This document shows, piece after piece, positions 1-64,000 of a DNA stretch of 64,000 bases. Position 1 is the stretch's first letter, and every line of letters begins with the position of its first letter. The stretch is from positions 248,001 through 312,000 of the forward strand of contig NZ_JAFBCB010000001.1 of NCBI RefSeq assembly GCF_016907455.1, read 5' to 3'. The DNA is from Brachybacterium muris (GTDB lineage: Bacteria; Actinomycetota; Actinomycetes; Actinomycetales; Dermabacteraceae). A program made the position numbers and the translations under genes. Below the pieces are notes generated by a model. That model saw only the letters and a program-made list of their open reading frames with translations. It was not told the origin of the DNA and ran no database searches.

Positions 1-44
1 TGCTGCGGCTGCGCACGCCCGACGGGCGGGTCGTCGAGCTGTGA
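1..44 (+). CDS. 3' end of a gene entering from the left edge
   Basis: Thirteen in-frame codons, reading LRLRTPDGRVVEL, end at a TGA at 42-44. The string is compatible with the C-terminus of a longer protein that begins before the window. It is far too short to assign a family, and chance open frame cannot be excluded in DNA of this GC content. Confidence 0.3.
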   Translation, partial: LRLRTPDGRVVEL

Positions 45-116
45 GGTGGGGCGGGTCGCTCAGACCCGCCCGACCAGGAGCCGCTCGGCCCCGGTCGCGA
101 TCCGGGCGTCCAGTAG

Positions 117-230
117 GTGCGGGAGCACCGCGAGGCCAGCGAGCTGTTCGCCGACCCCCGCGAGGAGTACACCAAGACGCTGCTGGCCGCGATCGCGCCG
201 GCGGAGCCGCGGGCGGGAACGAGGGTGTGA
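117..230 (+). pseudogene. C-terminal remnant of an oligopeptide/dipeptide ABC transporter ATPase
   Basis: The 37 codons after an in-frame TAG at 114 read as the usual tail of Dpp/Opp-type ABC ATPases. They include the segment ASELFADPREEYTKTLLAAI, which matches the family pattern of 'F..P...YT..LL.AI' placed just before the end of such proteins. Nothing upstream in this frame continues into the signature or Walker motifs, so only the last part of the gene survives. No permease or binding protein lies beside it. This is best read as debris left by rearrangement next to the IS3-type element. The family match rests on one short motif. Confidence 0.4.
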
Positions 231-473
231 GTGCGCTTCCATCGTTGCTCTGGCGCGCCCCGGGGCGGGACGTGTACAGTCGTGTCCAGCCCCTCCCGCT
301 GGGATCGGGGAAGTAAAGGCCAGGACACCTGCGGTTTTCGTAGGGCCTGGCCTTCGCGCTTCCTAGAGGTCGATGCATACCTCTGTCAGTAGAGGTGCGA
401 GTTCGGCTGGCACAGGATGGCAGTTCGCTCGCGCATCCCCGACAGCTCCGAGCATCAGGTCCGGAGCCCATAG
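231..473. other. gene-free stretch left of the IS3-type element
   Basis: No convincing gene is seen. The stretch holds a hairpin (316-354) and short direct and inverted repeats such as the paired 'gaggt' units near 363-395. It probably contains the broken left part of the IS3-type element and older flanking debris. Confidence 0.4.
316..354. terminator. hairpin of 9 bp, terminator-like
   Basis: The arms AAGGCCAGG (316-324) and CCTGGCCTT (346-354) are exactly complementary, with a 21-base loop. It lies between the ABC remnant and the transposase gene. It has no T-run, so it could be a terminator or part of a mobile-element end. Confidence 0.35.
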
Positions 474-1361
474 GAGCGGCTCCGAGGCTCCTGGCGCGCC
501 GCCGTCTCGCACCTGATCAGGACACTGCAGGTGAGCGAGCGGATGGCGTGCCGTCTGGCCGGGCTGAGCAGGTCCGCGTACCGTCGCCCGCTCAAGGGCG
601 ACACGGTCGCCGACCCTGATCGCGCGTTGCGAGACTGGCTGCGCGCGTGGGCGAAGAAGCATCCCCGCTACGGGTACCGGCGGGCGTATCACGACGCCCG
701 GGGTCAGGGCTGGGCGGTCAACCACAAGAAGATCCAACGCCTCTGGCGAGCCGAAGGCCTCCGCGTCCCGCAGCGGCGACGCCGCAAGCGTGTCGGATCC
801 TCGACCGTCGACGCCCCGGCGGCAGTCGCACCGAACCTCGTATGGGCGGTGGACTTCCAGTTCGACGCCGACGAGCGGGGCTGCCCGATCAAGATCTGCT
901 CCATCGTCGACGAGCACACCCGCCAATGCATCGGCGGGCTCGTGGAGCGGTCGATCACCGCCGACCGGCTCACCGCCCACCTCGAAGAGCTAGTCGCCGT
1001 CCGCGGTGCACCGGGTGTGCTCCGCAGCGACAACGGGCCCGAGTTCATCAGCGACGCGATGGCCGACTGGGCGGGTACCCGCACCGGCCTGTTCTACATT
1101 CCGCCCGGCTCGCCCTGGCACAACGGATACGTCGAATCGTTCAACAGCCGCCTCAGCGACGAGTGCCTCAACATCAACAGCTTCTACTCACTGCTGCACG
1201 CCCAGGTCGTGATCGGCGACTGGAAGACCGAGTACAACCATCAGCGTCGGCACTCATCGCTCGGCTACCTACCCCCGGCCGAGTACGCTCGGCAGTGCAC
1301 CCATCAAATCGAAACCGACGACTCACAGAGCGACCGGACCGAATGAAGGGGGCGGCCCAGG
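474..1361 (+). mobile_element. partial IS3-family insertion sequence
   Basis: The unit contains a complete orfB-type DDE transposase but no intact orfA. The orfB frame is open back only to a TAG at 471-473, and the translated run WRAAVSHLIRTLQ just before the chosen start resembles the usual orfA/orfB junction of IS3 elements. The right limit is set at the GGGGGCGGCCCA stretch after the stop codon. No matching inverted repeat was found on the left, so the left end appears lost. Boundaries are approximate. Confidence 0.5.
531..1346 (+). CDS. IS3-family transposase OrfB (DDE integrase fold)
   Basis: This 271-residue protein would catalyse strand transfer for an IS3-type element. An N-terminal HTH_21-like segment (KKHPRYGYRR, residues about 40-50) is followed by an rve integrase core. 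The catalytic triad is visible as D in WAVDFQFD, D in LRSDNGPEF and E in NGYVESFNSRL, and the C-terminal HQRRHSSLGYLPPAEY signature is intact. The GTG start is conventional, and homologous sequence continues in frame upstream to 474, as expected for a protein normally made by frameshifting from orfA. Because orfA and the left end look missing, autonomous movement is doubtful. Confidence 0.85.
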   Translation: MSERMACRLAGLSRSAYRRPLKGDTVADPDRALRDWLRAWAKKHPRYGYRRAYHDARGQGWAVNHKKIQRLWRAEGLRVPQRRRRKRVGSSTVDAPAAVAPNLVWAVDFQFDADERGCPIKICSIVDEHTRQCIGGLVERSITADRLTAHLEELVAVRGAPGVLRSDNGPEFISDAMADWAGTRTGLFYIPPGSPWHNGYVESFNSRLSDECLNINSFYSLLHAQVVIGDWKTEYNHQRRHSSLGYLPPAEYARQCTHQIETDDSQSDRTE

Positions 1362-1487
1362 TGACCACCTTGATGTCGCGGGCGCGGATGTTCTCAGCGT
1401 TGGTGGGCACGCTCCATGGTGTCACCAGCGGGCGGAGACCCTGCCGGGTCTCAGTAGGAACGCTCCGTGCAGCTCGAGAGTCCCGCA

Positions 1488-1527
1488 ATGACGGGAGGGG
1501 GCGGGTTGCTCCCGCCCCTCCCGTCAT
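1488..1527 (-). terminator. strong G+C hairpin, probable terminator of the 49-residue ORF
   Basis: ATGACGGGAGGGGGCGGG is followed after a 5-base loop by its near-exact reverse complement, with one bulged G. It begins directly beyond the stop codon of the small minus-strand ORF at 1529-1678, the place expected of its terminator. Confidence 0.55.
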
Positions 1528-1528
1528 C

Positions 1529-1678
1529 TCATCGTCGGTGTCGTCCGCCGCGACCCCGTTGCTCCCGGCTCCGAGTCTGCTCGACCTCACGCAGCCGCAG
1601 TACGGCTGCGCAGAGGTTCAGCAGCGCCGTCGCCAGTGCCGCCACCGCCACCAGCGCCTCTGTGATCTCCCGACTCAC
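1529..1678 (-). CDS. small 49-residue protein with a hydrophobic segment and charged tail
   Basis: A GTG at 1678 is preceded by a purine-rich GGAGGGGAGGGGG that would serve as ribosome binding site, and the frame runs 49 codons to TGA at 1531-1529. Residues 8-28 form a smooth Ala/Leu-rich hydrophobic helix (LVAVAALATALLNLCAAVL). The rest is Arg/Glu-rich and strongly basic. A terminator-like hairpin follows immediately. The layout of start signal, compact frame and terminator favours a real gene. I do not recognise the family; tiny proteins of this type are common in actinobacterial conjugative elements, but that link is a guess. Confidence 0.4.
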   Translation of the reverse strand: MSREITEALVAVAALATALLNLCAAVLRLREVEQTRSREQRGRGGRHRR

Positions 1679-2042
1679 CCCCTCCCCTCCAGCGGGCGCG
1701 CCACCCTATGGGCCGACCCCGACCCGCGGCGCGCTCGGGCATGCCGCAGCGGCCTGTCCGCGGCGCCGCGGGCTAGCCCGGACCGCCGCGGCCGGCACTA
1801 GCCGATAGCTGGTCTTTCCGGCTAGCGCCCGTTGGGGCCGGGACCTTAATAGCTCAAAAGCGGCTGCCCGGGCCGCGGGCGTGATTTCGGGGGTTCCTGC
1901 TAATGGCGGCGCCGCACGCAACTGCGAGCAGCAGGACGGGCAGGCTCGGCCGTTCTTCGATCGCGGACGAGAGCGTGTCCGACGAGAGCCGCGCAGCCGG
2001 CACCGAGCGACCGGTCGACCCCATGCTCCCGCAGTGGATCAC
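1679..2042. other. gene-free stretch upstream of copZ
   Basis: No recognisable gene. It is rich in short inverted repeats built on GCTAG (for example around 1770-1835). A minus-strand frame across about 1854-2040 looks mildly protein-like (Leu/Val-rich), but has no clear start, binding site or family and is not called. Confidence 0.4.
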
Positions 2043-2069
2043 TTGCCAAATACCCCCGGGGGGTATAAA
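2043..2069 (+). promoter_or_regulatory. copZ-copB promoter with CsoR-type copper operator
   Basis: The near-perfect palindrome ATACCCCCGGGGGGTAT (2050-2066) has the TACCCC/GGGGTA arms of CsoR operators. It lies between a possible -35 (TTGCCA, 2043-2048) and a -10 (TATAAA, 2064-2069). A repressor bound there would block RNA polymerase and release it on binding Cu(I). The csoR gene itself is not in the window. The first gene downstream is a copper chaperone, which fits the assignment. Confidence 0.8.
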
Positions 2070-2129
2070 ACTGAGGGGAGCAACGACAGCTTCCGCCGCT
2101 GCTGCACCCTCTGATGCGAGGAGTACCTC

Positions 2130-2453
2130 ATGAGCCCCGAGACACTTCGACCCCTGCCGATGGCTTCCACCGGCTGTTCCTGCTGCGCCACCGCCCCGGT
2201 GGAGGACCGCGCCGCTGCTGAGGCGACTGCGACGTCCGCGGCCGAGACCACGACGTATCCGGTGCGGGGCATGACCTGTGGTCACTGCGCCGACAGCGTG
2301 ACCACGGCAATCACCGTTCTCGAGGGCGTGGAGGAAGTACGGATCGACCTGGCGCCCGGTGGGATCTCCACCGTGACCGTGGCCGGAGCTGCCGCACCGG
2401 CCGCCGTCCGCGCCGCCGTCGCGGAGGCCGGCTACACCGTGGCCGACGCCTGA
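2130..2453 (+). CDS. copZ: CopZ-like heavy-metal-associated (HMA) copper chaperone
   Basis: This cytoplasmic metallochaperone would bind Cu(I) and hand it to the export ATPase. The 107-residue protein has a single HMA ferredoxin-like domain from about residue 42, with the metal site GMTCGHC. The N-terminal 40 residues hold another cysteine pair (CSCC) that is unusual for CopZ and could add a metal site. GAGGAG at 2118-2123 stands 6 bases before the ATG. It is the first gene behind the CsoR-type operator, and the copB-like ATPase gene follows 50 bp later, so the two were clearly co-transcribed before the ATPase was interrupted. Confidence 0.88.
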   Translation: MSPETLRPLPMASTGCSCCATAPVEDRAAAEATATSAAETTTYPVRGMTCGHCADSVTTAITVLEGVEEVRIDLAPGGISTVTVAGAAAPAAVRAAVAEAGYTVADA

Positions 2454-2503
2454 CCCACCCCGGCAACACCCAGCCCCGTCCGGGGCCTTGCGGAAGGAAC
2501 ACC

Positions 2504-3393
2504 ATGAGCACCCCCCACCACCACCGCCGCGACCACCCGGTTACCCCCGAACCCGACCACGCCGGGCACGACATGGCCCAGCACGGGCATCACCGCGGCA
2601 CGGGCCCACACGGCCCGGCGGACGCTCCGCCGGGCGGGGACCGTCATGGCGGCTACGATGCCGAGCAGATGGCGCACGAGGGGCATGCCCTGCCGACCGC
2701 CACTCACACCGGCCATGACATGACCGGGCACGGTGAGCACGACATGGCGGGCCACGAGCACCACGACCCGCACGCGGGGCACGACATGTCGGGTCACGGG
2801 GGCCATGCGGGTCATGGTGATCACGTGGGGATGTTCCGTCGGCTGTTCTGGATCATGCTCGTCCTTGCTATCCCGACGGTGCTGCTGAACGGGATGTTCG
2901 CCGACCTGCTCGGCTATGCGCTGCCGGACGCGGCCTGGGTGCCGTGGGTCTCGCCGGTCCTGGGCACGGTCATGTACCTGTGGGGCGGTCGACCGTTCCT
3001 GACGGGCGCGATCGAGGAGATCCGGGACCGCAAGCCCGGCATGATGCTCCTGATCGGGATGGCGATCACGGTCGCCTTCGTCTCCTCGCTCGGCGCCAGC
3101 CTCGGACTGCTCTCCCACGAGCTCGATTTCTGGTGGGAGCTCGCCCTCCTGATCGTGATCATGCTGCTGGGCCACTGGCTCGAGATGCGCTCCCTCGCGC
3201 AGACCTCCTCCGCGCTGGATTCCCTGGCCGCGCTCCTGCCCGACCAGGCCGAGAAGATCGAGGGCGAGGACATCGTCGCGGTTTCCCCGGCCGAGCTGCA
3301 GCTCGGAGACGTCGTGATCGTGCGACCCGGTGGCCGGGTCCCGGCCGACGGGGAAGTCATCGATGGTGGCGCCGACGTCGACGAGTCGATGAT
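2504..3393 (+). pseudogene. copB: copB-like copper P1B-ATPase, 5' part, split by IS21
   Basis: This is the first 296 codons of a copper-exporting P-type ATPase. The N-terminus (about residues 1-110) is extremely rich in His, Met and Asp (repeated GHDM, HGHH and HAGHD units), the metal-binding tail of CopB-type pumps. Transmembrane helices and the start of the actuator domain follow, ending at the codons for DESMI. The insertion sequence begins right there, and translation would stop 4 codons inside it at 3406. Joining this part to 5980-7507 gives an uninterrupted 805-residue ATPase. The fragment lacks the ion site, the phosphorylation site and the ATP-binding domain, so it cannot pump. Confidence 0.9.
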
Positions 3394-3506
3394 TGAGTAT
3401 TCGTAGTCGTGGGAGCCACCGAATCTTGCTCTTGGGGACCGCCGATCGTGCCGACGGGGGCCAGTAGCCGCCGCGGTGGGGACCACTGGCTCCCGCCGGC
3501 ATCGGG

Positions 3507-4253
3507 TCACTGGGGCAGTGCGGTGTGTTCTCGCATGTTCCTGTCGCCGGTGTCGATCCAGATTGTGTTGTGCACGATGCGGTCCATGATCGCATCGGCG
3601 TGGACTGCTCCACCGAGCCGGGCGTGCCAGTCCTTCTTCGGGTACTGGGTGCAGAACACGGTCGAGCCGGTGTCATAGCGGCGCTCGAGCAGTTCCAGCA
3701 GCATCGAACGCATTCCCTCGTCAGGATGGTCCAGCAGCCACTCGTCGATCACCAGCAGCGAGAACGTGGAGTACTTCCGCAGGAACTTCGTCTGGCCCTG
3801 CGGCTTGTCCTTTGCCAGGGCCCAGGCCTCTTCGAGGTCGGGCATTCGGATGTAGTGGGCTCGGAGCCGGTGCTGGCAGGCCTGCTTCGCCAGCGCGCAG
3901 CCGAGGTAGGACTTCCCTGAGCCGGTGAAGCCCTGGAAGACCACGTTCTGTTGCCGCTGGATGAAGGAGCAGGTTGCCAGTTGCGCGATCACGTTCCGGT
4001 TCAGTCCCCGTTCCTCGACCAGATCCAGCCGCCGCAGGTCCGCTCCGGGATAACGCAGCCCCGCCCGGCGGATCAGACCCTCGACCTTTCCATGATTGAA
4101 GATGGAATGCGCCTCGTCCACGATCAGCTGGAGCCGTTCCTGGAACGACATCCCCAGCACGTGAGCCTCATCCTGGGCATCGATCGCGTCCAGCAGCGCG
4201 GTCGCGCCCATCTCGCGCAGCTTCCGCTTCGTGTCGTTATCGATCACGCTCAC
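3507..4253 (-). CDS. istB: IstB, IS21 helper ATPase
   Basis: IstB is an AAA+ ATPase that assembles on DNA and directs the IstA transposase to targets. The 248-residue protein has the Walker A motif GFTGSGKS, Walker B LLVIDEW and the IstB tail with RYDTGSTVFCTQYP. The start is the GTG at 4253, whose last bases overlap the istA stop (GTGA), so the genes are translationally coupled. An open frame continues upstream but only through istA. Length is usual for the family. Confidence 0.92.
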   Translation of the reverse strand: MSVIDNDTKRKLREMGATALLDAIDAQDEAHVLGMSFQERLQLIVDEAHSIFNHGKVEGLIRRAGLRYPGADLRRLDLVEERGLNRNVIAQLATCSFIQRQQNVVFQGFTGSGKSYLGCALAKQACQHRLRAHYIRMPDLEEAWALAKDKPQGQTKFLRKYSTFSLLVIDEWLLDHPDEGMRSMLLELLERRYDTGSTVFCTQYPKKDWHARLGGAVHADAIMDRIVHNTIWIDTGDRNMREHTALPQ

Positions 4254-5812
4254 CGGACACCTCCGGCGTAGTAGTCGGCGCCACGGACGTATCCGCCGTC
4301 TTCCGCGGGTTCCTCGCGGGGTGGACGCAGGGCGGCGACCTTGTCCTGCCCGGTGGCCAAGATCGGGTGCAGATGCGCATAGCGCGGTGAACGGACCCGT
4401 CCCGTCAGCGCGAGTGCGCAGGCCGCCTCGACCCGATCTACGGAGAAGCGGCGAGAGAGCCGTAGCACCGCCAACGCGGGATCCAGGCCCTGTTCCACGA
4501 TCGGCACGGACTCGAAGATCCGCTGGATCACGATCACCGTGGCCGGCCCGACCCGATCTGCCCACGCCCGCACCCTCTGCGCGTCCCAGGCCTGGAAACG
4601 CTCGCCCGCAGGTAGGTCCGCGTCGTTGGTGCGGTACTCATTGCTCGCGGTCTCCGGGAGCAGCAGGTGACTGGTCAGTCGCTGGCTGCCCTGATAGATC
4701 TCCAGCGTCCGGGCCGTGATGCGCAGATCGACCTTCGCGCCGATGTGCGCGAACGGCGCGGAGTAGAAGTTCCGCGCGAACGTGACGTGCCCGTTCCTGC
4801 CCACTCGTCGTCCGTAGTGCCATGTCGAGATCTCGTAGGGCACCGCCGGCAGCGGCGTCAGCAGCGGCCGCTCCTCCGCGTCGAACACGCTGGCGCGGGA
4901 TCCGGGCCGCTTCTGGAACGGCTCCGCGTTATAGGCCTCCATCCGCTGCCCGATGGCGGCTGCAAGTTCGGGCAGGGACGTGAATCGCTGATCCCGCAGC
5001 CCGGCGATGACCCAGGTCGCGACGTGCGCGACGGTGTTCTCCACGCTCGCCTTGTCTTTCGGTTTCCGCACCCTCCCCGGGAGCACCGCCGCCGAGTAAT
5101 GCGCTGCCATCTCGCGATACGCATCGTTCAGGACGATCTCGCCCTCGCGGGGGTGCTTCACCACACCGGTCTTGAGGTTGTCCGGAACGATCCTCGGGAC
5201 CGTCCCGCCCAGCGCCTCGAACATCGCTACGTGCGCTCGCAGCCAGGACTCCTGGCGCATATCCAGCGCCGGGAAGCAGAACGCGTAACGAGAAAAAGGC
5301 AGGCAGGCAACGAACAAGAACACCTTCGAGACCTCGCCGGTGACCGGATCGGCCAGCTCCATCGTGGGGCCGGACCAGTCGACCTCCACGCTCTGGCCGG
5401 CCTTGTGACCGACTCTCGAAGCGGCACCGGTGACCATGACGTGGTGCTGGTAGGTGCGGCAAAACCGGTCATACCCCATCGCCGGATCCCCAGCCGCCGT
5501 GGTCGCGTCGAAGTACTCGCCGTGCAACAGCTTCAGCGTCACGCCGACCCTGGCCATCTCTCGATGGACCTGTTCCCAGTCCGGCTGTGCGAACACGCTC
5601 TCGTGCTCGCCCCGGCCCGGGAACAACCGGGCATACACCTGCTCATCGGCGACGTCCGCGATATCGCCCCACCCGATCCCTGCAGCGTCAGCGGCCTCGA
5701 ACACCGCCCTCACGGACTTGCGGGACATGCCCTGCGAGGACGAAATCGCTCGCCCCGACAGACCTTCTGCGCGCAGCTGGAGCACCAGCTTCGCCCTGAT
5801 CTTCCGTACCAT
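4250..5812 (-). CDS. istA: IstA, IS21 DDE transposase
   Basis: IstA recognises the element ends and carries out cleavage and strand transfer. The 520-residue protein begins with a helix-turn-helix region (about residues 15-40, SGRAISSSQGMSRKSVRAV) and contains an rve catalytic core. The triad residues are visible as D in VEVDWSGPT, D in VPDNLKTGV and E in KDKASVENTV. A C-terminal beta-barrel-like Mu-transposase C region (YSAPFAHIGAKVDLRI) follows. It lies just inside the right end of the element and shares a 4-bp overlap with istB. Nothing suggests truncation. Confidence 0.93.
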   Translation of the reverse strand: MVRKIRAKLVLQLRAEGLSGRAISSSQGMSRKSVRAVFEAADAAGIGWGDIADVADEQVYARLFPGRGEHESVFAQPDWEQVHREMARVGVTLKLLHGEYFDATTAAGDPAMGYDRFCRTYQHHVMVTGAASRVGHKAGQSVEVDWSGPTMELADPVTGEVSKVFLFVACLPFSRYAFCFPALDMRQESWLRAHVAMFEALGGTVPRIVPDNLKTGVVKHPREGEIVLNDAYREMAAHYSAAVLPGRVRKPKDKASVENTVAHVATWVIAGLRDQRFTSLPELAAAIGQRMEAYNAEPFQKRPGSRASVFDAEERPLLTPLPAVPYEISTWHYGRRVGRNGHVTFARNFYSAPFAHIGAKVDLRITARTLEIYQGSQRLTSHLLLPETASNEYRTNDADLPAGERFQAWDAQRVRAWADRVGPATVIVIQRIFESVPIVEQGLDPALAVLRLSRRFSVDRVEAACALALTGRVRSPRYAHLHPILATGQDKVAALRPPREEPAEDGGYVRGADYYAGGVR

Positions 5813-5974
5813 TCCAGATTGCTCCTTCCGCCGCGTGCCCTATACACACGGCGGAAGGAGCGTAGACAGAGCGGCCCCAACGACACCACTGGTGGTCCCG
5901 AACGACGCCACCGCTACGGCAGCGACGTGGCACCCGAACCCTCGATCAGCGGACCCCAGCGAGGCGAATATTCA

Positions 5975-7507
5975 ATGATCACCGGCGAGTCCAGCCCCGT
6001 GCGTCGCGAGATCGGTGATCAGGTCGTCGCCGGCACGGTGGCGACGGACAACGCGCTGCGCGTGCGCGTCACCGCGATCGGTGAGGACACCGCCCTGTCC
6101 GGCATCCAGCGCCTGGTCGCCAACGCCCAATCCTCCACGACCCGGGCCCAGCTGCTCGCGGACAGAGCCGCCGGCTGGCTGTTCTGGTACGCGCTGATCG
6201 CGGCGATCGTCACCGCGATCGTGTGGACGGTTGTCGGGGTGCCCGAGAGTGCGCTGGTCCGCGCGATCACGGTTCTGGTCATCGCCTGCCCTCATGCGCT
6301 GGGTCTGGCGATCCCGCTGGTGGTGTCCATCTCGACCGAGCGGGCCGCGAAGGGCGGCGTCCTGGTCAAGGAGCGTGCCGCCCTGGAGCGGATGCGCACC
6401 ATCGACACCGTCCTGTTCGACAAGACGGGCACGCTGACCAAGGGCGAGCCCGCCCTGAACCACGTCACCACCGTCGGCACCCTGGGCGAGGACGAGCTGC
6501 TCGCGCTGGCCGCCGCGGCCGAAGCCGACAGCGAGCACCCCCTCGCCCGGGCGATTACCGCCGCTGCCGCGGAACGCGGACTCGACGTGCCGCGCGCCAC
6601 CGCGTTCCAGTCCACCACCGCGGTCGGCGTCAGCGCCACCGTGGACGGGCGCACCGTCCAGGTCGGCGGACCCAACCTCCTGGCCGAGCACGGCCAGGGA
6701 CCGCTGCCGGCCACCGGGCCGTGGTCCGCGGACGGAGCGATCGTCCTCCATGTCCTCCTCGACGGGCAGGTCACCGGAGCGATCGGCCTGGCCGACGAGG
6801 TGCGCCAGGAATCTCGCGAGGCCGTCGATGCCCTGCACGAGCTGGGAATCCGCGTCGTCATGATCACCGGCGACGCCGAGCCGGTCGCCCGCGCCGTGGC
6901 CGGCGAGCTGGGGATTGACCAGGTCTTCGCCCAGGTGCGCCCGGAGCACAAGAGCGAGAAGGTCCTCGAGCTCCAGCGCGAAGGCCGGACCGTGGCCATG
7001 GTGGGCGACGGTGTCAACGATGCCCCCGCCCTCGCGCAGGCCGACGTCGGCATCGCGATCGGTGCCGGCACCGACGTCGCGATCGCGTCCGCGGGCGTGA
7101 TCCTGGCCTCCGACGATCCCCGCTCGGTGCTCTCGGTGATCCAGCTCTCCCGTGCCAGTTACCGCAAGATGAAGCAGAACCTGTGGTGGGCCGCCGGATA
7201 CAACATCGCCGCCGTTCCGCTCGCCGCCGGTGTCCTGGCCCCGATCGGGTTCGTGCTTCCCATGTCGGTCGGCGCGATCCTGATGTCGTTGTCCACTGTC
7301 GTTGTGGCCTTGAATGCGCAGCTGCTGCGGCGCCTGGATCTGACCCCTGCCAAGAGCGCGGCGCGCCTGGCCGGCCGCGAGAGCTCGACCTCGGTGTCGA
7401 CGAACCAGTCTTCGAGCCGCGCGGGCTCGGTCAGCTCCCGGTCGGACTCGAGCAGGACCTCCACGGCGCCCAGGAACGGAGATCAGACTGGAGCCCATGA
7501 GGAGTGA
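5975..7507 (+). pseudogene. copB: copB-like copper P1B-ATPase, 3' part, split by IS21
   Basis: This is the remainder of the copper ATPase. In joined numbering it holds the actuator TGES loop at about 299, the membrane ion site CPH at about 400 (CPH, not CPC, marks the CopB/P1B-3 class), the phosphorylation motif DKTGTLT at about 444, the ATP-domain HP pair at about 482 and the hinge GDGVND at about 639. A Ser-rich tail follows. An ATG made by the target duplication (5975) is in frame, and GAGG about 10 bases upstream lies in the insertion sequence, so a truncated protein could be made. It would lack the first membrane helices and the His-rich tail. The last 11 bp overlap the response-regulator gene. 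Confidence 0.9.
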
Positions 7508-8210
7508 ATCGGCTCGAGCTGCAGCGACGGTTCTCGTTGTCGAAGACGAAGTCGCGCTCTCGGACGTCATGCAGGCATATCTCGTGAAGGCCGGCTACGC
7601 CACGGGGAGCGCGCGAAGCGGTCCGGAGGCGGTGGAGGTAGCCCGCGCCTTGTCACCGGACGTGATCATCCTCGATCTCGGCCTGCCTGGCCTTGATGGC
7701 TTGGAGGTGATGAGGAGGATCCGCGCCTTCTCCGACTGCTACGTGCTGATCACGACGGCGCGCTCAGAGGAGGTTGATCGCCTGGTGGGGCTGTCGGTGG
7801 GTGCGGATGACTACCTCACTAAACCGTTCAGCGTGCGTGAACTTGTCGCCCGGGTCCAGGCCGTGCTGCGGCGGCCCCGCGGCGAGCCCGGGACCGCTCC
7901 TTCGGGCACGGTGCGCGCGTTCGGAGAGCTTGAGATCGATACGGCCGCCCAGGAGGTGCGGCTCGCTGGCCAACCAGTCCCGCTGACCCCCACCGAGAGG
8001 GGACTGCTTATGACCCTGGCACGTCGGCCGGGCCAGGTCTTCAGCCGCCACCAGCTGATGGAAGCCGTCTGGGGTGGTTCCTGGATCGGAGATGACCATC
8101 TTGTCGATGTGCATATTGCCAACCTGCGACGAAAACTGGACGAGACAGCGGGTTCGGCACGGTATGTCACCACGGTCCGCGGTATCGGGTACCGGATGGG
8201 GAAGGGGTGA
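7497..8210 (+). CDS. OmpR/PhoB-family response regulator, probable copper-responsive
   Basis: This 237-residue DNA-binding regulator has an N-terminal receiver domain with acidic residues VEDE (15-18), phospho-acceptor D60 (in VIILDLGLPG) and conserved K109 (LTKPF). A winged-helix output domain (about 140-235) ends in the usual TVRGIGYRM motif. The start overlaps the end of the copper ATPase by 11 bp, so it was in the same operon, and a sensor kinase gene follows after 4 bases. Position suggests copper or metal sensing, as for CopRS/CusRS; no sequence feature proves the signal. The IS21 insertion upstream may be polar on it. Confidence 0.9.
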   Translation: MRSESARAAATVLVVEDEVALSDVMQAYLVKAGYATGSARSGPEAVEVARALSPDVIILDLGLPGLDGLEVMRRIRAFSDCYVLITTARSEEVDRLVGLSVGADDYLTKPFSVRELVARVQAVLRRPRGEPGTAPSGTVRAFGELEIDTAAQEVRLAGQPVPLTPTERGLLMTLARRPGQVFSRHQLMEAVWGGSWIGDDHLVDVHIANLRRKLDETAGSARYVTTVRGIGYRMGKG

Positions 8211-8214
8211 GGGC

Positions 8215-9354
8215 GTGACTGATCCCCGCTCATCGGCCAGAACGATCCGCCCCGGCACGAGCCTCGCCTCACGTTTAATGATCGGCCAGCTCATCGTGCT
8301 GTGTGCCGGCGCCGTCAGCATCACCGCTCTGACGGTGATGATCGGACCCGCCGTCTTCCACTATCACCTGCTCCAGACTGCTCTTCCGGTGGGCAGCGCT
8401 GAGATTCTGCATATCGAGCGCGCCTACCGTGACGCTCTCGCCCTCGCCCTGGGGGTCGGACTGGTGGTCTCCCTCCTAGCGGCAGGCCTGGTCACCTGGA
8501 GACTGGCGCGACGACTCCGGCAGACGCTCCACCGCCTCACCCTGGCCGTGGACGAACTCTCCCGAGGCCACTACTCCACTCGGGTGCCCGCCCTCGGCGC
8601 GGGAACCGAGCTGGACTCTCTGGCCGCCACGCTCAACGACATGGCTGCACGCCTAGATGCCGTCGAAGAGAATCGCCGCCGGCTGCTCTCTGACCTCGCC
8701 CACGAGCTACGTACTCCCATTGCTACTCTCTCGGCACATCACGAGGCGATGGCTGATGGTGTCATCGAGCCGGAGGCGGCCATGCCCATCCTTGCCGGTC
8801 AGACCGTACGCCTGTCCCGGCTGGCCGACGACATCAGCGAGGTGTCCCGTGCCGAAGAGGGACAGCTCCCGGTGGAGCTGCGGCCAACGTCGGTCCGCGA
8901 CCTGCTGGACTCAACACTCCAGGAATGGGAGGAGAGGTTCGAGGCAGCGGGTGTGGCATTGCGACGAGATTTCGTTATGCGCCGCTCCCCGATCATTCAC
9001 GCCGACCCGGACCGCCTCGCCCAGGTACTCGGAAACCTCCTGAGCAATGCCCTGCGGCACACCTCGCCCGGAGGCACCGTCACGCTTTCGGCCACGATGG
9101 AGGGCGGCACCGTGGTGATCTCTGTGTCCGACGACGGTGAGGGTTTCACCGCGCGTGACCAGGCGCGGCTGTTCGAACGCTTCTTCCGCGCCGACAGCGC
9201 TCGCACCCGTGAGGACTCCGGGTCAGGTATCGGTCTGACGATCAGCCGCGCCCTGGTCGATGCGCACGGTGGAACCATGTCCGCAGCCAGTGAGGGGCCC
9301 GGACAGGGAGCCACCTTCACCATCCGGCTTCCTGGAGCGACCGCTGACCGCTGA
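8215..9354 (+). CDS. sensor histidine kinase paired with the OmpR-type regulator
   Basis: This 379-residue membrane kinase would phosphorylate the adjacent regulator. Two hydrophobic segments (about 22-46 and 76-96) flank a short extracytoplasmic loop of only some 30 residues containing two His (HYH). A HAMP domain (about 97-150), the HisKA phospho-acceptor H163 (LAHELRTP) and HATPase motifs N (LLSNALRH), G1 (DDGEGF) and G2 (GSGIGLTI) follow. The GTG start at 8215 lies 4 bases after the regulator stop. The tiny sensor loop suggests that it detects a small ligand such as a metal ion, or stress within the membrane; this is inference. Confidence 0.9.
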   Translation: MTDPRSSARTIRPGTSLASRLMIGQLIVLCAGAVSITALTVMIGPAVFHYHLLQTALPVGSAEILHIERAYRDALALALGVGLVVSLLAAGLVTWRLARRLRQTLHRLTLAVDELSRGHYSTRVPALGAGTELDSLAATLNDMAARLDAVEENRRRLLSDLAHELRTPIATLSAHHEAMADGVIEPEAAMPILAGQTVRLSRLADDISEVSRAEEGQLPVELRPTSVRDLLDSTLQEWEERFEAAGVALRRDFVMRRSPIIHADPDRLAQVLGNLLSNALRHTSPGGTVTLSATMEGGTVVISVSDDGEGFTARDQARLFERFFRADSARTREDSGSGIGLTISRALVDAHGGTMSAASEGPGQGATFTIRLPGATADR

Positions 9355-9380
9355 GCCCGCCGCGCACGGAGGGCCGCCCC

Positions 9381-9534
9381 TTAGACGATCGTGGTGAAGT
9401 TACCGACTCGTACCTGCAGCAATGCCATCCACTGCTCCCACACCCCGGAGACCAGCAGCAGCCCGATGGTGATCAGGACGGACCCGCCGACGATCTGGAG
9501 CGTGCGGCGATGCCGGGACAGCACTTTGGAGATT
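9381..9534 (-). pseudogene. ccdA: ccdA, 3' part, cut off by IS1380
   Basis: The 51 codons (reading ISKVLSRHRRTLQIVGG onward, stop TAA at 9383-9381) are the last transmembrane helix and tail of a CcdA-type protein. The upstream part is at 11225-11832. Both parts together are exactly 762 bp and in frame, giving a 253-residue protein. The fragment has no start signal of its own, and its stop lies 26 bp from the end of the convergent kinase gene. Confidence 0.85.
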
Positions 9535-11224
9535 CCTAGCCTCGGGCTTTCATCGTTGAGGTGTCCGAGGGGCGGGTCGTGATGGGTGAAGGTGCTCCTG
9601 AACTGGAAGAATAGGGCTTGTCAAGAGTCCAGTTCTTCGCAGTCCAAGGAGCACCTTCAGGGTGAATACTACCGGGTTGTATCCACGTCCTCAGGTTGAT
9701 GTCGCATCGGTGCCCGCCGTCGGTCAAGCAGGCGGGATCCTGCTGACCCAGACGCTGCGGGCGACGGGCCTGGCCAACGAGCTGTCTAGAGCGCTGGCCC
9801 CGTGGAGGAAGCAGTTCTCGCGGCATGATCCGGGGAAGATCCTCACCGATCTTGCGCTGATGCTCGCGGTCGGTGGGGACTGCCTGGCCGACGTCGCGAC
9901 GCTGCGGGCGGAACCGGAGGTGTATGGGCCTGTGGCCTCGGATCCGACGATCTCCCGCCTGCTGACCGCCCTGGCGGCTGACGTCGACAAGGCCGAGAAC
10001 GCGATCAGCACGGCCCGCCGGAATGCTCGCAAGAACGCCTGGGCTCAGGCCGGGCATCACGCCCCCAATGCGAACGCAACGGTGAAGAATCCGCTGGTCA
10101 TCGACCTGGATGCATCACTGGTGACGTCCCATAGCGAGAAGGAGTTCGCCAGGCCGACGTTCAAGAAGGGTTTCGGATTCCATCCGTTGCTGGCGTTCGT
10201 CGACCACGGCACCGGAGGAAGCGGAGAGATGCTGACCTGTCTCCTGCGCCCCGGTAACGCCGGTTCGAACACCGCCGCCGATCACAAGAGCGTGATCGCC
10301 GATGCGCTGGCTCAGGTGGGGATGGGGTCCCGGCCCGGGAAGAAAGTGCTGGTCCGGATTGACGGGGCCGGTGGCACGAAGAAGACGCTGCAGGAGCTCG
10401 TGAAGCGGCGGGTCTCGTACTCGGTCGGATTCACCCTGCCTGCGAACACGCCGGAACTGTTTCGCTTGATCCCGAAGGACGTGTGGGAGCCGGCCTACAA
10501 CCCAGGCGGCGACGTCCGGGACGGCGCGGACGTCGCCGAACTGACCGGGCTGCTCGACCTCGACGAGGACTGGCCGACCGGGATGCGAGTCATCGTCCGG
10601 CGTGAGCGCCCTCATCCCGGGGCGCAGCTGCGGTTCGATGACGTCGATGGCTACCGGCTCACTGCGTTCGCGACCAACACCTCCACGGGCCAGCTCGCCG
10701 ATCTCGAGGTGCGTCACCGTCGGCGTGCTCGTTGCGAGGACCGGATCCGGGCCGCGAAAGACATGGGCCTGCGGAACCTGCCCCTGACCTCGTTCGCGCA
10801 GAACCGGATCTGGTGCCAGATCGTGGCTCTGGCCAGTGAGATCACTGCCTGGATGGGGCTGCTCGGCTACGCCGACCAGCCCGCTCGGCGGTGGGAACCC
10901 AAACGCGTGCGCCACCGCCTGTTCCAGATCCCCGCGACCATCGCACGGCATGCTCGTCAGCAGGTCCTACACCTCTCGGACCAGTCACTCTGGGCCCGGA
11001 TCGTCCTGGCAGGCCACGCCCGCCTCACCCAACTCCCCGCCCCCGCCGGATAGCCTCACAAACTCGTCGTTGACCGCACTCCCCAAGGACCCTGGCTCTG
11101 GACGCCCGACCACCGCGACCGACACGCGGCGGACCGTCACACCCTGATGCCAGAATCGGCTACGGACATCGGCCTCGACGCCCGACACTGCCGCTCAGCA
11201 GCACCGTGAAAGATCGAGGCTAGG
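9535..11224 (+). mobile_element. IS1380-family insertion sequence inside ccdA
   Basis: The 1690-bp element has inverted ends CCTAGCCTCG...CTTTCA on both sides (left 9535 onward, right read back from 11224). It carries one transposase gene covering most of its length, the IS1380 layout. The bases outside the ends (GATT on the left, GCGC on the right) do not repeat, so no target duplication is visible, although IS1380 elements normally make one. The two ccdA halves nevertheless join in frame without any duplicated base. Confidence 0.88.
9662..11053 (+). CDS. IS1380-family transposase
   Basis: This 463-residue DDE transposase belongs to the IS1380/ISEcp1 group. The RNase H-like core starts around residue 140 with D in LVIDLDASLVTSH. 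The second acidic residue lies in VLVRIDGAGG, and the late glutamate lies in RCEDRIRAAKDMGLRNLP, the conserved IS1380 block near residue 365. GTG is the start, with AAGGAG 10 bases upstream. It fills the element between the two inverted ends. It is full length and shows no frameshift, so the copy may be active. Confidence 0.9.
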   Translation: MNTTGLYPRPQVDVASVPAVGQAGGILLTQTLRATGLANELSRALAPWRKQFSRHDPGKILTDLALMLAVGGDCLADVATLRAEPEVYGPVASDPTISRLLTALAADVDKAENAISTARRNARKNAWAQAGHHAPNANATVKNPLVIDLDASLVTSHSEKEFARPTFKKGFGFHPLLAFVDHGTGGSGEMLTCLLRPGNAGSNTAADHKSVIADALAQVGMGSRPGKKVLVRIDGAGGTKKTLQELVKRRVSYSVGFTLPANTPELFRLIPKDVWEPAYNPGGDVRDGADVAELTGLLDLDEDWPTGMRVIVRRERPHPGAQLRFDDVDGYRLTAFATNTSTGQLADLEVRHRRRARCEDRIRAAKDMGLRNLPLTSFAQNRIWCQIVALASEITAWMGLLGYADQPARRWEPKRVRHRLFQIPATIARHARQQVLHLSDQSLWARIVLAGHARLTQLPAPAG

Positions 11225-11832
11225 GCGCGCCGGAACACGAGGGCGAAGAGGATGAACGGGATCCCGAGCCCGATCGCGTAGCCGAAGGCGAGGAGGGCGC
11301 CGCGGCTGGCGGATGCCTCCCCGAGGCTGAGTGCGGCGACTGCGGCGAACGTCGGGCCGATGCACGGGGTCCAGGAGAAGCCGAACGTGATCCCGAGCAG
11401 CGGGGCGCCGGCGAGTCCGGCATCGGGGCGCTTCCGGATCCGTTTCTCGCCCGAGAGGCGGGGGAAGATTCCCACGAACACCAGGCCCATGAGGATCACC
11501 AGCACTCCGGAGATCCGATTGATCGCGCTGGTGTACTGGACCATCAGCGCCCCGAGCGCGCCGACGAATCCGCCGATGACCAGGAATACCGCAGTGAACC
11601 CGGCGACGAACAGCACAGCGCCGGTGACCAAACGCCCTGGACGCTCACCCGGATCGCTGGGGCTGCGCGGGCTGGTGTTCTGTCCGGTGAGGCCGGTGAT
11701 GTATCCGAGGTAGCCAGGAACCACCGGAAGCACGCACGGCGAGAGGAACGCGACCAGACCGGCCACCATCGACAGCAGCAGGGCTGCGGCCAGGGGTCCG
11801 CTCAGCACGGTGGTGGCGAACAGTTCACCCAT
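11225..11832 (-). pseudogene. ccdA: ccdA, 5' part, cytochrome-c-biogenesis/thiol-transfer membrane protein
   Basis: CcdA carries reducing power from cytoplasmic thioredoxin across the membrane to extracytoplasmic thiol partners. This part encodes the first 202 codons with five or so hydrophobic helices. Two conserved redox cysteines are present, in FLSPCVLPVVPGY (about residue 31) and FSWTPCIGPT. The gene breaks after VFRRA at the IS1380 end, and translation would run on about 29 codons into the element. The ATG at 11832 overlaps the stop of the tlpA-like gene by one base (TGATG), showing coupling. Loss of the last helix probably abolishes function. Confidence 0.87.
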
Positions 11833-12491
11833 CAGGCGGCCTCCGCTAGCACGGCATCCAGGAGGCTCTCTAAGGTGCTCTGATCGGCTGCGCCCGCGAT
11901 CCGGGCGGCTACTCGTCCTTCAGCATCGAGGATCAAAGTCGTGGGGACGGCGTTGGGCGAGACGCTGCCGTCCATGGACGCGATCACCGCCCCGTCGGTG
12001 TCGGGGATCGAGGGATAGGTGATGCCGAAGGTCTTCTCGAACGCGGCGGCTGGCCCGGCCTTGTCGCGCGTGTTCACGCCCACGAATTCCACTCCCAGGG
12101 CGCTGTACTCGGAGTGCACGGCCTTCAGCGCCGGTGCTTCGACCCGGCACGGCGGACACGACGCATACCAGACGTTGATCAGCAAGGGTGCACCGCGCAG
12201 CGCCGTGGAGTCGAAGTCGTCGCCGTCGTAGGTGGTTCCCCGAATCTCCAGAGGATCGGCGCGTCCCTCCGGGGGGATCTCGACGACGACACCATCGCCG
12301 GAGACGTACCCGGCGTTCGCCTCGCTCGCGGCGTCCGAAGAACTGCTGCACGCCGCAAGAAGGGGCGCGAGGACGAGCAGGCTCCCGCCCAGTCGGAGCG
12401 TGGTCCGACGACCCAGGCGTGGTGTCACGCTCCGCCCAGTTGGGCCGACCACCGAATGCCAGAAGGCGGACCGGGTGCTTCGCCTGCTCAC
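11832..12491 (-). CDS. TlpA/ResA-like thioredoxin-fold lipoprotein
   Basis: This extracytoplasmic thiol-disulfide oxidoreductase is probably reduced by the CcdA encoded next to it. The 219-residue product has a signal with lipobox LLAAC (C48) and a thioredoxin/AhpC-like domain (about 75-215) with the active site C112-P-P-C115 in VWYASCPPCR, and cis-proline in NAVPTT. The ATG at 12491 overlaps the cueP stop (ATGA). A GTG at residue 22 would give a more typical lipoprotein signal and is an alternative. Lying between cueP and ccdA, it probably keeps a copper-protein cysteine pair reduced. Confidence 0.88.
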   Translation of the reverse strand: MSRRSTRSAFWHSVVGPTGRSVTPRLGRRTTLRLGGSLLVLAPLLAACSSSSDAASEANAGYVSGDGVVVEIPPEGRADPLEIRGTTYDGDDFDSTALRGAPLLINVWYASCPPCRVEAPALKAVHSEYSALGVEFVGVNTRDKAGPAAAFEKTFGITYPSIPDTDGAVIASMDGSVSPNAVPTTLILDAEGRVAARIAGAADQSTLESLLDAVLAEAA

Positions 12492-13141
12492 GTCAGCTGG
12501 AGACTGGTCAGACAGGTCAGATCATCCTCCGCCTGGGTCGAGATGGACGCGGTCCCTGTGACGTCCTCGAGGGCGCACGTGAGCTCGGCGGTGATCCCGC
12601 GCGGCAACCAGAAACCGACGAACCCGTTGTCGTGCGTGGTGCGAGTGCCCTCCTCAAGGACCTCGCCCGAGCTGCTGTCGACCACGCTCACGGTGAGCTC
12701 GCGGCTGCGCAGTTCTCCGCGGCACGTGGTCAGGCTGTGGAAGGCGCACTCATGGGTGGTCTCGACGAACGGGGCCACCGACAAGTAGAACTGGTCCTCG
12801 GGAAGGGGCAGCTCGGCCTCGCGCCCTGCATCGTCTTGGAGCTGCAGAGACGTCGCGGTGACGCTGGCGATCAGATCCTGCGGTCGCTCAGCCACCGGGA
12901 GCGCCTCGAGCCGGTCGATGATCTCGTGCGCGTCCGCGTCGGCGAAGCCATGTTCCTGAAGCAACTCCTGATCACCCGTGATGGATGCGGGCTCGGACCC
13001 GCCGGCCCCGCAGCCGGCGACCACGAGCGGGAACAGGCCGGCACCGAGCACGAGCGATCGGCGCGGCAACCGGCCGGTGCGGCGACGGGGCCTACCCCCG
13101 GAGGAGGCGAGCGCACCTCGAGGGCTCGACGGGGAGGTCAT
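12488..13141 (-). CDS. cueP: CueP-family copper-binding lipoprotein
   Basis: CueP proteins bind copper outside the cytoplasmic membrane and protect against copper stress. The 217-residue product carries a basic N-terminus and lipobox VVAGC (C44), so it should be anchored to the outer face of the membrane. The family hallmark FYLSVAPFVETTHECAFHSL contains C132, and the next Cys, in LTTCRGEL, is C140. Further cysteines are at about 189 and 210. The ATG at 13141 is chosen because it overlaps the stop of the upstream gene (TGATG); a longer frame upstream would run into that gene. It is the second gene of a four-gene copper operon. Confidence 0.88.
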   Translation of the reverse strand: MTSPSSPRGALASSGGRPRRRTGRLPRRSLVLGAGLFPLVVAGCGAGGSEPASITGDQELLQEHGFADADAHEIIDRLEALPVAERPQDLIASVTATSLQLQDDAGREAELPLPEDQFYLSVAPFVETTHECAFHSLTTCRGELRSRELTVSVVDSSSGEVLEEGTRTTHDNGFVGFWLPRGITAELTCALEDVTGTASISTQAEDDLTCLTSLQLT

Positions 13142-13725
13142 CACGCAGGCTCGATCTCGCTCTCGACGACCCACTTGTGGTTCGTCATCATCATCCCGTC
13201 GGCCTCGTAATCGACCATGTACACGGTCTCCTCGGTGGCACTGTCGATGGTGGCCTCAGCACCCTCCATCCCGGTCATGTGATCGGCGGTGATGACCACT
13301 TCGGTGCCCTCTGCCAGCGGTGCCTCGCCCGGGTTCTCGAGCTCCTCGTGAACGACCCACTTGTGGTCAGTGACCGGCTCACCGCCATCGGTCGGCGTGA
13401 AGCTGACCGAGTAGGTCGTGGTGTCGAAGGCGCCCGAGATCGTCGCCGTCGCCCCCTCCATGCCCTCCATGTGGTCCGCCGTGAGCGTCACCTCCGTGCC
13501 GACCGGGAACTCGGGATCCTCCGCAGACGCCATACCTTCGGGCGCAGGGCCGCCATCCATCGGGTGCTCCATGCCGCCGTGGCTGCCTCCATCGGACGCC
13601 TCCGACGCTTCTGACTCGCCCGGCGTCCGACCCTCCTCAGACCCGCTGTCGGTGCAGCCGGCAAACACAATCGCACCGGTGACGACGACGGCCGCGAGAC
13701 GGCCGAGAGAGCGACGAGAACGCAT
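13141..13725 (-). CDS. ydhK: YdhK-type DUF1541 lipoprotein, two tandem domains
   Basis: This 194-residue lipoprotein is often found with copper-resistance genes; its biochemical role is not established. The signal ends in a lipobox VFAGC (about C23). After a Gly/Ser/His/Met linker (SHGGMEHPMDGG) come two near-repeats of about 55 residues, each starting GTEV..TADHM.GMEGA.ATI and ending (D/N)HKWVV. The paired His and Met residues suggest copper binding, which is inference. It is the first gene of the ydhK-cueP-tlpA-ccdA operon. A start at 13725 with AGGAG 7-8 bases upstream is well supported. Confidence 0.87.
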   Translation of the reverse strand: MRSRRSLGRLAAVVVTGAIVFAGCTDSGSEEGRTPGESEASEASDGGSHGGMEHPMDGGPAPEGMASAEDPEFPVGTEVTLTADHMEGMEGATATISGAFDTTTYSVSFTPTDGGEPVTDHKWVVHEELENPGEAPLAEGTEVVITADHMTGMEGAEATIDSATEETVYMVDYEADGMMMTNHKWVVESEIEPA

Positions 13726-13773
13726 GATTTCTCCTAGTCAGAGGACACTTGGCACCAGCCTATGACCCCTAGA

Positions 13774-13792
13774 TCAAGGTCTCCTCAAGGTC
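13774..13792. promoter_or_regulatory. paired direct repeat in the ydhK/csp divergent promoter region
   Basis: TCAAGGTC occurs twice (13774-13781 and 13785-13792), exactly 11 bp apart, one helical turn. This is in the 221-bp gap between the divergent ydhK operon and csp gene. Read toward ydhK, a TTGAGG is followed after 20 bp by TAGGCT, the long spacer typical of MerR-family promoters. No CsoR-type palindrome is present here, so this operon may answer to a different regulator, such as the two-component pair at 7.5-9.4 kb. Confidence 0.4.
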
Positions 13793-13946
13793 AGATCTTG
13801 ACTTCTTGAGCACAACGTTGGCCAGTCATTCCGCATTGCCTCCAAACGAGTGGTCTATCCGCTTCCGTCCTTCGGGGGGCGATGGCTAGCGTCGTCAGGA
13901 CGGGCCGGCATCCGCCGGTCCGTCCGGAACGAGAAGGAGCAGGATC

Positions 13947-14357
13947 ATGACCCATCACGTCGCATCAATGCTTCAGACCTACCCGAAGGACCTCGGCACC
14001 ATCGACCAGCAGAAGCTCGCCGAATGCATCGAGGCCTGCTTCGAGTGCGCTCAGACCTGCACCGCCTGCGCGGACGCCTGCCTGGCCGAAGACATGGTGG
14101 CGGAGCTGACCCAATGCATTCGCCTGAACCAGGACTGCGCCGACGTCTGCGAGGTCACCGGCCGGGTCCTATCCCGCCAGACCGGGAAGAACGTCGCCCT
14201 CAACCGTGCCCTGCTCGAGGCGTGTCAGGCGGCGTGCCGGTCCTGCGCCGAGGAGTGCGAGAAGCACGCTGAAATGCACGAGCACTGCAAGGTCTGCGCG
14301 GACGCCTGTCGCCGCTGCGAGCAGGCCTGTGCAGAGCTGTTGGCCTCGATCAGCTGA
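13947..14357 (+). CDS. Csp-type four-helix-bundle copper storage protein, cytosolic
   Basis: Csp proteins (DUF326) are four-helix bundles whose core is lined with cysteines that together hold many Cu(I) ions. The 136-residue product has 18 Cys in repeating C-x2-C, C-x3-C and C-x6-C spacings (for example ECIEACFECAQTCTACADAC), matching a Csp3-like pattern. No signal peptide or Tat motif is present, so it should act in the cytoplasm. AAGGAG lies 9 bases before the ATG. An 11-bp imperfect hairpin (13898-13925) lies in its leader. A clear bidirectional terminator follows. It is read away from the cueP operon. Confidence 0.9.
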   Translation: MTHHVASMLQTYPKDLGTIDQQKLAECIEACFECAQTCTACADACLAEDMVAELTQCIRLNQDCADVCEVTGRVLSRQTGKNVALNRALLEACQAACRSCAEECEKHAEMHEHCKVCADACRRCEQACAELLASIS

Positions 14358-14379
14358 TACCGCTGCCTCTGCACGCAAA

Positions 14380-14408
14380 GGGAGCCCCGACCGTTGGTCG
14401 GGGCTCCC
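14380..14408. terminator. bidirectional terminator between csp and the NlpC/P60 gene
   Basis: A 13-bp perfect stem (GGGAGCCCCGACC and its complement) has a 3-base loop and is followed by a short T/C run. It sits between two convergent genes. Confidence 0.85.
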
Positions 14409-14433
14409 TCTACGCTGGCGTCGTGGCGTTCTG

Positions 14434-15267
14434 TCAGCGGAAGGTGACGAAGGTCGGCGAACCCCAGATGGTGCGCTCGCTGACGGAGCCCTTGCTGTTG
14501 CCGGCGTCGATCACCGTGTTGCCGCCCGCGTAGATGCCGAGGTGGCCCGGCCACACCACGAGGTCGCCCGGCTTGGCCTCGGACTTCGAGATCGTGGTGC
14601 CGGCCGCGACCTGCTGCGACGAGGTGCGAGGCAGGGCGATGCCGGCCTGCGCGTACGCGTACGAGCTGAGCCCCGAGCAGTCGAAGCTGACACCCGGCTT
14701 GGAGGTCCCCCACGAGTACGAGACCCCGACCTGGCTGCGCGCGGCGTCGACGATCGCCTGCTGAGAGTTCGTCGCAGAGTGCGCCGGAGCCGGAGCAGAC
14801 GTTCCGCCGGTAGAGATCGAAGCGCCCCCGCCGTTCAGTGCACCGCGGGTCTGCGGGCCCACGACCCCGTCGATCTTCAGGTCGTGCGAGCGCTGGAAGT
14901 CCTTCACGGCCCCATGGGTGAGCCGACCGAACTTGCCGTCCACGGACAGTGAGGCACCGTGCTCGTTCAGCGCCGTCTGGAGCCGCTCCACGGCAGAACC
15001 CTGGGAACCCCACCGCAGCTTCTCGGCCCCCAACGCAGACGTCGCATGTGCAGGAGCCGGCGTCGTGGGGGCTGAAGCCTGCGCAGCAACGGCAGGTGCG
15101 GCGGGCGAGCCGGCGGGGGCGGCCTGTGCGGGGCCTGCGAGTAGCGCGGATCCGAGGACGACCGTGCCGAGCACAGCGGCACCGCCCGTGCCCCGCAGAG
15201 CCCGACCAGCGATCCCGACAGGCGTGACTGCTCGGCCAACGGCCCGATGGGTGTTGTTCTGGGACAT
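14434..15267 (-). CDS. secreted NlpC/P60 peptidoglycan hydrolase with peptidoglycan-binding domain
   Basis: This secreted D,L-endopeptidase would cut stem peptides in the cell wall. The 277-residue protein has a Sec signal (hydrophobic stretch ending AGPAQA, about residues 25-55). A PG_binding_1 domain (about 85-140, KLRWGSQGSAVERLQTAL, FGRLTHGAVKDFQ) and an NlpC/P60 domain (about 165-277) follow. The catalytic Cys is in SFDCSGLSSYAY and His in WPGHLGIYAG. The ATG at 15267 is preferred to an upstream start at 15366 because the signal peptide follows it directly. It converges with the copper storage gene across a shared terminator. Confidence 0.87.
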   Translation of the reverse strand: MSQNNTHRAVGRAVTPVGIAGRALRGTGGAAVLGTVVLGSALLAGPAQAAPAGSPAAPAVAAQASAPTTPAPAHATSALGAEKLRWGSQGSAVERLQTALNEHGASLSVDGKFGRLTHGAVKDFQRSHDLKIDGVVGPQTRGALNGGGASISTGGTSAPAPAHSATNSQQAIVDAARSQVGVSYSWGTSKPGVSFDCSGLSSYAYAQAGIALPRTSSQQVAAGTTISKSEAKPGDLVVWPGHLGIYAGGNTVIDAGNSKGSVSERTIWGSPTFVTFR

Positions 15268-15659
15268 AGTTCTGCTCCGTAAGTTCCCCTCCTCGAGACG
15301 GGAGGGAGTCGATGACTTCGTCAGTGCCACAGCGACAGCGGAGCGAGCAACGAGGCGACGGCTCATGTCGTGGGCGGCGACATCAACGTACGGCCCTGAT
15401 CAGCCCCACAGAACAACGATGGGAGGGTCCACCGAAGGATTTAGCCGATCCTTGACTCCACAACCCTGCATACCCCCGGGGGGTAGGGCTCGCCTTTGCC
15501 TTCGTTGGGCAGACTGTGGCTTAAGTGGAGCACGACGCCTCACGGGCCGGCGATCCCGACGTCAGCGCACCGAGGCGCAGCTTTCCTCCTGGCGGGCTGC
15601 GGAGATCACCGGCACGGGCGTCTCGGGGAGCAGCTCGCCGAGCGGGTCGGGATCAGCTG
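15268..15659. other. gap between NlpC/P60 gene and PIN-like gene
   Basis: No full gene is seen. It holds the CsoR-type palindrome at 15470-15486. In the frame ending TGA at 15658-15660, the last residues read LGEQLAERVGIS and the stop overlaps the PIN-gene ATG. This may be the tail of a lost partner gene, but upstream codons in that frame are not convincing. Confidence 0.4.
15470..15486. promoter_or_regulatory. second CsoR-type palindrome, no copper gene adjacent
   Basis: The 15-base core TACCCCCGGGGGGTA is identical to that of the operator before copZ. It stands 203 bp upstream of the NlpC/P60 start (minus strand) and 174 bp before the PIN-like gene (plus strand). A TTGACT lies 12 bp to its left. 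Neither neighbour is an obvious copper gene. Confidence 0.55.
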
Positions 15660-16205
15660 ATGTACCTCGTCGACGCGAGCATCCTGATCGAAGCGAAGAA
15701 CAGGTACTACGCGTTCGACATCGCGCCAGGGTTCTGGACCTGGCTCGAACAGGGCCACCAGGCAGGAGAGCTGATCAGTATTGATGCCGTTCGCGATGAG
15801 CTCCTTAGCGGTGATGACGAGCTCGCGGACTGGGCGCGGGATCACCCGGGCTTCTTCCTACCGGTCGATCAGCGAACCGCCCAGAACTTCGCTCCACTCA
15901 GCACGTGGGCAGCGAGGCAGGACTATCGGCAGGATGCGTTGAACGCGTTCTCGAGTGACCAAGCTGATTTCCTCCTCATCGCCCATGCCGCCGGGCATGG
16001 CGACACCGTTGTCACCAACGAACTGCCCAGTCCGAACGCACGCAAGCGGGTGAAGATCCCGGACGCCTGTGCCGCGATGGGAGTCGAGTATGTCGATTTC
16101 TTCACGGTGCTGCGGACTACAGGAGCGAAGCTCCGCTTCCATGGGGCGGATGGAAGCACGCCCGCGCCTGCGCCCCTGGCACCGACCATTCCAGGGCTCG
16201 ACTGA
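15660..16205 (+). CDS. DUF4411 PIN-like protein, probable toxin without an intact partner
   Basis: The 181-residue protein starts MYLVDASILIEAKN, the N-terminal acidic motif of PIN-fold ribonucleases. Further conserved acidic residues lie in DAVRDELL, SSDQADFLLIAHA and VTNELPSPN. It ends with the KIPDACAAMGVEYVDFFTVL block of DUF4411. Members are usually the second gene of a pair whose first gene encodes an HTH/ImmA-type protein. Here only a doubtful tail of such a gene lies upstream, with its TGA overlapping the ATG (TGATG). If a toxin, it is either inactive or held in check from elsewhere. Confidence 0.75.
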   Translation: MYLVDASILIEAKNRYYAFDIAPGFWTWLEQGHQAGELISIDAVRDELLSGDDELADWARDHPGFFLPVDQRTAQNFAPLSTWAARQDYRQDALNAFSSDQADFLLIAHAAGHGDTVVTNELPSPNARKRVKIPDACAAMGVEYVDFFTVLRTTGAKLRFHGADGSTPAPAPLAPTIPGLD

Positions 16206-16426
16206 CATGTGCTCCGGTGGCGAGCAATGAGCCTGCCGCCTCAAGACCGGGTCAGCCCCGAGACGCCGGCGAGACCACGACGCCACCTGCACGGCGAGGG
16301 CCACGTGGTGCGCTGAACGCCGGCCAGACCGAACGCGATCACGCCGCAGCCAGCCGGAGCGGTCCCTGACCAGCCCATGGGGCGCACAGCCTTTTCGCTC
16401 ATGCCCTCATGCGGCACGATGGTCAG

Positions 16427-17950
16427 ATGCCCAAGAAGAAGCACCGCCGCGGCACCCAGCGCTCTCGCCCGCAGCGCGGCCCGTCCCACGCGTTCGAGCG
16501 ATCCGACAGGCGGATGGAGCGAGATCTGCATGCGCTGCTGGCCCAGTTCGTTCTCTGGCGCCGTGAGGCGGTCTCCACGGATCAGGCCGACGAGGAGGCC
16601 GCACATGTGGAGCCGCTGCTGAGGCTGAAGGCCGAGCAGCTCGACAGTGCGGACCCGACCTACTGGACCGAAGAACTGATAGAGGTCCTGCTGACCGAGG
16701 TGGTTCCACGCAAGGTGATCCAGCCGCGCGAGATGGTCATGGCGCAGGTGCCTGCCCTGGGCCAGTTCTTCGCGTTCCTCGACGAGCACCAGCGCTGGCA
16801 TCCCGACGGCATCGACGTGGATCGGGCCCGCAGCGTGCTGGAGGGGCTCGAGTTCTCGGCCCTGGAAGCCGCCGATGACCCCACTGCCCGCTCCTTCACC
16901 GGCAACATCCTCGTCCACGCGAGCACGCTGGGGGTCGACCTGAGCACGCCCGAGCTGTTCGACGCCTACATGCAGTGGTACAACACCGCGCTGACCAACA
17001 CCGAGCGCCACGAGATCTCCGACACCGGGCGCCTGGCGAACCCGTCGATGCCCTTCGAGGCTTCGCACTGGACGGGCTCGGGCAGTGATTTCGGCGGCGG
17101 CCCCGATCCTGCCGACGTCCCCGACAAGGAGCCCGGGTTGCCCTGGTTCCTGCCCGACAACTCCACTCTGGAGGAGCCCCTGCTCGCGCTGGAGAGAGCC
17201 GAGGACGACATGGAGGAGCTCACGGCAGCGCACGGCGACGTGAGGCTGGTGCAGCGGGCGGCGCGCCTGCTGGAGTTCCTGGGCAAGGGGCGCCAGGTGA
17301 CTTCGACGGGAGCGCTGCGCCTGGCCGACGTACGCACCCTCGTCGAGGAGTGGGAGATCGACACCGGCCCCTTCGCGGTCACCTCCATGTGGCAGGTCGA
17401 CGAGATCGCAGGCCCGTGGAGCGCCCTGATCGCGGGTGGGTGGGTCACGCTGACCAGCACCCGGGCCTACCCCGAGCAGCACGACCACGCGCCGTACGTC
17501 CCGGCGTCGGAGGACCCGGAGGCGTTCACGACCTTCGCGCGCGCGGTGATGCTGATGCTGCTGATCACCCTTGTGCAGAACGATCCGGACGAGGGTGGTT
17601 TCCGCGGCGGACCGGACACCTTCGCAGCCCTTCTGTTCGCCGCCAGCCCCGACGGACTGACCCTCCCCGACGCGAACAGCATCCTGGCCGAGCTGGCCAG
17701 CCACGACCATGGAGAGCATTCCGCGCGCAAGGCGGACTTTCCGGCAGGCAGCGATCAGATGTGGCAGATGTGGAGGGTCCAGGCCGACCTGATGCACCTG
17801 TCACGGTGCGGGCTGTTGCGACAGGACCCGGCGGCGGGTGCTGAGCAGGAGGAGGTCCCGGGCCCGGAGGGGTCGACGTTCCGCAGCAACCTCGCGGTGT
17901 TCGCGGCGGTGATCACCGCCGTCGACGCCACGCGTCAGGGCGGGGTCTGA
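16427..17950 (+). CDS. hypothetical 507-residue cytoplasmic protein
   Basis: I do not recognise a family. The protein begins with a very basic tail (MPKKKHRRGTQRSRPQRG) followed by a long acidic, helix-rich body without signal or membrane segments. Trp-rich (PTYWTEELIEVLL, FEASHWTGSG) and Gly/Asp stretches occur in the middle. The C-terminal part (about 330-507) is Ala/Leu-rich. A start at 16409 is also possible, but the ATG at 16427 gives the basic N-terminus seen in nucleic-acid-associated proteins. Codon use is ordinary for the window. It stands alone, with no operon partner. Confidence 0.7.
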   Translation: MPKKKHRRGTQRSRPQRGPSHAFERSDRRMERDLHALLAQFVLWRREAVSTDQADEEAAHVEPLLRLKAEQLDSADPTYWTEELIEVLLTEVVPRKVIQPREMVMAQVPALGQFFAFLDEHQRWHPDGIDVDRARSVLEGLEFSALEAADDPTARSFTGNILVHASTLGVDLSTPELFDAYMQWYNTALTNTERHEISDTGRLANPSMPFEASHWTGSGSDFGGGPDPADVPDKEPGLPWFLPDNSTLEEPLLALERAEDDMEELTAAHGDVRLVQRAARLLEFLGKGRQVTSTGALRLADVRTLVEEWEIDTGPFAVTSMWQVDEIAGPWSALIAGGWVTLTSTRAYPEQHDHAPYVPASEDPEAFTTFARAVMLMLLITLVQNDPDEGGFRGGPDTFAALLFAASPDGLTLPDANSILAELASHDHGEHSARKADFPAGSDQMWQMWRVQADLMHLSRCGLLRQDPAAGAEQEEVPGPEGSTFRSNLAVFAAVITAVDATRQGGV

Positions 17951-18348
17951 CGGGAGATAGCCCGTCGCGTGGCTCCACTGATGGGGGTGCGGTGCGAGGA
18001 TGTGGACAATCGACATGCTTCCGTTGTCGGCTAGCCACGACCCCCGATGCGAACTCAGGCGACCTGGACTCGGGCGTCCCCGGTCACGTACCCGAGCGAG
18101 AGCCCGCCGCCGACGGCTTCGAGATACTTACGGATGATTCCGGTCCTCATCCGTTCGTCCGCTTTCGGCGGCGCGTGATGGAGGGGCCCTGGCAACCTGG
18201 GCTGAAGGGTGATCCGCCGCGCTGGCCGCAGGGGCCGTGCCGACGGTGCATTCTGTCCACATTCCCAGGAACCAGGTGCCGGGTGAGGTCCGGATGTGGT
18301 CGGCTGTTGTGGTCACCATTAACCCGTCCAGAAGGCCACCGGTCCCTT
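17951..18348. other. gene-free stretch before the lipoprotein gene
   Basis: No gene is supported. A plus-strand frame is open through much of it and continues into the lipoprotein gene, but it lacks a start signal and protein-like composition. Position 18290-18330 (GTGGTCACCATTAACC) is the likeliest promoter area for the next gene. Confidence 0.35.
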
Positions 18349-19137
18349 ATGCGCTCCTCAGTCATCGCCCGCTCGACGATCGCGGTCGCGTCCGCCTTCC
18401 TTGTCCTCAGCGCGTGTGGACCCACCAGCCCGCCGGCTGGGGAGGACGATGCAGACTCGCAAGCGCAGGAGCAAGGGGTGTCGGACAACGGCAGCGGCGC
18501 CGGCGAGAACCGTGAATCCAGCGAGAGAAGTGAAACGAGCGAGAACGGTCAATCTGGCGAGGACGATGCTGCGGAAGAGTCGTCCGGTGAGCATTCGCCA
18601 GGGAGGACGGCAGACGGGGAATGCATCGTCGGTGAGGGCAGCTCTGAGATCCCGTCAGGCCCGCCCGAGGTCGACGAATGGACCATGGTGGCCGGCACCG
18701 CCGCGCCCGTCTCCGAGAGGTACGGCCCGTACGCGCAGGACGGTGACCTCTGGACCTGCTACGAGCACTCAGCGAACGGCGCGCTCTTCGCCAGCGCATA
18801 TTTCCTCAGTGCCTCGGGACGAGTAGAGGGCGTATCCGGCGAGTGGCTTCCGGAGGGTGACTTCCGTGACGAAGCCATCGCGAGTGAGGAGGAAGGCCTC
18901 CAGGATTCCGAAGAGTTGACGGTCACCTTGATCGGCTACCGGTTCCAGACCTACACCGAGGAGTCCGCGATCATCGATCTCGTCGTCGAGGGCGCGCTGC
19001 CGGAAGGAACGGCGAATGTGTCTATCCGGGTCGCCTTGAAATGGGATCGTGACCGTTGGGTGGCCGATCCCGAGAACTTCGGCGAACAGGGCCACGCCGT
19101 CGAGTCGCTTGACGGTTACTCGCCCTGGCGCGGCTGA
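18349..19137 (+). CDS. lipoprotein with an acidic linker and a C-terminal beta-rich domain
   Basis: The 262-residue product has a lipoprotein signal (FLVLSAC, C about 24). A 70-residue Ser/Glu/Gly-rich disordered linker follows, then a compact domain (about 95-262) beginning WTMVAGTAAPVSERYGPYAQ with WTCYEHSANGALFASAYFLS. The VxGxAxPxS..GP and HS..GALxA pattern resembles a domain common in proteins of actinobacterial conjugative elements; the match is from memory of the pattern and is weak. ATG at 18349 is chosen as it directly precedes the signal. No conjugation gene is nearby. It converges on an oxidoreductase gene 16 bp away. Confidence 0.7.
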   Translation: MRSSVIARSTIAVASAFLVLSACGPTSPPAGEDDADSQAQEQGVSDNGSGAGENRESSERSETSENGQSGEDDAAEESSGEHSPGRTADGECIVGEGSSEIPSGPPEVDEWTMVAGTAAPVSERYGPYAQDGDLWTCYEHSANGALFASAYFLSASGRVEGVSGEWLPEGDFRDEAIASEEEGLQDSEELTVTLIGYRFQTYTEESAIIDLVVEGALPEGTANVSIRVALKWDRDRWVADPENFGEQGHAVESLDGYSPWRG

Positions 19138-19153
19138 AGCCGGTATCGGAGTT

Positions 19154-20578
19154 CTACACGTCCGGCGACACGTTGTAGTTCCCGCGGAACAGGTTCTGGG
19201 GGTCGTAGCGCTGCTTGACGCGCTGCAGCCGGCGGTACTTCTCCTCCCCGTAGATGTGGCGGGTGAAGTCCGTGATGGGGCGGGTGTACTCCAGGGCCCG
19301 GAAGTTCACGTACTCGCCGCGCTCCGCCAGGCGCTCCATCACCACGCGCGAGTGCCCGGCCAGATCCCAGCCGCGAGAATCCTCCTCGGATTCCTGCCAG
19401 GCGCCGTAGATGTTCATCCAGAAGCGGGCGGTGCGGTTGGGGAAGGCGGTGGCCTGCTCCGGCACCCGGGCGAACGCGCCGCCCAGGTGATGGATGTCGA
19501 TCGCGTGCCCGGGGCCGGGGATGCGCTCAGCCACATCCAGCACCGCCCCCAGAGCGTCCTCGTCCATGCGGGTGAACGCCACGTTGCGCCAGAACCCGTG
19601 TGAACCGAAGGGGAAGTGAGCATCCATGACGCTCTGCCACTGCGGCCACGAGATCGGCCCGGAGGTCTCATGGACGGGCGGGGCGGTCCGGCGCAGGCGA
19701 TCCAGCATCGCCGTCCCCCGTGCCGGGTCCTCACCCACGTACACGCAGCGGATCATCAGGCACGTCTCCTCACCCATGCCGGAGACCTCAGGCATCGCCC
19801 GGAAGGTGAGGCTCGAGCTGAGCTCATCGGGCAGCTCCCGCGCCCACCGCTCGAACGCCGCCAGCGCGTGCCACCACTGCGATGGCGCATACACCAGGGT
19901 CCAGCCCAGCACCGTCTGCGGCAGGCGCACGGCCCGGAACGTGAACGAGGTGACCACACCGAAGTTCCCACCACCCCCGCGCAGCCCCCAGAACAGGTCC
20001 GGGTGATCCTCGCGGCTGGCCACCAGGTACTCGCCCTGGGCGGTGACCACCTCGGCCCGCTCCAGGCAGTCCAGCGCCAGACCCGCCCTGCGCGTCAGCC
20101 AGCCCACGCCTCCACCGAGCGTCAGGCCCGCGACGCCGGGCAGGGACAAGGCGCCCAGGGGGACCGCAAGCCGGTGCGGGGCGGTGGCGTTGTCGACGTC
20201 GGCCGCGCGGGCCCCCGGCGCGGCCGTGACCAGCTGCGTTGCGGGATCGACCACCACCTCCCGCAGATCCCCCAGGTCCAACACGATCCCGTCGTCCACG
20301 GTGCTCAGTCCCGTGATGCTGTGCCCGCCGCCGCGCACCGCCAGCGGCAGGCCCGTCTCCCGGGCGGCCTCCAGCACGATGGGCACATCATCGACCGTGG
20401 CCGCGCGGGCGATCGCCAGCGGGTACCGGTCCACCATGCCGTTCCACACCGCGCGCGCCTGGTCGTAGCCAGCATCGGGTGGTTCGATCAGCGGGCCGGC
20501 CAGGTGCTTGCGCATCCTGGCGAGGGCGGGCTGCGCCTCGGGGACCGGGTGATGGTTCGTCGTCGTTGCCATGGCCAT
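19154..20578 (-). CDS. FAD-linked oxidoreductase, berberine-bridge-enzyme type
   Basis: This flavoprotein probably oxidises a sugar or small alcohol substrate; the true substrate is unknown. The 474-residue protein has an FAD_binding_4 (PCMH) domain (about 45-210) with RGGGHSITGLSTVDDG, APGARAADVD and GGGVGWLTRRAGL, and a C-terminal BBE segment ending FRGNYNVSP. The His in GGGHS is the usual covalent FAD site. GGGAGG 5 bases before the ATG at 20578 sets the start; a second in-frame ATG lies at 20572. No cofactor or transport gene accompanies it. Confidence 0.88.
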   Translation of the reverse strand: MAMATTTNHHPVPEAQPALARMRKHLAGPLIEPPDAGYDQARAVWNGMVDRYPLAIARAATVDDVPIVLEAARETGLPLAVRGGGHSITGLSTVDDGIVLDLGDLREVVVDPATQLVTAAPGARAADVDNATAPHRLAVPLGALSLPGVAGLTLGGGVGWLTRRAGLALDCLERAEVVTAQGEYLVASREDHPDLFWGLRGGGGNFGVVTSFTFRAVRLPQTVLGWTLVYAPSQWWHALAAFERWARELPDELSSSLTFRAMPEVSGMGEETCLMIRCVYVGEDPARGTAMLDRLRRTAPPVHETSGPISWPQWQSVMDAHFPFGSHGFWRNVAFTRMDEDALGAVLDVAERIPGPGHAIDIHHLGGAFARVPEQATAFPNRTARFWMNIYGAWQESEEDSRGWDLAGHSRVVMERLAERGEYVNFRALEYTRPITDFTRHIYGEEKYRRLQRVKQRYDPQNLFRGNYNVSPDV

Positions 20579-20735
20579 CGCACCTCCCGCACCCCTCATC
20601 GGGTGCACGAATGGTGCCCTCGATGGTACTCCTGCCCCTGACCTGCCGCAACGGACCAGCGGCCCGCGGCCCGCCTCCGCAGCGGCAGGCCGTGAGCGCA
20701 CTCAGGCCGTGGACGTGCTCAGGCCGTGAACGCTT

Positions 20736-20942
20736 TCAGGCCGCAGCCGTCTGCCCGCACACCCCGCACTGCTCGTACTCCTGGCGGCCCCAGCGCCACA
20801 GGGGGAGCACGAAGAACAGCGTGAACTGCCGGTAGCTCTTCAGACGCTGCCACTGGGTGGTGTTGCCGCAGCGCGGGCAGGTGCGGGTGGCGCCCGGCCC
20901 CTGGCTGTCGGTCTTTCCAGTGACGCCAGCGATGAGCAGCAT
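20736..20942 (-). CDS. small zinc-ribbon protein
   Basis: The 68-residue protein has two cysteine pairs, CPRCGN near residue 22 and CGVCG near residue 59. Between them lies a hydrophobic FTLFFVLPLWRWG stretch that may touch or enter the membrane. Zinc-ribbon proteins of this layout are widespread in actinobacteria, and their function is unassigned. The ATG at 20942 has GGAG 11 bases upstream. It is flanked by unrelated genes. Confidence 0.75.
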   Translation of the reverse strand: MLLIAGVTGKTDSQGPGATRTCPRCGNTTQWQRLKSYRQFTLFFVLPLWRWGRQEYEQCGVCGQTAAA

Positions 20943-21066
20943 GCGAGGCTCCGATCAGGAAGGTCGAGCGCGTAGGCCCGGTGGGATGTGGACGGTATCA
21001 GCCTGGCAGGACCCTTACTGGCCATGGGCCCTGGCACCTCGGTGCGCACCTTGGAACACTGGGGTG

Positions 21067-22110
21067 ATGAGCGCACACATGCAGTACCGCACCCTGGGCC
21101 GCAGCGGCACCGTCGTCTCCGTGCAGACGCTGGGCACCATGACCTTCGGTGCCGAGGCCGACGAAGCCACCTCGCACGAGATCATCACCGCCTACGCCGA
21201 GGCCGGCGGCAACCTCCTGGACACGGCCGACGTGTACAGCGCCGGGGTCAGCGAGGAGATCATCGGCCGCTGGCTGTTCGACCACCCCGACCTGGCCAAG
21301 GACGTGGTGCTGGCGACCAAGGCCCGCTTCCCGATGGGCAAGGCGCCCAACGAGATGGGCACCTCACGCCGCCACCTGCGGCGCGCCCTGGAGGACTCCC
21401 TGCGCCGACTGCAGGTGGACCACATCGATCTGTACCAGATGCATGCCTGGGACGCCCACACCCCGCTCGAGGAGACCCTGGACTTCCTGGACGACGCGAT
21501 CCACGCGGGCCTGATCTCCTACTACGGCTTCTCCAACTACCTGGGCTGGCAGCTCACCAAGGCCGTGCACGTGGCCAAGGCCCACAACTGGGCTCTGCCC
21601 GTCACCCTGCAGCCGCAGTACAACCTGCTGGTGCGGGACATCGAGCATGAGATCGTGCCCGCCTGCCAGGACGCCGGCCTGGGCCTGCTGCCCTGGTCGC
21701 CGCTGGCCGGCGGCTGGCTGAGCGGCAAGTACGAGCGCGATGTGCCGCCGACAGGCGCCACGAGGCTGGGGGAGAACCCCAAGCGCGGCATGGAGGCCTG
21801 GCAGGCCCGCAACGACGACGAGCGCACCTGGAACACCCTCGAGGTGGTGCGCGAGATCGCCGAGACCCACGGAGCAACCGCCTCCCAGGTGGCACTGGCC
21901 TGGCTCACCGCCCAGCCGGCCGTCACCTCCGTGATCATCGGTGCCCGCAATCTCGACCAGCTGCACGACAACATGGCCGCCGTCGGCCTCGAGCTGAGCG
22001 ACCAGGAGCTGCAGCGCCTCACCGAGGTCAGCGCCCCGCGCGTGGACCCCTACCCCTATGGCGCGGCTGGGGTGCAGCAGCGCCACCGCCCGCTGGTGCA
22101 GGATCAGTGA
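21067..22110 (+). CDS. aldo/keto reductase
   Basis: This 347-residue NADPH-dependent oxidoreductase folds as a TIM barrel. Visible motifs are N-terminal LGTMTFG, catalytic Asp and Tyr in NLLDTADVYSAG (D and Y about residues 51-56), Lys in VLATKARF, His in IDLYQMHAWD, and the C-terminal cofactor site SVIIGARNLDQL. It is nearest in layout to the YhdN/AKR11-like group; the substrate is unknown. The ATG at 21067 gives the standard N-terminus. Its stop overlaps a possible GTG start of the next gene, so the two are probably co-translated. Confidence 0.92.
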   Translation: MSAHMQYRTLGRSGTVVSVQTLGTMTFGAEADEATSHEIITAYAEAGGNLLDTADVYSAGVSEEIIGRWLFDHPDLAKDVVLATKARFPMGKAPNEMGTSRRHLRRALEDSLRRLQVDHIDLYQMHAWDAHTPLEETLDFLDDAIHAGLISYYGFSNYLGWQLTKAVHVAKAHNWALPVTLQPQYNLLVRDIEHEIVPACQDAGLGLLPWSPLAGGWLSGKYERDVPPTGATRLGENPKRGMEAWQARNDDERTWNTLEVVREIAETHGATASQVALAWLTAQPAVTSVIIGARNLDQLHDNMAAVGLELSDQELQRLTEVSAPRVDPYPYGAAGVQQRHRPLVQDQ

Positions 22111-22112
22111 CC

Positions 22113-22427
22113 ATGGAACAGATCACCGTCGCCGGGCACGCTGACCCCATCCCCGTCTCGCCCGTGGCAGCGAAGCTGCTGCGAGAGCGTCTCGAGGAGA
22201 CCCGGCAGAAGCGCGGCGCGGAAGCCGCCGATCAGTTGGAGGCTCGCGTCGGCGAGCGCATCGTGCTGCTGTTGCAGAGCGGCAAGCCCAGCATCGACCT
22301 GGGCAACATGCGCGCTGTGGTCACCTACGCCGAGGTCCCGCCCGAGGAGGAGGACAGCTCGGCCCTGGGCCGCACCCTGCGCGGCATCAAGGACAAGCTC
22401 GCCCAGCGTGGCGGACTGCAGCGGTAG
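22113..22427 (+). CDS. hypothetical 104-residue protein downstream of the reductase
   Basis: No family is recognised. The protein is charged, with an amphipathic helix at about residues 20-60 (LLRERLEETRQKRGAEAADQ) and a Pro/Glu-rich segment (PPEEEDSS) before a basic tail. The ATG at 22113 is used; a GTG at 22107 overlapping the reductase stop (GTGA) would add two residues and implies coupling. A strong terminator follows 10 bp after the stop. Confidence 0.7.
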   Translation: MEQITVAGHADPIPVSPVAAKLLRERLEETRQKRGAEAADQLEARVGERIVLLLQSGKPSIDLGNMRAVVTYAEVPPEEEDSSALGRTLRGIKDKLAQRGGLQR

Positions 22428-22436
22428 CTCTGCGGC

Positions 22437-22496
22437 ACTGAGAGCGGGGCGCGCCTCAGAACCATTCGTGGTTCTCAGGTGCGCGCCGCTCTCAGT
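22437..22496. terminator. long hairpin terminator between convergent genes
   Basis: ACTGAGAGCG...CTCAGAAC (22437 onward) pairs with GTTCTCAG...CGCTCTCAGT ending at 22496. The stem is about 25 bp with a small bulge. It separates the reductase operon from the convergent lipoprotein gene. Confidence 0.85.
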
Positions 22497-22558
22497 CTCC
22501 GGAGCGGTGCTTCCGCTGCGCGGTGCTTCTGCTGCCGATCGATCCCTCCCACCGCCAT

Positions 22559-23047
22559 TCAGCCCAGCCCCAGCTCCGCCGGGTCGCAGGGGTCGGCGTC
22601 CACGTCGGCGCCCCAGATGCGCACCTGGCCCTGTTCGGTGATCTGCAGGGTGGCGCCGTGCTCGTCGCGGGTCTCCAGCACTTCGCGGGAGCCGTCCTGT
22701 GTGGTTCCCGAGGCCTCCTCGAAGCCGTGCTCTGCCAGCACGGGGTTCAACGCATCCAGGCGCTCCTGCCAACCGGTGCTGTCCACCGACGGCAACGACG
22801 CCTCGGGAGTCCAGGTGCCGGCGGTGTACTCGCAGGTCCCGCCGCTGTCGGTGACCTTACGCGTCTCCTCGGCGAAGCTCCACTGGTCGTCGCCGTCGGA
22901 CAGGACGTCGAAGACTGCCTCTGCTGCACCGTCGTAGTGCGCGACGGCCCCGTCCGCGGCCAGTGGAGCGGAGCTGCCGCACGCAGCCAGCGGGAGCACC
23001 GCACAGGCGGCGAGCAGGCCGGTGCGTCGACTCGTCTGCATCCTCAC
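22559..23047 (-). CDS. small secreted lipoprotein, unknown function
   Basis: The 162-residue protein has a classical signal with lipobox PLAAC (C about 23) and a mature domain of about 135 residues. Asp/Glu are frequent, and two cysteines (GTCEYTAG and ADPCDPAE) could form a disulfide. A family could not be named. GGAGG lies 4 bases before the GTG at 23047, and an ATG two codons later is an alternative. It is read divergently from the WXG100-calpain gene, 106 bp away. Confidence 0.75.
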   Translation of the reverse strand: MRMQTSRRTGLLAACAVLPLAACGSSAPLAADGAVAHYDGAAEAVFDVLSDGDDQWSFAEETRKVTDSGGTCEYTAGTWTPEASLPSVDSTGWQERLDALNPVLAEHGFEEASGTTQDGSREVLETRDEHGATLQITEQGQVRIWGADVDADPCDPAELGLG

Positions 23048-23153
23048 GGGACCTCCGGGGACGATGGGTACCTCTCCCCATGGTCAGATACGGCGGGGAG
23101 ATCTAGGGTCGACGCTACACCGCATGACTTCGCACACGGGAAGGGAGGACACG

Positions 23154-24308
23154 ATGAGCGGCTTCTTCGGAGCAGATGTGGAACAGCTACTCGCCCAGAG
23201 CAGGTCGACCAAGACCGCGGGGGAGCGGCTGGGCGAGATCGCGGATGCGCTGGTGGCCCTCGGATCCTCCGTCGAGTGGACGGGGCAGGACGCCGATTCC
23301 TTCAGGGACCAGCTCGAGGGCGGCGTCGCGCCGGCCGTGCGGGAGTCCGCCGGGATGCTGGAGTCGGGCTCGCGTGATCTCGCCCTGCACGCCGCGCAGC
23401 AGGACCTCGCCTCCGACCCCGACGGCAGGATCGACACCTCCCGCTACGCCGAGCTGATCGGTGGGGAGGGCCTCTGGTCCGACATCATCAACGGCACGCA
23501 GGATGCCTGGAACAACCCGTTCAACCCGTTCTCCGACCCGATGGACATCGATGACCTCGGCGGCCGCTACATCGACACCGCGGAGGGACAGGACTTCGAT
23601 CCCGCGGATGTGGACATCTCGGAGGAGGCCATCGCCGAGCAGACGATGAGGCAGGGCGCCCTGGGCGACTGCTGGCTGCTCTCGGCGCTGATGTCCGTCT
23701 CCGAGGTCAATCCCGGGTTCCTCGCCGAGAACATCTCCCTTCGCGAGGACGGGACGTGGGACGTCACCCTCTACGACGACGGCGAGCCCGTCACCGTGAA
23801 CGTGAGGCCGGACCAGCTCGCCGCCGACGGCGCTCGCGTCGACGACGGCCAGAACGACGGCTGGGCCGACGACGAGCTCGGCTACATGTCGATCTACGAG
23901 CAGGCGGCGATCAACCATCTGGGTCCGGACTACGAATCCGTCATCGCGGACACCCCCGGGGCCGGTCTTGAGCTGATCACGGGCCAGTCCAGCGCGGACG
24001 ACTCCTTCCTGGGCGGCAACCCCACGCTGGAGGAGTTCCGGGCGGCGCTGTCGGAGGGCCGCCCGATCACGGTGATGTCCGATCCGATCCACCCCTGGCG
24101 CGATGACATCGCCGGTGCCCACGTCTACCAGGTGCAGAGCGTGGACTCCTCGACCGGTGAACTGATCATGGTCAACCCATGGGGCTACACCGGCGACGGC
24201 GCTGAGGACATGCCCCATACGATCCGGGTCTCGATCGAGGACTACCGGGCGAACTTCGTGATGGCGGGCGTGGGCTCCAAGCCCGAGGACTTCGGGAAGC
24301 CGCGATGA
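23154..24308 (+). CDS. WXG100-calpain (C2 cysteine protease) fusion protein
   Basis: The 384-residue protein joins two modules. Residues 1-105 form a WXG100/ESAT-6-like helical hairpin with the central turn VEWTGQDADSF (W42). Residues 135-375 form a calpain-family protease with Cys173 in RQGALGDCWLLSALMSV, His323 in GAHVYQVQSV and Asn341 in NPWGY, the complete catalytic triad. No signal peptide exists; WXG100 modules direct export by type VII (ESX) systems, so this is a likely secreted protease or toxin. GGGAGG lies 6 bases before the ATG at 23154. The next gene overlaps its stop (ATGA). No ESX machinery is in the window. Confidence 0.85.
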   Translation: MSGFFGADVEQLLAQSRSTKTAGERLGEIADALVALGSSVEWTGQDADSFRDQLEGGVAPAVRESAGMLESGSRDLALHAAQQDLASDPDGRIDTSRYAELIGGEGLWSDIINGTQDAWNNPFNPFSDPMDIDDLGGRYIDTAEGQDFDPADVDISEEAIAEQTMRQGALGDCWLLSALMSVSEVNPGFLAENISLREDGTWDVTLYDDGEPVTVNVRPDQLAADGARVDDGQNDGWADDELGYMSIYEQAAINHLGPDYESVIADTPGAGLELITGQSSADDSFLGGNPTLEEFRAALSEGRPITVMSDPIHPWRDDIAGAHVYQVQSVDSSTGELIMVNPWGYTGDGAEDMPHTIRVSIEDYRANFVMAGVGSKPEDFGKPR

Positions 24309-24646
24309 GCCAGCCGTCTTCCCGGACCCCGCGTGCGGCGGGCCCGAGCGACAGCCCCGCACCTGTGGCGATCCGACTGACGGCCCGGCGGCCGATCGGT
24401 GGCATCGTCGTCGGCGTCATCCGGGCCGCGATGGACGTGCAGCTCGGCCACCGGGTCGCAGAGCTCCATCTGGCTTCCCCCGGGCACGCCGGACGACGGA
24501 TCGAGGTGCGTGAGGGACAGCTGATCGAGGCCTTCGGGCATGTACTGCAGGTGGCGGCGATCCACCCCTACAACGGCCGTGACCCCGCGGGTGTCGAACT
24601 GGTCGACGTCACCGGCGCCGGCCCGACGGGCGCGGGCCTGGGCTGA
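24305..24646 (+). CDS. small beta-rich protein coupled to the WXG100-calpain gene (DUF6406-like)
   Basis: The 113-residue protein starts within the preceding stop codon (ATGA), so its amount is tied to that of the calpain fusion. After a Ser/Pro/Arg-rich N-terminus comes a predicted all-beta domain (about 22-102) with alternating hydrophobic residues and the run REGQLIEAFGHVLQVAAIHP. The pattern resembles DUF6406; that identification is tentative. No signal or membrane helix is seen. The coupling suggests a partner role, such as immunity, inhibition or export aid. Its last 38 bp overlap the convergent response-regulator gene. Confidence 0.7.
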   Translation: MSQPSSRTPRAAGPSDSPAPVAIRLTARRPIGGIVVGVIRAAMDVQLGHRVAELHLASPGHAGRRIEVREGQLIEAFGHVLQVAAIHPYNGRDPAGVELVDVTGAGPTGAGLG

Positions 24647-25448
24647 GCTGCTGGCCCTGAGTGAGGGGCTGGCCAGGGTTGGGGGGCTGACCAGGGTTGA
24701 GGGGCTGAGGGCCCGTCCGGTTCTGCTGCCACCACAGGGCGGCCTGCACCCGTGAGTCCAGCTGCAGCTTCGCCAGCGCATGGGACAGGTGGGTCTTCAC
24801 GGTCGTGATCTCCACGAACAGTTCCGAGGCGATCTGCTGATTGGACAGCCCCTGTGCCACCAGCGCCAGCACGTCCTCCTCCCGGCGGGTGAGTGAGGGG
24901 ACGTGGGCCGACGAGCCCGAGGAGGCCGACGAGCCCGCGGAAGCCACGGGGACAGCGCCTCCAGCGCGGGCGCCCGCTGCCTCCGGCTCCTCGGCCTGCG
25001 CAATCCCCGCCGTGTGGCCACCGCCGCGCAGCGCCGCCACCACGGCCTTCGTCGCAGCTACCGACAGCACCGAATCGCCGCGGTGCACATCCCGCACCGC
25101 CTGCAGGATCCGAGCCGGGTCCTCAGTCTTGACCAGGTAGCCGTCGGCACCCGCAGCGAGTGCCCCCAGCACGAACTCGTCCAGGTCGAAACCGGAGATC
25201 ACCAGCACGTTCGCGCCCGTCTCGCGCAGGCGCGGTGTGATCTCGATGCCCGTGGCACCGGGCATGCGCACATCGGTGAGCACGACGTCAGGGCGCAGCA
25301 CCTGGGCGGTGCGCACCGCACTCTCGCCGTCGCTGGCCTGGCCCACCACCTCGATGTCGGGGGCAGAGCTCAGCAGGGCCACCAGGCCGGAGAGCACAGC
25401 GGGATGGTCATCGGCCACCACCACGCGGATCGGGGCGGGGGCGGTCAT
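24609..25448 (-). CDS. NarL/LuxR-family response regulator
   Basis: This 279-residue DNA-binding regulator is partnered by the kinase gene upstream. The receiver domain (about 5-125) has DD at 13-14 and phospho-acceptor D59 (VVLTDVRMPG). After an unusually long Ala/Gly/Ser/Glu linker (about 145-185) comes a LuxR HTH (SLTRREEDVLALVAQGLSNQ, then SELFVEITTVKTHL). The C-terminus adds a Pro/Gln repeat tail (PLNPGQPPNPGQPLTQGQ) not found in typical family members, and this tail overlaps the convergent small gene by 38 bp. The start overlaps the kinase stop by 4 bp (ATGA). Confidence 0.9.
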   Translation of the reverse strand: MTAPAPIRVVVADDHPAVLSGLVALLSSAPDIEVVGQASDGESAVRTAQVLRPDVVLTDVRMPGATGIEITPRLRETGANVLVISGFDLDEFVLGALAAGADGYLVKTEDPARILQAVRDVHRGDSVLSVAATKAVVAALRGGGHTAGIAQAEEPEAAGARAGGAVPVASAGSSASSGSSAHVPSLTRREEDVLALVAQGLSNQQIASELFVEITTVKTHLSHALAKLQLDSRVQAALWWQQNRTGPQPLNPGQPPNPGQPLTQGQQLSPGPRPSGRRR

Positions 25449-26872
25449 GCGGGAACCTCCTGGTCAGGATGGGCAGCGAGCGCGCTGGCGGGGCGGGCGG
25501 GCAGTCGGGCCTCGACCCGCCAGGTGTCGGGCGACGCGGGAGGCACGTCACGGGTGACCCCGGCATGGGCGGGTGCGGAGCGACCGGGCCCGGGGTGGAC
25601 GGGCCCGGCATGGGCGGTGCCGCCGACTGCCGCGGCCCGGTGGCCGATCGCGCCGATGCCCAGCCCGGTGCCGACGCCCAGTCCGGTATTGGTCCCGGTG
25701 TCCGTCTCGGCCCGGTCGCCGATCCGGTTCTCCAGCACCAGGTGCACCACGGGCGTGGCACCGTCGACGCCTGCCGGCGCGCCCACCTCGGCCGGGACGT
25801 GCGCCTCCAGTCCTGCCGGTTCGAACGCCACCCGCAGCGAGATCGGGGTCTGCCCGTGCCGCACCGCGTTGGTGACCGCCTCCGAGGCGATCCGCAGCAG
25901 AGCAGCCTGCACCGACGGGTCCACCTGCTCCGGATCCGACACCGCCGGGTCGATCCGCGCCGTCAGGTGGGGGTCCCGCCCGCGCAGGCGCGCGGTGAGC
26001 GAGCCCCAGTCCAGCGTGGCTTGCGGCAGGGACCCGGGCTCCTCGGTGGACAGCACCGTGATCATCGACTGCAGGTCCCGCAGGGCTGCCTTCGCCGAAT
26101 CGCGAGCGGTCAGCAGGGAGTTGTCGCGCGCACCGGCATCCTCCAGCGATGAGGCCAGCGACGTGTGCAGGGCGACAGCGCTGAGGTGGCCGGCGATCAC
26201 GTCGTGCAGGTCGTGGGCGATGCGGCGCCTCTCGCCCTCCACTGCGCGGGCCTGACGGGTCTGCGCCAGGTCCTGCTGGGAGCGTGCCAGGGCCGTTGCG
26301 GACCGGGCCAGTGCTTCCGCGGTGCGGCGCGCCTCCCGGTGATGGCGCACCTCCCAGCCCCACAGCAGCGGGGTGAGCGTCACCAGCGCGACCACGATCA
26401 TCACCACGAACACCAGCTCCACCGAGCCGGTCGCCACGGCTGCCACCAGCAGCGCCGCCACCGAGGCCGCGATCGCGACGCCGGTGGTGGCCCTTGCCAG
26501 TTGTCGTGAACCGTGGATCACCGGCGTGAACAGCGCCTCGAACAGCAGCACGTACGCGGTGATCTGCCCGCCGGCGATTGCTTCGGCCAGGCTCGCCAGC
26601 CCCGTGACCACCAGCGTCACCACCGGGGCCCGACGACGCCACATCGTGGCCGCCGCTGCCACCAGCATCAGCGGCAGCGACACCTCCAGTCCCCACGACT
26701 GGGTGAGGAACCCACTGTTGCTGATGCCCGAGAACGCCAGCACCACAGCGAGCAACGCGTATCCGACCGCCACCAGCACGTCGCGCGCCTCGATGCGGGG
26801 GCGGGGCGGCCTATCGGTCGCGGCGTCGGCGTCGCGCGGTCCGGCCGTCTCGGGCGCTGCGGGGGAGGGCAT
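25445..26872 (-). CDS. NarL-type sensor histidine kinase
   Basis: This 475-residue kinase pairs with the adjacent LuxR-type regulator. The N-terminal half has about five transmembrane helices (31-172) with little extracytoplasmic sequence, then a coiled stretch. The HisKA_3 dimerisation motif RRRIAHDLHDVIAGHLS follows, with phospho-acceptor H223. The ATPase domain shows the N-box SEAVTNAVRH. Its G-box region is expanded by low-complexity inserts (repeats of TGTNTGLGVGTGLGIG, and a Pro/His/Gly segment), so the ATP lid is unusual but the GLGIGAIGHRA core remains. The stop overlaps the regulator start, confirming a single operon. Confidence 0.88.
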   Translation of the reverse strand: MPSPAAPETAGPRDADAATDRPPRPRIEARDVLVAVGYALLAVVLAFSGISNSGFLTQSWGLEVSLPLMLVAAAATMWRRRAPVVTLVVTGLASLAEAIAGGQITAYVLLFEALFTPVIHGSRQLARATTGVAIAASVAALLVAAVATGSVELVFVVMIVVALVTLTPLLWGWEVRHHREARRTAEALARSATALARSQQDLAQTRQARAVEGERRRIAHDLHDVIAGHLSAVALHTSLASSLEDAGARDNSLLTARDSAKAALRDLQSMITVLSTEEPGSLPQATLDWGSLTARLRGRDPHLTARIDPAVSDPEQVDPSVQAALLRIASEAVTNAVRHGQTPISLRVAFEPAGLEAHVPAEVGAPAGVDGATPVVHLVLENRIGDRAETDTGTNTGLGVGTGLGIGAIGHRAAAVGGTAHAGPVHPGPGRSAPAHAGVTRDVPPASPDTWRVEARLPARPASALAAHPDQEVPA

Positions 26873-26964
26873 GCCCAGAGACTACGGCGCGACAGGGGTG
26901 CCGCCGGGGCCGAGACGCTTTCCAGCACCTTCGGATGACGCCCCGGCGCGGCGACGGCGGAAGC

Positions 26965-27714
26965 ATGGACGGCATGGAATCGACGCTCGACGCAGCAGGC
27001 CCCGTGGGCCTGGCCGTGCTGGCCCTGGTGGACGCCACCTCCATGGGCACCCTGGTGATCCCACTGATCCTGCTGGTTGCCGGCGACGGCGGTGCTCGTC
27101 GCGTGGCCGGCCGCACCCTGTTGTACCTGGCCGTGATCGGTGTGTTCTACCTGCTGCTGGGGATCGCGCTGCTGGCCGGTCTGCTGCCGCTGATGGAGCA
27201 CCTGGGGCACCTGCTGCGCACGCCCGCGGTGATGCTGGCGCTGGCGGTGATCGGGGTGCTGCTGGTGGTCTGGTCCTTCCACATCGACCCCGCCGCCATC
27301 CGCAAGCGCGGCGGGGACCCGGAGGCATCGGCCCGGCGCTGGACCCATCGAGCCCGTCAAGCCGCGGGCCGCCCGCTGCTGCTGATCGGCCTGGCCCTGC
27401 TGGCCGGAGTGATCGAAGCGGCCTCGATGATCCCGTACCTGGCCGCGATGGGGATCATCGCCGACATGGGCGTGGGGCTCGGCACCGGGGCCCTGATCCT
27501 CGTGGGCTACTGCGCGCTGATGATCGCCCCGGCCGCAATACTGGCCGGGGTGCGGGCAGCCCTGGGCGGCAGGGCGGACCGGCTGATGGACCGCCTGCAC
27601 AGCTGGGCGGTGAAGAACGCCTCCAGTGCCTTCTCCTGGGCGATCGGCATCATTGGCGTGATCATCCTGATCAACACTGCCGTGCCCGCGCTGGACGCGC
27701 TCGGGGCGGGATGA
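26965..27714 (+). CDS. GAP/Sap-family (LysE-like) membrane protein
   Basis: This 249-residue integral membrane protein has six hydrophobic segments (about 12-33, 43-65, 75-95, 132-150, 160-185 and 222-242), two sets of three separated by a cytoplasmic loop rich in Arg (WSFHIDPAAIRKRGGDPEASA). The layout fits the GAP family related to sulfolipid-addressing proteins and LysE-type transporters. The transported substrate is unknown. ATG at 26965 is preferred to 26935 since it places the first helix near the N-terminus. It is divergent from the kinase gene. Confidence 0.82.
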   Translation: MDGMESTLDAAGPVGLAVLALVDATSMGTLVIPLILLVAGDGGARRVAGRTLLYLAVIGVFYLLLGIALLAGLLPLMEHLGHLLRTPAVMLALAVIGVLLVVWSFHIDPAAIRKRGGDPEASARRWTHRARQAAGRPLLLIGLALLAGVIEAASMIPYLAAMGIIADMGVGLGTGALILVGYCALMIAPAAILAGVRAALGGRADRLMDRLHSWAVKNASSAFSWAIGIIGVIILINTAVPALDALGAG

Positions 27715-27758
27715 TCGGCAGGGCAGGGAGGCGTGACGGGCAGGGGGCGGGGCCAGTA

Positions 27759-27880
27759 GTGACGGGCAGGGGTGGGGCCAGTAGTAACGGGCAGGGGACG
27801 GGACGAGCAGTGACGGGCAGGGGTGGGGCCAGTAGTAACGGGCAGGGGACGGGACGAGCAGTGACGGGCAGGGGTGGGGT
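27759..27880. repeat. 51-bp tandem repeat, two full copies and a part
   Basis: Copies start at 27759, 27810 and 27861, each beginning GTGACGGGCAGGGGTGGGG; the third stops after about 20 bases. Each unit is itself made of shorter ACGGGCAGGGG sub-repeats, which also occur once just before the array. It is G-rich on the plus strand and lies between a membrane protein gene and the sugar importer operon. Confidence 0.9.
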
Positions 27881-27928
27881 AACGGACACAGAGGGGGTGC
27901 GGCAGGGCGGGCCAGTGGTCAGCCCGCG

Positions 27929-27990
27929 CGGTGAGTGGACTCTGGTGGCTCTTTCTCGGGCCGCTTTCGACCACCAGCGTCCACTCACCG
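27929..27990. terminator. 20-bp inverted repeat (GTGAGTGGAC family)
   Basis: CGGTGAGTGGACTCTGGTGG (27929-27948) and its reverse complement (27971-27990) match at 19 of 20 positions around a 22-base loop. A related element lies at 43231-43320. It probably acts as a terminator or REP-like element; the 443-bp gap from 27715 to 28157 contains no gene besides it and the tandem repeat. Confidence 0.65.
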
Positions 27991-28157
27991 ATGCGGCACG
28001 GTGAGATGCCGCGAGCAGGAACGGGGAAGCTGTCCTCAAGCCGGCGCCCGACCGGATGCTCGGGCCCGTGACAGGCCCCTTGGTGATGCAGTGCACTACG
28101 GTGGACAGTCCCTGGTCGACGCAGGCCGGGGCCCGCCCCACGGACGAAGGAGTCACG

Positions 28158-29441
28158 GTGCCCACACGACGATCCCTGCTGGGCCTGGCCGGGCTCACCG
28201 GCGCGGCGAGCCTGGGGGCGCTGGCCGGCTGCGGGTCCTCGGCCTCCGAAGTGGATCCTGCGCTGGGGCCCATGGCCGGCCCCGACGACTCCGGGGCGAT
28301 CACCTTCCAGATCTGGGACAAGGCGCAGGAACCGGCGATGCTGGAGATCATCGCCGCGTTCAACCAGCACTACCCGAACATCTCCGTCGCGGTGAACACC
28401 ACCGCCAACGCCAACTTCTTCGAGATGCTGCGCATCCAGGCCATCGGTGACGAACTGCCGGACCTGTTCTGGATCAACGGCCCCAACTTCGAGCTGTACG
28501 CCTCCGAGGGGATGCTGCAGGACCTCACCGGCCTGGAGGGCTTCGACCCGGCCAACTACCCACCGAACCTCAACGAGCTGTACTCCTACCAGGGTGTGCC
28601 GTACGCCGTTCCCAAGGACTTCGACACCATCGGCCTCTGGTACAACCGCGAGCTGCTGCACCGCGCAGGCGTAGACGAGCCCACCGGGTCGTGGACCTGG
28701 CAGGAGTACCGCGACGCCTCCGAGATCGTCACCCGGGCGCTGGGCTCCGAGCAGATCTGGGGGAACTCCGGCGGCATCTGGCCCCAGGCCTACATCTACC
28801 CCCTGGTCATGCAGGCAGGCGGTGAGATCCTGCTGGACGACAAGACGAAGTCCGGCTATGACTCCCCGGCCGCGATCGAGGCGTTCCACTTCTTGGAGGG
28901 CATGGTGGCGGACAAGATCGCGCCCGACGTCCGCTACACCACCGAGAACGCCCCCGCGGACCTGTTCAACAGCGGCCGCGCCGCCCTGCACCAGTCCGGC
29001 AACTGGGAGGCCGCCGTGTTCAAGGACTCCCCGGTATTCGATCAGCTGGGCGTGGCCCCACTGATGCACGGCAAGCGCGAGGCCAACGTGATCCACGGGA
29101 TCGGGCAGGCGATGAACGCCCGCAGCCGCAACAAGCCCGCCGCCTCCGCGTTCCTCGCGTTCCTGGGCTCGGAGGAGGCCAACCGGATCCAGGCCGCGGC
29201 CGGTGCCGCAAACCCGGCCTTCATCGGCACCAACGACGCGTACGTGGAGTCGATCCCCGAGTTCACGCTGGACGTGTTCATCGACGCCGCCGACACGGCG
29301 ATGGCCTACCCGGCCTCGAAGAACACCGAGGCCTGGCTGCGACTGGAGGAGCTGTTCTTCCCCAAGATCGTGATGGGCGAGGTGGAGAGCGGCGCGAAGG
29401 AGCTGGCGACGAGGATGAACGAGGTGCTGGCCGATGAGTGA
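28158..29441 (+). CDS. ABC sugar transporter substrate-binding lipoprotein (family 1)
   Basis: This extracytoplasmic binding protein delivers a sugar or oligosaccharide to the importer encoded by the next two genes. The 427-residue product has a twin-arginine-like signal with lipobox (RRSLLGLAGLTGAASLG, then LAGC, C about 25). The SBP_bac_1 fold shows WDKAQEPAMLEIIAAFNQHYP, the hinge region GVPYAVPKDFDT and ligand-side tryptophans (TGSWTWQEY). GTG at 28158 has AAGGAG 5-6 bases upstream. The substrate is not evident; the surrounding NamZ, NagZ and kinase genes make an amino sugar or a galactose-type sugar plausible. Confidence 0.9.
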   Translation: MPTRRSLLGLAGLTGAASLGALAGCGSSASEVDPALGPMAGPDDSGAITFQIWDKAQEPAMLEIIAAFNQHYPNISVAVNTTANANFFEMLRIQAIGDELPDLFWINGPNFELYASEGMLQDLTGLEGFDPANYPPNLNELYSYQGVPYAVPKDFDTIGLWYNRELLHRAGVDEPTGSWTWQEYRDASEIVTRALGSEQIWGNSGGIWPQAYIYPLVMQAGGEILLDDKTKSGYDSPAAIEAFHFLEGMVADKIAPDVRYTTENAPADLFNSGRAALHQSGNWEAAVFKDSPVFDQLGVAPLMHGKREANVIHGIGQAMNARSRNKPAASAFLAFLGSEEANRIQAAAGAANPAFIGTNDAYVESIPEFTLDVFIDAADTAMAYPASKNTEAWLRLEELFFPKIVMGEVESGAKELATRMNEVLADE

Positions 29442-30345
29442 CAGAGCAGTCGAAGCTCCACGACGCAGACCCCGCAACAAGGACGGGCTTTGGCCCATCG
29501 TCTTCCTGGCCCCGCTGCTGATCGGCATCGCCGTGTTCTACTTCTGGCCGATCCTGGCCACGGTGCTGAACTCCTTCTCCACCTTCGGGCCGTTCGGCGG
29601 CCGCACCTTCGCGGGCCTGGAGAACTACGCCCAGCTGTTCCAGGACTCCTTCATCCCGCGGGCGATCCTGAACACCGCCGTGTACACCGCGATCGTGCTG
29701 CTGGGCATCCCGATCGCCATCGGGATCGCCTCCCTGCTCACGCAGAAGGGGCTGCGGTTCTCCCGCTTCTACCAGATCCTGTTCTTCCTGCCGGCGGTGT
29801 CGATGCCGGTGGCGGTGGCGCTGGTGTGGCGGATGATCTTCAACAAGGAGTTCGGGCTCGTCAACTACCTGCTGTCCCTGGTGGGCATCGAGGGCCCCTA
29901 CTGGGTGACCGCACCGTGGTGGTCGCTGCTGGCGGTGTCGATCGTGGGACTGTGGTCCAGCCTGCCGCTGGCGGTGATCATCCTGTCGGCCGGCCTGCAG
30001 GGCATCCCGCCGGAGATGTACGAGGCATCCCAGCTGGACGGCGCCGGCCCCGTGAGGCAGTTCTTCTCGATCACGGTGCCGCTGCTGACCCCCAGCATCT
30101 TCTTCCTCACCATCATCACCGCCATCAACGGCTTCCAGCTGTTCGATCTGCTGTTCGCGATGATGGGCCAGGCGAACCCCGCCATGGCCGACACCCAGTC
30201 GCTGGTGTACCTGTTCTACGCCGAGGCGTTCCGGCAGAACGACCAGGGCTACGCCTCGGTGATCGCCCTGCTGATCCTGCTGATCATCGGCCTGATCACC
30301 CTGCTGCAGTTCCGGATGCAGAGGAGGTGGGTCCACTATGAGTGA
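29434..30345 (+). CDS. ABC sugar transporter permease, MalF-like
   Basis: This 303-residue inner-membrane permease has six helices, the first at about residues 20-43, and the EAA loop (EASQLDGAGPVRQFFSITVPLL) that docks the ATPase. Its start overlaps the binding-protein gene by 8 bp, and its stop overlaps the next permease by 8 bp, so all three are one operon. No ATPase gene is present; CUT1 importers often use a shared MsiK/MalK-type ATPase encoded elsewhere. Confidence 0.92.
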   Translation: MSDRAVEAPRRRPRNKDGLWPIVFLAPLLIGIAVFYFWPILATVLNSFSTFGPFGGRTFAGLENYAQLFQDSFIPRAILNTAVYTAIVLLGIPIAIGIASLLTQKGLRFSRFYQILFFLPAVSMPVAVALVWRMIFNKEFGLVNYLLSLVGIEGPYWVTAPWWSLLAVSIVGLWSSLPLAVIILSAGLQGIPPEMYEASQLDGAGPVRQFFSITVPLLTPSIFFLTIITAINGFQLFDLLFAMMGQANPAMADTQSLVYLFYAEAFRQNDQGYASVIALLILLIIGLITLLQFRMQRRWVHYE

Positions 30346-31255
30346 GCCGACGACCGCTCCCACGACGACCCGAGCCGACGCCGCCGCAACCGCCGGTCGC
30401 CCCGGGTCGCCTGCCGATGCGAAGCGCCGCCGCGACGGACGCCCCCGCCCCCGCTACGGCACCCACGTTGTGCTGCTGATCGGTGGTCTGCTGATGGTGT
30501 TCCCGTTCCTGTGGCAGATCATCATGTCGCTGTCTACGCATGCCGAGGTCACCTCGGTGCCGCCCACCTGGATCCCGGCCGAGCCGCAGTGGGGGAACTA
30601 CCCAGCCGTGTTCGAGCAGATTCCGTTCCTGAACCAGTTCCTCAACACCGCCGCCGTGACCGTGCTGCGCGTGGTGGGGCAGCTGATCCTGTGCGCCATG
30701 GCCGGCTACGCCTTCGCCCGCATGGAGTTCCGCGGCAAGAACGTGCTGTTCGCCCTGGTGCTGTCGATCCTGATGGTGCCGTACCAGATCTACCTCATCC
30801 CGCAGTACGGGATCATCCAGCAGCTGGGCTGGCTGAACACGGTGGCCGGTATCGCCGCCCCCGGTATCTTCAGCGCCTTCGGCACCTTCCTGATGCGTCA
30901 GCACTTCATGGGCATGCCGCGCTCACTGGAGGAGGCAGCACGCCTGGACGGGGCCTCCCCATGGCAGACCTTCTGGCGGATCATGTTCCCGCTGTCCGGA
31001 TCCGCCCTCAGCGCGGTCGCCATCCTCACGGCGCTCGCCTCCTGGAACGACCTGATGTGGCCGCTGATCGTGGCCACCTATGACGACCGCACCACCCTCG
31101 CGGTGGGCCTTTCCACCTTGCAGGGCCAGTTCACCTCCAACTACCCGGTGATGATGGCCGCCAGCTTCATGGCGATGCTGCCGCTGATGATCCTGTTCAT
31201 CGTGCTGCAGCGCCGCGTGGTCGAGGGCCTGGCCCACTCCGGCATGAAGGGCTGA
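30338..31255 (+). CDS. ABC sugar transporter permease, MalG-like
   Basis: This is the second permease of the importer, 305 residues, with a disordered Thr/Ala/Pro-rich N-terminus (about 1-35) and six helices. The EAA loop is seen as EEAARLDGASPWQTFWRIMFPL. It forms a heterodimer with the preceding permease. Its stop is followed by a perfect 23-bp hairpin that ends the operon. Confidence 0.92.
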   Translation: MSEPTTAPTTTRADAAATAGRPGSPADAKRRRDGRPRPRYGTHVVLLIGGLLMVFPFLWQIIMSLSTHAEVTSVPPTWIPAEPQWGNYPAVFEQIPFLNQFLNTAAVTVLRVVGQLILCAMAGYAFARMEFRGKNVLFALVLSILMVPYQIYLIPQYGIIQQLGWLNTVAGIAAPGIFSAFGTFLMRQHFMGMPRSLEEAARLDGASPWQTFWRIMFPLSGSALSAVAILTALASWNDLMWPLIVATYDDRTTLAVGLSTLQGQFTSNYPVMMAASFMAMLPLMILFIVLQRRVVEGLAHSGMKG

Positions 31256-31308
31256 GACAGGACCCAGTAGGCCCGCTGCACTGGCCTGCCGCACTGGCCC
31301 ACCTCATG

Positions 31309-31368
31309 ACGACATGGACGTTTCCGTTCCACCAGAGTGCGATCCTGGAACGGAAACGTCCATGTCGT
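31309..31368. terminator. perfect 23-bp inverted repeat, bidirectional terminator
   Basis: The arms 31309-31331 and 31346-31368 are exactly complementary over 23 bp, with a 14-base loop. The left arm starts ACGACATGGACG. It lies between the importer operon and the convergent aldolase gene, 15 bp from the aldolase stop. Such length and perfection exceed ordinary terminators. Confidence 0.85.
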
Positions 31369-31382
31369 ACAGCCTGCCGGGA

Positions 31383-31985
31383 TCAGCCCTGGGCAGCGTC
31401 CTTGAACAGCCGGATCAGCCGCTCGGCCTCCCCGGTGCCCGCCTCACGGCCTGCCCTCATCCACTTGCGGGTGTCCACCACGGTGGGGTTCGCCTCCAGG
31501 AACTCCCGCACCGCTCCGGTGTACACCTTGTTCAGGTGGGTGGACACGTTGATCTTGGTCATCCCCGCCCGGATCGCGGCCTGGATGTTCTCGTCGGCCA
31601 CACCGGAGGAGCCGTGCAGCACCAGCGGAACCGGCACCTCCGCGGCGATCGCGGAGATCAGCTGCTCGTCCAGGGCGGCGGTGCGCTCGGTCATCGCGTG
31701 CGAGGAGCCCACGGCCACGGCCATCAGGTCCACCCCGGTGTCGGCCACGAAGCGGGCGGCATCGGCCGGGTCGGTGCGGGCCGACGGATCGTGCACGCCG
31801 TCCTTGCCGCCCACCTCACCGAGCTCGGCCTCCACGCTCACACCCAGCTCGTGGGCGGCCTTGACGACCTCGGCGGCGAGGCGGAAGCTCTCGGCGTTCT
31901 CCAGGTGGATCACGTTGAACGCGGCCAGGCCGTGGCCGGCCTCGCGGGCGCGAGCAGCAACGGGGGCGAGCGGGCTCAGGGGCAT
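31383..31985 (-). pseudogene. class II tagatose/fructose-bisphosphate aldolase with an internal deletion
   Basis: Intact aldolases of the GatY/KbaY/FbaA type are about 280 residues; this one is 200. Residues 1-31 (MPLSPLAPVAARA... to FNVIHLENAE) match the N-terminus. The text then jumps to SFRLAAEVVKAAHELGVSVEAELGEVGG, which in the family lies about 80 residues further on. The missing part holds the barrel strands with the catalytic Asp and first zinc-binding His (the LDH motif). The remaining metal and phosphate sites, SSHAMT and VLHGSSG with GMTKINVST, are intact. The frame is open, so a protein may be made but should lack aldolase activity. Its start overlaps the kinase stop by one base (TGATG). 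Confidence 0.85.
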
Positions 31986-33109
31986 CAGATCTCCTCGATC
32001 GTGACGGTGGGTTCGAGCTGATCGATCAGCTCCAGGTCGATCTCCCCGGCGACGGGGCGGGTCACGGCGCTGGCGCCGACGGCGACGGCCCGGCGCAGAG
32101 CGATGGGCAGGTCGGTGCGGCCCAGCAGCACGGTGGAGGCCAGAGCCGCGACCACCGAGTCGCCGGCCCCGGTGGGGTTGCCGTCCAGAGCCTGGGGCAG
32201 ACGGGCCCGCCAGGCGCGGACCGTCGTGGCAGCGGTGCGGTCGACGGAGGCGGTATCTACGGGGGCGGAACCCGCAGGGGCGCCGGCCTCCGCACGCTGC
32301 AGGCCCAGCATCCCCTCCCCGCCGAGGGAGCACACCACGGTGCCGGCACCCAGTTCGCACAGGGCGCGGGCGGCATCCAGAGCAGTGGACTCGCCGGTGG
32401 CCTCCATCGCTTTCTCGGCGTTGGGCTTCAGCACGGTGGCGCCGGCGCGGGCCGCCGTGAGCAGTCCGGGGCCGGAGGTGTCCACCAGGACGGGGCGGCC
32501 GGTCTCGCGGATCGCCGCGATCAGGGTGGCGAGGTCCTCGCCGCTCATGCCCCCGGGCAGGGAGCCGCTGATGGTGACGGCCTCGATCGGGGGGATGGCG
32601 CCGGTCAGCAGAGCGCCCACGTCGGCCAGCAGCTGCTGCACCTCGGCAGCACTGAGCTGCGGACCGGGCTCATACAGCCCGGTGGCGCCGTTAGCATCCA
32701 CCACGGCGAGGGTGCGGCGGGTGGTGCCGTCGATCCACGTCCAGGCTTGGCGCAGCAGGGGATCGGCCTGCGCGGGGGCGTGGGCTGAGTCGGTACCGGC
32801 ATCGGCGGTGCCGGCTGCGTTGGCGTCGGCTGCGTCGGCATTGTCTGTGGCGGCGTCGTCGGCATCGGGAGTGCCGGGGCGCCCGGCCGTGGCCGCCAGC
32901 CGCCGGCGCAGCTCGTCGCCGGCGGGCCCGCCCAGGGGGCCGGCGCAGGTCACGGGCTCGCCCAGCTGGGCCAGCACCTTGGCGACGTTGACGCCCTTGC
33001 CGCCGGCCTCAGTGCGCACCTCCCGCACCCGGTTCACCTCGTGCAGGCGCGTGTCGTCGACCGTGTAGGTGACGTCCAGGGCGGGGTTCGGGGTGATGGC
33101 GAGGATCAT
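31985..33109 (-). CDS. 1-phosphofructokinase/tagatose-6-phosphate kinase family (PfkB)
   Basis: This 374-residue sugar-phosphate kinase would make a bisphosphate for the adjacent aldolase. The N-terminus MILAITPNPALDVTY and RTEAGGKGVNVAKVLAQLG are LacC/FruK-type. The ATP site and catalytic base lie in NPTGAGDSVVAALAS. Two Ala/Asp/Thr-rich insertions (about residues 76-112 and 285-305) enlarge it beyond the usual 310 residues and are probably surface loops. The ATG at 33109 gives the canonical start and overlaps the end of a small upstream frame (ATGA). With the aldolase broken, any product would need another route. Confidence 0.88.
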   Translation of the reverse strand: MILAITPNPALDVTYTVDDTRLHEVNRVREVRTEAGGKGVNVAKVLAQLGEPVTCAGPLGGPAGDELRRRLAATAGRPGTPDADDAATDNADAADANAAGTADAGTDSAHAPAQADPLLRQAWTWIDGTTRRTLAVVDANGATGLYEPGPQLSAAEVQQLLADVGALLTGAIPPIEAVTISGSLPGGMSGEDLATLIAAIRETGRPVLVDTSGPGLLTAARAGATVLKPNAEKAMEATGESTALDAARALCELGAGTVVCSLGGEGMLGLQRAEAGAPAGSAPVDTASVDRTAATTVRAWRARLPQALDGNPTGAGDSVVAALASTVLLGRTDLPIALRRAVAVGASAVTRPVAGEIDLELIDQLEPTVTIEEI

Positions 33110-33318
33110 CGCGCCGCCTCGTGATCCGCGGGGCCAGGGGTCTTGTCGGTCGCGGGCCAGGTCCACCACAGCGCGTGCCGCAGGACGGCCGCCATCGGTG
33201 GTGACCAGGGCGTGCGCGTCATGGTCGATCTGCTCGGCGAAGCGTCGGCCGATGGCGGAGGCCGAGGAGTGCTGCGTGCGGCGGCCGAGCGACCCCGTGG
33301 TCGCCCACCTGCGGCCAC
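33106..33318 (-). CDS. possible remnant or small gene coupled to the kinase
   Basis: A 70-codon frame ends LRHALWWTWPATDKTPGPADHEAAR, with its TGA overlapping the kinase ATG (ATGA), the arrangement seen in real operons here. The last 25 residues look protein-like, and the N-terminal part does not. It may be the tail of a lost upstream gene of the sugar pathway. The rest of the gap to the DeoR gene (33319-33497) shows no gene and probably holds divergent promoters. Confidence 0.3.
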   Translation of the reverse strand: MAAGGRPRGRSAAARSTPRPPPSADASPSRSTMTRTPWSPPMAAVLRHALWWTWPATDKTPGPADHEAAR

Positions 33319-33497
33319 GGCGCGCGTCCACGCGCAGCAGGACGACGTGTCTACGAGGCTTTCCTGGACCCCTGCCCAAGATCATTCATGAGCGAACGGG
33401 CCCGGAAGCGGCATCCACGAGCAGAACACGGCCTATCATTTGATGACGGAAGAATGCGCTGAGAACCGATGTGCGCTCCGGGATCGGGAGGGCAAGG

Positions 33498-34349
33498 ATG
33501 ACGGACCCCAAGGATCCGTGCGAGAACGCGGAGGGCCCCAAGCGGGTGCGCGGTCGTCGCCGCCGCCTCGACCTCGTGCTGGACCTGATCATCGATCACG
33601 GCCACATCAGCGTGGAGGATCTGGTCGCCGAGCTGGGGGTCTCCCCGGCCACCGTGCGGCGGGACCTCGATGCCCTGGCCGATCAGCAACTGGTGATCCG
33701 CAGCCACGGCGGTGCCTCCGCCAACCCCGATGCCCGCTCGCTGCCGATGCGCTACCGCGCCTCCCGCAATGCCGAGCAGAAGGAACGGATCGCCTCCCGC
33801 GCCGTGGACCTGGTGCAGCCAGGATCGGTGATCGGCCTGAACGGCGGCACCACCACCACCGCCGTCGCCCACGAACTGGCCTCCCGGCAGGAGTTCCGCG
33901 ACGCCGAACGCCCCACCGTGCTGGTCACCAACGCCGTGAACATCGCCCAGGAGCTCGCCGTGCGCCGTCACCTGCAACTGGTGGTCACCGGTGGTGTGGT
34001 GCGCGAGTCCAGCTACGAGCTGGTGGGCAGCTGGGCCGAGCAGCTGCTGGCGCAGATCCGCATCGACACCATGTTCGTGGGCATCAACGCCATCAACGCC
34101 ATCGACGGCGCCTCCACCCACGACGAGGCCGAGGCAAACATCAGCGCCCGCCTCATCGACCGCTCCACCCGCGTGGTGGTCGTGGCCGACTCCAGCAAGG
34201 TGGGGGCCGACGCCTTCGCCCGCATCGGCCCCGTCGAGTCGATCGACGAACTGGTCACCGACGACGCCGCTGATCCGGAGGCCCTCGCGGCCCTGAGAGA
34301 AGCAGGGGTCACGGTGCACCTGGTCGAGGGTGCGGGCCAGAAGCGATGA
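33498..34349 (+). CDS. DeoR-family sugar-operon repressor
   Basis: This 283-residue regulator has an N-terminal HTH_DeoR domain (about 22-75: LDLVLDLIIDHGHISVEDL with SPATVRRDLDALADQQLVIR). A DeoRC phosphosugar-sensing domain (about 95-255) shows VIGLNGGTTTTAVAH, VTGGVVRESSYELVG and the active-site-like VADSSKVG. The C-domain is related to ISOCOT sugar isomerases and binds a phosphorylated sugar inducer. GGGAGG 6 bases before the ATG at 33498 supports that start over a GTG at 33471. It is divergent from the kinase-aldolase operon, which it probably controls, and its stop overlaps the LacI gene start (ATGA). Confidence 0.9.
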   Translation: MTDPKDPCENAEGPKRVRGRRRRLDLVLDLIIDHGHISVEDLVAELGVSPATVRRDLDALADQQLVIRSHGGASANPDARSLPMRYRASRNAEQKERIASRAVDLVQPGSVIGLNGGTTTTAVAHELASRQEFRDAERPTVLVTNAVNIAQELAVRRHLQLVVTGGVVRESSYELVGSWAEQLLAQIRIDTMFVGINAINAIDGASTHDEAEANISARLIDRSTRVVVVADSSKVGADAFARIGPVESIDELVTDDAADPEALAALREAGVTVHLVEGAGQKR

Positions 34350-35425
34350 CCCCCAAGGGCGACACCGGAACCGGTACCCGCGCGCGGGGGAACGGGCGCG
34401 CACTGCCGCGCACCCCCGTCACCCTGGCGGACGTAGCCCGTGAGGCCGGCGTCTCCGTCGCCACCGCCTCGTTCGTGCTCTCCGGTCGCGCAGGCAGCCG
34501 CTCCTCCGGATCCCCGGAGACCAAGGCAAAGGTGCGTGCCGCCGCCGAGGCCCTCGCCTACGTGCCCAACCGCACCGCCCAGGCCATGCGCACCGGCCGC
34601 GGCGGGGGAGTGGTGCTGGCGCTGGGCACCCTGGCGGACCCGTGGGGCGTGAGCCTGGCCCGGCAGGTGCGCAGCGACGCCCTCCCGCACGAGTTGTCCA
34701 CGCTGATCCTGGCCGACGAGCGCTGGTACGAGTACCTGCAGGGCGCCTCCGCCGACAGCGCCTTCATCACCAGCGTCGACTTCGGGGCCGACGGCCCCGA
34801 GAAGGTGCGGCGCCTGGCCGAGACCACCTCCAGCGGCATCGTCGCCTTCACCACCCAGATGGAGCCGGAGAACTTCGACGTCATCTCCTCCTCCCCGCTG
34901 GAGGCTGTGCGCTCTGCCTACCGGAAGCTGCGGTCCCGGCACGACCGCGTGCACCTGATGATGCCGTACGCCTTCGACCCCGCCTCCGACGTGCGCGTGC
35001 CCCGCCGCGCCCAGGTGTTCCTCGATGCCGCCGCCGAGCACGGTGACGGGCCCCCCGAGCAACTGGTGCGACCCACCCTTCCCGGGCGCCGCGAGACCTA
35101 CCGCGCCAGCATGGAGTGGCTGGGCGGCGAGGACCCGCCCAGCGCAGTCGTCTGCTTCACCGGCTACCAGGCCGTGGCCCTGCAGACCGCCGCCCAGAAC
35201 CTCGGCGTTCCGGTGCCCGACGGGCTCGAGATCATCTCCATCGGCGACATCCCCGAGGAGGCCCAGTTCTACGGCCCCATCAGCTACTACGGCGTGACCG
35301 ACGTGTTCGAGCGCATCTCCGAGGTGGTGGTGGGGCGGGCGCTGGACCGCAGCGAGCACCCCGGCCGACGCCACGTGTTCGAATGGGAGTTCTTCGCCGG
35401 GGACAGCACCCGCGCCGACACCTGA
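34346..35425 (+). CDS. LacI-family transcriptional regulator
   Basis: This 359-residue regulator has a LacI HTH (about 25-80: VTLADVAREAGVSVATASFV, hinge VPNRTAQAMRTGR) and a periplasmic-binding-like sugar domain. Within the HTH, SGRAGSRSSGSPETKAKV is a few residues longer than usual, between the recognition helix and the next helix. The gene is translationally coupled to the DeoR gene, an uncommon pairing of two repressor types in one transcript, and is followed 13 bp later by a peptidase gene. It may control the sugar importer at 28-31 kb. Confidence 0.88.
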   Translation: MTPKGDTGTGTRARGNGRALPRTPVTLADVAREAGVSVATASFVLSGRAGSRSSGSPETKAKVRAAAEALAYVPNRTAQAMRTGRGGGVVLALGTLADPWGVSLARQVRSDALPHELSTLILADERWYEYLQGASADSAFITSVDFGADGPEKVRRLAETTSSGIVAFTTQMEPENFDVISSSPLEAVRSAYRKLRSRHDRVHLMMPYAFDPASDVRVPRRAQVFLDAAAEHGDGPPEQLVRPTLPGRRETYRASMEWLGGEDPPSAVVCFTGYQAVALQTAAQNLGVPVPDGLEIISIGDIPEEAQFYGPISYYGVTDVFERISEVVVGRALDRSEHPGRRHVFEWEFFAGDSTRADT

Positions 35426-35438
35426 CCCGGAAGGACGC

Positions 35439-36737
35439 ATGAGCACCGACGCCCACACGCACACCTGGACCCTGCCCGGCCTGGAGGTCACCGAGGTGAC
35501 CCTGCCCGTGCCCCTGGACCACGCCGACCCCGCCTCGGTGACGCTGGACCTGTTCGCGCGGATCTACGCGGATCCCGACGGCACCGACCGCCCCTACCTG
35601 GTGTACCTGCAGGGCGGGCCCGGCTCCGAGGCCCCCCGCTCCGTCGGCCCGGACAGTCCGCCCTGGCTGGCCCGCGCTCTGCGAGAGCACCGTGTGGTGA
35701 TGCTGGACCAGCGCGGCACCGGCCGCTCCACCCCGGTGGGCCTGGACGTGGCACTGCCCGAGGGGGCGATCGAGGGCGCTGCCACCCTGCGTGAGGCGAG
35801 TGCCGCTCAGCAGGCCCACTACCTCACCCACTTCCGGGCCGACGCCATCGTGCGCGACGCCGAACTGCTGCGCGAGCACCTGGACGTGCCCACCTGGTCG
35901 CTGCTGGGCCAGTCCTTCGGCGGCTTCACCACCCTGCGCTACCTCAGCGCCGCCGCCTCCTCGGTCCAGACGGCCCTGTTCACCGGGGGCATCCCCTCCG
36001 TGGGGCCCGACATGGTCCCGGTGTACCGCACCACCTGGGACGGCATGGCCGCCCGCAGCGAGCGCCACTGGGCACGCTTCCCCGAGGACCGCGACCGCAT
36101 GCGGGCCCTCGCCGACCGCGCCGAGGCCGGCACCCTGCGCCTGCCCGACGGGCAGAAGGTGGGAGTGGAGCGACTGCGCCGCATCGGCATGCTGCTGGGC
36201 CGCGCGCAGGGACAGGAGCAGCTGCACTACCTGCTGGGCCTGGACCCCGATTCCCCGGCCTTCGCTCACGACCTCGCCTCCGCCCTGCCCTTCTGCGGCC
36301 GCAACCCCATCTACGCCGTGATCCACGAGTCCTGCTGGGCCGACGGCACCGTCACGAACTGGGCCGCCGAGCGCGCCATGCCCGAGGCGGTGCGCCAGGA
36401 CCCGACGCTGCTGGCCGGCGAGCACGTGCACCACGAACTGTTCACCGAGGACCCGGAATTGGCGCCCTTCGCCGAGGCCGCCGAGCTGCTGGCCCAGCAC
36501 CAGTGGCCACGGCTGTACGACGAGGACGCCCTGCGCGCGGCCGACGTGCCGGGAGCGGCGGCCGTGTACTACGACGACGCCTACGTGCCCCGCGAGTACT
36601 CCATGGCCACCGCAGCCCTGCTGCCGCGACTGCGCACCTGGGTCACCAGCGAGTACGAGCACGGCGGCCTGCGCTCCAGCGGCCAGGGAGTGCTGGACCA
36701 CCTGCTGGACCTGGCCAAGGGGCGCCGCGAGGCCTGA
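35439..36737 (+). CDS. S33 alpha/beta-hydrolase, proline iminopeptidase-like
   Basis: This 432-residue cytoplasmic peptidase would remove N-terminal proline or act on short peptides. The oxyanion-hole motif QGGPGSE, DQRGTGRS and nucleophile S159 in LLGQSFGGFTT are the S33 signature. A late His in YEHGGLRSSG is the likely catalytic base. No signal peptide is present. It follows the LacI gene by 13 bp and so is probably in the same operon. Near NamZ and NagZ it could help use peptides released from the wall, but this is inference. Confidence 0.88.
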   Translation: MSTDAHTHTWTLPGLEVTEVTLPVPLDHADPASVTLDLFARIYADPDGTDRPYLVYLQGGPGSEAPRSVGPDSPPWLARALREHRVVMLDQRGTGRSTPVGLDVALPEGAIEGAATLREASAAQQAHYLTHFRADAIVRDAELLREHLDVPTWSLLGQSFGGFTTLRYLSAAASSVQTALFTGGIPSVGPDMVPVYRTTWDGMAARSERHWARFPEDRDRMRALADRAEAGTLRLPDGQKVGVERLRRIGMLLGRAQGQEQLHYLLGLDPDSPAFAHDLASALPFCGRNPIYAVIHESCWADGTVTNWAAERAMPEAVRQDPTLLAGEHVHHELFTEDPELAPFAEAAELLAQHQWPRLYDEDALRAADVPGAAAVYYDDAYVPREYSMATAALLPRLRTWVTSEYEHGGLRSSGQGVLDHLLDLAKGRREA

Positions 36738-36778
36738 TCTGCGCGGGGAGCGCGGCCCGGCCCCGGGCGCTGGTGCCC

Positions 36779-37783
36779 TCAGGCGTCGGCGGCGAGGCGG
36801 AACCCCTTGTTCCCGCTGGCGTCCTCCACGGCAGAGGCGTGCCGCGCTGCCACCCGGTAGCGGTTGCAGTACGAGTCGTGGCACAGGTACGAGCCGCCAC
36901 GGATCACGCGCACGTCCCCGCTCATCGAGGGGGCGTGCCCGGCGTCCCAGGTGTCGCTGCACCACTCCCACACATTGCCGGCCACCTCGTACAGGCCGAA
37001 TCCGTTGGGCGGGAACGTGCGCACCGGGGCGGTGCCCAGGTAGCCGTCCTCCAGGGTGTTCCGCACCGGGAAGGCGCCCTGCCAGATGTTGCAGCGGTGC
37101 TCGCCGTTCGGCGTGAGCTCGTCACCCCATGCGTAACGGGCCTGGTCCAGGCCGCCGCGCGCAGCCTTCTCCCATTCCGCCTCGCGTGGCAGGCGCATCC
37201 CGCACCAGCTCGCGAACGCCTCGGCATCGCGCAAGGACACGTGCACCACCGGGTGATCGGCGCGGTCCGCGACGGAGGAGCCCGGCCCCTCCGGGGCATC
37301 CCAGCGGGCCCCGTGCACGGCCCGCCACCACGGGGTGCCCGGGGGCTTCTGGGACGCGCGCCGCAGCTCCGGCTCCAGCAGGGCACCGAACACGTACGAC
37401 CAGCCGAACTCCTCGGCCTCGGTGACGTACCCGGTCTCGTTCACGAAGGTGGCGAACTCGGCGTTGGTGACACAGGTGGGGTCGACGCGGAAAGCACCCA
37501 CCTCCACCTCGCGGATCGGGGACTCGGCGTCCATCGGATTGCGGTCGGCGTCCTCTGTGCCCATGCGGAAGGTGCCGGCGGGGATCAGGATCGCCTTGTC
37601 GGCGCGGCTCCTGACCACCTCCACCGGCGCGGCGATCGCGGAGAGGTTCTTGCGTGCAGCATCGCCCTCGCGTGCGGAATCGCCTTCGAGTGCAGCGTCA
37701 ATGCCCCGCGCCGGGACATCTTCGTCGAGGCCCTTCCGTCCAGCGGCGCAGCAGTGAGAGGTGGGGGCGTCAGAGGCGCGCAT
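36779..37783 (-). CDS. formylglycine-generating enzyme-family protein (SUMF1-like)
   Basis: FGE enzymes oxidise a sulfatase cysteine to formylglycine. The 334-residue protein has the family blocks IPAGTFRMGTEDADRNP, FRVDPTCVTNAEFATFV, HPVVHVSLRDAEAFASWCG, RLPREAEWEKAARGG and NVWEWCSDTW. The two copper-binding catalytic cysteines are both present, C301 and C306 in GGSYLCHDSYCNRYR, so it is a true FGE candidate and not an inactive relative. The first 60 residues are an acidic leader without signal peptide. No sulfatase lies in the window. Genuine bacterial FGE is loaded with Cu(I), a point of contact with the copper genes. Confidence 0.9.
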   Translation of the reverse strand: MRASDAPTSHCCAAGRKGLDEDVPARGIDAALEGDSAREGDAARKNLSAIAAPVEVVRSRADKAILIPAGTFRMGTEDADRNPMDAESPIREVEVGAFRVDPTCVTNAEFATFVNETGYVTEAEEFGWSYVFGALLEPELRRASQKPPGTPWWRAVHGARWDAPEGPGSSVADRADHPVVHVSLRDAEAFASWCGMRLPREAEWEKAARGGLDQARYAWGDELTPNGEHRCNIWQGAFPVRNTLEDGYLGTAPVRTFPPNGFGLYEVAGNVWEWCSDTWDAGHAPSMSGDVRVIRGGSYLCHDSYCNRYRVAARHASAVEDASGNKGFRLAADA

Positions 37784-37898
37784 GACACCAGCGTAGGCCG
37801 CCCAACAAAGGAAGTTTCTGCGGTCCCGACCGCTCGACCGTTGAACTTTTTTTCATGGTTGCCACCTGCGACGATGCTCGATCCTGGACGTGTGACGC

Positions 37899-37927
37899 TT
37901 GTCACTGCGCCCGGTTGTTGCTACGTT
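37899..37927 (+). promoter_or_regulatory. probable sigma-70-type promoter of namZ
   Basis: TTGTCA (37899-37904) and TACGTT (37922-37927) are separated by 17 bp, upstream of the namZ-like gene, leaving a leader of about 140 bases. No other promoter as good is seen in the 289-bp gap to the divergent gene. Confidence 0.45.
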
Positions 37928-38072
37928 TCCTCACGCGTGGCGGACCAACGTCGTTCTCCGCCACCGGGGCCCGCCCCCGGGGAGCGACGTCGGCACAGGG
38001 ATCACCGCAGATCGTGCTCCCGGCGGCCGCGCTGCCGGATCCGCCCCCGCACTCCCGAGGAGCATCACGATC

Positions 38073-39437
38073 GTGAACCAGAATCCCAGCCCCCACCCGA
38101 AGTCCGTGGGCCGTCGTCGTGCGCTCGCCGCGCTCGGCGCCCTGCCCGCCGGGGCACTCATCGGCACCGCCGCCGCCAATGCCCACCCCAGCGACAACGG
38201 CAAGGGGAAGGGCAACGGGAAGGGGAAGGGCAACGGAAAGGGCAAGGGCAACAAGGGCCAGTTCCGCCTGGGTGTGGAGAACCTCCTGTCCGACGAGCTC
38301 GACACCCTCAAGGGGGCCCGCGTCGGCCTGATCACCAACCCCACCGGCGCCGACCGCGAACTGCGCTCCGTGATCGACCTGCTGATCGAGAAGCAGGGCG
38401 AGGGCGACTTCGAGCTGGTGGCCCTGTACGGCCCCGAGCACGGCGTGCGCGGCGCGGAGCCTGCCGGCGGCTACGTCGAGGACTACATCGACGAGAAGAC
38501 CGGACTGCCGGTGCGGTCCCTGTACGGGAAGACCCAGAAGCCCACCCCGGCGATGATCGCCGATGTGGACCTGCTGATCTTCGACATCCAGGACATCGGC
38601 ACCCGCTTCTACACCTACATCTGGACCCTGTACTACGCGATGGAGGCCGCGTCCGAGAACGGCAAGCGCTTCGTGGTGCTGGACCGTCCGAACCCCCTGG
38701 GCTCCGAGGCCGAGGGTTTCGTGCTGGACCCGGCGCTGTCCTCCTTCGTGGGGCTGAAGGCCATCCCGCAGCGCCACGGCCTCACCGTGGGCGAGCTCGC
38801 GAAGCTGTTCAACGGTGAGTTCCTGGGCGGCAAGGTCGATCTCGAAGTGATCGAGATGAGCGGCTACGACCCGGAGGACCCGCCCAGCGAGGACCTCCCC
38901 TGGGTGCTGCCCTCCCCGAACATCCCCACCCTGGACACCGCCGTGGTGTACCCGGGCACGGGCCTGATCGAGTCGCTGAACATCTCCGAGGGTCGCGGCA
39001 CCACCACCCCGTTCCTGTGGTTCGGGGCCCCGTTCATCACCGAGCAGCACATCGACGCGATCATCGCGGACCTGCACGGTGCGGACCTGCCCGGCATGAT
39101 CGCCCGCCCGATGTTCGCCACCCCCGCCTCGTCCAAGCAGGCCGGGAAGTTCAGCGGCGGCGTGCAGCTGCACATCACCGACCGTGACGCCTTCGAGCCC
39201 GTGCGCACCGGTGTGCACGTGCTCGCCGCGCTGCTGCGTAACGTCCCCGAGGTCGACTGGCGCGAGGGCGACAAGTGCCGCACCGAGGCCGACATCTGCT
39301 GGATCGACCGCCTCTCGGGAACCAAGCGCATGCGCCAGATGCTCGAGGCCGGTGACGACCCCGACGCCATCGTGAAGGCGTGGAAGAAGGAACTGCGCGC
39401 CTTCACCGACACCGCCCGCCAGTACCGCATCTACTGA
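38073..39437 (+). CDS. namZ: DUF1343/NamZ-type exo-beta-N-acetylmuramidase, secreted
   Basis: NamZ removes MurNAc from the non-reducing end of wall fragments. The 454-residue protein has a Tat-like signal (VGRRRALAALGALPAGALIG, cleavage after about residue 36). A 25-residue linker made of GK and GN repeats follows, then the catalytic domain (about 70-454). Family motifs are GLITNPTGADRELRS, ALYGPEHGVRG, LIFDIQDIGTRFYTY, VVLDRPNPLG and YPGTGLIESLNISEGRGT. GTG at 38073 has GAGGAG 10 bases upstream. The nagZ-like gene follows after a hairpin, so both steps of MurNAc-GlcNAc breakdown are encoded together. Confidence 0.9.
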   Translation: MNQNPSPHPKSVGRRRALAALGALPAGALIGTAAANAHPSDNGKGKGNGKGKGNGKGKGNKGQFRLGVENLLSDELDTLKGARVGLITNPTGADRELRSVIDLLIEKQGEGDFELVALYGPEHGVRGAEPAGGYVEDYIDEKTGLPVRSLYGKTQKPTPAMIADVDLLIFDIQDIGTRFYTYIWTLYYAMEAASENGKRFVVLDRPNPLGSEAEGFVLDPALSSFVGLKAIPQRHGLTVGELAKLFNGEFLGGKVDLEVIEMSGYDPEDPPSEDLPWVLPSPNIPTLDTAVVYPGTGLIESLNISEGRGTTTPFLWFGAPFITEQHIDAIIADLHGADLPGMIARPMFATPASSKQAGKFSGGVQLHITDRDAFEPVRTGVHVLAALLRNVPEVDWREGDKCRTEADICWIDRLSGTKRMRQMLEAGDDPDAIVKAWKKELRAFTDTARQYRIY

Positions 39438-39444
39438 GCATGAA

Positions 39445-39475
39445 TCGCGGGGCCCGGCCTGCCCGGGCCCCGCGA
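39445..39475 (+). terminator. hairpin between namZ and nagZ
   Basis: A perfect 12-bp G+C stem (TCGCGGGGCCCG and its complement) has a 7-base loop and starts 7 bp after the namZ stop. It may end or attenuate the transcript before nagZ. Confidence 0.75.
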
Positions 39476-39588
39476 CCAGTTCCGGCGCGATCCGCTCCTA
39501 AGCGGCCTGTTCTGGTGAGGCGCTTTCTCGGCCGACACCATGCCCGGTCACCGGGCCCCGTTCTCTCCCAGACCTCGAGGAGGTCCCC

Positions 39589-41493
39589 ATGAACGACCAG
39601 AACCACACCCCCACTCCGTCAGACCGCAGCGCCCACCGCAGCGCAGCGACTCCGGCCACCCACCGCACCCTCAGCCGTCGCGGCGCCCTCGCCGCCGGCG
39701 GTGCTGCCTCGCTGCTGCCCTTCGCCACGATGGGCGCCGCCAGCGCTGCCCCCGCCGGCAAGGGCGGCAAGGGCAAGGGGAACGGCAAGGGTAAGGACAA
39801 GGGCAAGGGCGGTGGCAAGAACACCGTCGACATCGACGCGCTGCTCTCCGAGATGACCGTCGAGCAGAAGATCGGCCAGATGTTCGTGGCTGTCGGCTAC
39901 GGAGCCACCGCCGATGAGTCCCACCGCTCCAACACCACCACCACGGGCGTGGACACCATCGAGCAGATCGTCCGCACCCACCACGTGGGCGGCCTGATCT
40001 ACTTCGCGTGGAGCGGCAACATGGTGGACATCCCGCAGGTCACCACCCTGTCCAATGACGCCCAGAAGGCCGCTCTGGACTCCGGCGGGATCCCACTGCT
40101 GATCAGCACCGACGAGGAGCGCGGCGTGGTGTTCCGCCTGCCCGCCCCCGCCACCCCGCTGCCCGGCGCGATGGGCCTGGGCGCCACCGGCTCCCACAGT
40201 CACGCCCGCAAGGCCGGGGACATCATCGGCACCGAACTGCGGGCCTGCGGCATCAACCAGGGCTTCGCACCCGTGGTCGACGTCAACATCGAGGCGCAGA
40301 ACCCCGTGATCGGCGTGCGCTCCTTCGGTGCGGACCCGGAGATGGTCTCGCGCCTGGCCACCGCCCAGATCGCAGGCATGCAGAAGGCCGACTGCTCCTC
40401 CACCGTCAAGCACTTCCCCGGCCACGGCGACACCGCGGTGGACTCCCACTACGGGCTGCCGGTCATCGACCACACCCGCGAGGAGCTCGACGAGCTGGAC
40501 CTGCCCCCGTTCATCGCTGCCATCGAGGAGGGTGTGGACGCGATCATGACCGCCCACATCGTGGTGCCGGTGCTGGACGACTCGGGCCTGCCCGCCACCC
40601 TCTCCAAGCCGATCCTCACCGGTCTGCTGCGCGAGGAACTGGGCTACGAGGGCGTCATCGTCACCGACTCCCTGGCCATGGAGGGCGTGCGCACAATCTT
40701 CTCCGACGACCGGGTGCCGGTCGAGGCGATCCTGGCCGGCGCCGACCAGATGCTGATGCCGCCGAACCTGACCGTCGCCATCAGCGGCGTGCGCGACGCG
40801 GTCGCCAACGGTGAGATCACCGAGGAGCGCCTGGACGAGTCGGTGCGCCGCATCCTCACCCAGAAGGTCAAGCGCGGCATCTTCGATGAGCCCTACGCGG
40901 ACGTGGACGAGGCGGTGGCGGCAGTGGGCACCCGCAAGTCCGTCAAGACTGCCCAGAAGGTCGCCGACGATTCCGTCACCCTCATCGCCGACGACGGCAC
41001 CCTCCCGCTGCGTCGCCGCACGAAGCTGCTGGTCACCGGGGTCGGTTCGCAGGCGGTGCTCGACAACACCGTGGCCGAGCTGAAGGAGCAGGGCATCGAG
41101 GCCACCGGCCTGTTGCTGGGCACCATCAACGCTGCCGCCCAGGCGAAGGCGGTCGCTGCTGCGGCCGACGCCGACGCCGAGGCGGTGCTGGTGCTCACCT
41201 CATCGGCCGGGTTCGTGACCCCGAAGGTGCAGGTGGACCTGGTCAAGGCACTGGTGGACACCGGGAAGCCGGTCATCAACGCCTCGCTGCGCAACCCCTA
41301 CGACGTGGTGCACGTGGGCCCGGTCAACAGCTCGATCGCCGCCTACGGCAACTCGGCCTGCAATGTGCGGGCCGTGGCACGCCTGGTCGCGGGCGAGATC
41401 AAGCCCAAGGGTGAGCTGCCGGTCGCGATCCCCGAGGCCGATGGCACCGGCGAGGCCTACCCGCTGGGCCACAAGGCACGCTTCGGCGGCTGA
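39589..41493 (+). CDS. nagZ: GH3 beta-N-acetylglucosaminidase, NagZ-like, secreted
   Basis: NagZ hydrolyses terminal GlcNAc from muropeptides. The 634-residue protein has a Tat signal (SRRGALAAGGAASLLPF, about 28-55), then a GKGKGNGKGKDKGKGGGK linker like that of NamZ. The GH3 barrel (about 80-410) shows KHFPGHGDTAVDSHYGLP with catalytic H287 in the NagZ loop and nucleophile D360 in IVTDSLAMEGV. A C-terminal GH3_C domain (about 450-630) is present, which short cytoplasmic NagZ enzymes lack. Export indicates action in the wall, as in Gram-positive recycling. GAGGAGG lies 5-6 bases before the ATG. Confidence 0.92.
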   Translation: MNDQNHTPTPSDRSAHRSAATPATHRTLSRRGALAAGGAASLLPFATMGAASAAPAGKGGKGKGNGKGKDKGKGGGKNTVDIDALLSEMTVEQKIGQMFVAVGYGATADESHRSNTTTTGVDTIEQIVRTHHVGGLIYFAWSGNMVDIPQVTTLSNDAQKAALDSGGIPLLISTDEERGVVFRLPAPATPLPGAMGLGATGSHSHARKAGDIIGTELRACGINQGFAPVVDVNIEAQNPVIGVRSFGADPEMVSRLATAQIAGMQKADCSSTVKHFPGHGDTAVDSHYGLPVIDHTREELDELDLPPFIAAIEEGVDAIMTAHIVVPVLDDSGLPATLSKPILTGLLREELGYEGVIVTDSLAMEGVRTIFSDDRVPVEAILAGADQMLMPPNLTVAISGVRDAVANGEITEERLDESVRRILTQKVKRGIFDEPYADVDEAVAAVGTRKSVKTAQKVADDSVTLIADDGTLPLRRRTKLLVTGVGSQAVLDNTVAELKEQGIEATGLLLGTINAAAQAKAVAAAADADAEAVLVLTSSAGFVTPKVQVDLVKALVDTGKPVINASLRNPYDVVHVGPVNSSIAAYGNSACNVRAVARLVAGEIKPKGELPVAIPEADGTGEAYPLGHKARFGG

Positions 41494-41523
41494 CCTGTCC
41501 CACTGCGGCTGATCTGTCCCACT

Positions 41524-41556
41524 GCGATGCCCGGGGCCCAGGGTCCCGGGCATCGC
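41524..41556. terminator. hairpin terminator after nagZ
   Basis: GCGATGCCCGGG pairs with TCCCGGGCATCGC around a short loop, 31 bp beyond the nagZ stop. The remaining stretch to the next gene (41718) shows no feature. Confidence 0.75.
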
Positions 41557-41717
41557 CGTGTCCAGGCTCACCGGCGCCGCAGACCCCCGCGACGCACGAG
41601 AGTTTGTCGGAATGCCTCGCCCTCAACGACACAGATTCGTGCGTGGGCAGGCGGATCTGCTCCTGCTGCCCGATGGAACGGCCCCGGTGTTGCCAAACGG
41701 CGCCGCGGGAACGGCCG

Positions 41718-42140
41718 TCAGGCGAAGCGCACGAAGGCCCGGGTGGGGTGCGGGGCCATGTCGTGGGCCTCGGTGAGCCCGCGCGACTCGTAGAAGGCCC
41801 GCTGTCCTGGCTCGTCGTCCGTGAGAAGCACCAGCTGCCGCACGTCGGCGTAGTGCTCCAGCACTGCGTCCAGGAGCGCGCCGCCGATGCCCTCGCGCTG
41901 ATCATCGGGCGTGACCAGGATGTCCTGCACGTACACGATGGTCTCCCCGTCCGAGACCGTACGGACCAGACCCACCAGGGAACCGCTCGCATCGTTGCGA
42001 GCGCACAGCACCAGGTGGGATCCGCGCACTGCACGTGCCAGGCGCTCCGCATCGTCGGTGTAGGCGCTCCATCCCACCGCCTCGTACAGCGAGACCAGCT
42101 CGGCGTCAGTGGGGATCTCCTGGTGCACGGTGAAGGCCAT
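41718..42140 (-). CDS. GNAT-family N-acetyltransferase
   Basis: This 140-residue acyl-CoA-dependent acetyltransferase shows the acetyl-CoA loop DDQREGIGGALLDAVLEH (motif A, about 77-94), preceded by the beta-4 strand IVYVQDILV, and the late YESRGLTEAHDMAP motif. Substrate unknown. The ATG at 42140 is used; an open frame extends upstream but without protein-like sequence. It is divergent from the aldo/keto reductase gene. Confidence 0.87.
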   Translation of the reverse strand: MAFTVHQEIPTDAELVSLYEAVGWSAYTDDAERLARAVRGSHLVLCARNDASGSLVGLVRTVSDGETIVYVQDILVTPDDQREGIGGALLDAVLEHYADVRQLVLLTDDEPGQRAFYESRGLTEAHDMAPHPTRAFVRFA

Positions 42141-42273
42141 GGGTCGATTCTGCCTGCCTTCGCGGGGCGGGGACCCGCTGGGAGGCATCCGGTGGCAGGC
42201 GTCCGCGGGGTGGAGTCCGACCGTTCGGCTCGAGGCCCTCGTCCCCGTGGCCCGGTCTGCGTAGGCTCGACGC

Positions 42274-43173
42274 ATGAGCACCTCCGACTCCATCACCCCG
42301 CGCAGCATCGGCTCCCTGTCCGTCTCACCCATCGGCCTGGGCGTGATGCCCCTGTCGCAGGGCCGCGGCGACGCCGCCCCGCAGGAGCAGGCCCGCGCCA
42401 CCGTGCACGCCGCTCTGGACGCCGGCATCACCTTCCTCGACACCGCCGACATCTACGCCCCCTCCTGGGACACGATGGGCCACAACGAGAAGGTCGTGGC
42501 CGACGCCCTCGACACCTGGGACGGCGACCGCTCCGGCATCGTGGTGGCCACCAAGGGCGGCATCACCCGTGGTGAGGGCGAGACCTGGGGCCGTGACGGC
42601 TCGGCCGCCTACCTCCGTTCGGCCCTGGAGAAGTCCCTGAAGAACCTCGGCACCGATGCGGTGGACCTGTACTACTGGCATCGCCCCGATCGTTCGATCC
42701 GCTACGCCGAGGGCATCGAGACCCTTGCCGCACTGAAGCAGGAAGGCCTGATCAAGGAGATCGGCATCTCCAACGCGAACGTGGAGGAGATCGACGTGGC
42801 GATCGACGTGCTGGGTGAAGGCGGTCTTGCCGCGGTGCAGAACCAGTTCTCACCCACCTTCTTCCAGACCAGCCGCGACGAGTTGAAGCACTGCGGCGAG
42901 CACGGCATCGCTTTCGTGCTCTGGTCGCCGCTGGGCGGCACCGGTGGCGGAGCCAGCGGTGTGGGGGAGAGGTTCCCGCAGATCGCCCGCATCGCGAAGG
43001 CCCATGACGTGTCCCCGCAGCAGGTGGTGCTGGCCTGGCAGCTGGGCCTCGGCGACCACGTGATCCCGATCCCGGGTGCGAGCCGCCCCGAGTCCATCGC
43101 CGATTCGGCGAGGGCGATGACCTTGGAGCTGACCGGGGAGGAGTTCCAGGAGCTCTGCGCGATCATCGCCTGA
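42274..43173 (+). CDS. aldo/keto reductase
   Basis: This second TIM-barrel oxidoreductase has 299 residues. Motifs include GLGVMPLS, ITFLDTADIYAPS (catalytic D and Y), VVATKGGI (Lys), VDLYYWHRPD (His), EIGISNANVEEID and the cofactor segment IPIPGASRPESI. It is not closely similar to the reductase at 21 kb in the loop regions. Substrate unknown. It stands alone and is followed by a repeat-hairpin cluster separating it from a convergent kinase gene. Confidence 0.92.
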   Translation: MSTSDSITPRSIGSLSVSPIGLGVMPLSQGRGDAAPQEQARATVHAALDAGITFLDTADIYAPSWDTMGHNEKVVADALDTWDGDRSGIVVATKGGITRGEGETWGRDGSAAYLRSALEKSLKNLGTDAVDLYYWHRPDRSIRYAEGIETLAALKQEGLIKEIGISNANVEEIDVAIDVLGEGGLAAVQNQFSPTFFQTSRDELKHCGEHGIAFVLWSPLGGTGGGASGVGERFPQIARIAKAHDVSPQQVVLAWQLGLGDHVIPIPGASRPESIADSARAMTLELTGEEFQELCAIIA

Positions 43174-43230
43174 GCCCCGGCGGCGCCCCTTGTGGGCGCC
43201 TCCTCTGCCCCGCCCCACAGGCGAGAGTGC

Positions 43231-43320
43231 CGGTGAGTGGACGCTGGTGGCTGTATTCGGCCGGGAGAACAGCCACTGGTGTCCACTCGACTCGGAGGGC
43301 AGTCACTGGCGTTCACTCGC
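43231..43320. repeat. three related arms of the GTGAGTGGAC hairpin family
   Basis: GGTGAGTGGACGCTGGTGG (43232 onward) is followed by inverted relatives AGCCACTGGTGTCCACTCG and AGTCACTGGCGTTCACTCG. The first arm can pair with either of the others, using some G-U pairs. It resembles the element at 27929-27990 and likewise lies in a gap beyond a gene end, here between convergent genes, so it probably works as a terminator. Confidence 0.65.
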
Positions 43321-43341
43321 CCCGGGTGGCTGGCCTGGTGC

Positions 43342-44049
43342 TCAGCCCAGGGTGATCACCCGGTCGGCCCGGTGGCGGGTGGCCTCGACGAGGTGGGCGT
43401 TGGCCTCATCGGGGCCGAGGGCCCAGGCCCGCGCGGCCTCGGGGTCCTTGCCGAACAGCTCGTGCCGTGCGATCAGCCGCTGGTGGCGCAGCGACTCCGG
43501 GGTCTCGACGAACCAGCACGCATCCAGTAGCGACCTGACCTGCGCGAAGGGACCGTCATCCAGCAGCAGGTAGTTGCCCTCGGTGAGGACCAGCGGCACA
43601 TCGCCTGCGACCTCGATCGCCCCGGCGAGGGGCTGCTCCAGGTCTCGCTCGAACATCGGTGCCCACACGGGTGGGTCGTGCGGCTGGGCGGTGCGCAGGC
43701 GCTGCAGCAGGGCGACGTACCCGGCCGCGTCGAAGGTGTCCGGGGCGCCCTTGCGGTTACGGCGGCCCATCCGGTCCAGGGCCATGTCGGCCAGGTGGAA
43801 TCCGTCCATCGGCACCACCGCGCAGGAGCCCGCCGGCAGCTGGGAAGCCAGCAGTGCGGTGAGCGTGGACTTGCCGGCACCGGGTGCGCCGGTGATCCCC
43901 AGGACGCGGCGGCCACTGCTGCGCAGTGCCTCGTCCAGCAGCACCCGGGCAGCCGTGACGGCCCGCGCCGCGGTAGCTGCCGTGGGTGCCGATGCCGGTG
44001 CTGCCGCGGGGACCGATGGCGATGCCGGTTCTGCCTCCGGGGACGGCAT
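43342..44049 (-). CDS. P-loop nucleoside/pantothenate-kinase-like protein (uridine kinase family)
   Basis: This 235-residue kinase has Walker A GAPGAGKST (about 49-57) and VVPMDGFHLADMALDRMG, the substrate-binding block of the uridine/pantothenate/fructose kinase family. APDTFDAAGY, LVLTEGNYLLLDDGPF and RHELFGKDPEAARAW are typical of the YggC/FrcK-like branch, which phosphorylates nucleosides or sugars. The exact substrate is open. The ATG at 44049 is preferred; it lies 22 bp beyond the helicase stop, so it is the last gene of that minus-strand operon. Confidence 0.85.
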   Translation of the reverse strand: MPSPEAEPASPSVPAAAPASAPTAATAARAVTAARVLLDEALRSSGRRVLGITGAPGAGKSTLTALLASQLPAGSCAVVPMDGFHLADMALDRMGRRNRKGAPDTFDAAGYVALLQRLRTAQPHDPPVWAPMFERDLEQPLAGAIEVAGDVPLVLTEGNYLLLDDGPFAQVRSLLDACWFVETPESLRHQRLIARHELFGKDPEAARAWALGPDEANAHLVEATRHRADRVITLG

Positions 44050-44071
44050 TGCTCCTGATGCAGACTTCCGG

Positions 44072-47000
44072 TCACCTGCCACGGTTGACCACCAGGTCCA
44101 CCTCCAGGACCTCACCGCGCAGTGGCAGGTGGATCAGCACCTCACTGGGTGCGGCACCGGCGGCATCCAGGGCCCGAGAATAGGTGTCCAACTGCCCGAG
44201 GTACTTCTCCCGCACATGCTGCACGGGATGCTCTCCGGGGTAGGTCTTGTGATCCACCAGCACGATGCGACCGTCGGGCAGGCGAAGCAGGGTGTCGATC
44301 CACCCTTCCATCACCTGATCGTCCTCGTTCCACCAGGTGATGGGCTGTTCGGTGAGCTGCTGAGCCCCCGGGCACCGGGTATGCAGGAACGCCGACCACG
44401 CCTCACCGGCCCGCAGCAGAGCATCGGCGCCGACGGACCGGGCTACCGCCCACCGCTCCACCAGTCGCTGCGCCGCTTGCTCGCGCTGCTCCGGGCTGAG
44501 CGCCTCCAACGGGAGGGACAGGTAAGCGTGGACGGCCTCGCCCACGCGGTCCCAGCCCGCGGAGCCCTTGCTCACCAGTGGCAACCCGATCTGCTGGGGT
44601 TCCGAGACCGTGCCGAGGTCATCGGCAGAGGCGACCGCGGATGCCTGGAAGCGGGTGGAGCGGCCGGGGGTCCCGGTGGCCGTGGGGACCTCGGGCCCAC
44701 CCCTGGAGGGCAGGTCGGTGGCCGCCAGCGGGTTGCGAGTGGAGTTGTACTTCTCGACCTCGTCCGGGAGGGTTCCCCGCGTGGATCGCACCACGGCAGG
44801 CAGGGGGTCCGCACCCGCGATCTGCAGTGATGGCATCCCGGGTGACCACGACAGCAGTGGTGCCTGCGACGCAACGGCCCCCTGCGCGGCGGCATCGGAC
44901 ATCGCGTGCTCCTCGACCTGCACCAGAGCATCGAGCGCGGGGGCATGGCCCTCCCCGGAGAGCACCGTGACATCGGCCGAGCGGGTGAAGGCCACGTACT
45001 GCAGGCGCCCGGCCTCCTCTCGGTCCTGCTTCAGGCGCCGCTGCGCGTGCTTCGAGGCACCGAGCCCGTCCTGCACCGGAGCGTAGGAGTCCAGGAACTT
45101 CGGCCAGTACCGCGCGGAGCGCCCGGCCAGGGGAGCGGTGACGTCCAGCTGCGGGGCCGGGGCGATGAACGATCCCCAGGTGTGGGTGCGCTCGGTGGGC
45201 TTCGCCTCGAGCATCACCACTACCCGGGACCACTCGAGCCCCTTCGCCCCGTGCACGGTGCCCACCCACACCGTGTCCGGGGTGCCGGTGAGGTTCGGGC
45301 CGCGGTCGGACTCGTCCAGTGCGGCCCGCAGGCCGGTCAGGGTGATGGGACGGGAGTCCATGCGGGCCTGGTCGGCGTACTCGGCGGCCAGGGCGCGCAC
45401 GGCATCGAGGGTGCGCAGTCGCTGGTCGGGCAGCGACCAGGTGCGGATCAGCTCGGGGAGGTCCAGGGCGTCGACCAGGGCGGCGATCATCTCGACGGGG
45501 GTGAGCAGGATGCAGCCCTCCCGCAGGGCATGCAGCCGGGCGAGGCTGGGATCCCTCCACCACTGCTGGAACACCTCCTGGCGCGCCCGGGCATCGGGGG
45601 CTGCGGTGAGCTGGGTGAACCAGTCGCGGTGCGCCCGATGGCCGGGCAGCAGGTCCACCAGCTCGGTGAGCGCCAGGGTGTCGCTGAGGTCCAGGGTCAC
45701 GGCCAGGGCTGCGCGCAGGATCCTGCCCTCGCGGGTGGCGAGGATGCTCACTCCCTCACCGGAGGCAGGGATGCCGCGCGCGGTGAGCGCCTCGATCACC
45801 TGCTCCGCCTGGTGGTTCTTGCGCACCAGCACGGCGATGTCCGAGGGCCCGACACCGGGTTCGGCCAGCAGCTGCATGATGCCGTCGGCCACGGCGGTGG
45901 CGTGCTGCGCGAAGGGCTTGCGGCCCGTGCACTCGGGGATCCACGCCTCCAGCCGCCCCGGCGGGTGGCCCTGCGCTCGGCGCCGGGTGACGGCTTCCTC
46001 TGCGGCGGCCAGCGTGACACGTTCGATGGGCATGTGGGGGAAGATGCGCGGGAAGATCGCGTTGACCAGGTCCAGCACCGGTTCCTGGGAGCGCCAGGAA
46101 TGGGTGAGGTCGGTGATCTCGCCCTTGCCCCATTCGGTCGTGCCGGCCTCCAGCAGCGCCAGCACGTCGAGCATGAGGGAGGGGTCGGCGTCGCGGAAGC
46201 CGTAGATGGCCTGCTTGGGGTCCCCCACCCAGATCTTGTCCTCGATCAGCCTGCCCAGCTCGAGGAACAGCTCGAGCTGGACGGGGGAGGTGTCCTGGAA
46301 CTCGTCGACCGCCAGCAGGCGGAAGCGATCCCTGACGGCCTGCTGAGCCCGTGGACTGCTGCGGATCAGCTCGAGGGTGCGAACCTCCTGATCGACGAAG
46401 TCGATCAGCCCCAGATCGTCCTTGTACTGCGCGTACGCGTCGAGGGACCCGGCGGCCGTGTCCATCACCAGGTGGATCAGCTCCCGCGCATCGGCCTGCA
46501 GCACAGGATTGGCCAGCAGCTCGTCGGCGATCTGCTGGGAGATTCCCAGCAGCGCAGCATCCACGGCCTTGGCGTACGCGAAACCAGGGAGCTTCCTGCC
46601 TGCCTCTTTGGCGGCGGCCCGGGCCTCGGCCACCTGCGCGGGCTTCGCGAGCTTCGCCCATCCCGCCCAGGGGGCGCGCGAAGGATCGGCCAGGTCACGG
46701 CGCAGCTGCTCGAGGGGGTCGAGATGCTTGCGGATGGTCGCTGCAGCGCTCCCGGCGGCGGCATCGGCCTCGGCACGAAGGGCCTGCAGAGCACCGTCCA
46801 GCCCGGCCAGCCAGGCCTGCCTGCGATCCTGATCGGAGGCGGCCGGCAGTGCTGCGTCCCGGTACTCCTGCCACGAGGCCGCGGCCGCGGCGCGCAGCTG
46901 GTCCGCTCCGATGCGATTGGTGCGGGCCCGGCCGGCGAGGTCTCGCACGTGGGAGCGCCAGGACGGGGTGGCGCTGTAGGGGAGGGCAGGGTCCTCCTCG

Positions 47001-47404
47001 CCGTCGTGGCCGGTGCGCGCCAGCAGGTCGCCCGAACGGGCACCCGCGGCCGCAGCAGCGTCGTCGATGGCGGCGTTGAACGCGGCCTTCTGCCGATCGG
47101 CGTCCAGCACCTGCACGTCCGGGGAGATCCCGGCGTCCATGGCGAACTCGCGCAGCAGCTGCCCGGCCACCGCGTTGACGGTGCCGATCATGGCGCTGTC
47201 GATCCCGGTGGCGGCCTGGGCGTCGCCCACCTCCAGCAGGGTGCGCCGCACCCGGTCGGAGAGCTCGGCGGCGGCCTTGGTGGTGAAGGTGGTGGCGATC
47301 AGCTGGGAGGGCTGCAGGCCGCCCTTGATCCGCTCGGCGATGTCGTGGGTGAGGGTGTGGGTCTTGCCGGAGCCGGCGGAGGCGTTGATCAGGGTGAAGG
47401 TCAT
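44072..47404 (-). CDS. AddA-like UvrD-family helicase-nuclease
   Basis: This 1110-residue enzyme would unwind and cut DNA at double-strand breaks for recombination. It has Walker A SAGSGKT (about 9-15), Walker B/II LLAVDEFQDTSPVQ, the SF1 motif VWVGTVHGAKGLEW and motif VI YVAFTRSAD. A C-terminal PD-(D/E)XK nuclease shows its acidic residue in EGWIDTLLRL (about 1035) and the D-x-K pair in LVDHKTY (about 1048-1050). The ATG at 47404 overlaps the stop of the partner gene (ATGA), fixing the start. Together they form an AddAB-like complex. Confidence 0.9.
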   Translation of the reverse strand: MTFTLINASAGSGKTHTLTHDIAERIKGGLQPSQLIATTFTTKAAAELSDRVRRTLLEVGDAQAATGIDSAMIGTVNAVAGQLLREFAMDAGISPDVQVLDADRQKAAFNAAIDDAAAAAGARSGDLLARTGHDGEEDPALPYSATPSWRSHVRDLAGRARTNRIGADQLRAAAAASWQEYRDAALPAASDQDRRQAWLAGLDGALQALRAEADAAAGSAAATIRKHLDPLEQLRRDLADPSRAPWAGWAKLAKPAQVAEARAAAKEAGRKLPGFAYAKAVDAALLGISQQIADELLANPVLQADARELIHLVMDTAAGSLDAYAQYKDDLGLIDFVDQEVRTLELIRSSPRAQQAVRDRFRLLAVDEFQDTSPVQLELFLELGRLIEDKIWVGDPKQAIYGFRDADPSLMLDVLALLEAGTTEWGKGEITDLTHSWRSQEPVLDLVNAIFPRIFPHMPIERVTLAAAEEAVTRRRAQGHPPGRLEAWIPECTGRKPFAQHATAVADGIMQLLAEPGVGPSDIAVLVRKNHQAEQVIEALTARGIPASGEGVSILATREGRILRAALAVTLDLSDTLALTELVDLLPGHRAHRDWFTQLTAAPDARARQEVFQQWWRDPSLARLHALREGCILLTPVEMIAALVDALDLPELIRTWSLPDQRLRTLDAVRALAAEYADQARMDSRPITLTGLRAALDESDRGPNLTGTPDTVWVGTVHGAKGLEWSRVVVMLEAKPTERTHTWGSFIAPAPQLDVTAPLAGRSARYWPKFLDSYAPVQDGLGASKHAQRRLKQDREEAGRLQYVAFTRSADVTVLSGEGHAPALDALVQVEEHAMSDAAAQGAVASQAPLLSWSPGMPSLQIAGADPLPAVVRSTRGTLPDEVEKYNSTRNPLAATDLPSRGGPEVPTATGTPGRSTRFQASAVASADDLGTVSEPQQIGLPLVSKGSAGWDRVGEAVHAYLSLPLEALSPEQREQAAQRLVERWAVARSVGADALLRAGEAWSAFLHTRCPGAQQLTEQPITWWNEDDQVMEGWIDTLLRLPDGRIVLVDHKTYPGEHPVQHVREKYLGQLDTYSRALDAAGAAPSEVLIHLPLRGEVLEVDLVVNRGR

Positions 47405-50280
47405 CGGAAGTCTCCCGTCATGCCGCACAGCTGGGCGTACTCGCTGGTGGCGCAGTAGCTGTCGACGGCCACCAGGCCCTCGGAGCGTGCCGCGGCCCGG
47501 GCGCCCTCCAGTGCCCTCCTGCGCTTGCTGTAGGGGGCGTCCAGCGGCAGGTTCGCGCCATCGAGCAGCGATCGGCAGCCGGCCACGGCCGTGCCCTCGG
47601 CGATCTGGTCCAGGGCGGTGGTGACCGAGCGCGTCAGGCGCTCCCAGGAGTCGCGCACGTCCATCGGGGTGCGACGGCGCGGGTCCAGCTCGCGGTCCGC
47701 GGCGACGAACTCCCCGGCATGCAGCAGGAAGTACCCCACCTGCGCGGGCTCGGCGAGCGACTCGGCCTGGTCGAGGGCCCAGGCGTAGGAGGCCAGCTGC
47801 ACGGCGTCCCCGGTCTCGTACAGGTCCACGTAGCGGGTGCGGCTGCGGGACCACTTCAGGTCGATCACCGTGGGGCGCCCGGAGGCATCGCGCAGGTCCA
47901 GGTCGCGGCTGCCCACGAACTCGATGGTGCGCGCGCCACCGGCCAGCGGCAGCGTGAGGGGATGGGAGAAGCGCACCTCGGTGCCGGTGATCCGCAGGCC
48001 TGCTCGCGCCGTGCCCGCGAACAGGGTGCGCAGGGACCGCACGGTGCGGTCGTGCACATCGGCACGCTGCGCCGCGTGGCCGGGAAGGTCCAGCTCGGAG
48101 GCGAACTGGGGGACGAGGCGATCGAAGACGGAGGTGATCTCCTCGTCGGTGGGCGGACGGAGCGGCGCGCCACCGACGCCGTCGTCCCACCGCTGCTGCA
48201 CCAGCTGCTCCACCACGGCATGCACCAGGGTGCCGATCATCCGGTCCCCGGTGGGCAGGGCGGCGACGTCCGCGGTGCGCACGCCGAGGGCGTGCTCGAG
48301 CAGCCAGTGCAGCGGGCACCCCACGAGGGTCTGCGCCGCGGTGAACGACAGGCGCTGCGGGAGCAGATGCACACCGGTGGCGAACTGTCGGTGCAGGTGC
48401 TCCGGCGGTTCCGCCCGGACCAGCCCGGGAACGCGCACCGGCAGTTCGACGCCGCCGAGCGCCCAGGTGCCGCCGGTGATCAGTGATTCGGGGCTGCGGC
48501 GGTGCGCTCCTGATGGCCCGTCCTGCCTGCGTGCGCTCTCCAGGTGGGCCAGCAGGCCGCTGGGCGGCGGTGATTTCTCCAGCCGGCGCCCGGGCAGCAC
48601 CGCGATCACCTGCCCTGCGGTGCGCAGGCCCCGCAGGGCCGCATCGACGTGCAGGCCGGCGAGCTGCTCGGGATCGATCAGGTGGGCGCCTCCCGAGCGC
48701 AGGGCCTCACGCTCGGCCTGGTCCCATTGCACGGCGGTCGGGGTCTCACCGCCCTCGGGGGCCCACCACAGCACGGTGCCGCCCGCGGCCGCGACCTGTG
48801 CAGGGCGGGTGGTGACCTTCCAGGGCGCCACCTGCGCGCCGGCCAGCGGGGAACGACCGGACCCGCCGCATGCGTCGATGATCAGCTGCAGGGTGCGCCG
48901 TGAGAGCAAAGTGGCCGGATCGAGCATCCCCAGCACGGCCTGCAGGGTGCGCACCTGGGTGAGGGAGGCCAGCAGGTCCCCGTCCCCGCGGGAGACGGCC
49001 TGCAGCCGCTGCGACAGCCAGTCCAGCCGGGCCGCGACCGCCGGGGGCTGCAGACGATCCGCGGGGAGCGGGTCCGTGACCAGACGGTGGATCTCCTGGG
49101 CGGCCGTCAGTGCCTTCTCCGCGCTGGGGCGGAGATCCGCATCGGCGGCGGCGAGGCGCTCCTCGAGCTCGCCCAGGGCGCGCCGCCAGGCCGGGCCGCC
49201 CACGCCGGGCTCCTGCGTGAGCGCCCGCAGCAGGAGCCGACGGGCAGCGGCGGGCACCAGACCGATGGGCTCGGCATCGCGATCGGCCCCCGGGAGCACC
49301 CGCAGGTCCAGCAGGGCGGCGAGCTGGTGGACGTCCACCGGGGCGGTGGCGACGTCGAGGTACAGCCCCAGCACCTGGTGGTGGGCACGCGCGGTCGAGG
49401 GGGCGACCGCACCCGCCGCGGGCAGCCCGCGGCGCCGCAGTGCCTGATCCAGGATGGTGGTGTCGGCTCCTGCCAGGAGGGTGAGGGACGCACCCCCGGG
49501 GGCCTCGGGGGAGTGCGCGGCAGGTGCGGCGGGATCGGGTGCAGCCGGTGCGCGTGCGGCCGCGTGGGAGGCGGCCAGGTACCGAGCGGCGACGTCGGCG
49601 GCGGTCCATTCGTCCTGGCAGACCACCACCTCGAGGTGCGGGCCGGGCGTGGGCTGCGCTGCCGACGGCGCCTGCACCACGACCCCGCTGCGGGCCAGCG
49701 CGGCGAACAGCCGGGGCCACAGGCCGGGCAGTGCGGAAGGGTCCTCCTGTGCGGTGACCTGGGTGATGCCCAGCGGCCAGGTGCCGCCGGTGCGCTCCAG
49801 CTCCTCCAGCAGGGACAGCAGCTCGACCAGGTCATCAGCGGATGACGGGGAGAGGGTGGCCGGGCGCCCGGCGATGCCCGTGGTGCCGGGCATGCCGACC
49901 ACCACGGCGGCTTCCACATCGCGCAGCGCGGCCAGCCGCGGTGGCAGTGGGCGGTCCGTGCCCGGAGGGTTCCAACCGGCCTCGACCGCTGCATCCCGCC
50001 AGCGCAGCAGCTGGCGGGCGGTGCTCCACGGATCCACTGGGAAGGAGCGGGACGGCCAGAACGCCTCGGGTTCGGAAGCGGAACCCAGGTGCTGGTGGAT
50101 GAGCTGCATGTACTGCGCGATGCGCACGGCCTGGTCCACGGCGGGGCGGGTGAGGCCGAGCCTGGTCTGCAGTAGCTGCACCAGCCCACGGGGGCCCATC
50201 CGCACCTGCCCGTGCGCGGCGTGCCCGGGAGCATCGGCCCAGGCAGCGCCGTCGGCCGTCCATCCGAACTCCATCTGCAT
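47401..50280 (-). CDS. AddB-like PD-(D/E)XK nuclease subunit
   Basis: This is the second subunit of the break-processing complex, 959 residues. It lacks a working Walker A near the N-terminus, like RecC-type inactivated helicases. The C-terminal nuclease has E/D and D-x-K residues in FVGSRDLDLRD and TVIDLKWSRS. Family members hold an iron-sulfur cluster with one Cys before the nuclease core (here VGCPLHWLLEH) and C-x2-C-x5-C at the end; here the end reads YCATSEYAQLC, so the second Cys of that set is Ser. The ATG at 50280 follows a purine-rich leader. Its stop overlaps the helicase start. Confidence 0.85.
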   Translation of the reverse strand: MQMEFGWTADGAAWADAPGHAAHGQVRMGPRGLVQLLQTRLGLTRPAVDQAVRIAQYMQLIHQHLGSASEPEAFWPSRSFPVDPWSTARQLLRWRDAAVEAGWNPPGTDRPLPPRLAALRDVEAAVVVGMPGTTGIAGRPATLSPSSADDLVELLSLLEELERTGGTWPLGITQVTAQEDPSALPGLWPRLFAALARSGVVVQAPSAAQPTPGPHLEVVVCQDEWTAADVAARYLAASHAAARAPAAPDPAAPAAHSPEAPGGASLTLLAGADTTILDQALRRRGLPAAGAVAPSTARAHHQVLGLYLDVATAPVDVHQLAALLDLRVLPGADRDAEPIGLVPAAARRLLLRALTQEPGVGGPAWRRALGELEERLAAADADLRPSAEKALTAAQEIHRLVTDPLPADRLQPPAVAARLDWLSQRLQAVSRGDGDLLASLTQVRTLQAVLGMLDPATLLSRRTLQLIIDACGGSGRSPLAGAQVAPWKVTTRPAQVAAAGGTVLWWAPEGGETPTAVQWDQAEREALRSGGAHLIDPEQLAGLHVDAALRGLRTAGQVIAVLPGRRLEKSPPPSGLLAHLESARRQDGPSGAHRRSPESLITGGTWALGGVELPVRVPGLVRAEPPEHLHRQFATGVHLLPQRLSFTAAQTLVGCPLHWLLEHALGVRTADVAALPTGDRMIGTLVHAVVEQLVQQRWDDGVGGAPLRPPTDEEITSVFDRLVPQFASELDLPGHAAQRADVHDRTVRSLRTLFAGTARAGLRITGTEVRFSHPLTLPLAGGARTIEFVGSRDLDLRDASGRPTVIDLKWSRSRTRYVDLYETGDAVQLASYAWALDQAESLAEPAQVGYFLLHAGEFVAADRELDPRRRTPMDVRDSWERLTRSVTTALDQIAEGTAVAGCRSLLDGANLPLDAPYSKRRRALEGARAAARSEGLVAVDSYCATSEYAQLCGMTGDFR

Positions 50281-50598
50281 CCCTACCGGCCCCTTCCTTC
50301 CGGCTGGCGCCGGATGATCCCACCCTAGGGGCGGGCTGTGACCGACGAGGTCCCGCGCCCGTGGATCCGCCCGTCGCACTCACGGCCGCACGAGGGTGAG
50401 AATCCCCGTCACGGCCCCTTCGAGCGGCGCCACCATCGCCACTGGACCCGGTCGTGGGCAGGCGGGCCGGCCTCGTCGGGGGTGGGGACGGCATGAGGGG
50501 GCGGGGACGGCTTGAGGGGGCGCGACGGGTGTCAGCGGCCGACAGGCGCGGGCGACAGGACGGGCCGGCCCCCGCAGGGACCGGCCCGTGCCGATCGA
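50281..50598. other. gap between the AddB-like and SPFH genes
   Basis: No gene is seen. It contains a G-rich imperfect repeat (GGGGGCGGGGACGGC, twice, 50490-50525), a terminator hairpin at 50560-50589 and, near 50281-50340, the leader of the nuclease operon. Confidence 0.5.
50560..50589 (-). terminator. terminator after the SPFH gene
   Basis: A 9-bp perfect stem (ACGGGCCGG and CCGGCCCGT) has a 12-base loop and lies 10 bp beyond the stop of the minus-strand SPFH gene. Confidence 0.7.
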
Positions 50599-51732
50599 TC
50601 AGTTCGCGGTTCCGGGCTGTGCCCACGGCGGGACGTCGCCAGGAGCCAGCGGCTGCGCGGCCTGCTGTGCCTGACGGCGGGCGCTCTCCTCCCGCTGCTG
50701 GGCCTCGCGGCGGGCGCGGGCGGCGCGGTCCTTCTCCTGGCTGCGGCGGCGCTCCTCCGCCCGACGGCGGCCATCGGCATCCGAGGTGTCGGCGTCCGCG
50801 TCGGCCTCCTGTGCGGCCTGGGCCTGCAGCATGGCGTTGCGGATCTCGTCACCCATGGTGCCCACGGTGCCCGGGTTGGAGGGCAGGAACAGCACGTTGG
50901 AGCGGCCGTTGCGGGCCACGTCCTGCATGGTGTCGAAGTACTGCGTCATCAGCAGCAGCTGCTCGGCGGAGTGCTCGATTCCCACCTTGCGCAGCATCTC
51001 GTACTGCTCGGCGATGCCCATGGCGATGGCCTTGCGCTGGGCGGCCACACCCTCGCCCTGCAGGCGCTTGGACTCGGCCTCGGCCTCGGCCTGGGTGACG
51101 CGCTTGATCTTGTCGGCCTCGGCGAGGGACTGGGCGGCGACGCGGTCGCGCTGGGCGGCGTTGATGGAGTTCATCGAGTCCCGCACGCGCGAGTCGGGGG
51201 AGATGTCCTGCACGAGGGTGTTGACGATGTTGAAGCCGAACTCCTGCATGCGCGCCGACAGGGTCTGCTCCACGGAGCGGGCGATGTCGTCCTTGGACTC
51301 GAAGGCGGCGTCCAGCTCGAGTCCCGACAGGGCCGAGCGCACGGTGTCGAACACGTAGGAGCGGATCTGCGCCTCGGGGTTGGAGAGGCGGTAGTACGCG
51401 TCGACGACCTGCTCCTCCTTGATCACGTACTGCACGGCCACCGGCACGGTGACGAACACGTTGTCCTTGGTCTTGGACTCGATGTTCACCTCCAGCTGCT
51501 GGATGCGCAGGGAGATCGGCTTGGTGATGGAGTCGACGAACGGGGCCTTGAAGTTCAGGCCCGGCCGCGCCACGCGGCGGAACTTGCCGAACCGCTCCAC
51601 GATCACGTTCTCCTGCGTGTGCACGGTGAACATGATGGAGGTGCGCAGGCCGCCGAACAGCAGCAGGGCGATGACGACGAGGACCACAAGGCCCACGAGC
51701 GCCAGGACGAGGAAGAGGACGATGCCGTCCAT
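50599..51732 (-). CDS. SPFH/band-7 (stomatin-like) membrane protein
   Basis: Stomatin-like proteins form oligomeric rings at membranes and influence protease or microdomain function. The 377-residue protein begins with one hydrophobic helix (about 4-27). The SPFH domain (about 35-210) shows VIVERFGKFRRVARPGLNFK and DNVFVTVPVAVQYVI. A long Glu/Arg/Ala helical region (about 190-240) and a charged Arg/Glu/Gln-rich tail (about 315-377) follow. An NfeD partner gene, common beside such genes, is absent. AGGGACCC lies just before the ATG. Confidence 0.9.
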   Translation of the reverse strand: MDGIVLFLVLALVGLVVLVVIALLLFGGLRTSIMFTVHTQENVIVERFGKFRRVARPGLNFKAPFVDSITKPISLRIQQLEVNIESKTKDNVFVTVPVAVQYVIKEEQVVDAYYRLSNPEAQIRSYVFDTVRSALSGLELDAAFESKDDIARSVEQTLSARMQEFGFNIVNTLVQDISPDSRVRDSMNSINAAQRDRVAAQSLAEADKIKRVTQAEAEAESKRLQGEGVAAQRKAIAMGIAEQYEMLRKVGIEHSAEQLLLMTQYFDTMQDVARNGRSNVLFLPSNPGTVGTMGDEIRNAMLQAQAAQEADADADTSDADGRRRAEERRRSQEKDRAARARREAQQREESARRQAQQAAQPLAPGDVPPWAQPGTAN

Positions 51733-51839
51733 GAGGGTCCCTTTCGGATGAGTGCACGGATGTGAGCCACGCTACCAAGCCGCACTGGGCCCCCGCTGGT
51801 CGCGACAGAGGCCGGGATGCAGGTGGGGAGGGGAGGGGT

Positions 51840-52751
51840 TCAGGACAGGAACTCGTCCACCTCGGCGCGGGTGGGGGCGCTCTCGGTGCCCTTGCGGGTC
51901 ACCGCGATCGCTGCGGCGGCGTTCGCGCGGGTGGCGGCCGATTCCCAGTCCGCCCCGAGGGCCCGCTCGGCCAGCATCACGCCGGTGTGGGTGTCCCCGG
52001 CGCCGTTGGTGTCCCTGGCTCTCTGGGGGAAGGCGGGGATGTGGGTGCCGCGGCCGTGGTGGAACACGGTGCAGCCGCGCTCACCGTCGCGCACCACCAC
52101 CACGGCGTGCGCACCGATGCGGCGGCGCAGCGCGGCGGGGGTGTCCTCCAGGGAGTCCAGGCCGGTCAGCGCCCGCGCTTCGTCGGCATTGGAGGTCCAC
52201 ACGGTGGTGCGGGCCAGCACCCGCTCCTGCACCTCGGCGGAGAACGAGGCGAACGGCTCCCCAGGATCGAGCACCACCTCGACGCCCGCGGGCACCGAGT
52301 CCAGGAACGCCAGCAATGGTTCCCGGGTGGGCTCGAACAGGGTGTACCCGGAGATGCACAGCAGATCACCGGGCTGCGGGTCCAGCCGAGCCAGGGAATC
52401 GGCGGTGATCTCGCGCTCCGCCCCGTACACGGTGAGGAAGCTGCGCTCGGCCGACGGCTCCAGCAGCACCACGCAGTACCCGGTGTCATCGCCCTCGCGG
52501 GGGAGGTCCGACAGGGTCACGCCGTCGACACCGAGAACCTCGCGCACCAGGTCGCCGTTGGGGCCGGTGCCGTGGGCGCCGCCGTGCACGGCCTGGGCGC
52601 CGGTGCGGGCCGCGGCGATCAGGATGGTGGAGGCACCTCCGGCGTAGCGCTTCTCGCTGCTGGCGTTGACGTTCCCGCCGCGCGGTGGCAGCGAGGGCAC
52701 CTCGAGGATCACGTCCACGAGAGCCTGGGCGGTGTGCAGCACGCGAGGCAT
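51840..52751 (-). CDS. PfkB-family carbohydrate kinase
   Basis: This 303-residue sugar or nucleoside kinase has the N-terminal PfkB pattern (MPRVLHTAQALVDVILEVP, then YAGGASTILIAAARTGAQA) and the C-terminal signature DTNGAGDTHTGVML with catalytic Asp. It is closer to ribokinase-like members than to the fructose-phosphate kinase at 32 kb; the substrate is unknown. The ATG at 52751 gives the usual start. It lies 89 bp after a membrane protein gene on the same strand. Confidence 0.87.
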   Translation of the reverse strand: MPRVLHTAQALVDVILEVPSLPPRGGNVNASSEKRYAGGASTILIAAARTGAQAVHGGAHGTGPNGDLVREVLGVDGVTLSDLPREGDDTGYCVVLLEPSAERSFLTVYGAEREITADSLARLDPQPGDLLCISGYTLFEPTREPLLAFLDSVPAGVEVVLDPGEPFASFSAEVQERVLARTTVWTSNADEARALTGLDSLEDTPAALRRRIGAHAVVVVRDGERGCTVFHHGRGTHIPAFPQRARDTNGAGDTHTGVMLAERALGADWESAATRANAAAAIAVTRKGTESAPTRAEVDEFLS

Positions 52752-52840
52752 GGGGCCAGTGTAGGCAGTGGCACATCGAGCGCTGGGAGCAGGACCATGG
52801 CGGCCCTCGCCGTCTCCGCGGTGGACAGGCTGTTCAGCGG

Positions 52841-53425
52841 TCAGGGCCGCTGCACGCGGCGAGCGGTGATGATCTGGGCGATCCTGCCTGTGATCGGCAG
52901 CAGGCACATCAGCGCGAACAGCAGCCACAGGGACACGGTGGTCGCGAGCCCGGGACCGAGGATCCACACCGGCACGAACAGCAGCATCGCCAGGATCGGG
53001 GTGGAGATGATGCCCGTCCCCGCCAGCAGAGACCATCCCAGGGGTGCCACCTTGCGGGCACCGATGGTGCGCAGTCGGTCCAGCCGTACCAGCATCAGGA
53101 TGTCCAGTGTGAGAGCGGCGATCGCGAACGCCGCGATCAGCAGCACGCCTCCCACGCTCGTCACGAACCAGCCCAGGAACACGTCGACGCCATGCATCTT
53201 GTTCCCGTCGTACGGTCCGGCCAGAACGTCACCCCACTGGACCATCACCATGGTGGCGATGAACGGGATGGTCGTGACCAGCACCAGGGCGATGCCCACC
53301 AGGCCGCCCCACAGGCCCAGTGTCCTCGTTCCCCGCAACTCCGCTGAGAACGGATCCGCAGGGGAGGCGGTCGGTCCGGATCGGTCTGCGCCGTGAGGGC
53401 CCGGCGCCGGTGGTGGCAGGGCCAT
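52841..53425 (-). CDS. membrane protein of unknown function, four helices
   Basis: This 194-residue protein has a Pro/Gly/Ala-rich cytoplasmic start and four hydrophobic segments (about 38-60, 85-110, 130-150 and 155-178). No family is recognised. The ATG at 53425 overlaps the stop of the upstream reductase gene (TGATG), so the two are co-translated. A functional link with the flavoenzyme is possible but unproven. Confidence 0.75.
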   Translation of the reverse strand: MALPPPAPGPHGADRSGPTASPADPFSAELRGTRTLGLWGGLVGIALVLVTTIPFIATMVMVQWGDVLAGPYDGNKMHGVDVFLGWFVTSVGGVLLIAAFAIAALTLDILMLVRLDRLRTIGARKVAPLGWSLLAGTGIISTPILAMLLFVPVWILGPGLATTVSLWLLFALMCLLPITGRIAQIITARRVQRP

Positions 53426-55644
53426 CACAGACCAGCCGACGTCTCGACGGCCTGCCGGATGGCACGCTCGGCGTCGAGCTCAGCGGCCACGTCGGCCCCG
53501 CCCACCACGTGCACCCGCGGGGTGCGGCCGGAACGAGCGGCCAGCAGCTCATCGGCGAGGGTCCGCTCGGAGACCTGCCCGGCGCAGATCACCACGGTGT
53601 CGACCTCGATCAGCGTCTGCTCCTCACCCACGGTGATGTGCAGGCCCTGCTCGTCGATCCGCTGATACGCCACCCCGGTGTGCTGGACGACGCCCGCACG
53701 GCGCAGCTCGGCACGGTGCACCCAGCCGGTGGTGCGGCCCAGGCCCGCCCCGATCTTCGTCTCCTTGCGCTGCAGCAGGTGCACCTCACGGGAGCGCCGC
53801 CCGTCAGCGGGCACGGCGGCATCGGCGGCGGTGGTGATAGTGCCGGGGGCGCCGGTGTCGTCGGGGGTCTCGCTGTCCGGCGCCACGCGCGGTTGCGGGC
53901 GAGGGCGCGGCAGGATCCCGCCGCGGCGCTCGGCCGGATCCACCACGCCCCAGTGCTCCCGCCACGTATCGGCATCGAGCGTGGGGGAGGGCTGCGGCGC
54001 GGTGAGGAACTGGGCCACGTCCACCCCAATGCCGCCCGCGCCGATGATCGCCACCCGCTGGCCGGCCTCCGCGCGGCCCTCCAGCAGGTCCGCGTAGGAG
54101 ATGACCTGGGGACCCGCGGCCGCGCTCTTCGAAGCGTCGGTGGCGTCGGGGGTGTCGTCGACCGGGGCGTCGGTGGCCGGGCCGTTCCCGTCGGGAGCGA
54201 AGCCGGGCAGGTCCACGGCGCGTGGTGCCACGCCGGTGGCCACGATGACGTCGTGGAAGCCCAGCAGGTCCTCCGCGGTGGGGCGGGTGTCCAGGCGGAT
54301 CCCCACCCCGGCGGCCGCCAGGCGCATCGGCCAGGAGTGCAGCAGCTGCCGGTAGTCCTCCTTGCCGGGGATCCGGGCGGCCATCCGCAGCTGCCCGCCC
54401 AGCTCACCCGATGCCTCGAAAAGTGTCACCACATGGCCGCGCTCGGCTGCTGCGAGTGCCGCCTCGATCCCCGCCGGGCCTGCGCCCACCACGGCCACGC
54501 GGCGACGCCTGCGCTCCAGCACCGGGGTGAGCACCAGCTCCGTCTCCCTCGCGGCGCGGGGGTTGACCAGGCAGCTGGCCCGCTGACCGTCGAACACCTT
54601 GTCCAGGCAGGCCTGGTTGCAGGCGATGCAGGGCACCACCTGCGAGGCGCGGCCGTCGGCCAGCTTCCGCGGCAGGTGCGGATCCGCCAGCAGGGGGCGT
54701 GCCATGGAGATGAGGTCCGCCTGGCCGTCGGCCAGGACCTGCTCGGCGACGGCCGGGTCGTGGATGCGGTTCGAGGCCACCACCGGCACGTCCACGCTCA
54801 TCCGCAGTCGCTCGGTGAGGGGCGTGAACGCGGCCCGCGGCACCGAGGTGACGATGGTGGGCACCCGTGACTCGTGCCAGCCGATGCCGGTGGACAGCAC
54901 GTCCACGCCGCGTTCGGTGAGGCCCCGGGCCAGCACCATGGTCTCCACCCAGTCCTGACCCTCGGGCACCAGGTCCAGCAGGGAGATGCGGTAGCTGAGC
55001 AGGGCGTCCGGCCCGATCGCCTCGCGCACCGCAGCGGCCACGGCCAGCGGGAACGCCCGTCGCGCCTCCGCGCCGCGGCCCCACCTGTCCCGGCGGCGGT
55101 TGGTGGCCGGGGCCAGGAACTGGTTCAGCAGGTACCCCTCGGATCCCATCAGCTCCACCCCGTCGTACCCGGCCTGGACGGCCCGGTGCGCGGCGGCGGC
55201 GAAGTGGTCGATGGTGCGCTGCACGCCGCGGCGGGTGAGGCGCCGGGCCCGGAACGGGGTCAGTGGTGACTTCCCTGCGCGGGCCGAGGCGGCCAGGGGG
55301 TGGAAGGCGTAGCGGCCCGCGTGCAGCAGCTGCAGGATGATGCGGCCATCGGCCTCATGGACCTCCCGGGTGATCACCCGGTGGCGCTCCATGGTGTGCT
55401 CATCGGCCTGCCCGCCGCGCGGGGTGAGGCGGCCGGTGCGATCGGGGGAGTAGCCGCCGGTGACGATCAGGCCCACGCCGCCGCGGGCGCGCTCTGCGAC
55501 GTAGGCGGCGAGCTTGTCGGCATCGGCCGGGGAGTCCTCCAGGCCCACGTGCATCGAGCCCATCACGATGCGGTTGCGCACCTCGAACCGCCCCAGGTCC
55601 AGGGGGGACAGCAGGCGGGCGTACCCGGGCCGTGGAGTGCGCAT
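53425..55644 (-). CDS. 2,4-dienoyl-CoA reductase-like flavoenzyme (FadH/OYE family)
   Basis: This 739-residue NADPH-dependent reductase has an Old Yellow Enzyme barrel (about 1-350: VRNRIVMGSMHVGLED, LLHAGRYAF, GYLLNQFLAPATNRR). An iron-sulfur site lies in CIACNQACLDKVFDG plus Cys of RASCLVNP. FAD (VAVVGAGPAGIEAALAA) and NADPH (VAIIGAGGIGVDVAQFL) domains follow. Between the last two motifs and again near 600 lie Asp/Thr/Ala-rich insertions not usual in FadH. The true substrate could be a dienoyl-CoA or another conjugated compound. ATG at 55644. The next gene overlaps its stop. Confidence 0.88.
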   Translation of the reverse strand: MRTPRPGYARLLSPLDLGRFEVRNRIVMGSMHVGLEDSPADADKLAAYVAERARGGVGLIVTGGYSPDRTGRLTPRGGQADEHTMERHRVITREVHEADGRIILQLLHAGRYAFHPLAASARAGKSPLTPFRARRLTRRGVQRTIDHFAAAAHRAVQAGYDGVELMGSEGYLLNQFLAPATNRRRDRWGRGAEARRAFPLAVAAAVREAIGPDALLSYRISLLDLVPEGQDWVETMVLARGLTERGVDVLSTGIGWHESRVPTIVTSVPRAAFTPLTERLRMSVDVPVVASNRIHDPAVAEQVLADGQADLISMARPLLADPHLPRKLADGRASQVVPCIACNQACLDKVFDGQRASCLVNPRAARETELVLTPVLERRRRRVAVVGAGPAGIEAALAAAERGHVVTLFEASGELGGQLRMAARIPGKEDYRQLLHSWPMRLAAAGVGIRLDTRPTAEDLLGFHDVIVATGVAPRAVDLPGFAPDGNGPATDAPVDDTPDATDASKSAAAGPQVISYADLLEGRAEAGQRVAIIGAGGIGVDVAQFLTAPQPSPTLDADTWREHWGVVDPAERRGGILPRPRPQPRVAPDSETPDDTGAPGTITTAADAAVPADGRRSREVHLLQRKETKIGAGLGRTTGWVHRAELRRAGVVQHTGVAYQRIDEQGLHITVGEEQTLIEVDTVVICAGQVSERTLADELLAARSGRTPRVHVVGGADVAAELDAERAIRQAVETSAGL

Positions 55645-55726
55645 GGGCCGATTCTGCCAGGTGACCGGCCGGACACCGACCGATAATGGCTCGCCTGCGA
55701 GTGCGGGAGCGTGGTGCACTGCGGTC

Positions 55727-56821
55727 ATGCAGATCACGATCCGTCCCCTGGACCTCTCCTCCGACCACGAGCTCGAGCAGTACGCCGCCGTGGTTCGGGC
55801 CAGTGACGACGTCGCCTTCGGTGGGCACGAGGAGCAGTCCGTGGAAGAACTGCGAGTCGACTTCGCCGACACCCCCTACTGGCATCAGGAGCGCTACATC
55901 GCCGTCGGTGAACTGATGGAGGGCGGCGAGAGCGTGGTGGGCACCGGCTCGTTGATGTTCCCGCTGCAGGAGAACCTCGAGACGGTGCACCTGGGCATCA
56001 CCACCCATCCCGCCGTACGGGGTCACGGGGTCGCCACGACGCTGCTGGAGCAGGCCCTGGTGCCCGCGATCCACGAGTCGGACCGCTCCTTGATCTCTGT
56101 GTACGGCGAGATCCCCGCCGAGGGCGACGTGGACGACCCGGTTCTGCCCGCCAACCGGCTCGGCGCCCGCCTGGGGCTGTCCCGCAAGAACGTCGGCGTG
56201 TGCCGGATGCTGCCGCTGCCGATCGACGACGCCCTGCTGGACCAACTGGAAGCCGAGGGTCAAGAGAAGCTCGGCCAGTACCGGATCAAGCTGTGGGGGG
56301 ACGAGATCCCCGAGGAGCACCTCGAGGCCTACGGACTGCTGCTGCGCCAGATCGAGCTGGACGAGCCCGACGAGGAGGTGGAGCACGAGCCGGCCGAGTA
56401 CACCCCCGAGAGGATCCGGGTGCTGGAGAAGCGCCGCCGCGAACGAGGTGTGCGGGCCCTGATCGCGGTTGCCGTCGCCCCTGACGGCGCCATCGCCGGC
56501 AACACCGAGGTGCAGTTCCAGAAGGCGGAGGGCACCACCATCGCCTGGCAGGAGAACACCCTGGTGATGCCCGAGCATCGCGGGCACCGGCTGGGCCTCG
56601 CGCTCAAGGTCGCCACCCACCGCCTGCTGAGCCGCGAGATGCCGGCCGTGCAGTCCCTGCTCACCTTCAACTCCCACGTGAACCCCTGGATGATCAGCAT
56701 CAACGACCGTCTCGGCTACCGGGTGGCGTTCCGCGAGATCGCCTTCCAGGGCCGCCCGGACCTCAGCGGTGGTCTGCTGCCATCGACGTCCGGCACCGGC
56801 AGTGCCAGGATGGGCGCATGA
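55727..56821 (+). CDS. tandem GNAT acetyltransferase
   Basis: This 364-residue protein contains two GNAT folds, each with its acetyl-CoA loop: HPAVRGHGVATTLLEQAL (about 94-111) and MPEHRGHRLGLALKVATHRL (about 283-302). A Glu/Asp-rich linker (ELDEPDEEVEHEPAEY) joins them. Mycothiol synthase has a similar tandem plan, but the sequences beyond the loops do not clearly match it, so the substrate stays open. The ATG at 55727 is used. The next gene starts in its stop codon (ATGA). Confidence 0.82.
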   Translation: MQITIRPLDLSSDHELEQYAAVVRASDDVAFGGHEEQSVEELRVDFADTPYWHQERYIAVGELMEGGESVVGTGSLMFPLQENLETVHLGITTHPAVRGHGVATTLLEQALVPAIHESDRSLISVYGEIPAEGDVDDPVLPANRLGARLGLSRKNVGVCRMLPLPIDDALLDQLEAEGQEKLGQYRIKLWGDEIPEEHLEAYGLLLRQIELDEPDEEVEHEPAEYTPERIRVLEKRRRERGVRALIAVAVAPDGAIAGNTEVQFQKAEGTTIAWQENTLVMPEHRGHRLGLALKVATHRLLSREMPAVQSLLTFNSHVNPWMISINDRLGYRVAFREIAFQGRPDLSGGLLPSTSGTGSARMGA

Positions 56822-57345
56822 ACGAGAACTCCACCCCCGCCACAGCCGTCCCGTCGGGCGAGTCCCGGATCGTCACCGCCTCCCGCGAGGTCCGCGCCCC
56901 CGCGGTGCGGATCTTCGAGCTGATCGCCGAGCCGTCCGAGCAACCCCGCTGGGACGGCAACGGCAATCTGCAGGAAGCCGCGGAAGGGCAGCGCGTCCAC
57001 GCCGTGGGCGACGTCTTCGCCATGCTCAACACCAGCGGCAAGGTGCGCGAGAACCACGTGGTGGCCTTCGACGAGGGCCGTGAGATCGCCTGGAAGCCCG
57101 CCTCCGAGGGGGAGCAGCCGGCCGGCCACCGCTGGGGCTGGCGCCTCACCCCGCAGGGAGAGAACAGCACCCTGGTGGAGCACAGCTACGACTGGACCGA
57201 GCTGACCGACGAGCGCCGCTTCGAGCGGGCCCGCTCCACCACCGCCGAGAACCTGCTGGCCTCGATCGACCGCCTCGCCGAGCTCGCCGAGAGCGGGGGC
57301 GCCGGTCACGTGGATCCCGACGGTGGCACCGACACCGTCGCCTAA
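56818..57345 (+). CDS. SRPBCC-family (START-like) protein
   Basis: This 175-residue protein has a hydrophobic-pocket SRPBCC fold: VRAPAVRIFELIAEPSEQPRWDG at the start and HRWGWRLTPQGENSTLVEHS in the later strands, ending with the long C-terminal helix. Such proteins bind lipids or aromatic ligands. It is translationally coupled to the acetyltransferase gene (ATGA overlap) and followed 5 bp later by a DUF1992 gene. Confidence 0.85.
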   Translation: MNENSTPATAVPSGESRIVTASREVRAPAVRIFELIAEPSEQPRWDGNGNLQEAAEGQRVHAVGDVFAMLNTSGKVRENHVVAFDEGREIAWKPASEGEQPAGHRWGWRLTPQGENSTLVEHSYDWTELTDERRFERARSTTAENLLASIDRLAELAESGGAGHVDPDGGTDTVA

Positions 57346-57350
57346 GCCCC

Positions 57351-57866
57351 ATGAGCTCCGGTGACCTGGTGCCGCGGGAGGACCCGGTGGATGCGGCGAT
57401 CGCCCGGGGGGACTTCGACGACCTCGCGCTCGCTGGCAAGCCCTTGCGCCTCCCGGCCCGGCACGACCCGGACTGGTGGATCAAGCAACGCATCGACGCG
57501 GACGACGTGGACCGCGACGCCCTGCTGCCGGTGGTGGTGCTGCTGCGCCGCGAGCACGACCTTCGCGATGAGACCCTCGCGGCGCTGCTGACCGAGCAGG
57601 ACGTGCGCGACTACGCCGAGGACTACACGCGGCGGGTCCGGGACGACCGGCTGCGGAACCCCCTGGCGCGCATGCTCGCCCCGGAGCTGGATCCCGATGT
57701 GGCGGTGGAGCGGTGGCAGCAGTTGCGGGCGTCGGCCGGTGGGCCGTTCGACGGCGAGGACGGGCCCGAATCAGAACCTGCCGCGGACGGTACTGGGCCG
57801 TCGGGGACCGGTATGAGCGCAGGAACACGACGCCAATGGTGGCCGTTCGGGCGACGCACCCTCTGA
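57351..57866 (+). CDS. DUF1992 (DnaJ-C28-like) protein
   Basis: The 171-residue protein opens with the DUF1992 pattern: AIARGDFDDLALAGKPL, then DPDWWIKQRI and later RRVRDDRLRNPLARML. Members are short cytoplasmic proteins of unproven function related to the conserved domain of DNAJC28. The C-terminal 45 residues are a disordered Gly/Glu/Pro tail ending WWPFGRRTL. It is the last gene of the acetyltransferase-SRPBCC operon. Confidence 0.85.
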   Translation: MSSGDLVPREDPVDAAIARGDFDDLALAGKPLRLPARHDPDWWIKQRIDADDVDRDALLPVVVLLRREHDLRDETLAALLTEQDVRDYAEDYTRRVRDDRLRNPLARMLAPELDPDVAVERWQQLRASAGGPFDGEDGPESEPAADGTGPSGTGMSAGTRRQWWPFGRRTL

Positions 57867-57887
57867 GCAGAACTCGCCTCCGTCGAC

Positions 57888-58586
57888 TCACGCCCGCTGT
57901 GCGCCGACTCGCGTTCCGTCCAGGTCAGCGCGCACCCACCACACCTGACCCGAGCCGATCACCCTCACCGCCCCGTCGTTCTCGAGAACCACCGCCGTGT
58001 CCTCATCGATCGCGACCGCCTCAGGGCACAGACCTCCCTCGACCAGCCCAACGGCCCGGCTCAGGGTCCCGGCCTGCGCGGCGTGGGAATCCACCAGCCA
58101 CGGCACCAGTCCCAGCCCGGGCAGGACGGTGAGCTCGTCCAGCTCTTCTGAGCACTCCTGCGAGCAGACCTCGACCCCGCTCAGGCGGTAGCCGCCGGCC
58201 AGGGACCGGGTGGCGGCGATCATCGCCCCGGCCGAGAAGCCGAGATAGGGCATGCCCGCTGCGACGCGTTCCTGGATCACAGGGGCGAAGGGTGCGAGCG
58301 CCTCCCGGTACACCGGGGTGGGGCCACCGCCGACCAGCAGCGCCCCGGCGGTGCGGATCTCCTCTGCCACGGGGCCGCCGTCCAGCGGGACCACGCGCAC
58401 GTCCGCATCCAGCGGTGCGAGCAGCTCCAGGTAGTCCCAGGCGAACCGTGCGGCGATGTGCGCGGAGCCGGTCAGGAGGACGGCGACATGCTCCACCGAG
58501 GTCGACCGACAGGTCTCCAGGAAGGGGGCTACGACAGCGGGGGACCGCGTGGTGTCGGGCCCGCCACCCACCAGGACGATGCTCAT
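57888..58586 (-). CDS. S51-like type 1 glutamine amidotransferase-fold peptidase
   Basis: This 232-residue protein shows LVGGGPDTT at the start and the nucleophile elbow LGFSAGAMIAATR (Ser about 119) of the S51 peptidase/cyanophycinase family. VDSHAAQAG supplies a His in the usual region. Family members cleave Asp-containing dipeptides or beta-linked peptides, or act in peptide recycling. No signal peptide is seen. It is convergent with the DUF1992 gene, 21 bp away. Confidence 0.83.
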   Translation of the reverse strand: MSIVLVGGGPDTTRSPAVVAPFLETCRSTSVEHVAVLLTGSAHIAARFAWDYLELLAPLDADVRVVPLDGGPVAEEIRTAGALLVGGGPTPVYREALAPFAPVIQERVAAGMPYLGFSAGAMIAATRSLAGGYRLSGVEVCSQECSEELDELTVLPGLGLVPWLVDSHAAQAGTLSRAVGLVEGGLCPEAVAIDEDTAVVLENDGAVRVIGSGQVWWVRADLDGTRVGAQRA

Positions 58587-58650
58587 CTTGTGCTCCTACC
58601 TGGAGGGTGAGCGGGCTTCAGTGACAGCTAGCAATGACTGGCCGCCTTCG

Positions 58651-58929
58651 TCAGATGGTGGAGCCGTAACGCTGGCGTGCAGCCTCCCCACTGGTCCCGA
58701 TGGCCTCGCCCACCTCGCGCCACGACATGCGCTGGTGCCGAGCTGTGTGGACAGCTTCTGCCAGTTCACTCTCAGAGGCGTCGCGCCTCCACGCAGCCAG
58801 TCTTACCGCCATGAGCGGAGGAAGAGCCGCGTCCTCATCGTCTGCCTTCGGACTGTAGTTCTCGAACGCATCAGCGAACTCATCGGCTCGGGCCTTGATG
58901 TCATCGAGCGAGCGTCGTGTCATGGTCAT
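58651..58929 (-). CDS. HTH protein, probable antitoxin of a small two-gene module
   Basis: The 92-residue protein has an acidic N-terminal half and a C-terminal helix-turn-helix (HQRMSWREVGEAIGTSGEAA), a layout seen in DNA-binding antitoxins. Its ATG follows directly on the stop of the preceding small gene (TGA-ATG), so the two are one unit. If this is a toxin-antitoxin pair, the order is toxin first, as in higBA. I cannot name the family. Confidence 0.65.
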   Translation of the reverse strand: MTMTRRSLDDIKARADEFADAFENYSPKADDEDAALPPLMAVRLAAWRRDASESELAEAVHTARHQRMSWREVGEAIGTSGEAARQRYGSTI

Positions 58930-59163
58930 TCACCTCAAGAACTTCGGTCGGGCCGGGTGCATGGCGTGTGCGATGGCGATGACGCCGTGCCATTCGATGA
59001 CTCCGACTTCGATCAGGGTCCCGGACTCGTCCGGGCCTATGAACATCGTCATCGAATCGTCCTGCACGAAATGACGAACGGGGAATCTGAGGGCGTGGAG
59101 CATCGACGATTCAGAAACCCCGTGCCGATGGGCGCTGGCGAGGATGACCGGCTCTGGCTCCAT
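58930..59163 (-). CDS. small protein, probable toxin partner of the HTH protein
   Basis: The 77-residue product (ATG at 59163; a TTG at 59184 is possible) reads SAHRHGVSESSMLHALRFP, then TMFIGPDESGTLIEVGVIEW and HAMHPARPKFL at the end. The His-x-Gly-Val-Ser start, Gly-Pro-Asp turn and closing HAM..RPKFL pattern resemble small BrnT/RelE-like RNase toxins found with HTH antitoxins; this is judged by pattern only. A GTTAC-TT-GTTAC repeat lies 7-18 bp before the ATG and could be an operator. Confidence 0.6.
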   Translation of the reverse strand: MEPEPVILASAHRHGVSESSMLHALRFPVRHFVQDDSMTMFIGPDESGTLIEVGVIEWHGVIAIAHAMHPARPKFLR

Positions 59164-59239
59164 GAACAAGACTAGACGTAACAAGTAACCTTGCCAAGGG
59201 GTGCGGTTGGCCGGTTCCTGCCCACCTGCACCCCCCGCC

Positions 59240-62071
59240 CTACTCCCTCCGGCGCGTGGCCAGGTCGCGCGGCGGCCGGGCCAGCACCAGCGTGCTGATC
59301 AGGGTCAACGCCGTTAGGGCGAGCAGACCCGCCCCGAGTGCCACGGGTAGCGACGCGACCGCGGGCATCGGTCCGAACATGTCCAACCGACTCATCGCCC
59401 CGACCATCGCCACTGCCACCAGGGCGCCAACGGCCAGCCCGGCCGGGATCCCGGCGGCCAGCACGATCAGTGCCTGGGTCATCCCGTAGCGCCGCACCTG
59501 CCCCCGGCTCGCCCCGACAGCCTGCATGGTCGCCAGGTCTGCCTCCGTCTCCCGGCGCCCCAGTGTCACCGACAGCACCGTTGCCGCGATCGCCAGGGCC
59601 GTGAGCAGCACCAGCACGACTGCGCCCTGTGCGGGGAGACGACCGTAGGAGACGAAGCCGAGCACGTCCGGCTCGGGCCGGGTCGCCGGCCACACGACCG
59701 TGGTGATCTCGAGCGCCGCATCGGAGAAGTCGGCAGACGCCACACCGTCCAGAGGGTGGGTGGGCTCCACGATCTCGCCCACGTACCTGACGTCCAGGCC
59801 CAGCTCCTCGGCGGTCTGCGGGCTGAGGGCCACCGTCGGCTCGAAGCCGCGCAGGAACATGCCCGCTTGCGCGCCCAGGGGCCGCCCTGTGCCGGCCATG
59901 TCGTCACCGTCGATCATCCGCAGGTCCACCAGGCCGTCCTCTCCCACCCGCGTGGCGTCGCTGACGATCACGCCACCGTCCGCCAGCACCTGTGCTGCCC
60001 GTTCGGCCCCCGGGATACCGGTGGCCCGCATCGCCTCCGGCTCCAGCACCGTCACCTGGTTGCCGAGCCATGTCGGGAAGGACAGCCCCGGATGGTAGGC
60101 GTCGTCCCAGGGCACGCACTCCAGGGGAGCGCCGGGCTCGGTGGCGGAGCGGAACGACGGACCCTCGTCCGTGCCGCATGCCCTCCCCGGCGCCGGGGCT
60201 GCCTCCAGCCAGGTGCCGGGGTCGCGCATCGAGTACACGGGGGCGTGGGCCCTGATCAACCCGTCGGCCTCCAGCTCCGCGAGCACCGAGCCGATGATCG
60301 CGCGGTCCACCTCCTCGCTGATCGGGGTCTGCATGCCGATCATGGCGCGGCCCGGCGTGATCATCGACGTGGCGGCGGCCAGTTCGCTCGACTGCCGGGA
60401 GCCGACGACGGTGGTCAGCAGCGCCACCGACGCCGTGCAGGCCAGCACCGCGATCACCGCCGGGGCGGTGCGCCCCAGGTGTCGGGTGGCATCCTGCGCA
60501 GCGGCCCGGGCCATGGTCGCCCCCGGCGCCGTCCCGAGCACCCGGCCGACCAGGTGGATCAGCGTCGGCACCACGATCACCGTCCCCAGGCCCAGCATGA
60601 GCAGGCCGACCAGCAGCACCAGCAGGGCGATCGACGCGGGCGCGATCGAGGCGAGCAGCGCCAGCACCCCGCCGCCGGTCACCAGCAGCACGCCGATCCC
60701 GGTGATCAGGCGGCTGCGCCAGGGGGTGTCGGAGACCGTCGGCCGACGATCCGCGAGCGCATCCACCGGGTCCGCGGTGGCCACCCGCCGTGCCGGGGGC
60801 ACCGAGGCGAGCACCGCTAGTGCCGTGCCGGCGGCCAGCAGCCCCACGGCACCCCACCAGGGAACCGGGCCCATCCCGGTGTACGAGACCTCCGCGGCGA
60901 GGCGCCGCAGCAGCGGCAGGGCAGCGAGGGCGACGAGCAGACCGAGGAGCGATCCGATCATGCCCAGCACCGCGCCCTGCAGCAGGAACATCGCACCGGC
61001 GTCCCGGGGGCGGGCACCGATCGCCACCACCAGTCCCAGGGCGCGCCGCATCCGTTCCGCACCCACCGTGAGCGCGGGGGTGACCAGCACGATCAGCAGG
61101 GCGGCCATCCCCATCACCGTGGCACCAAGCATCATCGCCGACAACAGTGCGCGCTGCGGATCGATCGGCACCGGGTAGAGCTGGTCCGCCGGCGGGTAGT
61201 CCTCGAGCGGCCCGCGCGAGATCGTGCCCACGCCGTGCCCGTTCAGCTCCTGCACCTGAGCCCAGGTGATGGGGGCGGGGCCGGTGGCCAGGAAGTGCCG
61301 GTCCACCCCTGCCTGGTCGGCGCCGATGGCGGGCGCGATCCAGGCGGGAAGGGCCCACGCCTGCACGTCCTCGCCCTCGACGATCCCGGAGACCCGGTAG
61401 CCGCGCACCGCGTTCTCCACCACGGCGGCGACCCGGCCATCGGTGGATCGCCATCCGGTGTCCGGTGGGGCGATCAGTTGGATCTCGTCCCCGATGCCCA
61501 CCCCGGCCGTGCGCGCCGCGGCCACGGTCAGCACCACGTCCTCGGTGGCCTGCGGGGCCGTGCCCTCCGTGAGGGAGGGCAGCAGCAGGTCCAGGGTCTC
61601 GGCGTCGGCCTCGCGCAGGGACATCGTGGTCAGCACCGCGGCGTCGAGCTCACCGACCACCACACCGGTCTCCGCCGGGCGCTGCTGGTCGGGGGCGATG
61701 TCCAGCGCCGTGGTGGCGATCAGCGGCGGGGAGTTCCACCACTCGTGCAGCACGGTGCCCTCGGGCAGTGCCGCCGCAATGGCCTCGGGGGTGGCTGGTG
61801 ACGCGTCCGTGAGGCGGGGCATGGGTGTGATCGCCTCGGGCAGCTGCCGGATGGGCCCACCGACGGTGGTCGCACTGATCACGGCCTGCGTGCCGTCGGG
61901 GATCGAGGCGAGGGCGCGGTCCCGGGAGGTGACCTGGGGTGTCACCCCGCTGAGCGCGATCAGGGCCACCGCGATCGGCAGGGCGATGATCGCCAGCATC
62001 AGCGCGGTGCGTCCGCGGTGCCGCACGGCATCACGCAGCGCCAGGCGCAGGATCGGCCTCAGCCCGCCCAC
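59240..62071 (-). CDS. FtsX-like ABC transporter permease, large MacB type
   Basis: This 943-residue permease has a first helix (about 20-40), a large extracytoplasmic domain (about 40-300), three helices (about 312-435), further helices near 455-510 and 545-565, a second large domain and three C-terminal helices (about 800-935). FtsX domains show the VGASRGQVRRYGMTQALIVL block. Such permeases drive mechanical work outside the membrane or export lipids, peptides or antibiotics. Its start overlaps the ATPase gene by 13 bp. Confidence 0.88.
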   Translation of the reverse strand: MGGLRPILRLALRDAVRHRGRTALMLAIIALPIAVALIALSGVTPQVTSRDRALASIPDGTQAVISATTVGGPIRQLPEAITPMPRLTDASPATPEAIAAALPEGTVLHEWWNSPPLIATTALDIAPDQQRPAETGVVVGELDAAVLTTMSLREADAETLDLLLPSLTEGTAPQATEDVVLTVAAARTAGVGIGDEIQLIAPPDTGWRSTDGRVAAVVENAVRGYRVSGIVEGEDVQAWALPAWIAPAIGADQAGVDRHFLATGPAPITWAQVQELNGHGVGTISRGPLEDYPPADQLYPVPIDPQRALLSAMMLGATVMGMAALLIVLVTPALTVGAERMRRALGLVVAIGARPRDAGAMFLLQGAVLGMIGSLLGLLVALAALPLLRRLAAEVSYTGMGPVPWWGAVGLLAAGTALAVLASVPPARRVATADPVDALADRRPTVSDTPWRSRLITGIGVLLVTGGGVLALLASIAPASIALLVLLVGLLMLGLGTVIVVPTLIHLVGRVLGTAPGATMARAAAQDATRHLGRTAPAVIAVLACTASVALLTTVVGSRQSSELAAATSMITPGRAMIGMQTPISEEVDRAIIGSVLAELEADGLIRAHAPVYSMRDPGTWLEAAPAPGRACGTDEGPSFRSATEPGAPLECVPWDDAYHPGLSFPTWLGNQVTVLEPEAMRATGIPGAERAAQVLADGGVIVSDATRVGEDGLVDLRMIDGDDMAGTGRPLGAQAGMFLRGFEPTVALSPQTAEELGLDVRYVGEIVEPTHPLDGVASADFSDAALEITTVVWPATRPEPDVLGFVSYGRLPAQGAVVLVLLTALAIAATVLSVTLGRRETEADLATMQAVGASRGQVRRYGMTQALIVLAAGIPAGLAVGALVAVAMVGAMSRLDMFGPMPAVASLPVALGAGLLALTALTLISTLVLARPPRDLATRRRE

Positions 62072-62823
62072 GGGAACTCCTCGGGGGCGGCCACACCGAC
62101 GACGCGGCCGTCACGCAGCTGGATGGTGCGGTCGGCCCAGGCCGCCAGGCGCGCCTCGTGGGTCACCAGCACCACGCTGGCACCGTCGTCGGCCCGCTGC
62201 CGCAGCAGGGCGACGATCTCCCGGGCGGTGGTGGAGTCCAGTGCGCCGGTGGGCTCGTCGGCCAGCAGCAGGCGCCGCGGCCCCACCAGGGCGCGGGCGA
62301 TCGCGACCCGCTGGGCCTGCCCGCCGGAGAGCTCCTCCGGGCGGCGGCGCCACAGCTCGCCGACCCCCACGGCCTCCATTGCGTCCCGAGCCTCCTTCGC
62401 GGCCTCACGGGGGCGGATGCCGGCCAGCTCCCGGGGAAAGGCGACGTTCTCCGCGGCGGTGAGGGCCGGCAGCAGGTTGAGGTCCTGGAAGACGTAGCCC
62501 ACCTTCTCCCGCCGCAGCTGCGCGAGCGCGGTGGAGGAGATGGAGGCAAGGGACTGGCCCTCCACGAGGACATCCCCGGAGGTGGGCCTCGCGAGCCCGC
62601 CGGCCAGGTGCAGCAGGGTCGACTTGCCGGAGCCCGAGGAGCCCATCACCGCCACGAACTCTCCGGGCGCGACGGCGAGGTCCACCCCGTCCAGGGCCCG
62701 CACCTCGCGCGGTCCGGCGCCGTGCACCCGCACGGCGCCGCGGAGCTCGAGCACGGGCTGGGTGGTGATGGGCCCTGGGGTGACGGGCAGTGCACCGTGA
62801 CCGGACCGGCCCGTGCCGCTCAT
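62059..62823 (-). CDS. ABC transporter ATPase, LolD/MacB type
   Basis: This 254-residue ATPase energises the adjacent FtsX-like permease. Walker A GSSGSGKST (about 60-68), Q-loop YVFQDLNLLPALTA, signature LSGGQAQRVAIARAL, Walker B LLLADEPTGALD and H-loop VLVTHEARL are all intact. ATG at 62823 overlaps the PadR gene stop (ATGA), so regulator, ATPase and permease are one transcript. The layout matches drug- or peptide-responsive PadR-ABC operons. Confidence 0.93.
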   Translation of the reverse strand: MSGTGRSGHGALPVTPGPITTQPVLELRGAVRVHGAGPREVRALDGVDLAVAPGEFVAVMGSSGSGKSTLLHLAGGLARPTSGDVLVEGQSLASISSTALAQLRREKVGYVFQDLNLLPALTAAENVAFPRELAGIRPREAAKEARDAMEAVGVGELWRRRPEELSGGQAQRVAIARALVGPRRLLLADEPTGALDSTTAREIVALLRQRADDGASVVLVTHEARLAAWADRTIQLRDGRVVGVAAPEEFPWAG

Positions 62824-63434
62824 CGTCTCGCCTCGTCGCGCGCGGGTGCGACGCGGCTGTCCGAGCGCTCGCGGTGGGAGCTGTCGTGAGGGGAGCCGCC
62901 CGCCCGCGAGCGACGGGAGGCGGCCTTCTGGAGGGTGCCCTCGATGTCGTCGAGCCAGCGCAGTTCGGCTTCCAGGCTCACCAGGTGGTGCTCGAGCACC
63001 AGGGCCGCGGCGAGGTCGGCTTCCTCGATGCCGCGGCGCACCCGGGTGGCCTCGTGCAGGGCCGAGAGGGTGGCGGTGCGCTGGGTCTGCAGCAGGGAGG
63101 CCACGTCGATGCCCGGCACGGTGACGGCGAGTGCGAACTTCACCACCAGTTCCTGACGGTCCGGCTGGCTGCGCTCCACGGCGCTGGCCCACCACAGGGC
63201 GAGTTCGGCCCGGCCCTGGTCGGTGAGGGACCACAGGCCGGCGGTGGAGTCGTCGGCATCCTCCTGGGAGCGGACGATCCGGCCGTCCCGCTCGAGGCGG
63301 GACAGGGTGGTGGAGGCCTGGCCGATGTTCAGCGGGCGCACCTGCCCGGTGGCTTCGTCGAAGGCCTTGCGTAACTGGTAGGTGGTGGCGGGGCCGGCGC
63401 TGAGCAGCGCGAGCATCGCGTGGTGGATCGACAC
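62820..63434 (-). CDS. PadR-family transcriptional regulator
   Basis: This 204-residue repressor has an N-terminal PadR winged helix (HHAMLALLSAGPATTYQLRK, then LNIGQASTTLSRLERDGRIV) and a C-terminal dimerisation part with a long helix (about 105-175). The tail is Arg/Ser-rich and disordered. Family members release DNA on binding small toxic ligands and commonly control ABC exporters. It is the first gene of the operon and sits 28 bp from a palindromic operator that it probably binds. Confidence 0.9.
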   Translation of the reverse strand: MSIHHAMLALLSAGPATTYQLRKAFDEATGQVRPLNIGQASTTLSRLERDGRIVRSQEDADDSTAGLWSLTDQGRAELALWWASAVERSQPDRQELVVKFALAVTVPGIDVASLLQTQRTATLSALHEATRVRRGIEEADLAAALVLEHHLVSLEAELRWLDDIEGTLQKAASRRSRAGGSPHDSSHRERSDSRVAPARDEARR

Positions 63435-63447
63435 GGCAGGATCTCCG

Positions 63448-63480
63448 ATGGTTACCGAGCAATGGTTACGAGGTAATCAT
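63448..63480. promoter_or_regulatory. probable PadR operator upstream of the PadR-ABC operon
   Basis: ATGGTTACGAGGTAATCAT (63462-63480) is an imperfect palindrome whose left arm ATGGTTAC occurs a second time at 63448-63455. It lies 14-46 bp before the padR start, where a bound repressor would cover the promoter. Confidence 0.6.
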
Positions 63481-63602
63481 GTGGCCGTGGGGGAGGGGTG
63501 TCAAGGGGGATGCGGGTCCGAACTCCCCGCAGGCGCAGGTGCAGGGGTTACGGTGCCTCGTATCGGAGCGCGTGCTCCGTCCAGCCACTGCAACGGAGCC
63601 CC

Positions 63603-63995
63603 ATGTCAGGTCGACAGCGATCCCGCCGTACCGGTGCGCGACGCGCCAGTCTGTTCCTGACCACGCTGCTCGGAACAGCCGGGATCATGCACGCGGTGCG
63701 ACCGGAGCCGTTCGACAGCATCGTCCCGCGGGCACTGCCCGGCTCGCCCCGTGCCTACACGTACGCCTCCGGCATCGCCGAGGTCGCCACGGCCGGCCTG
63801 ATCGCGGTGCCGTCCACGCGCCGGCTGGGCGGAATCGCCGCGGCGGCACTGTTCCTCGCGGTGTTCCCTGCCAACGTGCAGATGGCGATCGACTGGCGGA
63901 AGAAGTCCCCGAAGAAGCGGGCGATCGCTGTCGGCAGGCTCCCACTGCAGGGGGTCCTCGTCGCCCAGGCGCTCCACATCGCCCGACGGGGCTGA
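63603..63995 (+). CDS. DoxX-like small membrane protein
   Basis: This 130-residue membrane protein has a basic N-terminus and four hydrophobic segments (about 16-32, 48-66, 74-92 and 108-126). The HAVRPEPFDSIVPRALP motif after the first helix and FPANVQMAIDW near the third are typical of the DoxX/YphA-related group. The function of this group is uncertain. The ATG at 63603 is chosen because the first helix follows at normal distance. It is divergent from the PadR operon. Confidence 0.82.
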   Translation: MSGRQRSRRTGARRASLFLTTLLGTAGIMHAVRPEPFDSIVPRALPGSPRAYTYASGIAEVATAGLIAVPSTRRLGGIAAAALFLAVFPANVQMAIDWRKKSPKKRAIAVGRLPLQGVLVAQALHIARRG

Positions 63996-64000
63996 GTGGG

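Follow-up and report, generated by a model that had tools for sequence, protein, structure and literature searches.

A cueP operon with a TlpA-CcdA pair in Brachybacterium, and its interruption by an IS1380-family element in B. muris

Introduction

The upkeep of the copper-binding state of periplasmic CueP in Salmonella, a protein that is also tied to DsbC, is only partly understood. In Brachybacterium muris, cueP adjoins the genes of a thioredoxin-fold lipoprotein and of the membrane electron carrier CcdA, which raises the question of whether such a pair supplies electrons to CueP. We analysed a window of 64,000 nt (the whole stretch of DNA presented above), for which a sequence-only reading had proposed an operon that keeps the CueP cysteines reduced.

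Results

Gene order and family assignment

Four genes read from the sequence lie on the minus strand in the order ydhK, cueP, tlpA, ccdA, and the last of them is split by an insertion.

13141..13725, minus strand: ydhK, lipoprotein with two DUF1541 stretches (PF07563, 167.9 bits, cut-off 25; lipobox AGC)
12488..13141, minus strand: cueP, lipoprotein, from the ATG at 13141 (alternative GTG at 13174; PF21172, NF038094; lipobox AGC)
11832..12491, minus strand: tlpA, TlpA/ResA-like thioredoxin-fold lipoprotein with a CPPC active site (PF08534, PF00578; lipobox AAC)
11220..11832, minus strand: ccdA, 5' part, codons 1 to about 204 (PF02683; 255-aa relatives; TM comparison)
9540..11219, no strand assigned: IS1380-family element of 1,680 bp (NF033539, 320.5 bits against 180; break points and repeats)
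9662-11053, plus strand: IS1380 transposase, within the element
9381..9539, minus strand: ccdA, 3' remnant (the DNA match to intact relatives restarts at 9539; end placed by the register of locus L002)

The ydhK and cueP genes overlap by 1 bp, given the cueP ATG start at 13141; the longest cueP ORF begins with the GTG at 13174 and overlaps ydhK by 34 bp. The cueP/tlpA and tlpA/ccdA overlaps are 4 bp and 1 bp, respectively, the tlpA start behind the 4-bp overlap being uncertain because codon 4 of the same frame is a stop in the relative L123. The overlaps of 1-4 bp that had been described for the four genes are thus found when cueP is read from its ATG.

The CueP protein matched PF21172 (166.8 bits, cut-off 27) and NF038094 (177 bits, cut-off 60), scored below the Salmonella-type metallochaperone model NF038095 (119.6 bits against 195), and matched the Salmonella-type solved structure 4gqz with an E value of 1.4e-27. 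In an alignment of 191 rows (173 distinct), the three cysteines of Salmonella CueP are kept in 190, 189, and 190 rows. The C-terminal Cys/His copper site aligned to 4gqz is present (H141, C143, H146, C151, and C221 in GTG-based numbering), and each of its residues is kept in 189-190 of the 191 rows. The conserved cysteines indicate that thiols are present that could need reduction.

The TlpA-like protein matched Redoxin (PF08534, 66.3 bits against 26.6) and AhpC-TSA (PF00578, 60.2 bits against 26) and carries both the CxxC motif, as CPPC, and an export signal, as a lipobox, expected of TlpA/ResA proteins; its score was below the Bacillus subtilis ResA model NF002854 (61.9 bits against 170). 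A D/E-to-A change past the CPPC helix occurs in the cueP-linked TlpA copies of Brachybacterium and Brevibacteriaceae and also in some unlinked copies of Brevibacterium. CcdA matched DsbD_TM (PF02683, 34.8 bits against 27.1), with membrane cysteines in SPCVLP and TPCIGP. The profile search gave no DsbA/C-like family match among the operon proteins, and only the DsbD_TM part was matched.

Interruption of ccdA

The sequence-only reading had overlooked the IS1380 element that splits ccdA after about codon 204. The element ends in CCTCGGGCTTTCA and CCTCGATCTTTCA, is bordered by a CTAG target duplication (9536-9539 and 11220-11223), and has a 100% identical copy elsewhere in the same genome. The open frame of the ccdA 5' part continues into the IS DNA as far as 11137, giving 231 aa of which the last 27 are IS-encoded, against 255 aa in full-length relatives. 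The CcdA of this strain is therefore without its last TM-like segment, which corresponds to residues 219-237 of the 255-aa protein of L007. With this C-terminal helix removed, we infer that the cut CcdA is without function and that the local redox arm is probably dead, so that reduction, if there is any, would need the other two TlpA-CcdA pairs of the genome. These are a complete TlpA-CcdA-ResB-CcsB cluster (L111, at about 2.71 Mb) and one further TlpA-CcdA pair.

Wider copper cluster and putative operator

The cluster is larger than had been described. It also includes a divergent copper-binding gene, a convergent CopRS-like pair, and a cut copper P-type ATPase.

13947..14357, plus strand: csp, divergent, Csp-like four-helix-bundle Cys-rich copper-binding protein (DUF326; PF03860, 46.9 bits against 20.4)
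13774..13791, plus strand: direct repeat TCAAGGTCTCCTCAAGGT with an 11-bp period in the csp/ydhK gap, putative CopR-type operator (pattern search)
8179..9354, plus strand: CopS-like histidine kinase, convergent, start assumed (HisKA/HATPase/HAMP; TIGR01386, 183.5 bits, below 292.55)
7497..8210, plus strand: CopR-like OmpR-family response regulator (PF00072 and PF00486; TIGR01387, 154.2 bits, below 279.2)
5945..7507, plus strand: copper P1B-ATPase, 3' part only (TIGR01511, 454.1 bits against 397, from profile position 118 of 542)
3507..5812, minus strand: IS21-family genes, istA at 4250-5812 and istB at 3507-4565 (NF033546, 228.2 bits against 160)

The csp product scored below the cut-off of TIGR04401 (32.6 bits against 100), and plasmid genes similar to csp are annotated as four-helix bundle copper-binding proteins. 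The operator-like repeat is the sole match in the window at up to 2 mismatches and the sole match in the 3.65-Mb genome at up to 1 mismatch, where a reversed-pattern control gave 0. At up to 1 mismatch and within 150 bp upstream of ydhK, it recurs in 19 of 21 Brachybacterium operon loci, being absent from L002 and L118. A CopRS-type pair thus accompanies a unique repeat, with both members below the cut-offs of the heavy-metal regulator and kinase models given above. The regulator is 52-58% identical to regulators found close to cueP, where present, in actinobacterial loci outside the genus and 30% identical to the regulators in two Sporosarcina loci; kinases related to the CopS-like one also occur in the vicinity of cueP in other actinobacterial loci. 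The ATPase lacks its N-terminal part and adjoins the IS21-family genes, which scored below the cut-off of NF038214 (183.3 bits against 200). The 898-899-residue open frames of L002 and L012 match the window ORF from its residue 427 onwards. Spread of the operon on plasmids found no support, since coverage of the stretch by any PLSDB record stayed below 80%.

Conservation and damage within the genus

We compared 21 operon-type loci of Brachybacterium, chosen solely for a CueP identity of at least 74%; L121, a duplicate of L011, was left out of the counts. The order ydhK-cueP-tlpA is kept in all 21, with tlpA reduced to a remnant in L125, and some ccdA is present in 20. Because the loci were selected without regard to their neighbours, these results indicate that the four-gene run is real and not due to chance. 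The adjacency of cueP, tlpA, and ccdA, for which a survey had been suggested, therefore holds within Brachybacterium, and the proposed operon recurs in the genus, although its ccdA is IS-cut in this strain.

The redox arm formed by tlpA and ccdA is damaged in 8 of the 21 loci, cueP in 1, and ydhK in none, which indicates that the arm is dispensable. When counted as events, the damage amounts to about 5 in the arm against 1 in cueP/ydhK, numbers too small for a firm contrast. The csp gene is likewise missing or in pieces in 4/21 loci (L010, L012, L125, and L126), so decay is not peculiar to the redox arm. The ydhK count follows an 85% coverage rule, the first residues differing in L118 and L122, and the tlpA of L123, with its early stop and possible downstream start, was not counted as damaged. 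The median dN/dS values of the copies called intact were 0.12 for ydhK, 0.30 for cueP, 0.19 for tlpA, and 0.13 for ccdA, and these genes are under purifying selection. The ccdA set takes in the frames of the window and L010, which were intact by automatic coverage and damaged by hand count (IS truncation and internal deletion, respectively).

Part of the damage to the arm is a 1-nt tlpA deletion that four species share, each on a nearly identical segment of 7-8 kb. Programmed frameshifting was rejected as its explanation; no in-frame slippery heptamer was found by eye, and the operons of the four species hardly differ from one another. An extra cysteine at CueP position 200 was considered as a mark of redox linkage and likewise rejected. 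It occurs in 20/21 operon-type loci and in three loci of the genus's second CueP type (L127, L131, and L133), and is therefore a trait of Brachybacterium; the row tally was 19/33 linked and 5/158 others, with L121 (the same place as L011) and L125 sorted among the others. The second-type cueP was found at 16 places, of which 14 were read (G029 and G006:C22 were left out), and none of the 14 has a TlpA-CcdA pair.

Such observations could be accounted for if the redox arm were a passenger, once useful and now decaying while carried on a mobile copper cluster. The concentration of damage in the arm, the broken tlpA shared by four species, and the second CueP type without a pair are all in keeping with this explanation, which we nevertheless regard as improbable, since purifying selection acts on the copies called intact, the genes have stayed in order, and the linkage has more than one origin, as described below.

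Linkage outside the genus and its origin

Beyond Brachybacterium, the adjacency is rare. Within the order, tlpA-ccdA flanks cueP in 5 of 96 non-genus loci, and in the other 91 the 5 kb around cueP, or as much of it as the contig covers, holds no full TlpA-CcdA pair. In the named set, both genes start within 3 kb of cueP on the same strand in 8 of 58 non-Brachybacterium loci; this tally leaves out L019 and L041, where the genes sit on the opposite strand and at a greater distance, and L035, which has only tlpA, 5.7 kb away. The arrangement is thus not an actinobacterial rule, and the survey went against the sequence-only reading here. These counts, together with the second CueP type of Brachybacterium, indicate that a neighbouring reductase is not a general requirement for CueP.

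The lineages with a cueP-linked pair are Brachybacterium, Brevibacteriaceae, and Corynebacterium. In trees of TlpA and CcdA, each linked protein groups with the cytochrome-c-maturation copies of its own lineage. Repeat loci, broken-gene loci, and short or partial rows were left out of the trees, and the row of the window (L001) was replaced by the 98-99% identical L002. A single clade of the Brachybacterium and Brevibacteriaceae linked copies was rejected by the AU test (p-AU 8.5e-7 for TlpA and 1.1e-23 for CcdA), which rules out one ancient CueP-TlpA-CcdA module common to both. Separate joining of TlpA-CcdA to cueP in at least these two lineages is therefore established, and there was probably a third.

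In Corynebacterium L034, ResB and a Cytochrom_C_asm protein come after the linked pair. In 4 of the 5 Corynebacterium plasmid CueP loci read, CueP, a multicopper oxidase, and TlpA lie in this order beside CopRS, and three of these four also have CcdA and ResB; pLEW279b has TlpA without CcdA, and its cueP-multicopper oxidase-TlpA genes are divergent from copRS. A ResB piece follows cueP in 3/7 Brevibacteriaceae loci (L030, L155, and L165). Pairs that run on into ResB in Corynebacterium indicate cytochrome c maturation equally well as their role. A serious rival is consequently that the client is cytochrome c maturation, or a general disulfide-repair pathway hurt by copper, and that cueP shares the operon solely because copper stress calls for both. 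In all three lineages, the linked pair clusters with copies that serve cytochrome c maturation, which agrees with this rival, as does the 3.6-4.6-fold rise of cytochrome c maturation genes with copper that excerpts of PMC3140484 give for C. glutamicum. We consider it rather unlikely: in Brachybacterium, the operon has no resB and the genome holds a separate complete cluster; moreover, cueP is the immediate neighbour of the pair in both Brachybacterium and Brevibacteriaceae, and in L024 the gene after cueP encodes a nuclease rather than ResB.

A classical thioredoxin gene lies 101-127 nt past cueP in L054, L212, L235, and L304. We tentatively suggest that cueP loci may repeatedly have gained a reductant of their own, each of the three lineages copying its own cytochrome-c-maturation pair beside cueP and a mobile cueP type taking a cytosolic thioredoxin gene. 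If CueP is the shared client, its extracytoplasmic copper binding depends on electrons supplied specifically for it, and that supply has repeatedly been built from cytochrome maturation.

Discussion

Proposed function of the operon

Our preferred reading, to which we assign a probability of about 0.5, is a copper-stress operon under CopRS-type control in which TlpA-CcdA reduces copper-oxidised thiols, with CueP as the most likely client. The CopRS-type pair would probably turn on the operon from the single operator between csp and ydhK, yielding the two copper-related lipoproteins YdhK and CueP. CcdA proteins draw their electrons from cytosolic thioredoxin. In intact relatives, CcdA would pass them across the membrane to the membrane-tethered TlpA, which may in turn reduce extracytoplasmic disulfides or copper-oxidised thiols arising under copper stress; CueP, whose gene adjoins tlpA, would be its most likely substrate. 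The operon pair itself was copied from the cytochrome-c-maturation pair of the genus and recruited to cueP. That such linkage arose repeatedly is evidence for a connection between copper and the reduction of extracytoplasmic thiols, rather than for CueP as the client. For the proposal that the pair keeps the CueP cysteines reduced, the conserved cysteines and recurrent linkage speak in favour, whereas the arm is broken here, is among the 8/21 damaged arms, and the pair is rare elsewhere. The operon and its natural broken versions in sister species make the question of CueP thiol state and copper survival testable.

Comparison with known systems

TlpA and CcdA of the operon are paralogues of those of System II cytochrome c maturation (ResA/TlpA-CcdA-ResB-CcsB); ResB and CcsB were absent from the neighbouring window genes scanned; the genome has both at L111. 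In the pneumococcal Etrx-CcdA system, an extracytoplasmic thioredoxin-fold lipoprotein works with CcdA and the client is methionine sulfoxide reductase. The present operon resembles this Gram-positive system in combining CcdA with a surface thioredoxin-fold lipoprotein and differs in placing them with copper genes.

In Salmonella, ScsB and ScsC bind Cu(I), and either the metal goes on to CueP or CueP is itself bound (Subedi 2019, cited in excerpts of PMC13201067 and PMC8900818). This precedent would fit a role of TlpA as a carrier that binds Cu(I) and delivers it to CueP, or as a reductant for copper-site assembly, with CcdA keeping its CxxC reduced; we hold such a role to be very unlikely, as TlpA matches Redoxin/thioredoxin-type families only. 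As far as those excerpts describe the Scs-CueP system, both combine a CueP-family protein that keeps the three cysteines with a membrane electron carrier and a thioredoxin-fold protein. Here, however, one operon holds all the genes, a minimal CcdA takes the place of the three-domain ScsB as carrier, and the partner is TlpA-like rather than ScsC. A profile search found neither a three-domain ScsB nor ScsC among the operon proteins. Unlike in Salmonella, the soluble parts look like Gram-positive lipoproteins; CueP scores below the cut-off of the Salmonella-type model (119.6 against 195). In C. diphtheriae, the title of Um 2015 (cited in PMC9974433) links the thiol oxidoreductase DsbA to CueP in Gram-positives, in place of the TlpA-CcdA pair seen here.

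Excerpts of PMC3140484 describe the C. glutamicum genes cg3286-copO-cg3288-tlpA as copper-induced and CopRS-dependent, with a CopR site that seems unique in the genome, as is the operator-like repeat here. The secreted protein of this regulon is very probably CueP: CueP_fam matches were found in C. glutamicum, and an excerpt of PMC11124244 names cueP as CopR-dependent in C. crenatum. Both clusters thus have a CopRS or CopRS-like pair, a secreted CueP or probable CueP, and TlpA; co-induction from one CopR site is described for C. glutamicum (PMC3140484, excerpts). The C. glutamicum regulon differs in having a multicopper oxidase between cueP and tlpA and no ydhK. Its TlpA, which in some relatives comes with CcdA-ResB, falls among the other Corynebacterium copies in the tree.

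Our literature search returned nothing on CueP together with CcdA, judged by titles, nothing joining at least three of Brachybacterium, copper, CcdA, and YdhK, and nothing on thioredoxin-like/CcdA copper resistance in Gram-positives. Precedents for a copper-thiol tie exist, within the parts of the sources cited, in the Salmonella Scs-CueP system, the C. diphtheriae DsbA-CueP paper, and the cg3286-tlpA cluster that CopRS controls in C. glutamicum. Beside these systems, the separate recruitments of cytochrome-maturation genes described here provide a natural experiment on the turning of a general reductase to a specific stress.

Organization of the copper operon and its interruption

The genome that holds the window (at G000:C1:248001-312000) is a single contig of 3.65 Mb and, judged by its nearest relatives, a Brachybacterium. 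Pfam and NCBIfam assigned the four operon genes as follows.

13725-13141, - strand: ydhK, DUF1541/YdhK
start ATG 13141 or GTG 13174, end 12488, - strand: cueP, CueP family
12491-11832, - strand: tlpA, Redoxin/TlpA-like
start 11832, - strand: ccdA, DsbD_TM/CcdA

With cueP read from ATG 13141, the overlaps of ydhK/cueP, cueP/tlpA, and tlpA/ccdA were 1, 4, and 1 bp, respectively, in agreement with the 1–4 bp claimed in the sequence-only reading. Lipoboxes were legible in ydhK (AGC), cueP (AGC), and tlpA (AAC). The csp gene, encoding a DUF326 four-helix copper-binding protein, is divergent from ydhK; kinase and response regulator genes converge with the operon, preceded by a copper P1B-ATPase gene on the strand shared with both. 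A DUF4411 protein (PF14367) that resembles a PIN-type toxin is encoded at 15525-16205.

The sequence-only reading took CcdA to be a transmembrane electron carrier; in the window its gene is not intact. Alignment with relatives showed a break in ccdA near 11220, the gene continuing from 9539. The intervening DNA is an IS1380-family element of 1,680 bp whose ends nearly match and which is flanked by CTAG on either side. The insertion is probably recent, because an identical copy (100%) lies at 2,197,571-2,199,250 of the genome and another 100% match covers most of the element. CcdA has 255 residues in full-length relatives; the window protein has approximately 204 plus 27 encoded by the IS and lacks the last TM-like segment of the relatives. 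The redox arm (TlpA and CcdA) is probably not working in this strain. The genome retains a complete TlpA-CcdA-ResB-CcsB cluster (L111) and, at 2.17 Mb (L113, 2536-7361), a heavy-metal P-type ATPase-DsbA-like-VKOR-TlpA-CcdA run, and the TlpA-CcdA of either might replace the broken local pair. At L113, thiol-oxidising and thiol-reducing pairs stand beside a metal pump.

Within 3507-7507, IS21 genes adjoin the copper ATPase gene, whose N-terminal portion is missing; the window ORF matches the 898–899-residue open frames of L002 (B. epidermidis) and L012 only from its residue 427 onward, the L002 frame extending to the end of the sequence available for that locus. Two different IS, IS1380 and IS21, strike the copper cluster of this strain. 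The operon of L002 is approximately 98% identical to that of the window, with ccdA intact.

Conservation and decay within Brachybacterium

CueP was found in 29 of the 38 genus genomes at E ≤ 0.001, the match in G010 being weak. Loci with a CueP at least 74% identical to that of the window (operon-type; 21 places in 19 genomes, window counted) all kept the ydhK-cueP-tlpA order, tlpA being a remnant in L125, and ccdA was detectable in 20. By our own count, the redox arm was damaged in 8 of the 21.

Redox-arm damage in operon-type loci
Window: IS in ccdA
L005, L006, L119, L120: identical 1-nt deletion in tlpA
L120: further stop in ccdA
L009: ccdA cut at approximately codon 132, followed by other DNA as far as the contig extends
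L010: several tlpA shifts and a ccdA deletion, possibly an assembly error
L125: tlpA remnant, ccdA absent

In contrast, cueP was damaged in one locus (L120) and ydhK in none. The greater decay of the arm is suggestive only, because approximately five independent events stand against one. The csp gene was absent or fragmented in four loci (L010, L012, L125, and L126). The four operons sharing the tlpA deletion were 99.5–99.8% identical in the compared pairs, and the likeness extends over a 7–8 kb copper segment (99.6–99.8% in the compared pairs); this near-identity points to recent horizontal spread of the broken-tlpA copper segment between four Brachybacterium species. Among copies called intact, median pairwise dN/dS values were 0.12 for ydhK (n = 21), 0.30 for cueP (n = 20), 0.19 for tlpA (n = 14), and 0.13 for ccdA (n = 18, two of them damaged).

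A second, more distant Brachybacterium CueP was without the TlpA-CcdA pair in all 14 loci read; one of them, L235, carries trxA. The copy in the window genome (L127, 4849-5634, at 1.04 Mb of G000) is 58% identical in the matched part and adjoins a DNA alkylation repair gene, with no redox partners within the stretch read. In L054, L212, L235, and L304, which lie on chromosomes or on plasmid p3 of Rothia terrae, a second-type cueP is followed after 101–127 nt by the gene of a cytosolic-type thioredoxin (CGPC, signal not found). The three Salmonella CueP cysteines were kept in 189–190 of 191 CueP rows (173 distinct). Of the 21 operon-type loci, 20 encode an extra cysteine at position 200 (window cueP, 12488-13174), as do L127, L131, and L133 of the second type.

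CueP loci beyond the genus

CueP was rare in the phylum sample (5/396 genomes at E ≤ 1e-15) and commoner in the order sample (109/396). We fetched all 96 listed non-genus places of the order with up to 5 kb per side, some contigs ending earlier. The full pair lay near cueP in five (L142, L155, L158, L165, and L208), which share a single genus code and the order tlpA-ccdA-cueP; partial neighbours were a short TlpA-like stretch (L138), a marginal CcdA-like stretch (L146), a lone CcdA-like gene (L204), and a thioredoxin (L212). The proposed cueP-tlpA-ccdA adjacency is conserved within the genus but is not a general rule in actinobacteria. As a rough background, we estimate that with three pairs per 3.65-Mb genome, <1% of positions fall within 5 kb of one.

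In a named set of 69 loci, both genes were near cueP in 11/11 Brachybacterium and 8/58 others, namely Brevibacteriaceae L021, L024, L030, and L033 (L021 and L024 coincide with L142 and L158) and 4 of 14 Corynebacterium (L034, L040, L043, and L045). Ten plasmid CueP loci were read: the C. comes, C. faecale, and C. marinum plasmids carry CueP-MCO-TlpA-CcdA-ResB (MCO, multicopper oxidase) adjoining CopRS, pLEW279b carries CueP-MCO-TlpA adjoining CopRS with no CcdA match, R. terrae p3 carries cueP then trxA, and five had none of these arrangements.

Origin of the TlpA-CcdA pair

In maximum-likelihood trees (67 TlpA and 65 CcdA rows), CueP-linked Brachybacterium proteins clustered with the family's other, mostly ResB-linked copies (100/98 for TlpA, 100/100 for CcdA). 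The linked Brevibacteriaceae proteins fell with Brevibacterium copies (100/99 for both), and the linked Corynebacterium proteins with copies from Corynebacterium (100/100 for both). A single clade of the Brachybacterium and Brevibacteriaceae linked copies, to which the AU test was applied, was rejected (p-AU 8.5e-7 and 1.1e-23). By the trees, in which its branches are long, the Corynebacterium pair appears to stand apart; the program warned of one such join in the CcdA tree. In three of the seven Brevibacteriaceae loci (L030, L155, and L165), cueP is followed by a ResB piece, as if it had been inserted between ccdA and resB; in L024 a nuclease gene occupies that position.

Proposed regulation and function

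A direct repeat, TCAAGGTCTCCTCAAGGT, lies at 13774-13791 between csp and ydhK and is the sole such repeat in the genome (≤1 mismatch). This operator-like repeat occurs upstream of ydhK in 19 of the 21 operon loci (≤1 mismatch), with other DNA in its place in L002 and L118. In L002, an IS1380-type element (3693-5403) occupies a CTAG site between this repeat and ydhK, 1 bp away from the former, and sets the two approximately 1.7 kb apart.

Most likely, copper would switch on the operon, and CcdA and TlpA would carry electrons outside to reduce copper-oxidised thiols, CueP's first. The main rival is that the pair serves cytochrome c maturation under copper. Thiol reduction, the preferred reading, has a counterpart in Salmonella, whose CueP is reported to act with ScsB/ScsC (as cited in passages of PMC13201067 and PMC8900818), and the title of Um 2015 joins DsbA and CueP in C. 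diphtheriae. The C. glutamicum CopRS regulon includes cg3286, copO, cg3288, and tlpA, according to an excerpt of PMC3140484; we infer that cg3286 is CueP.

Among the papers listed by our literature searches, none dealt with a CueP-TlpA-CcdA operon or with TlpA-CcdA having been recruited to cueP separately in different lineages. The coupling is known in kind, from the thiol system and CueP in Salmonella and from the co-regulation of tlpA with copper genes in C. glutamicum.
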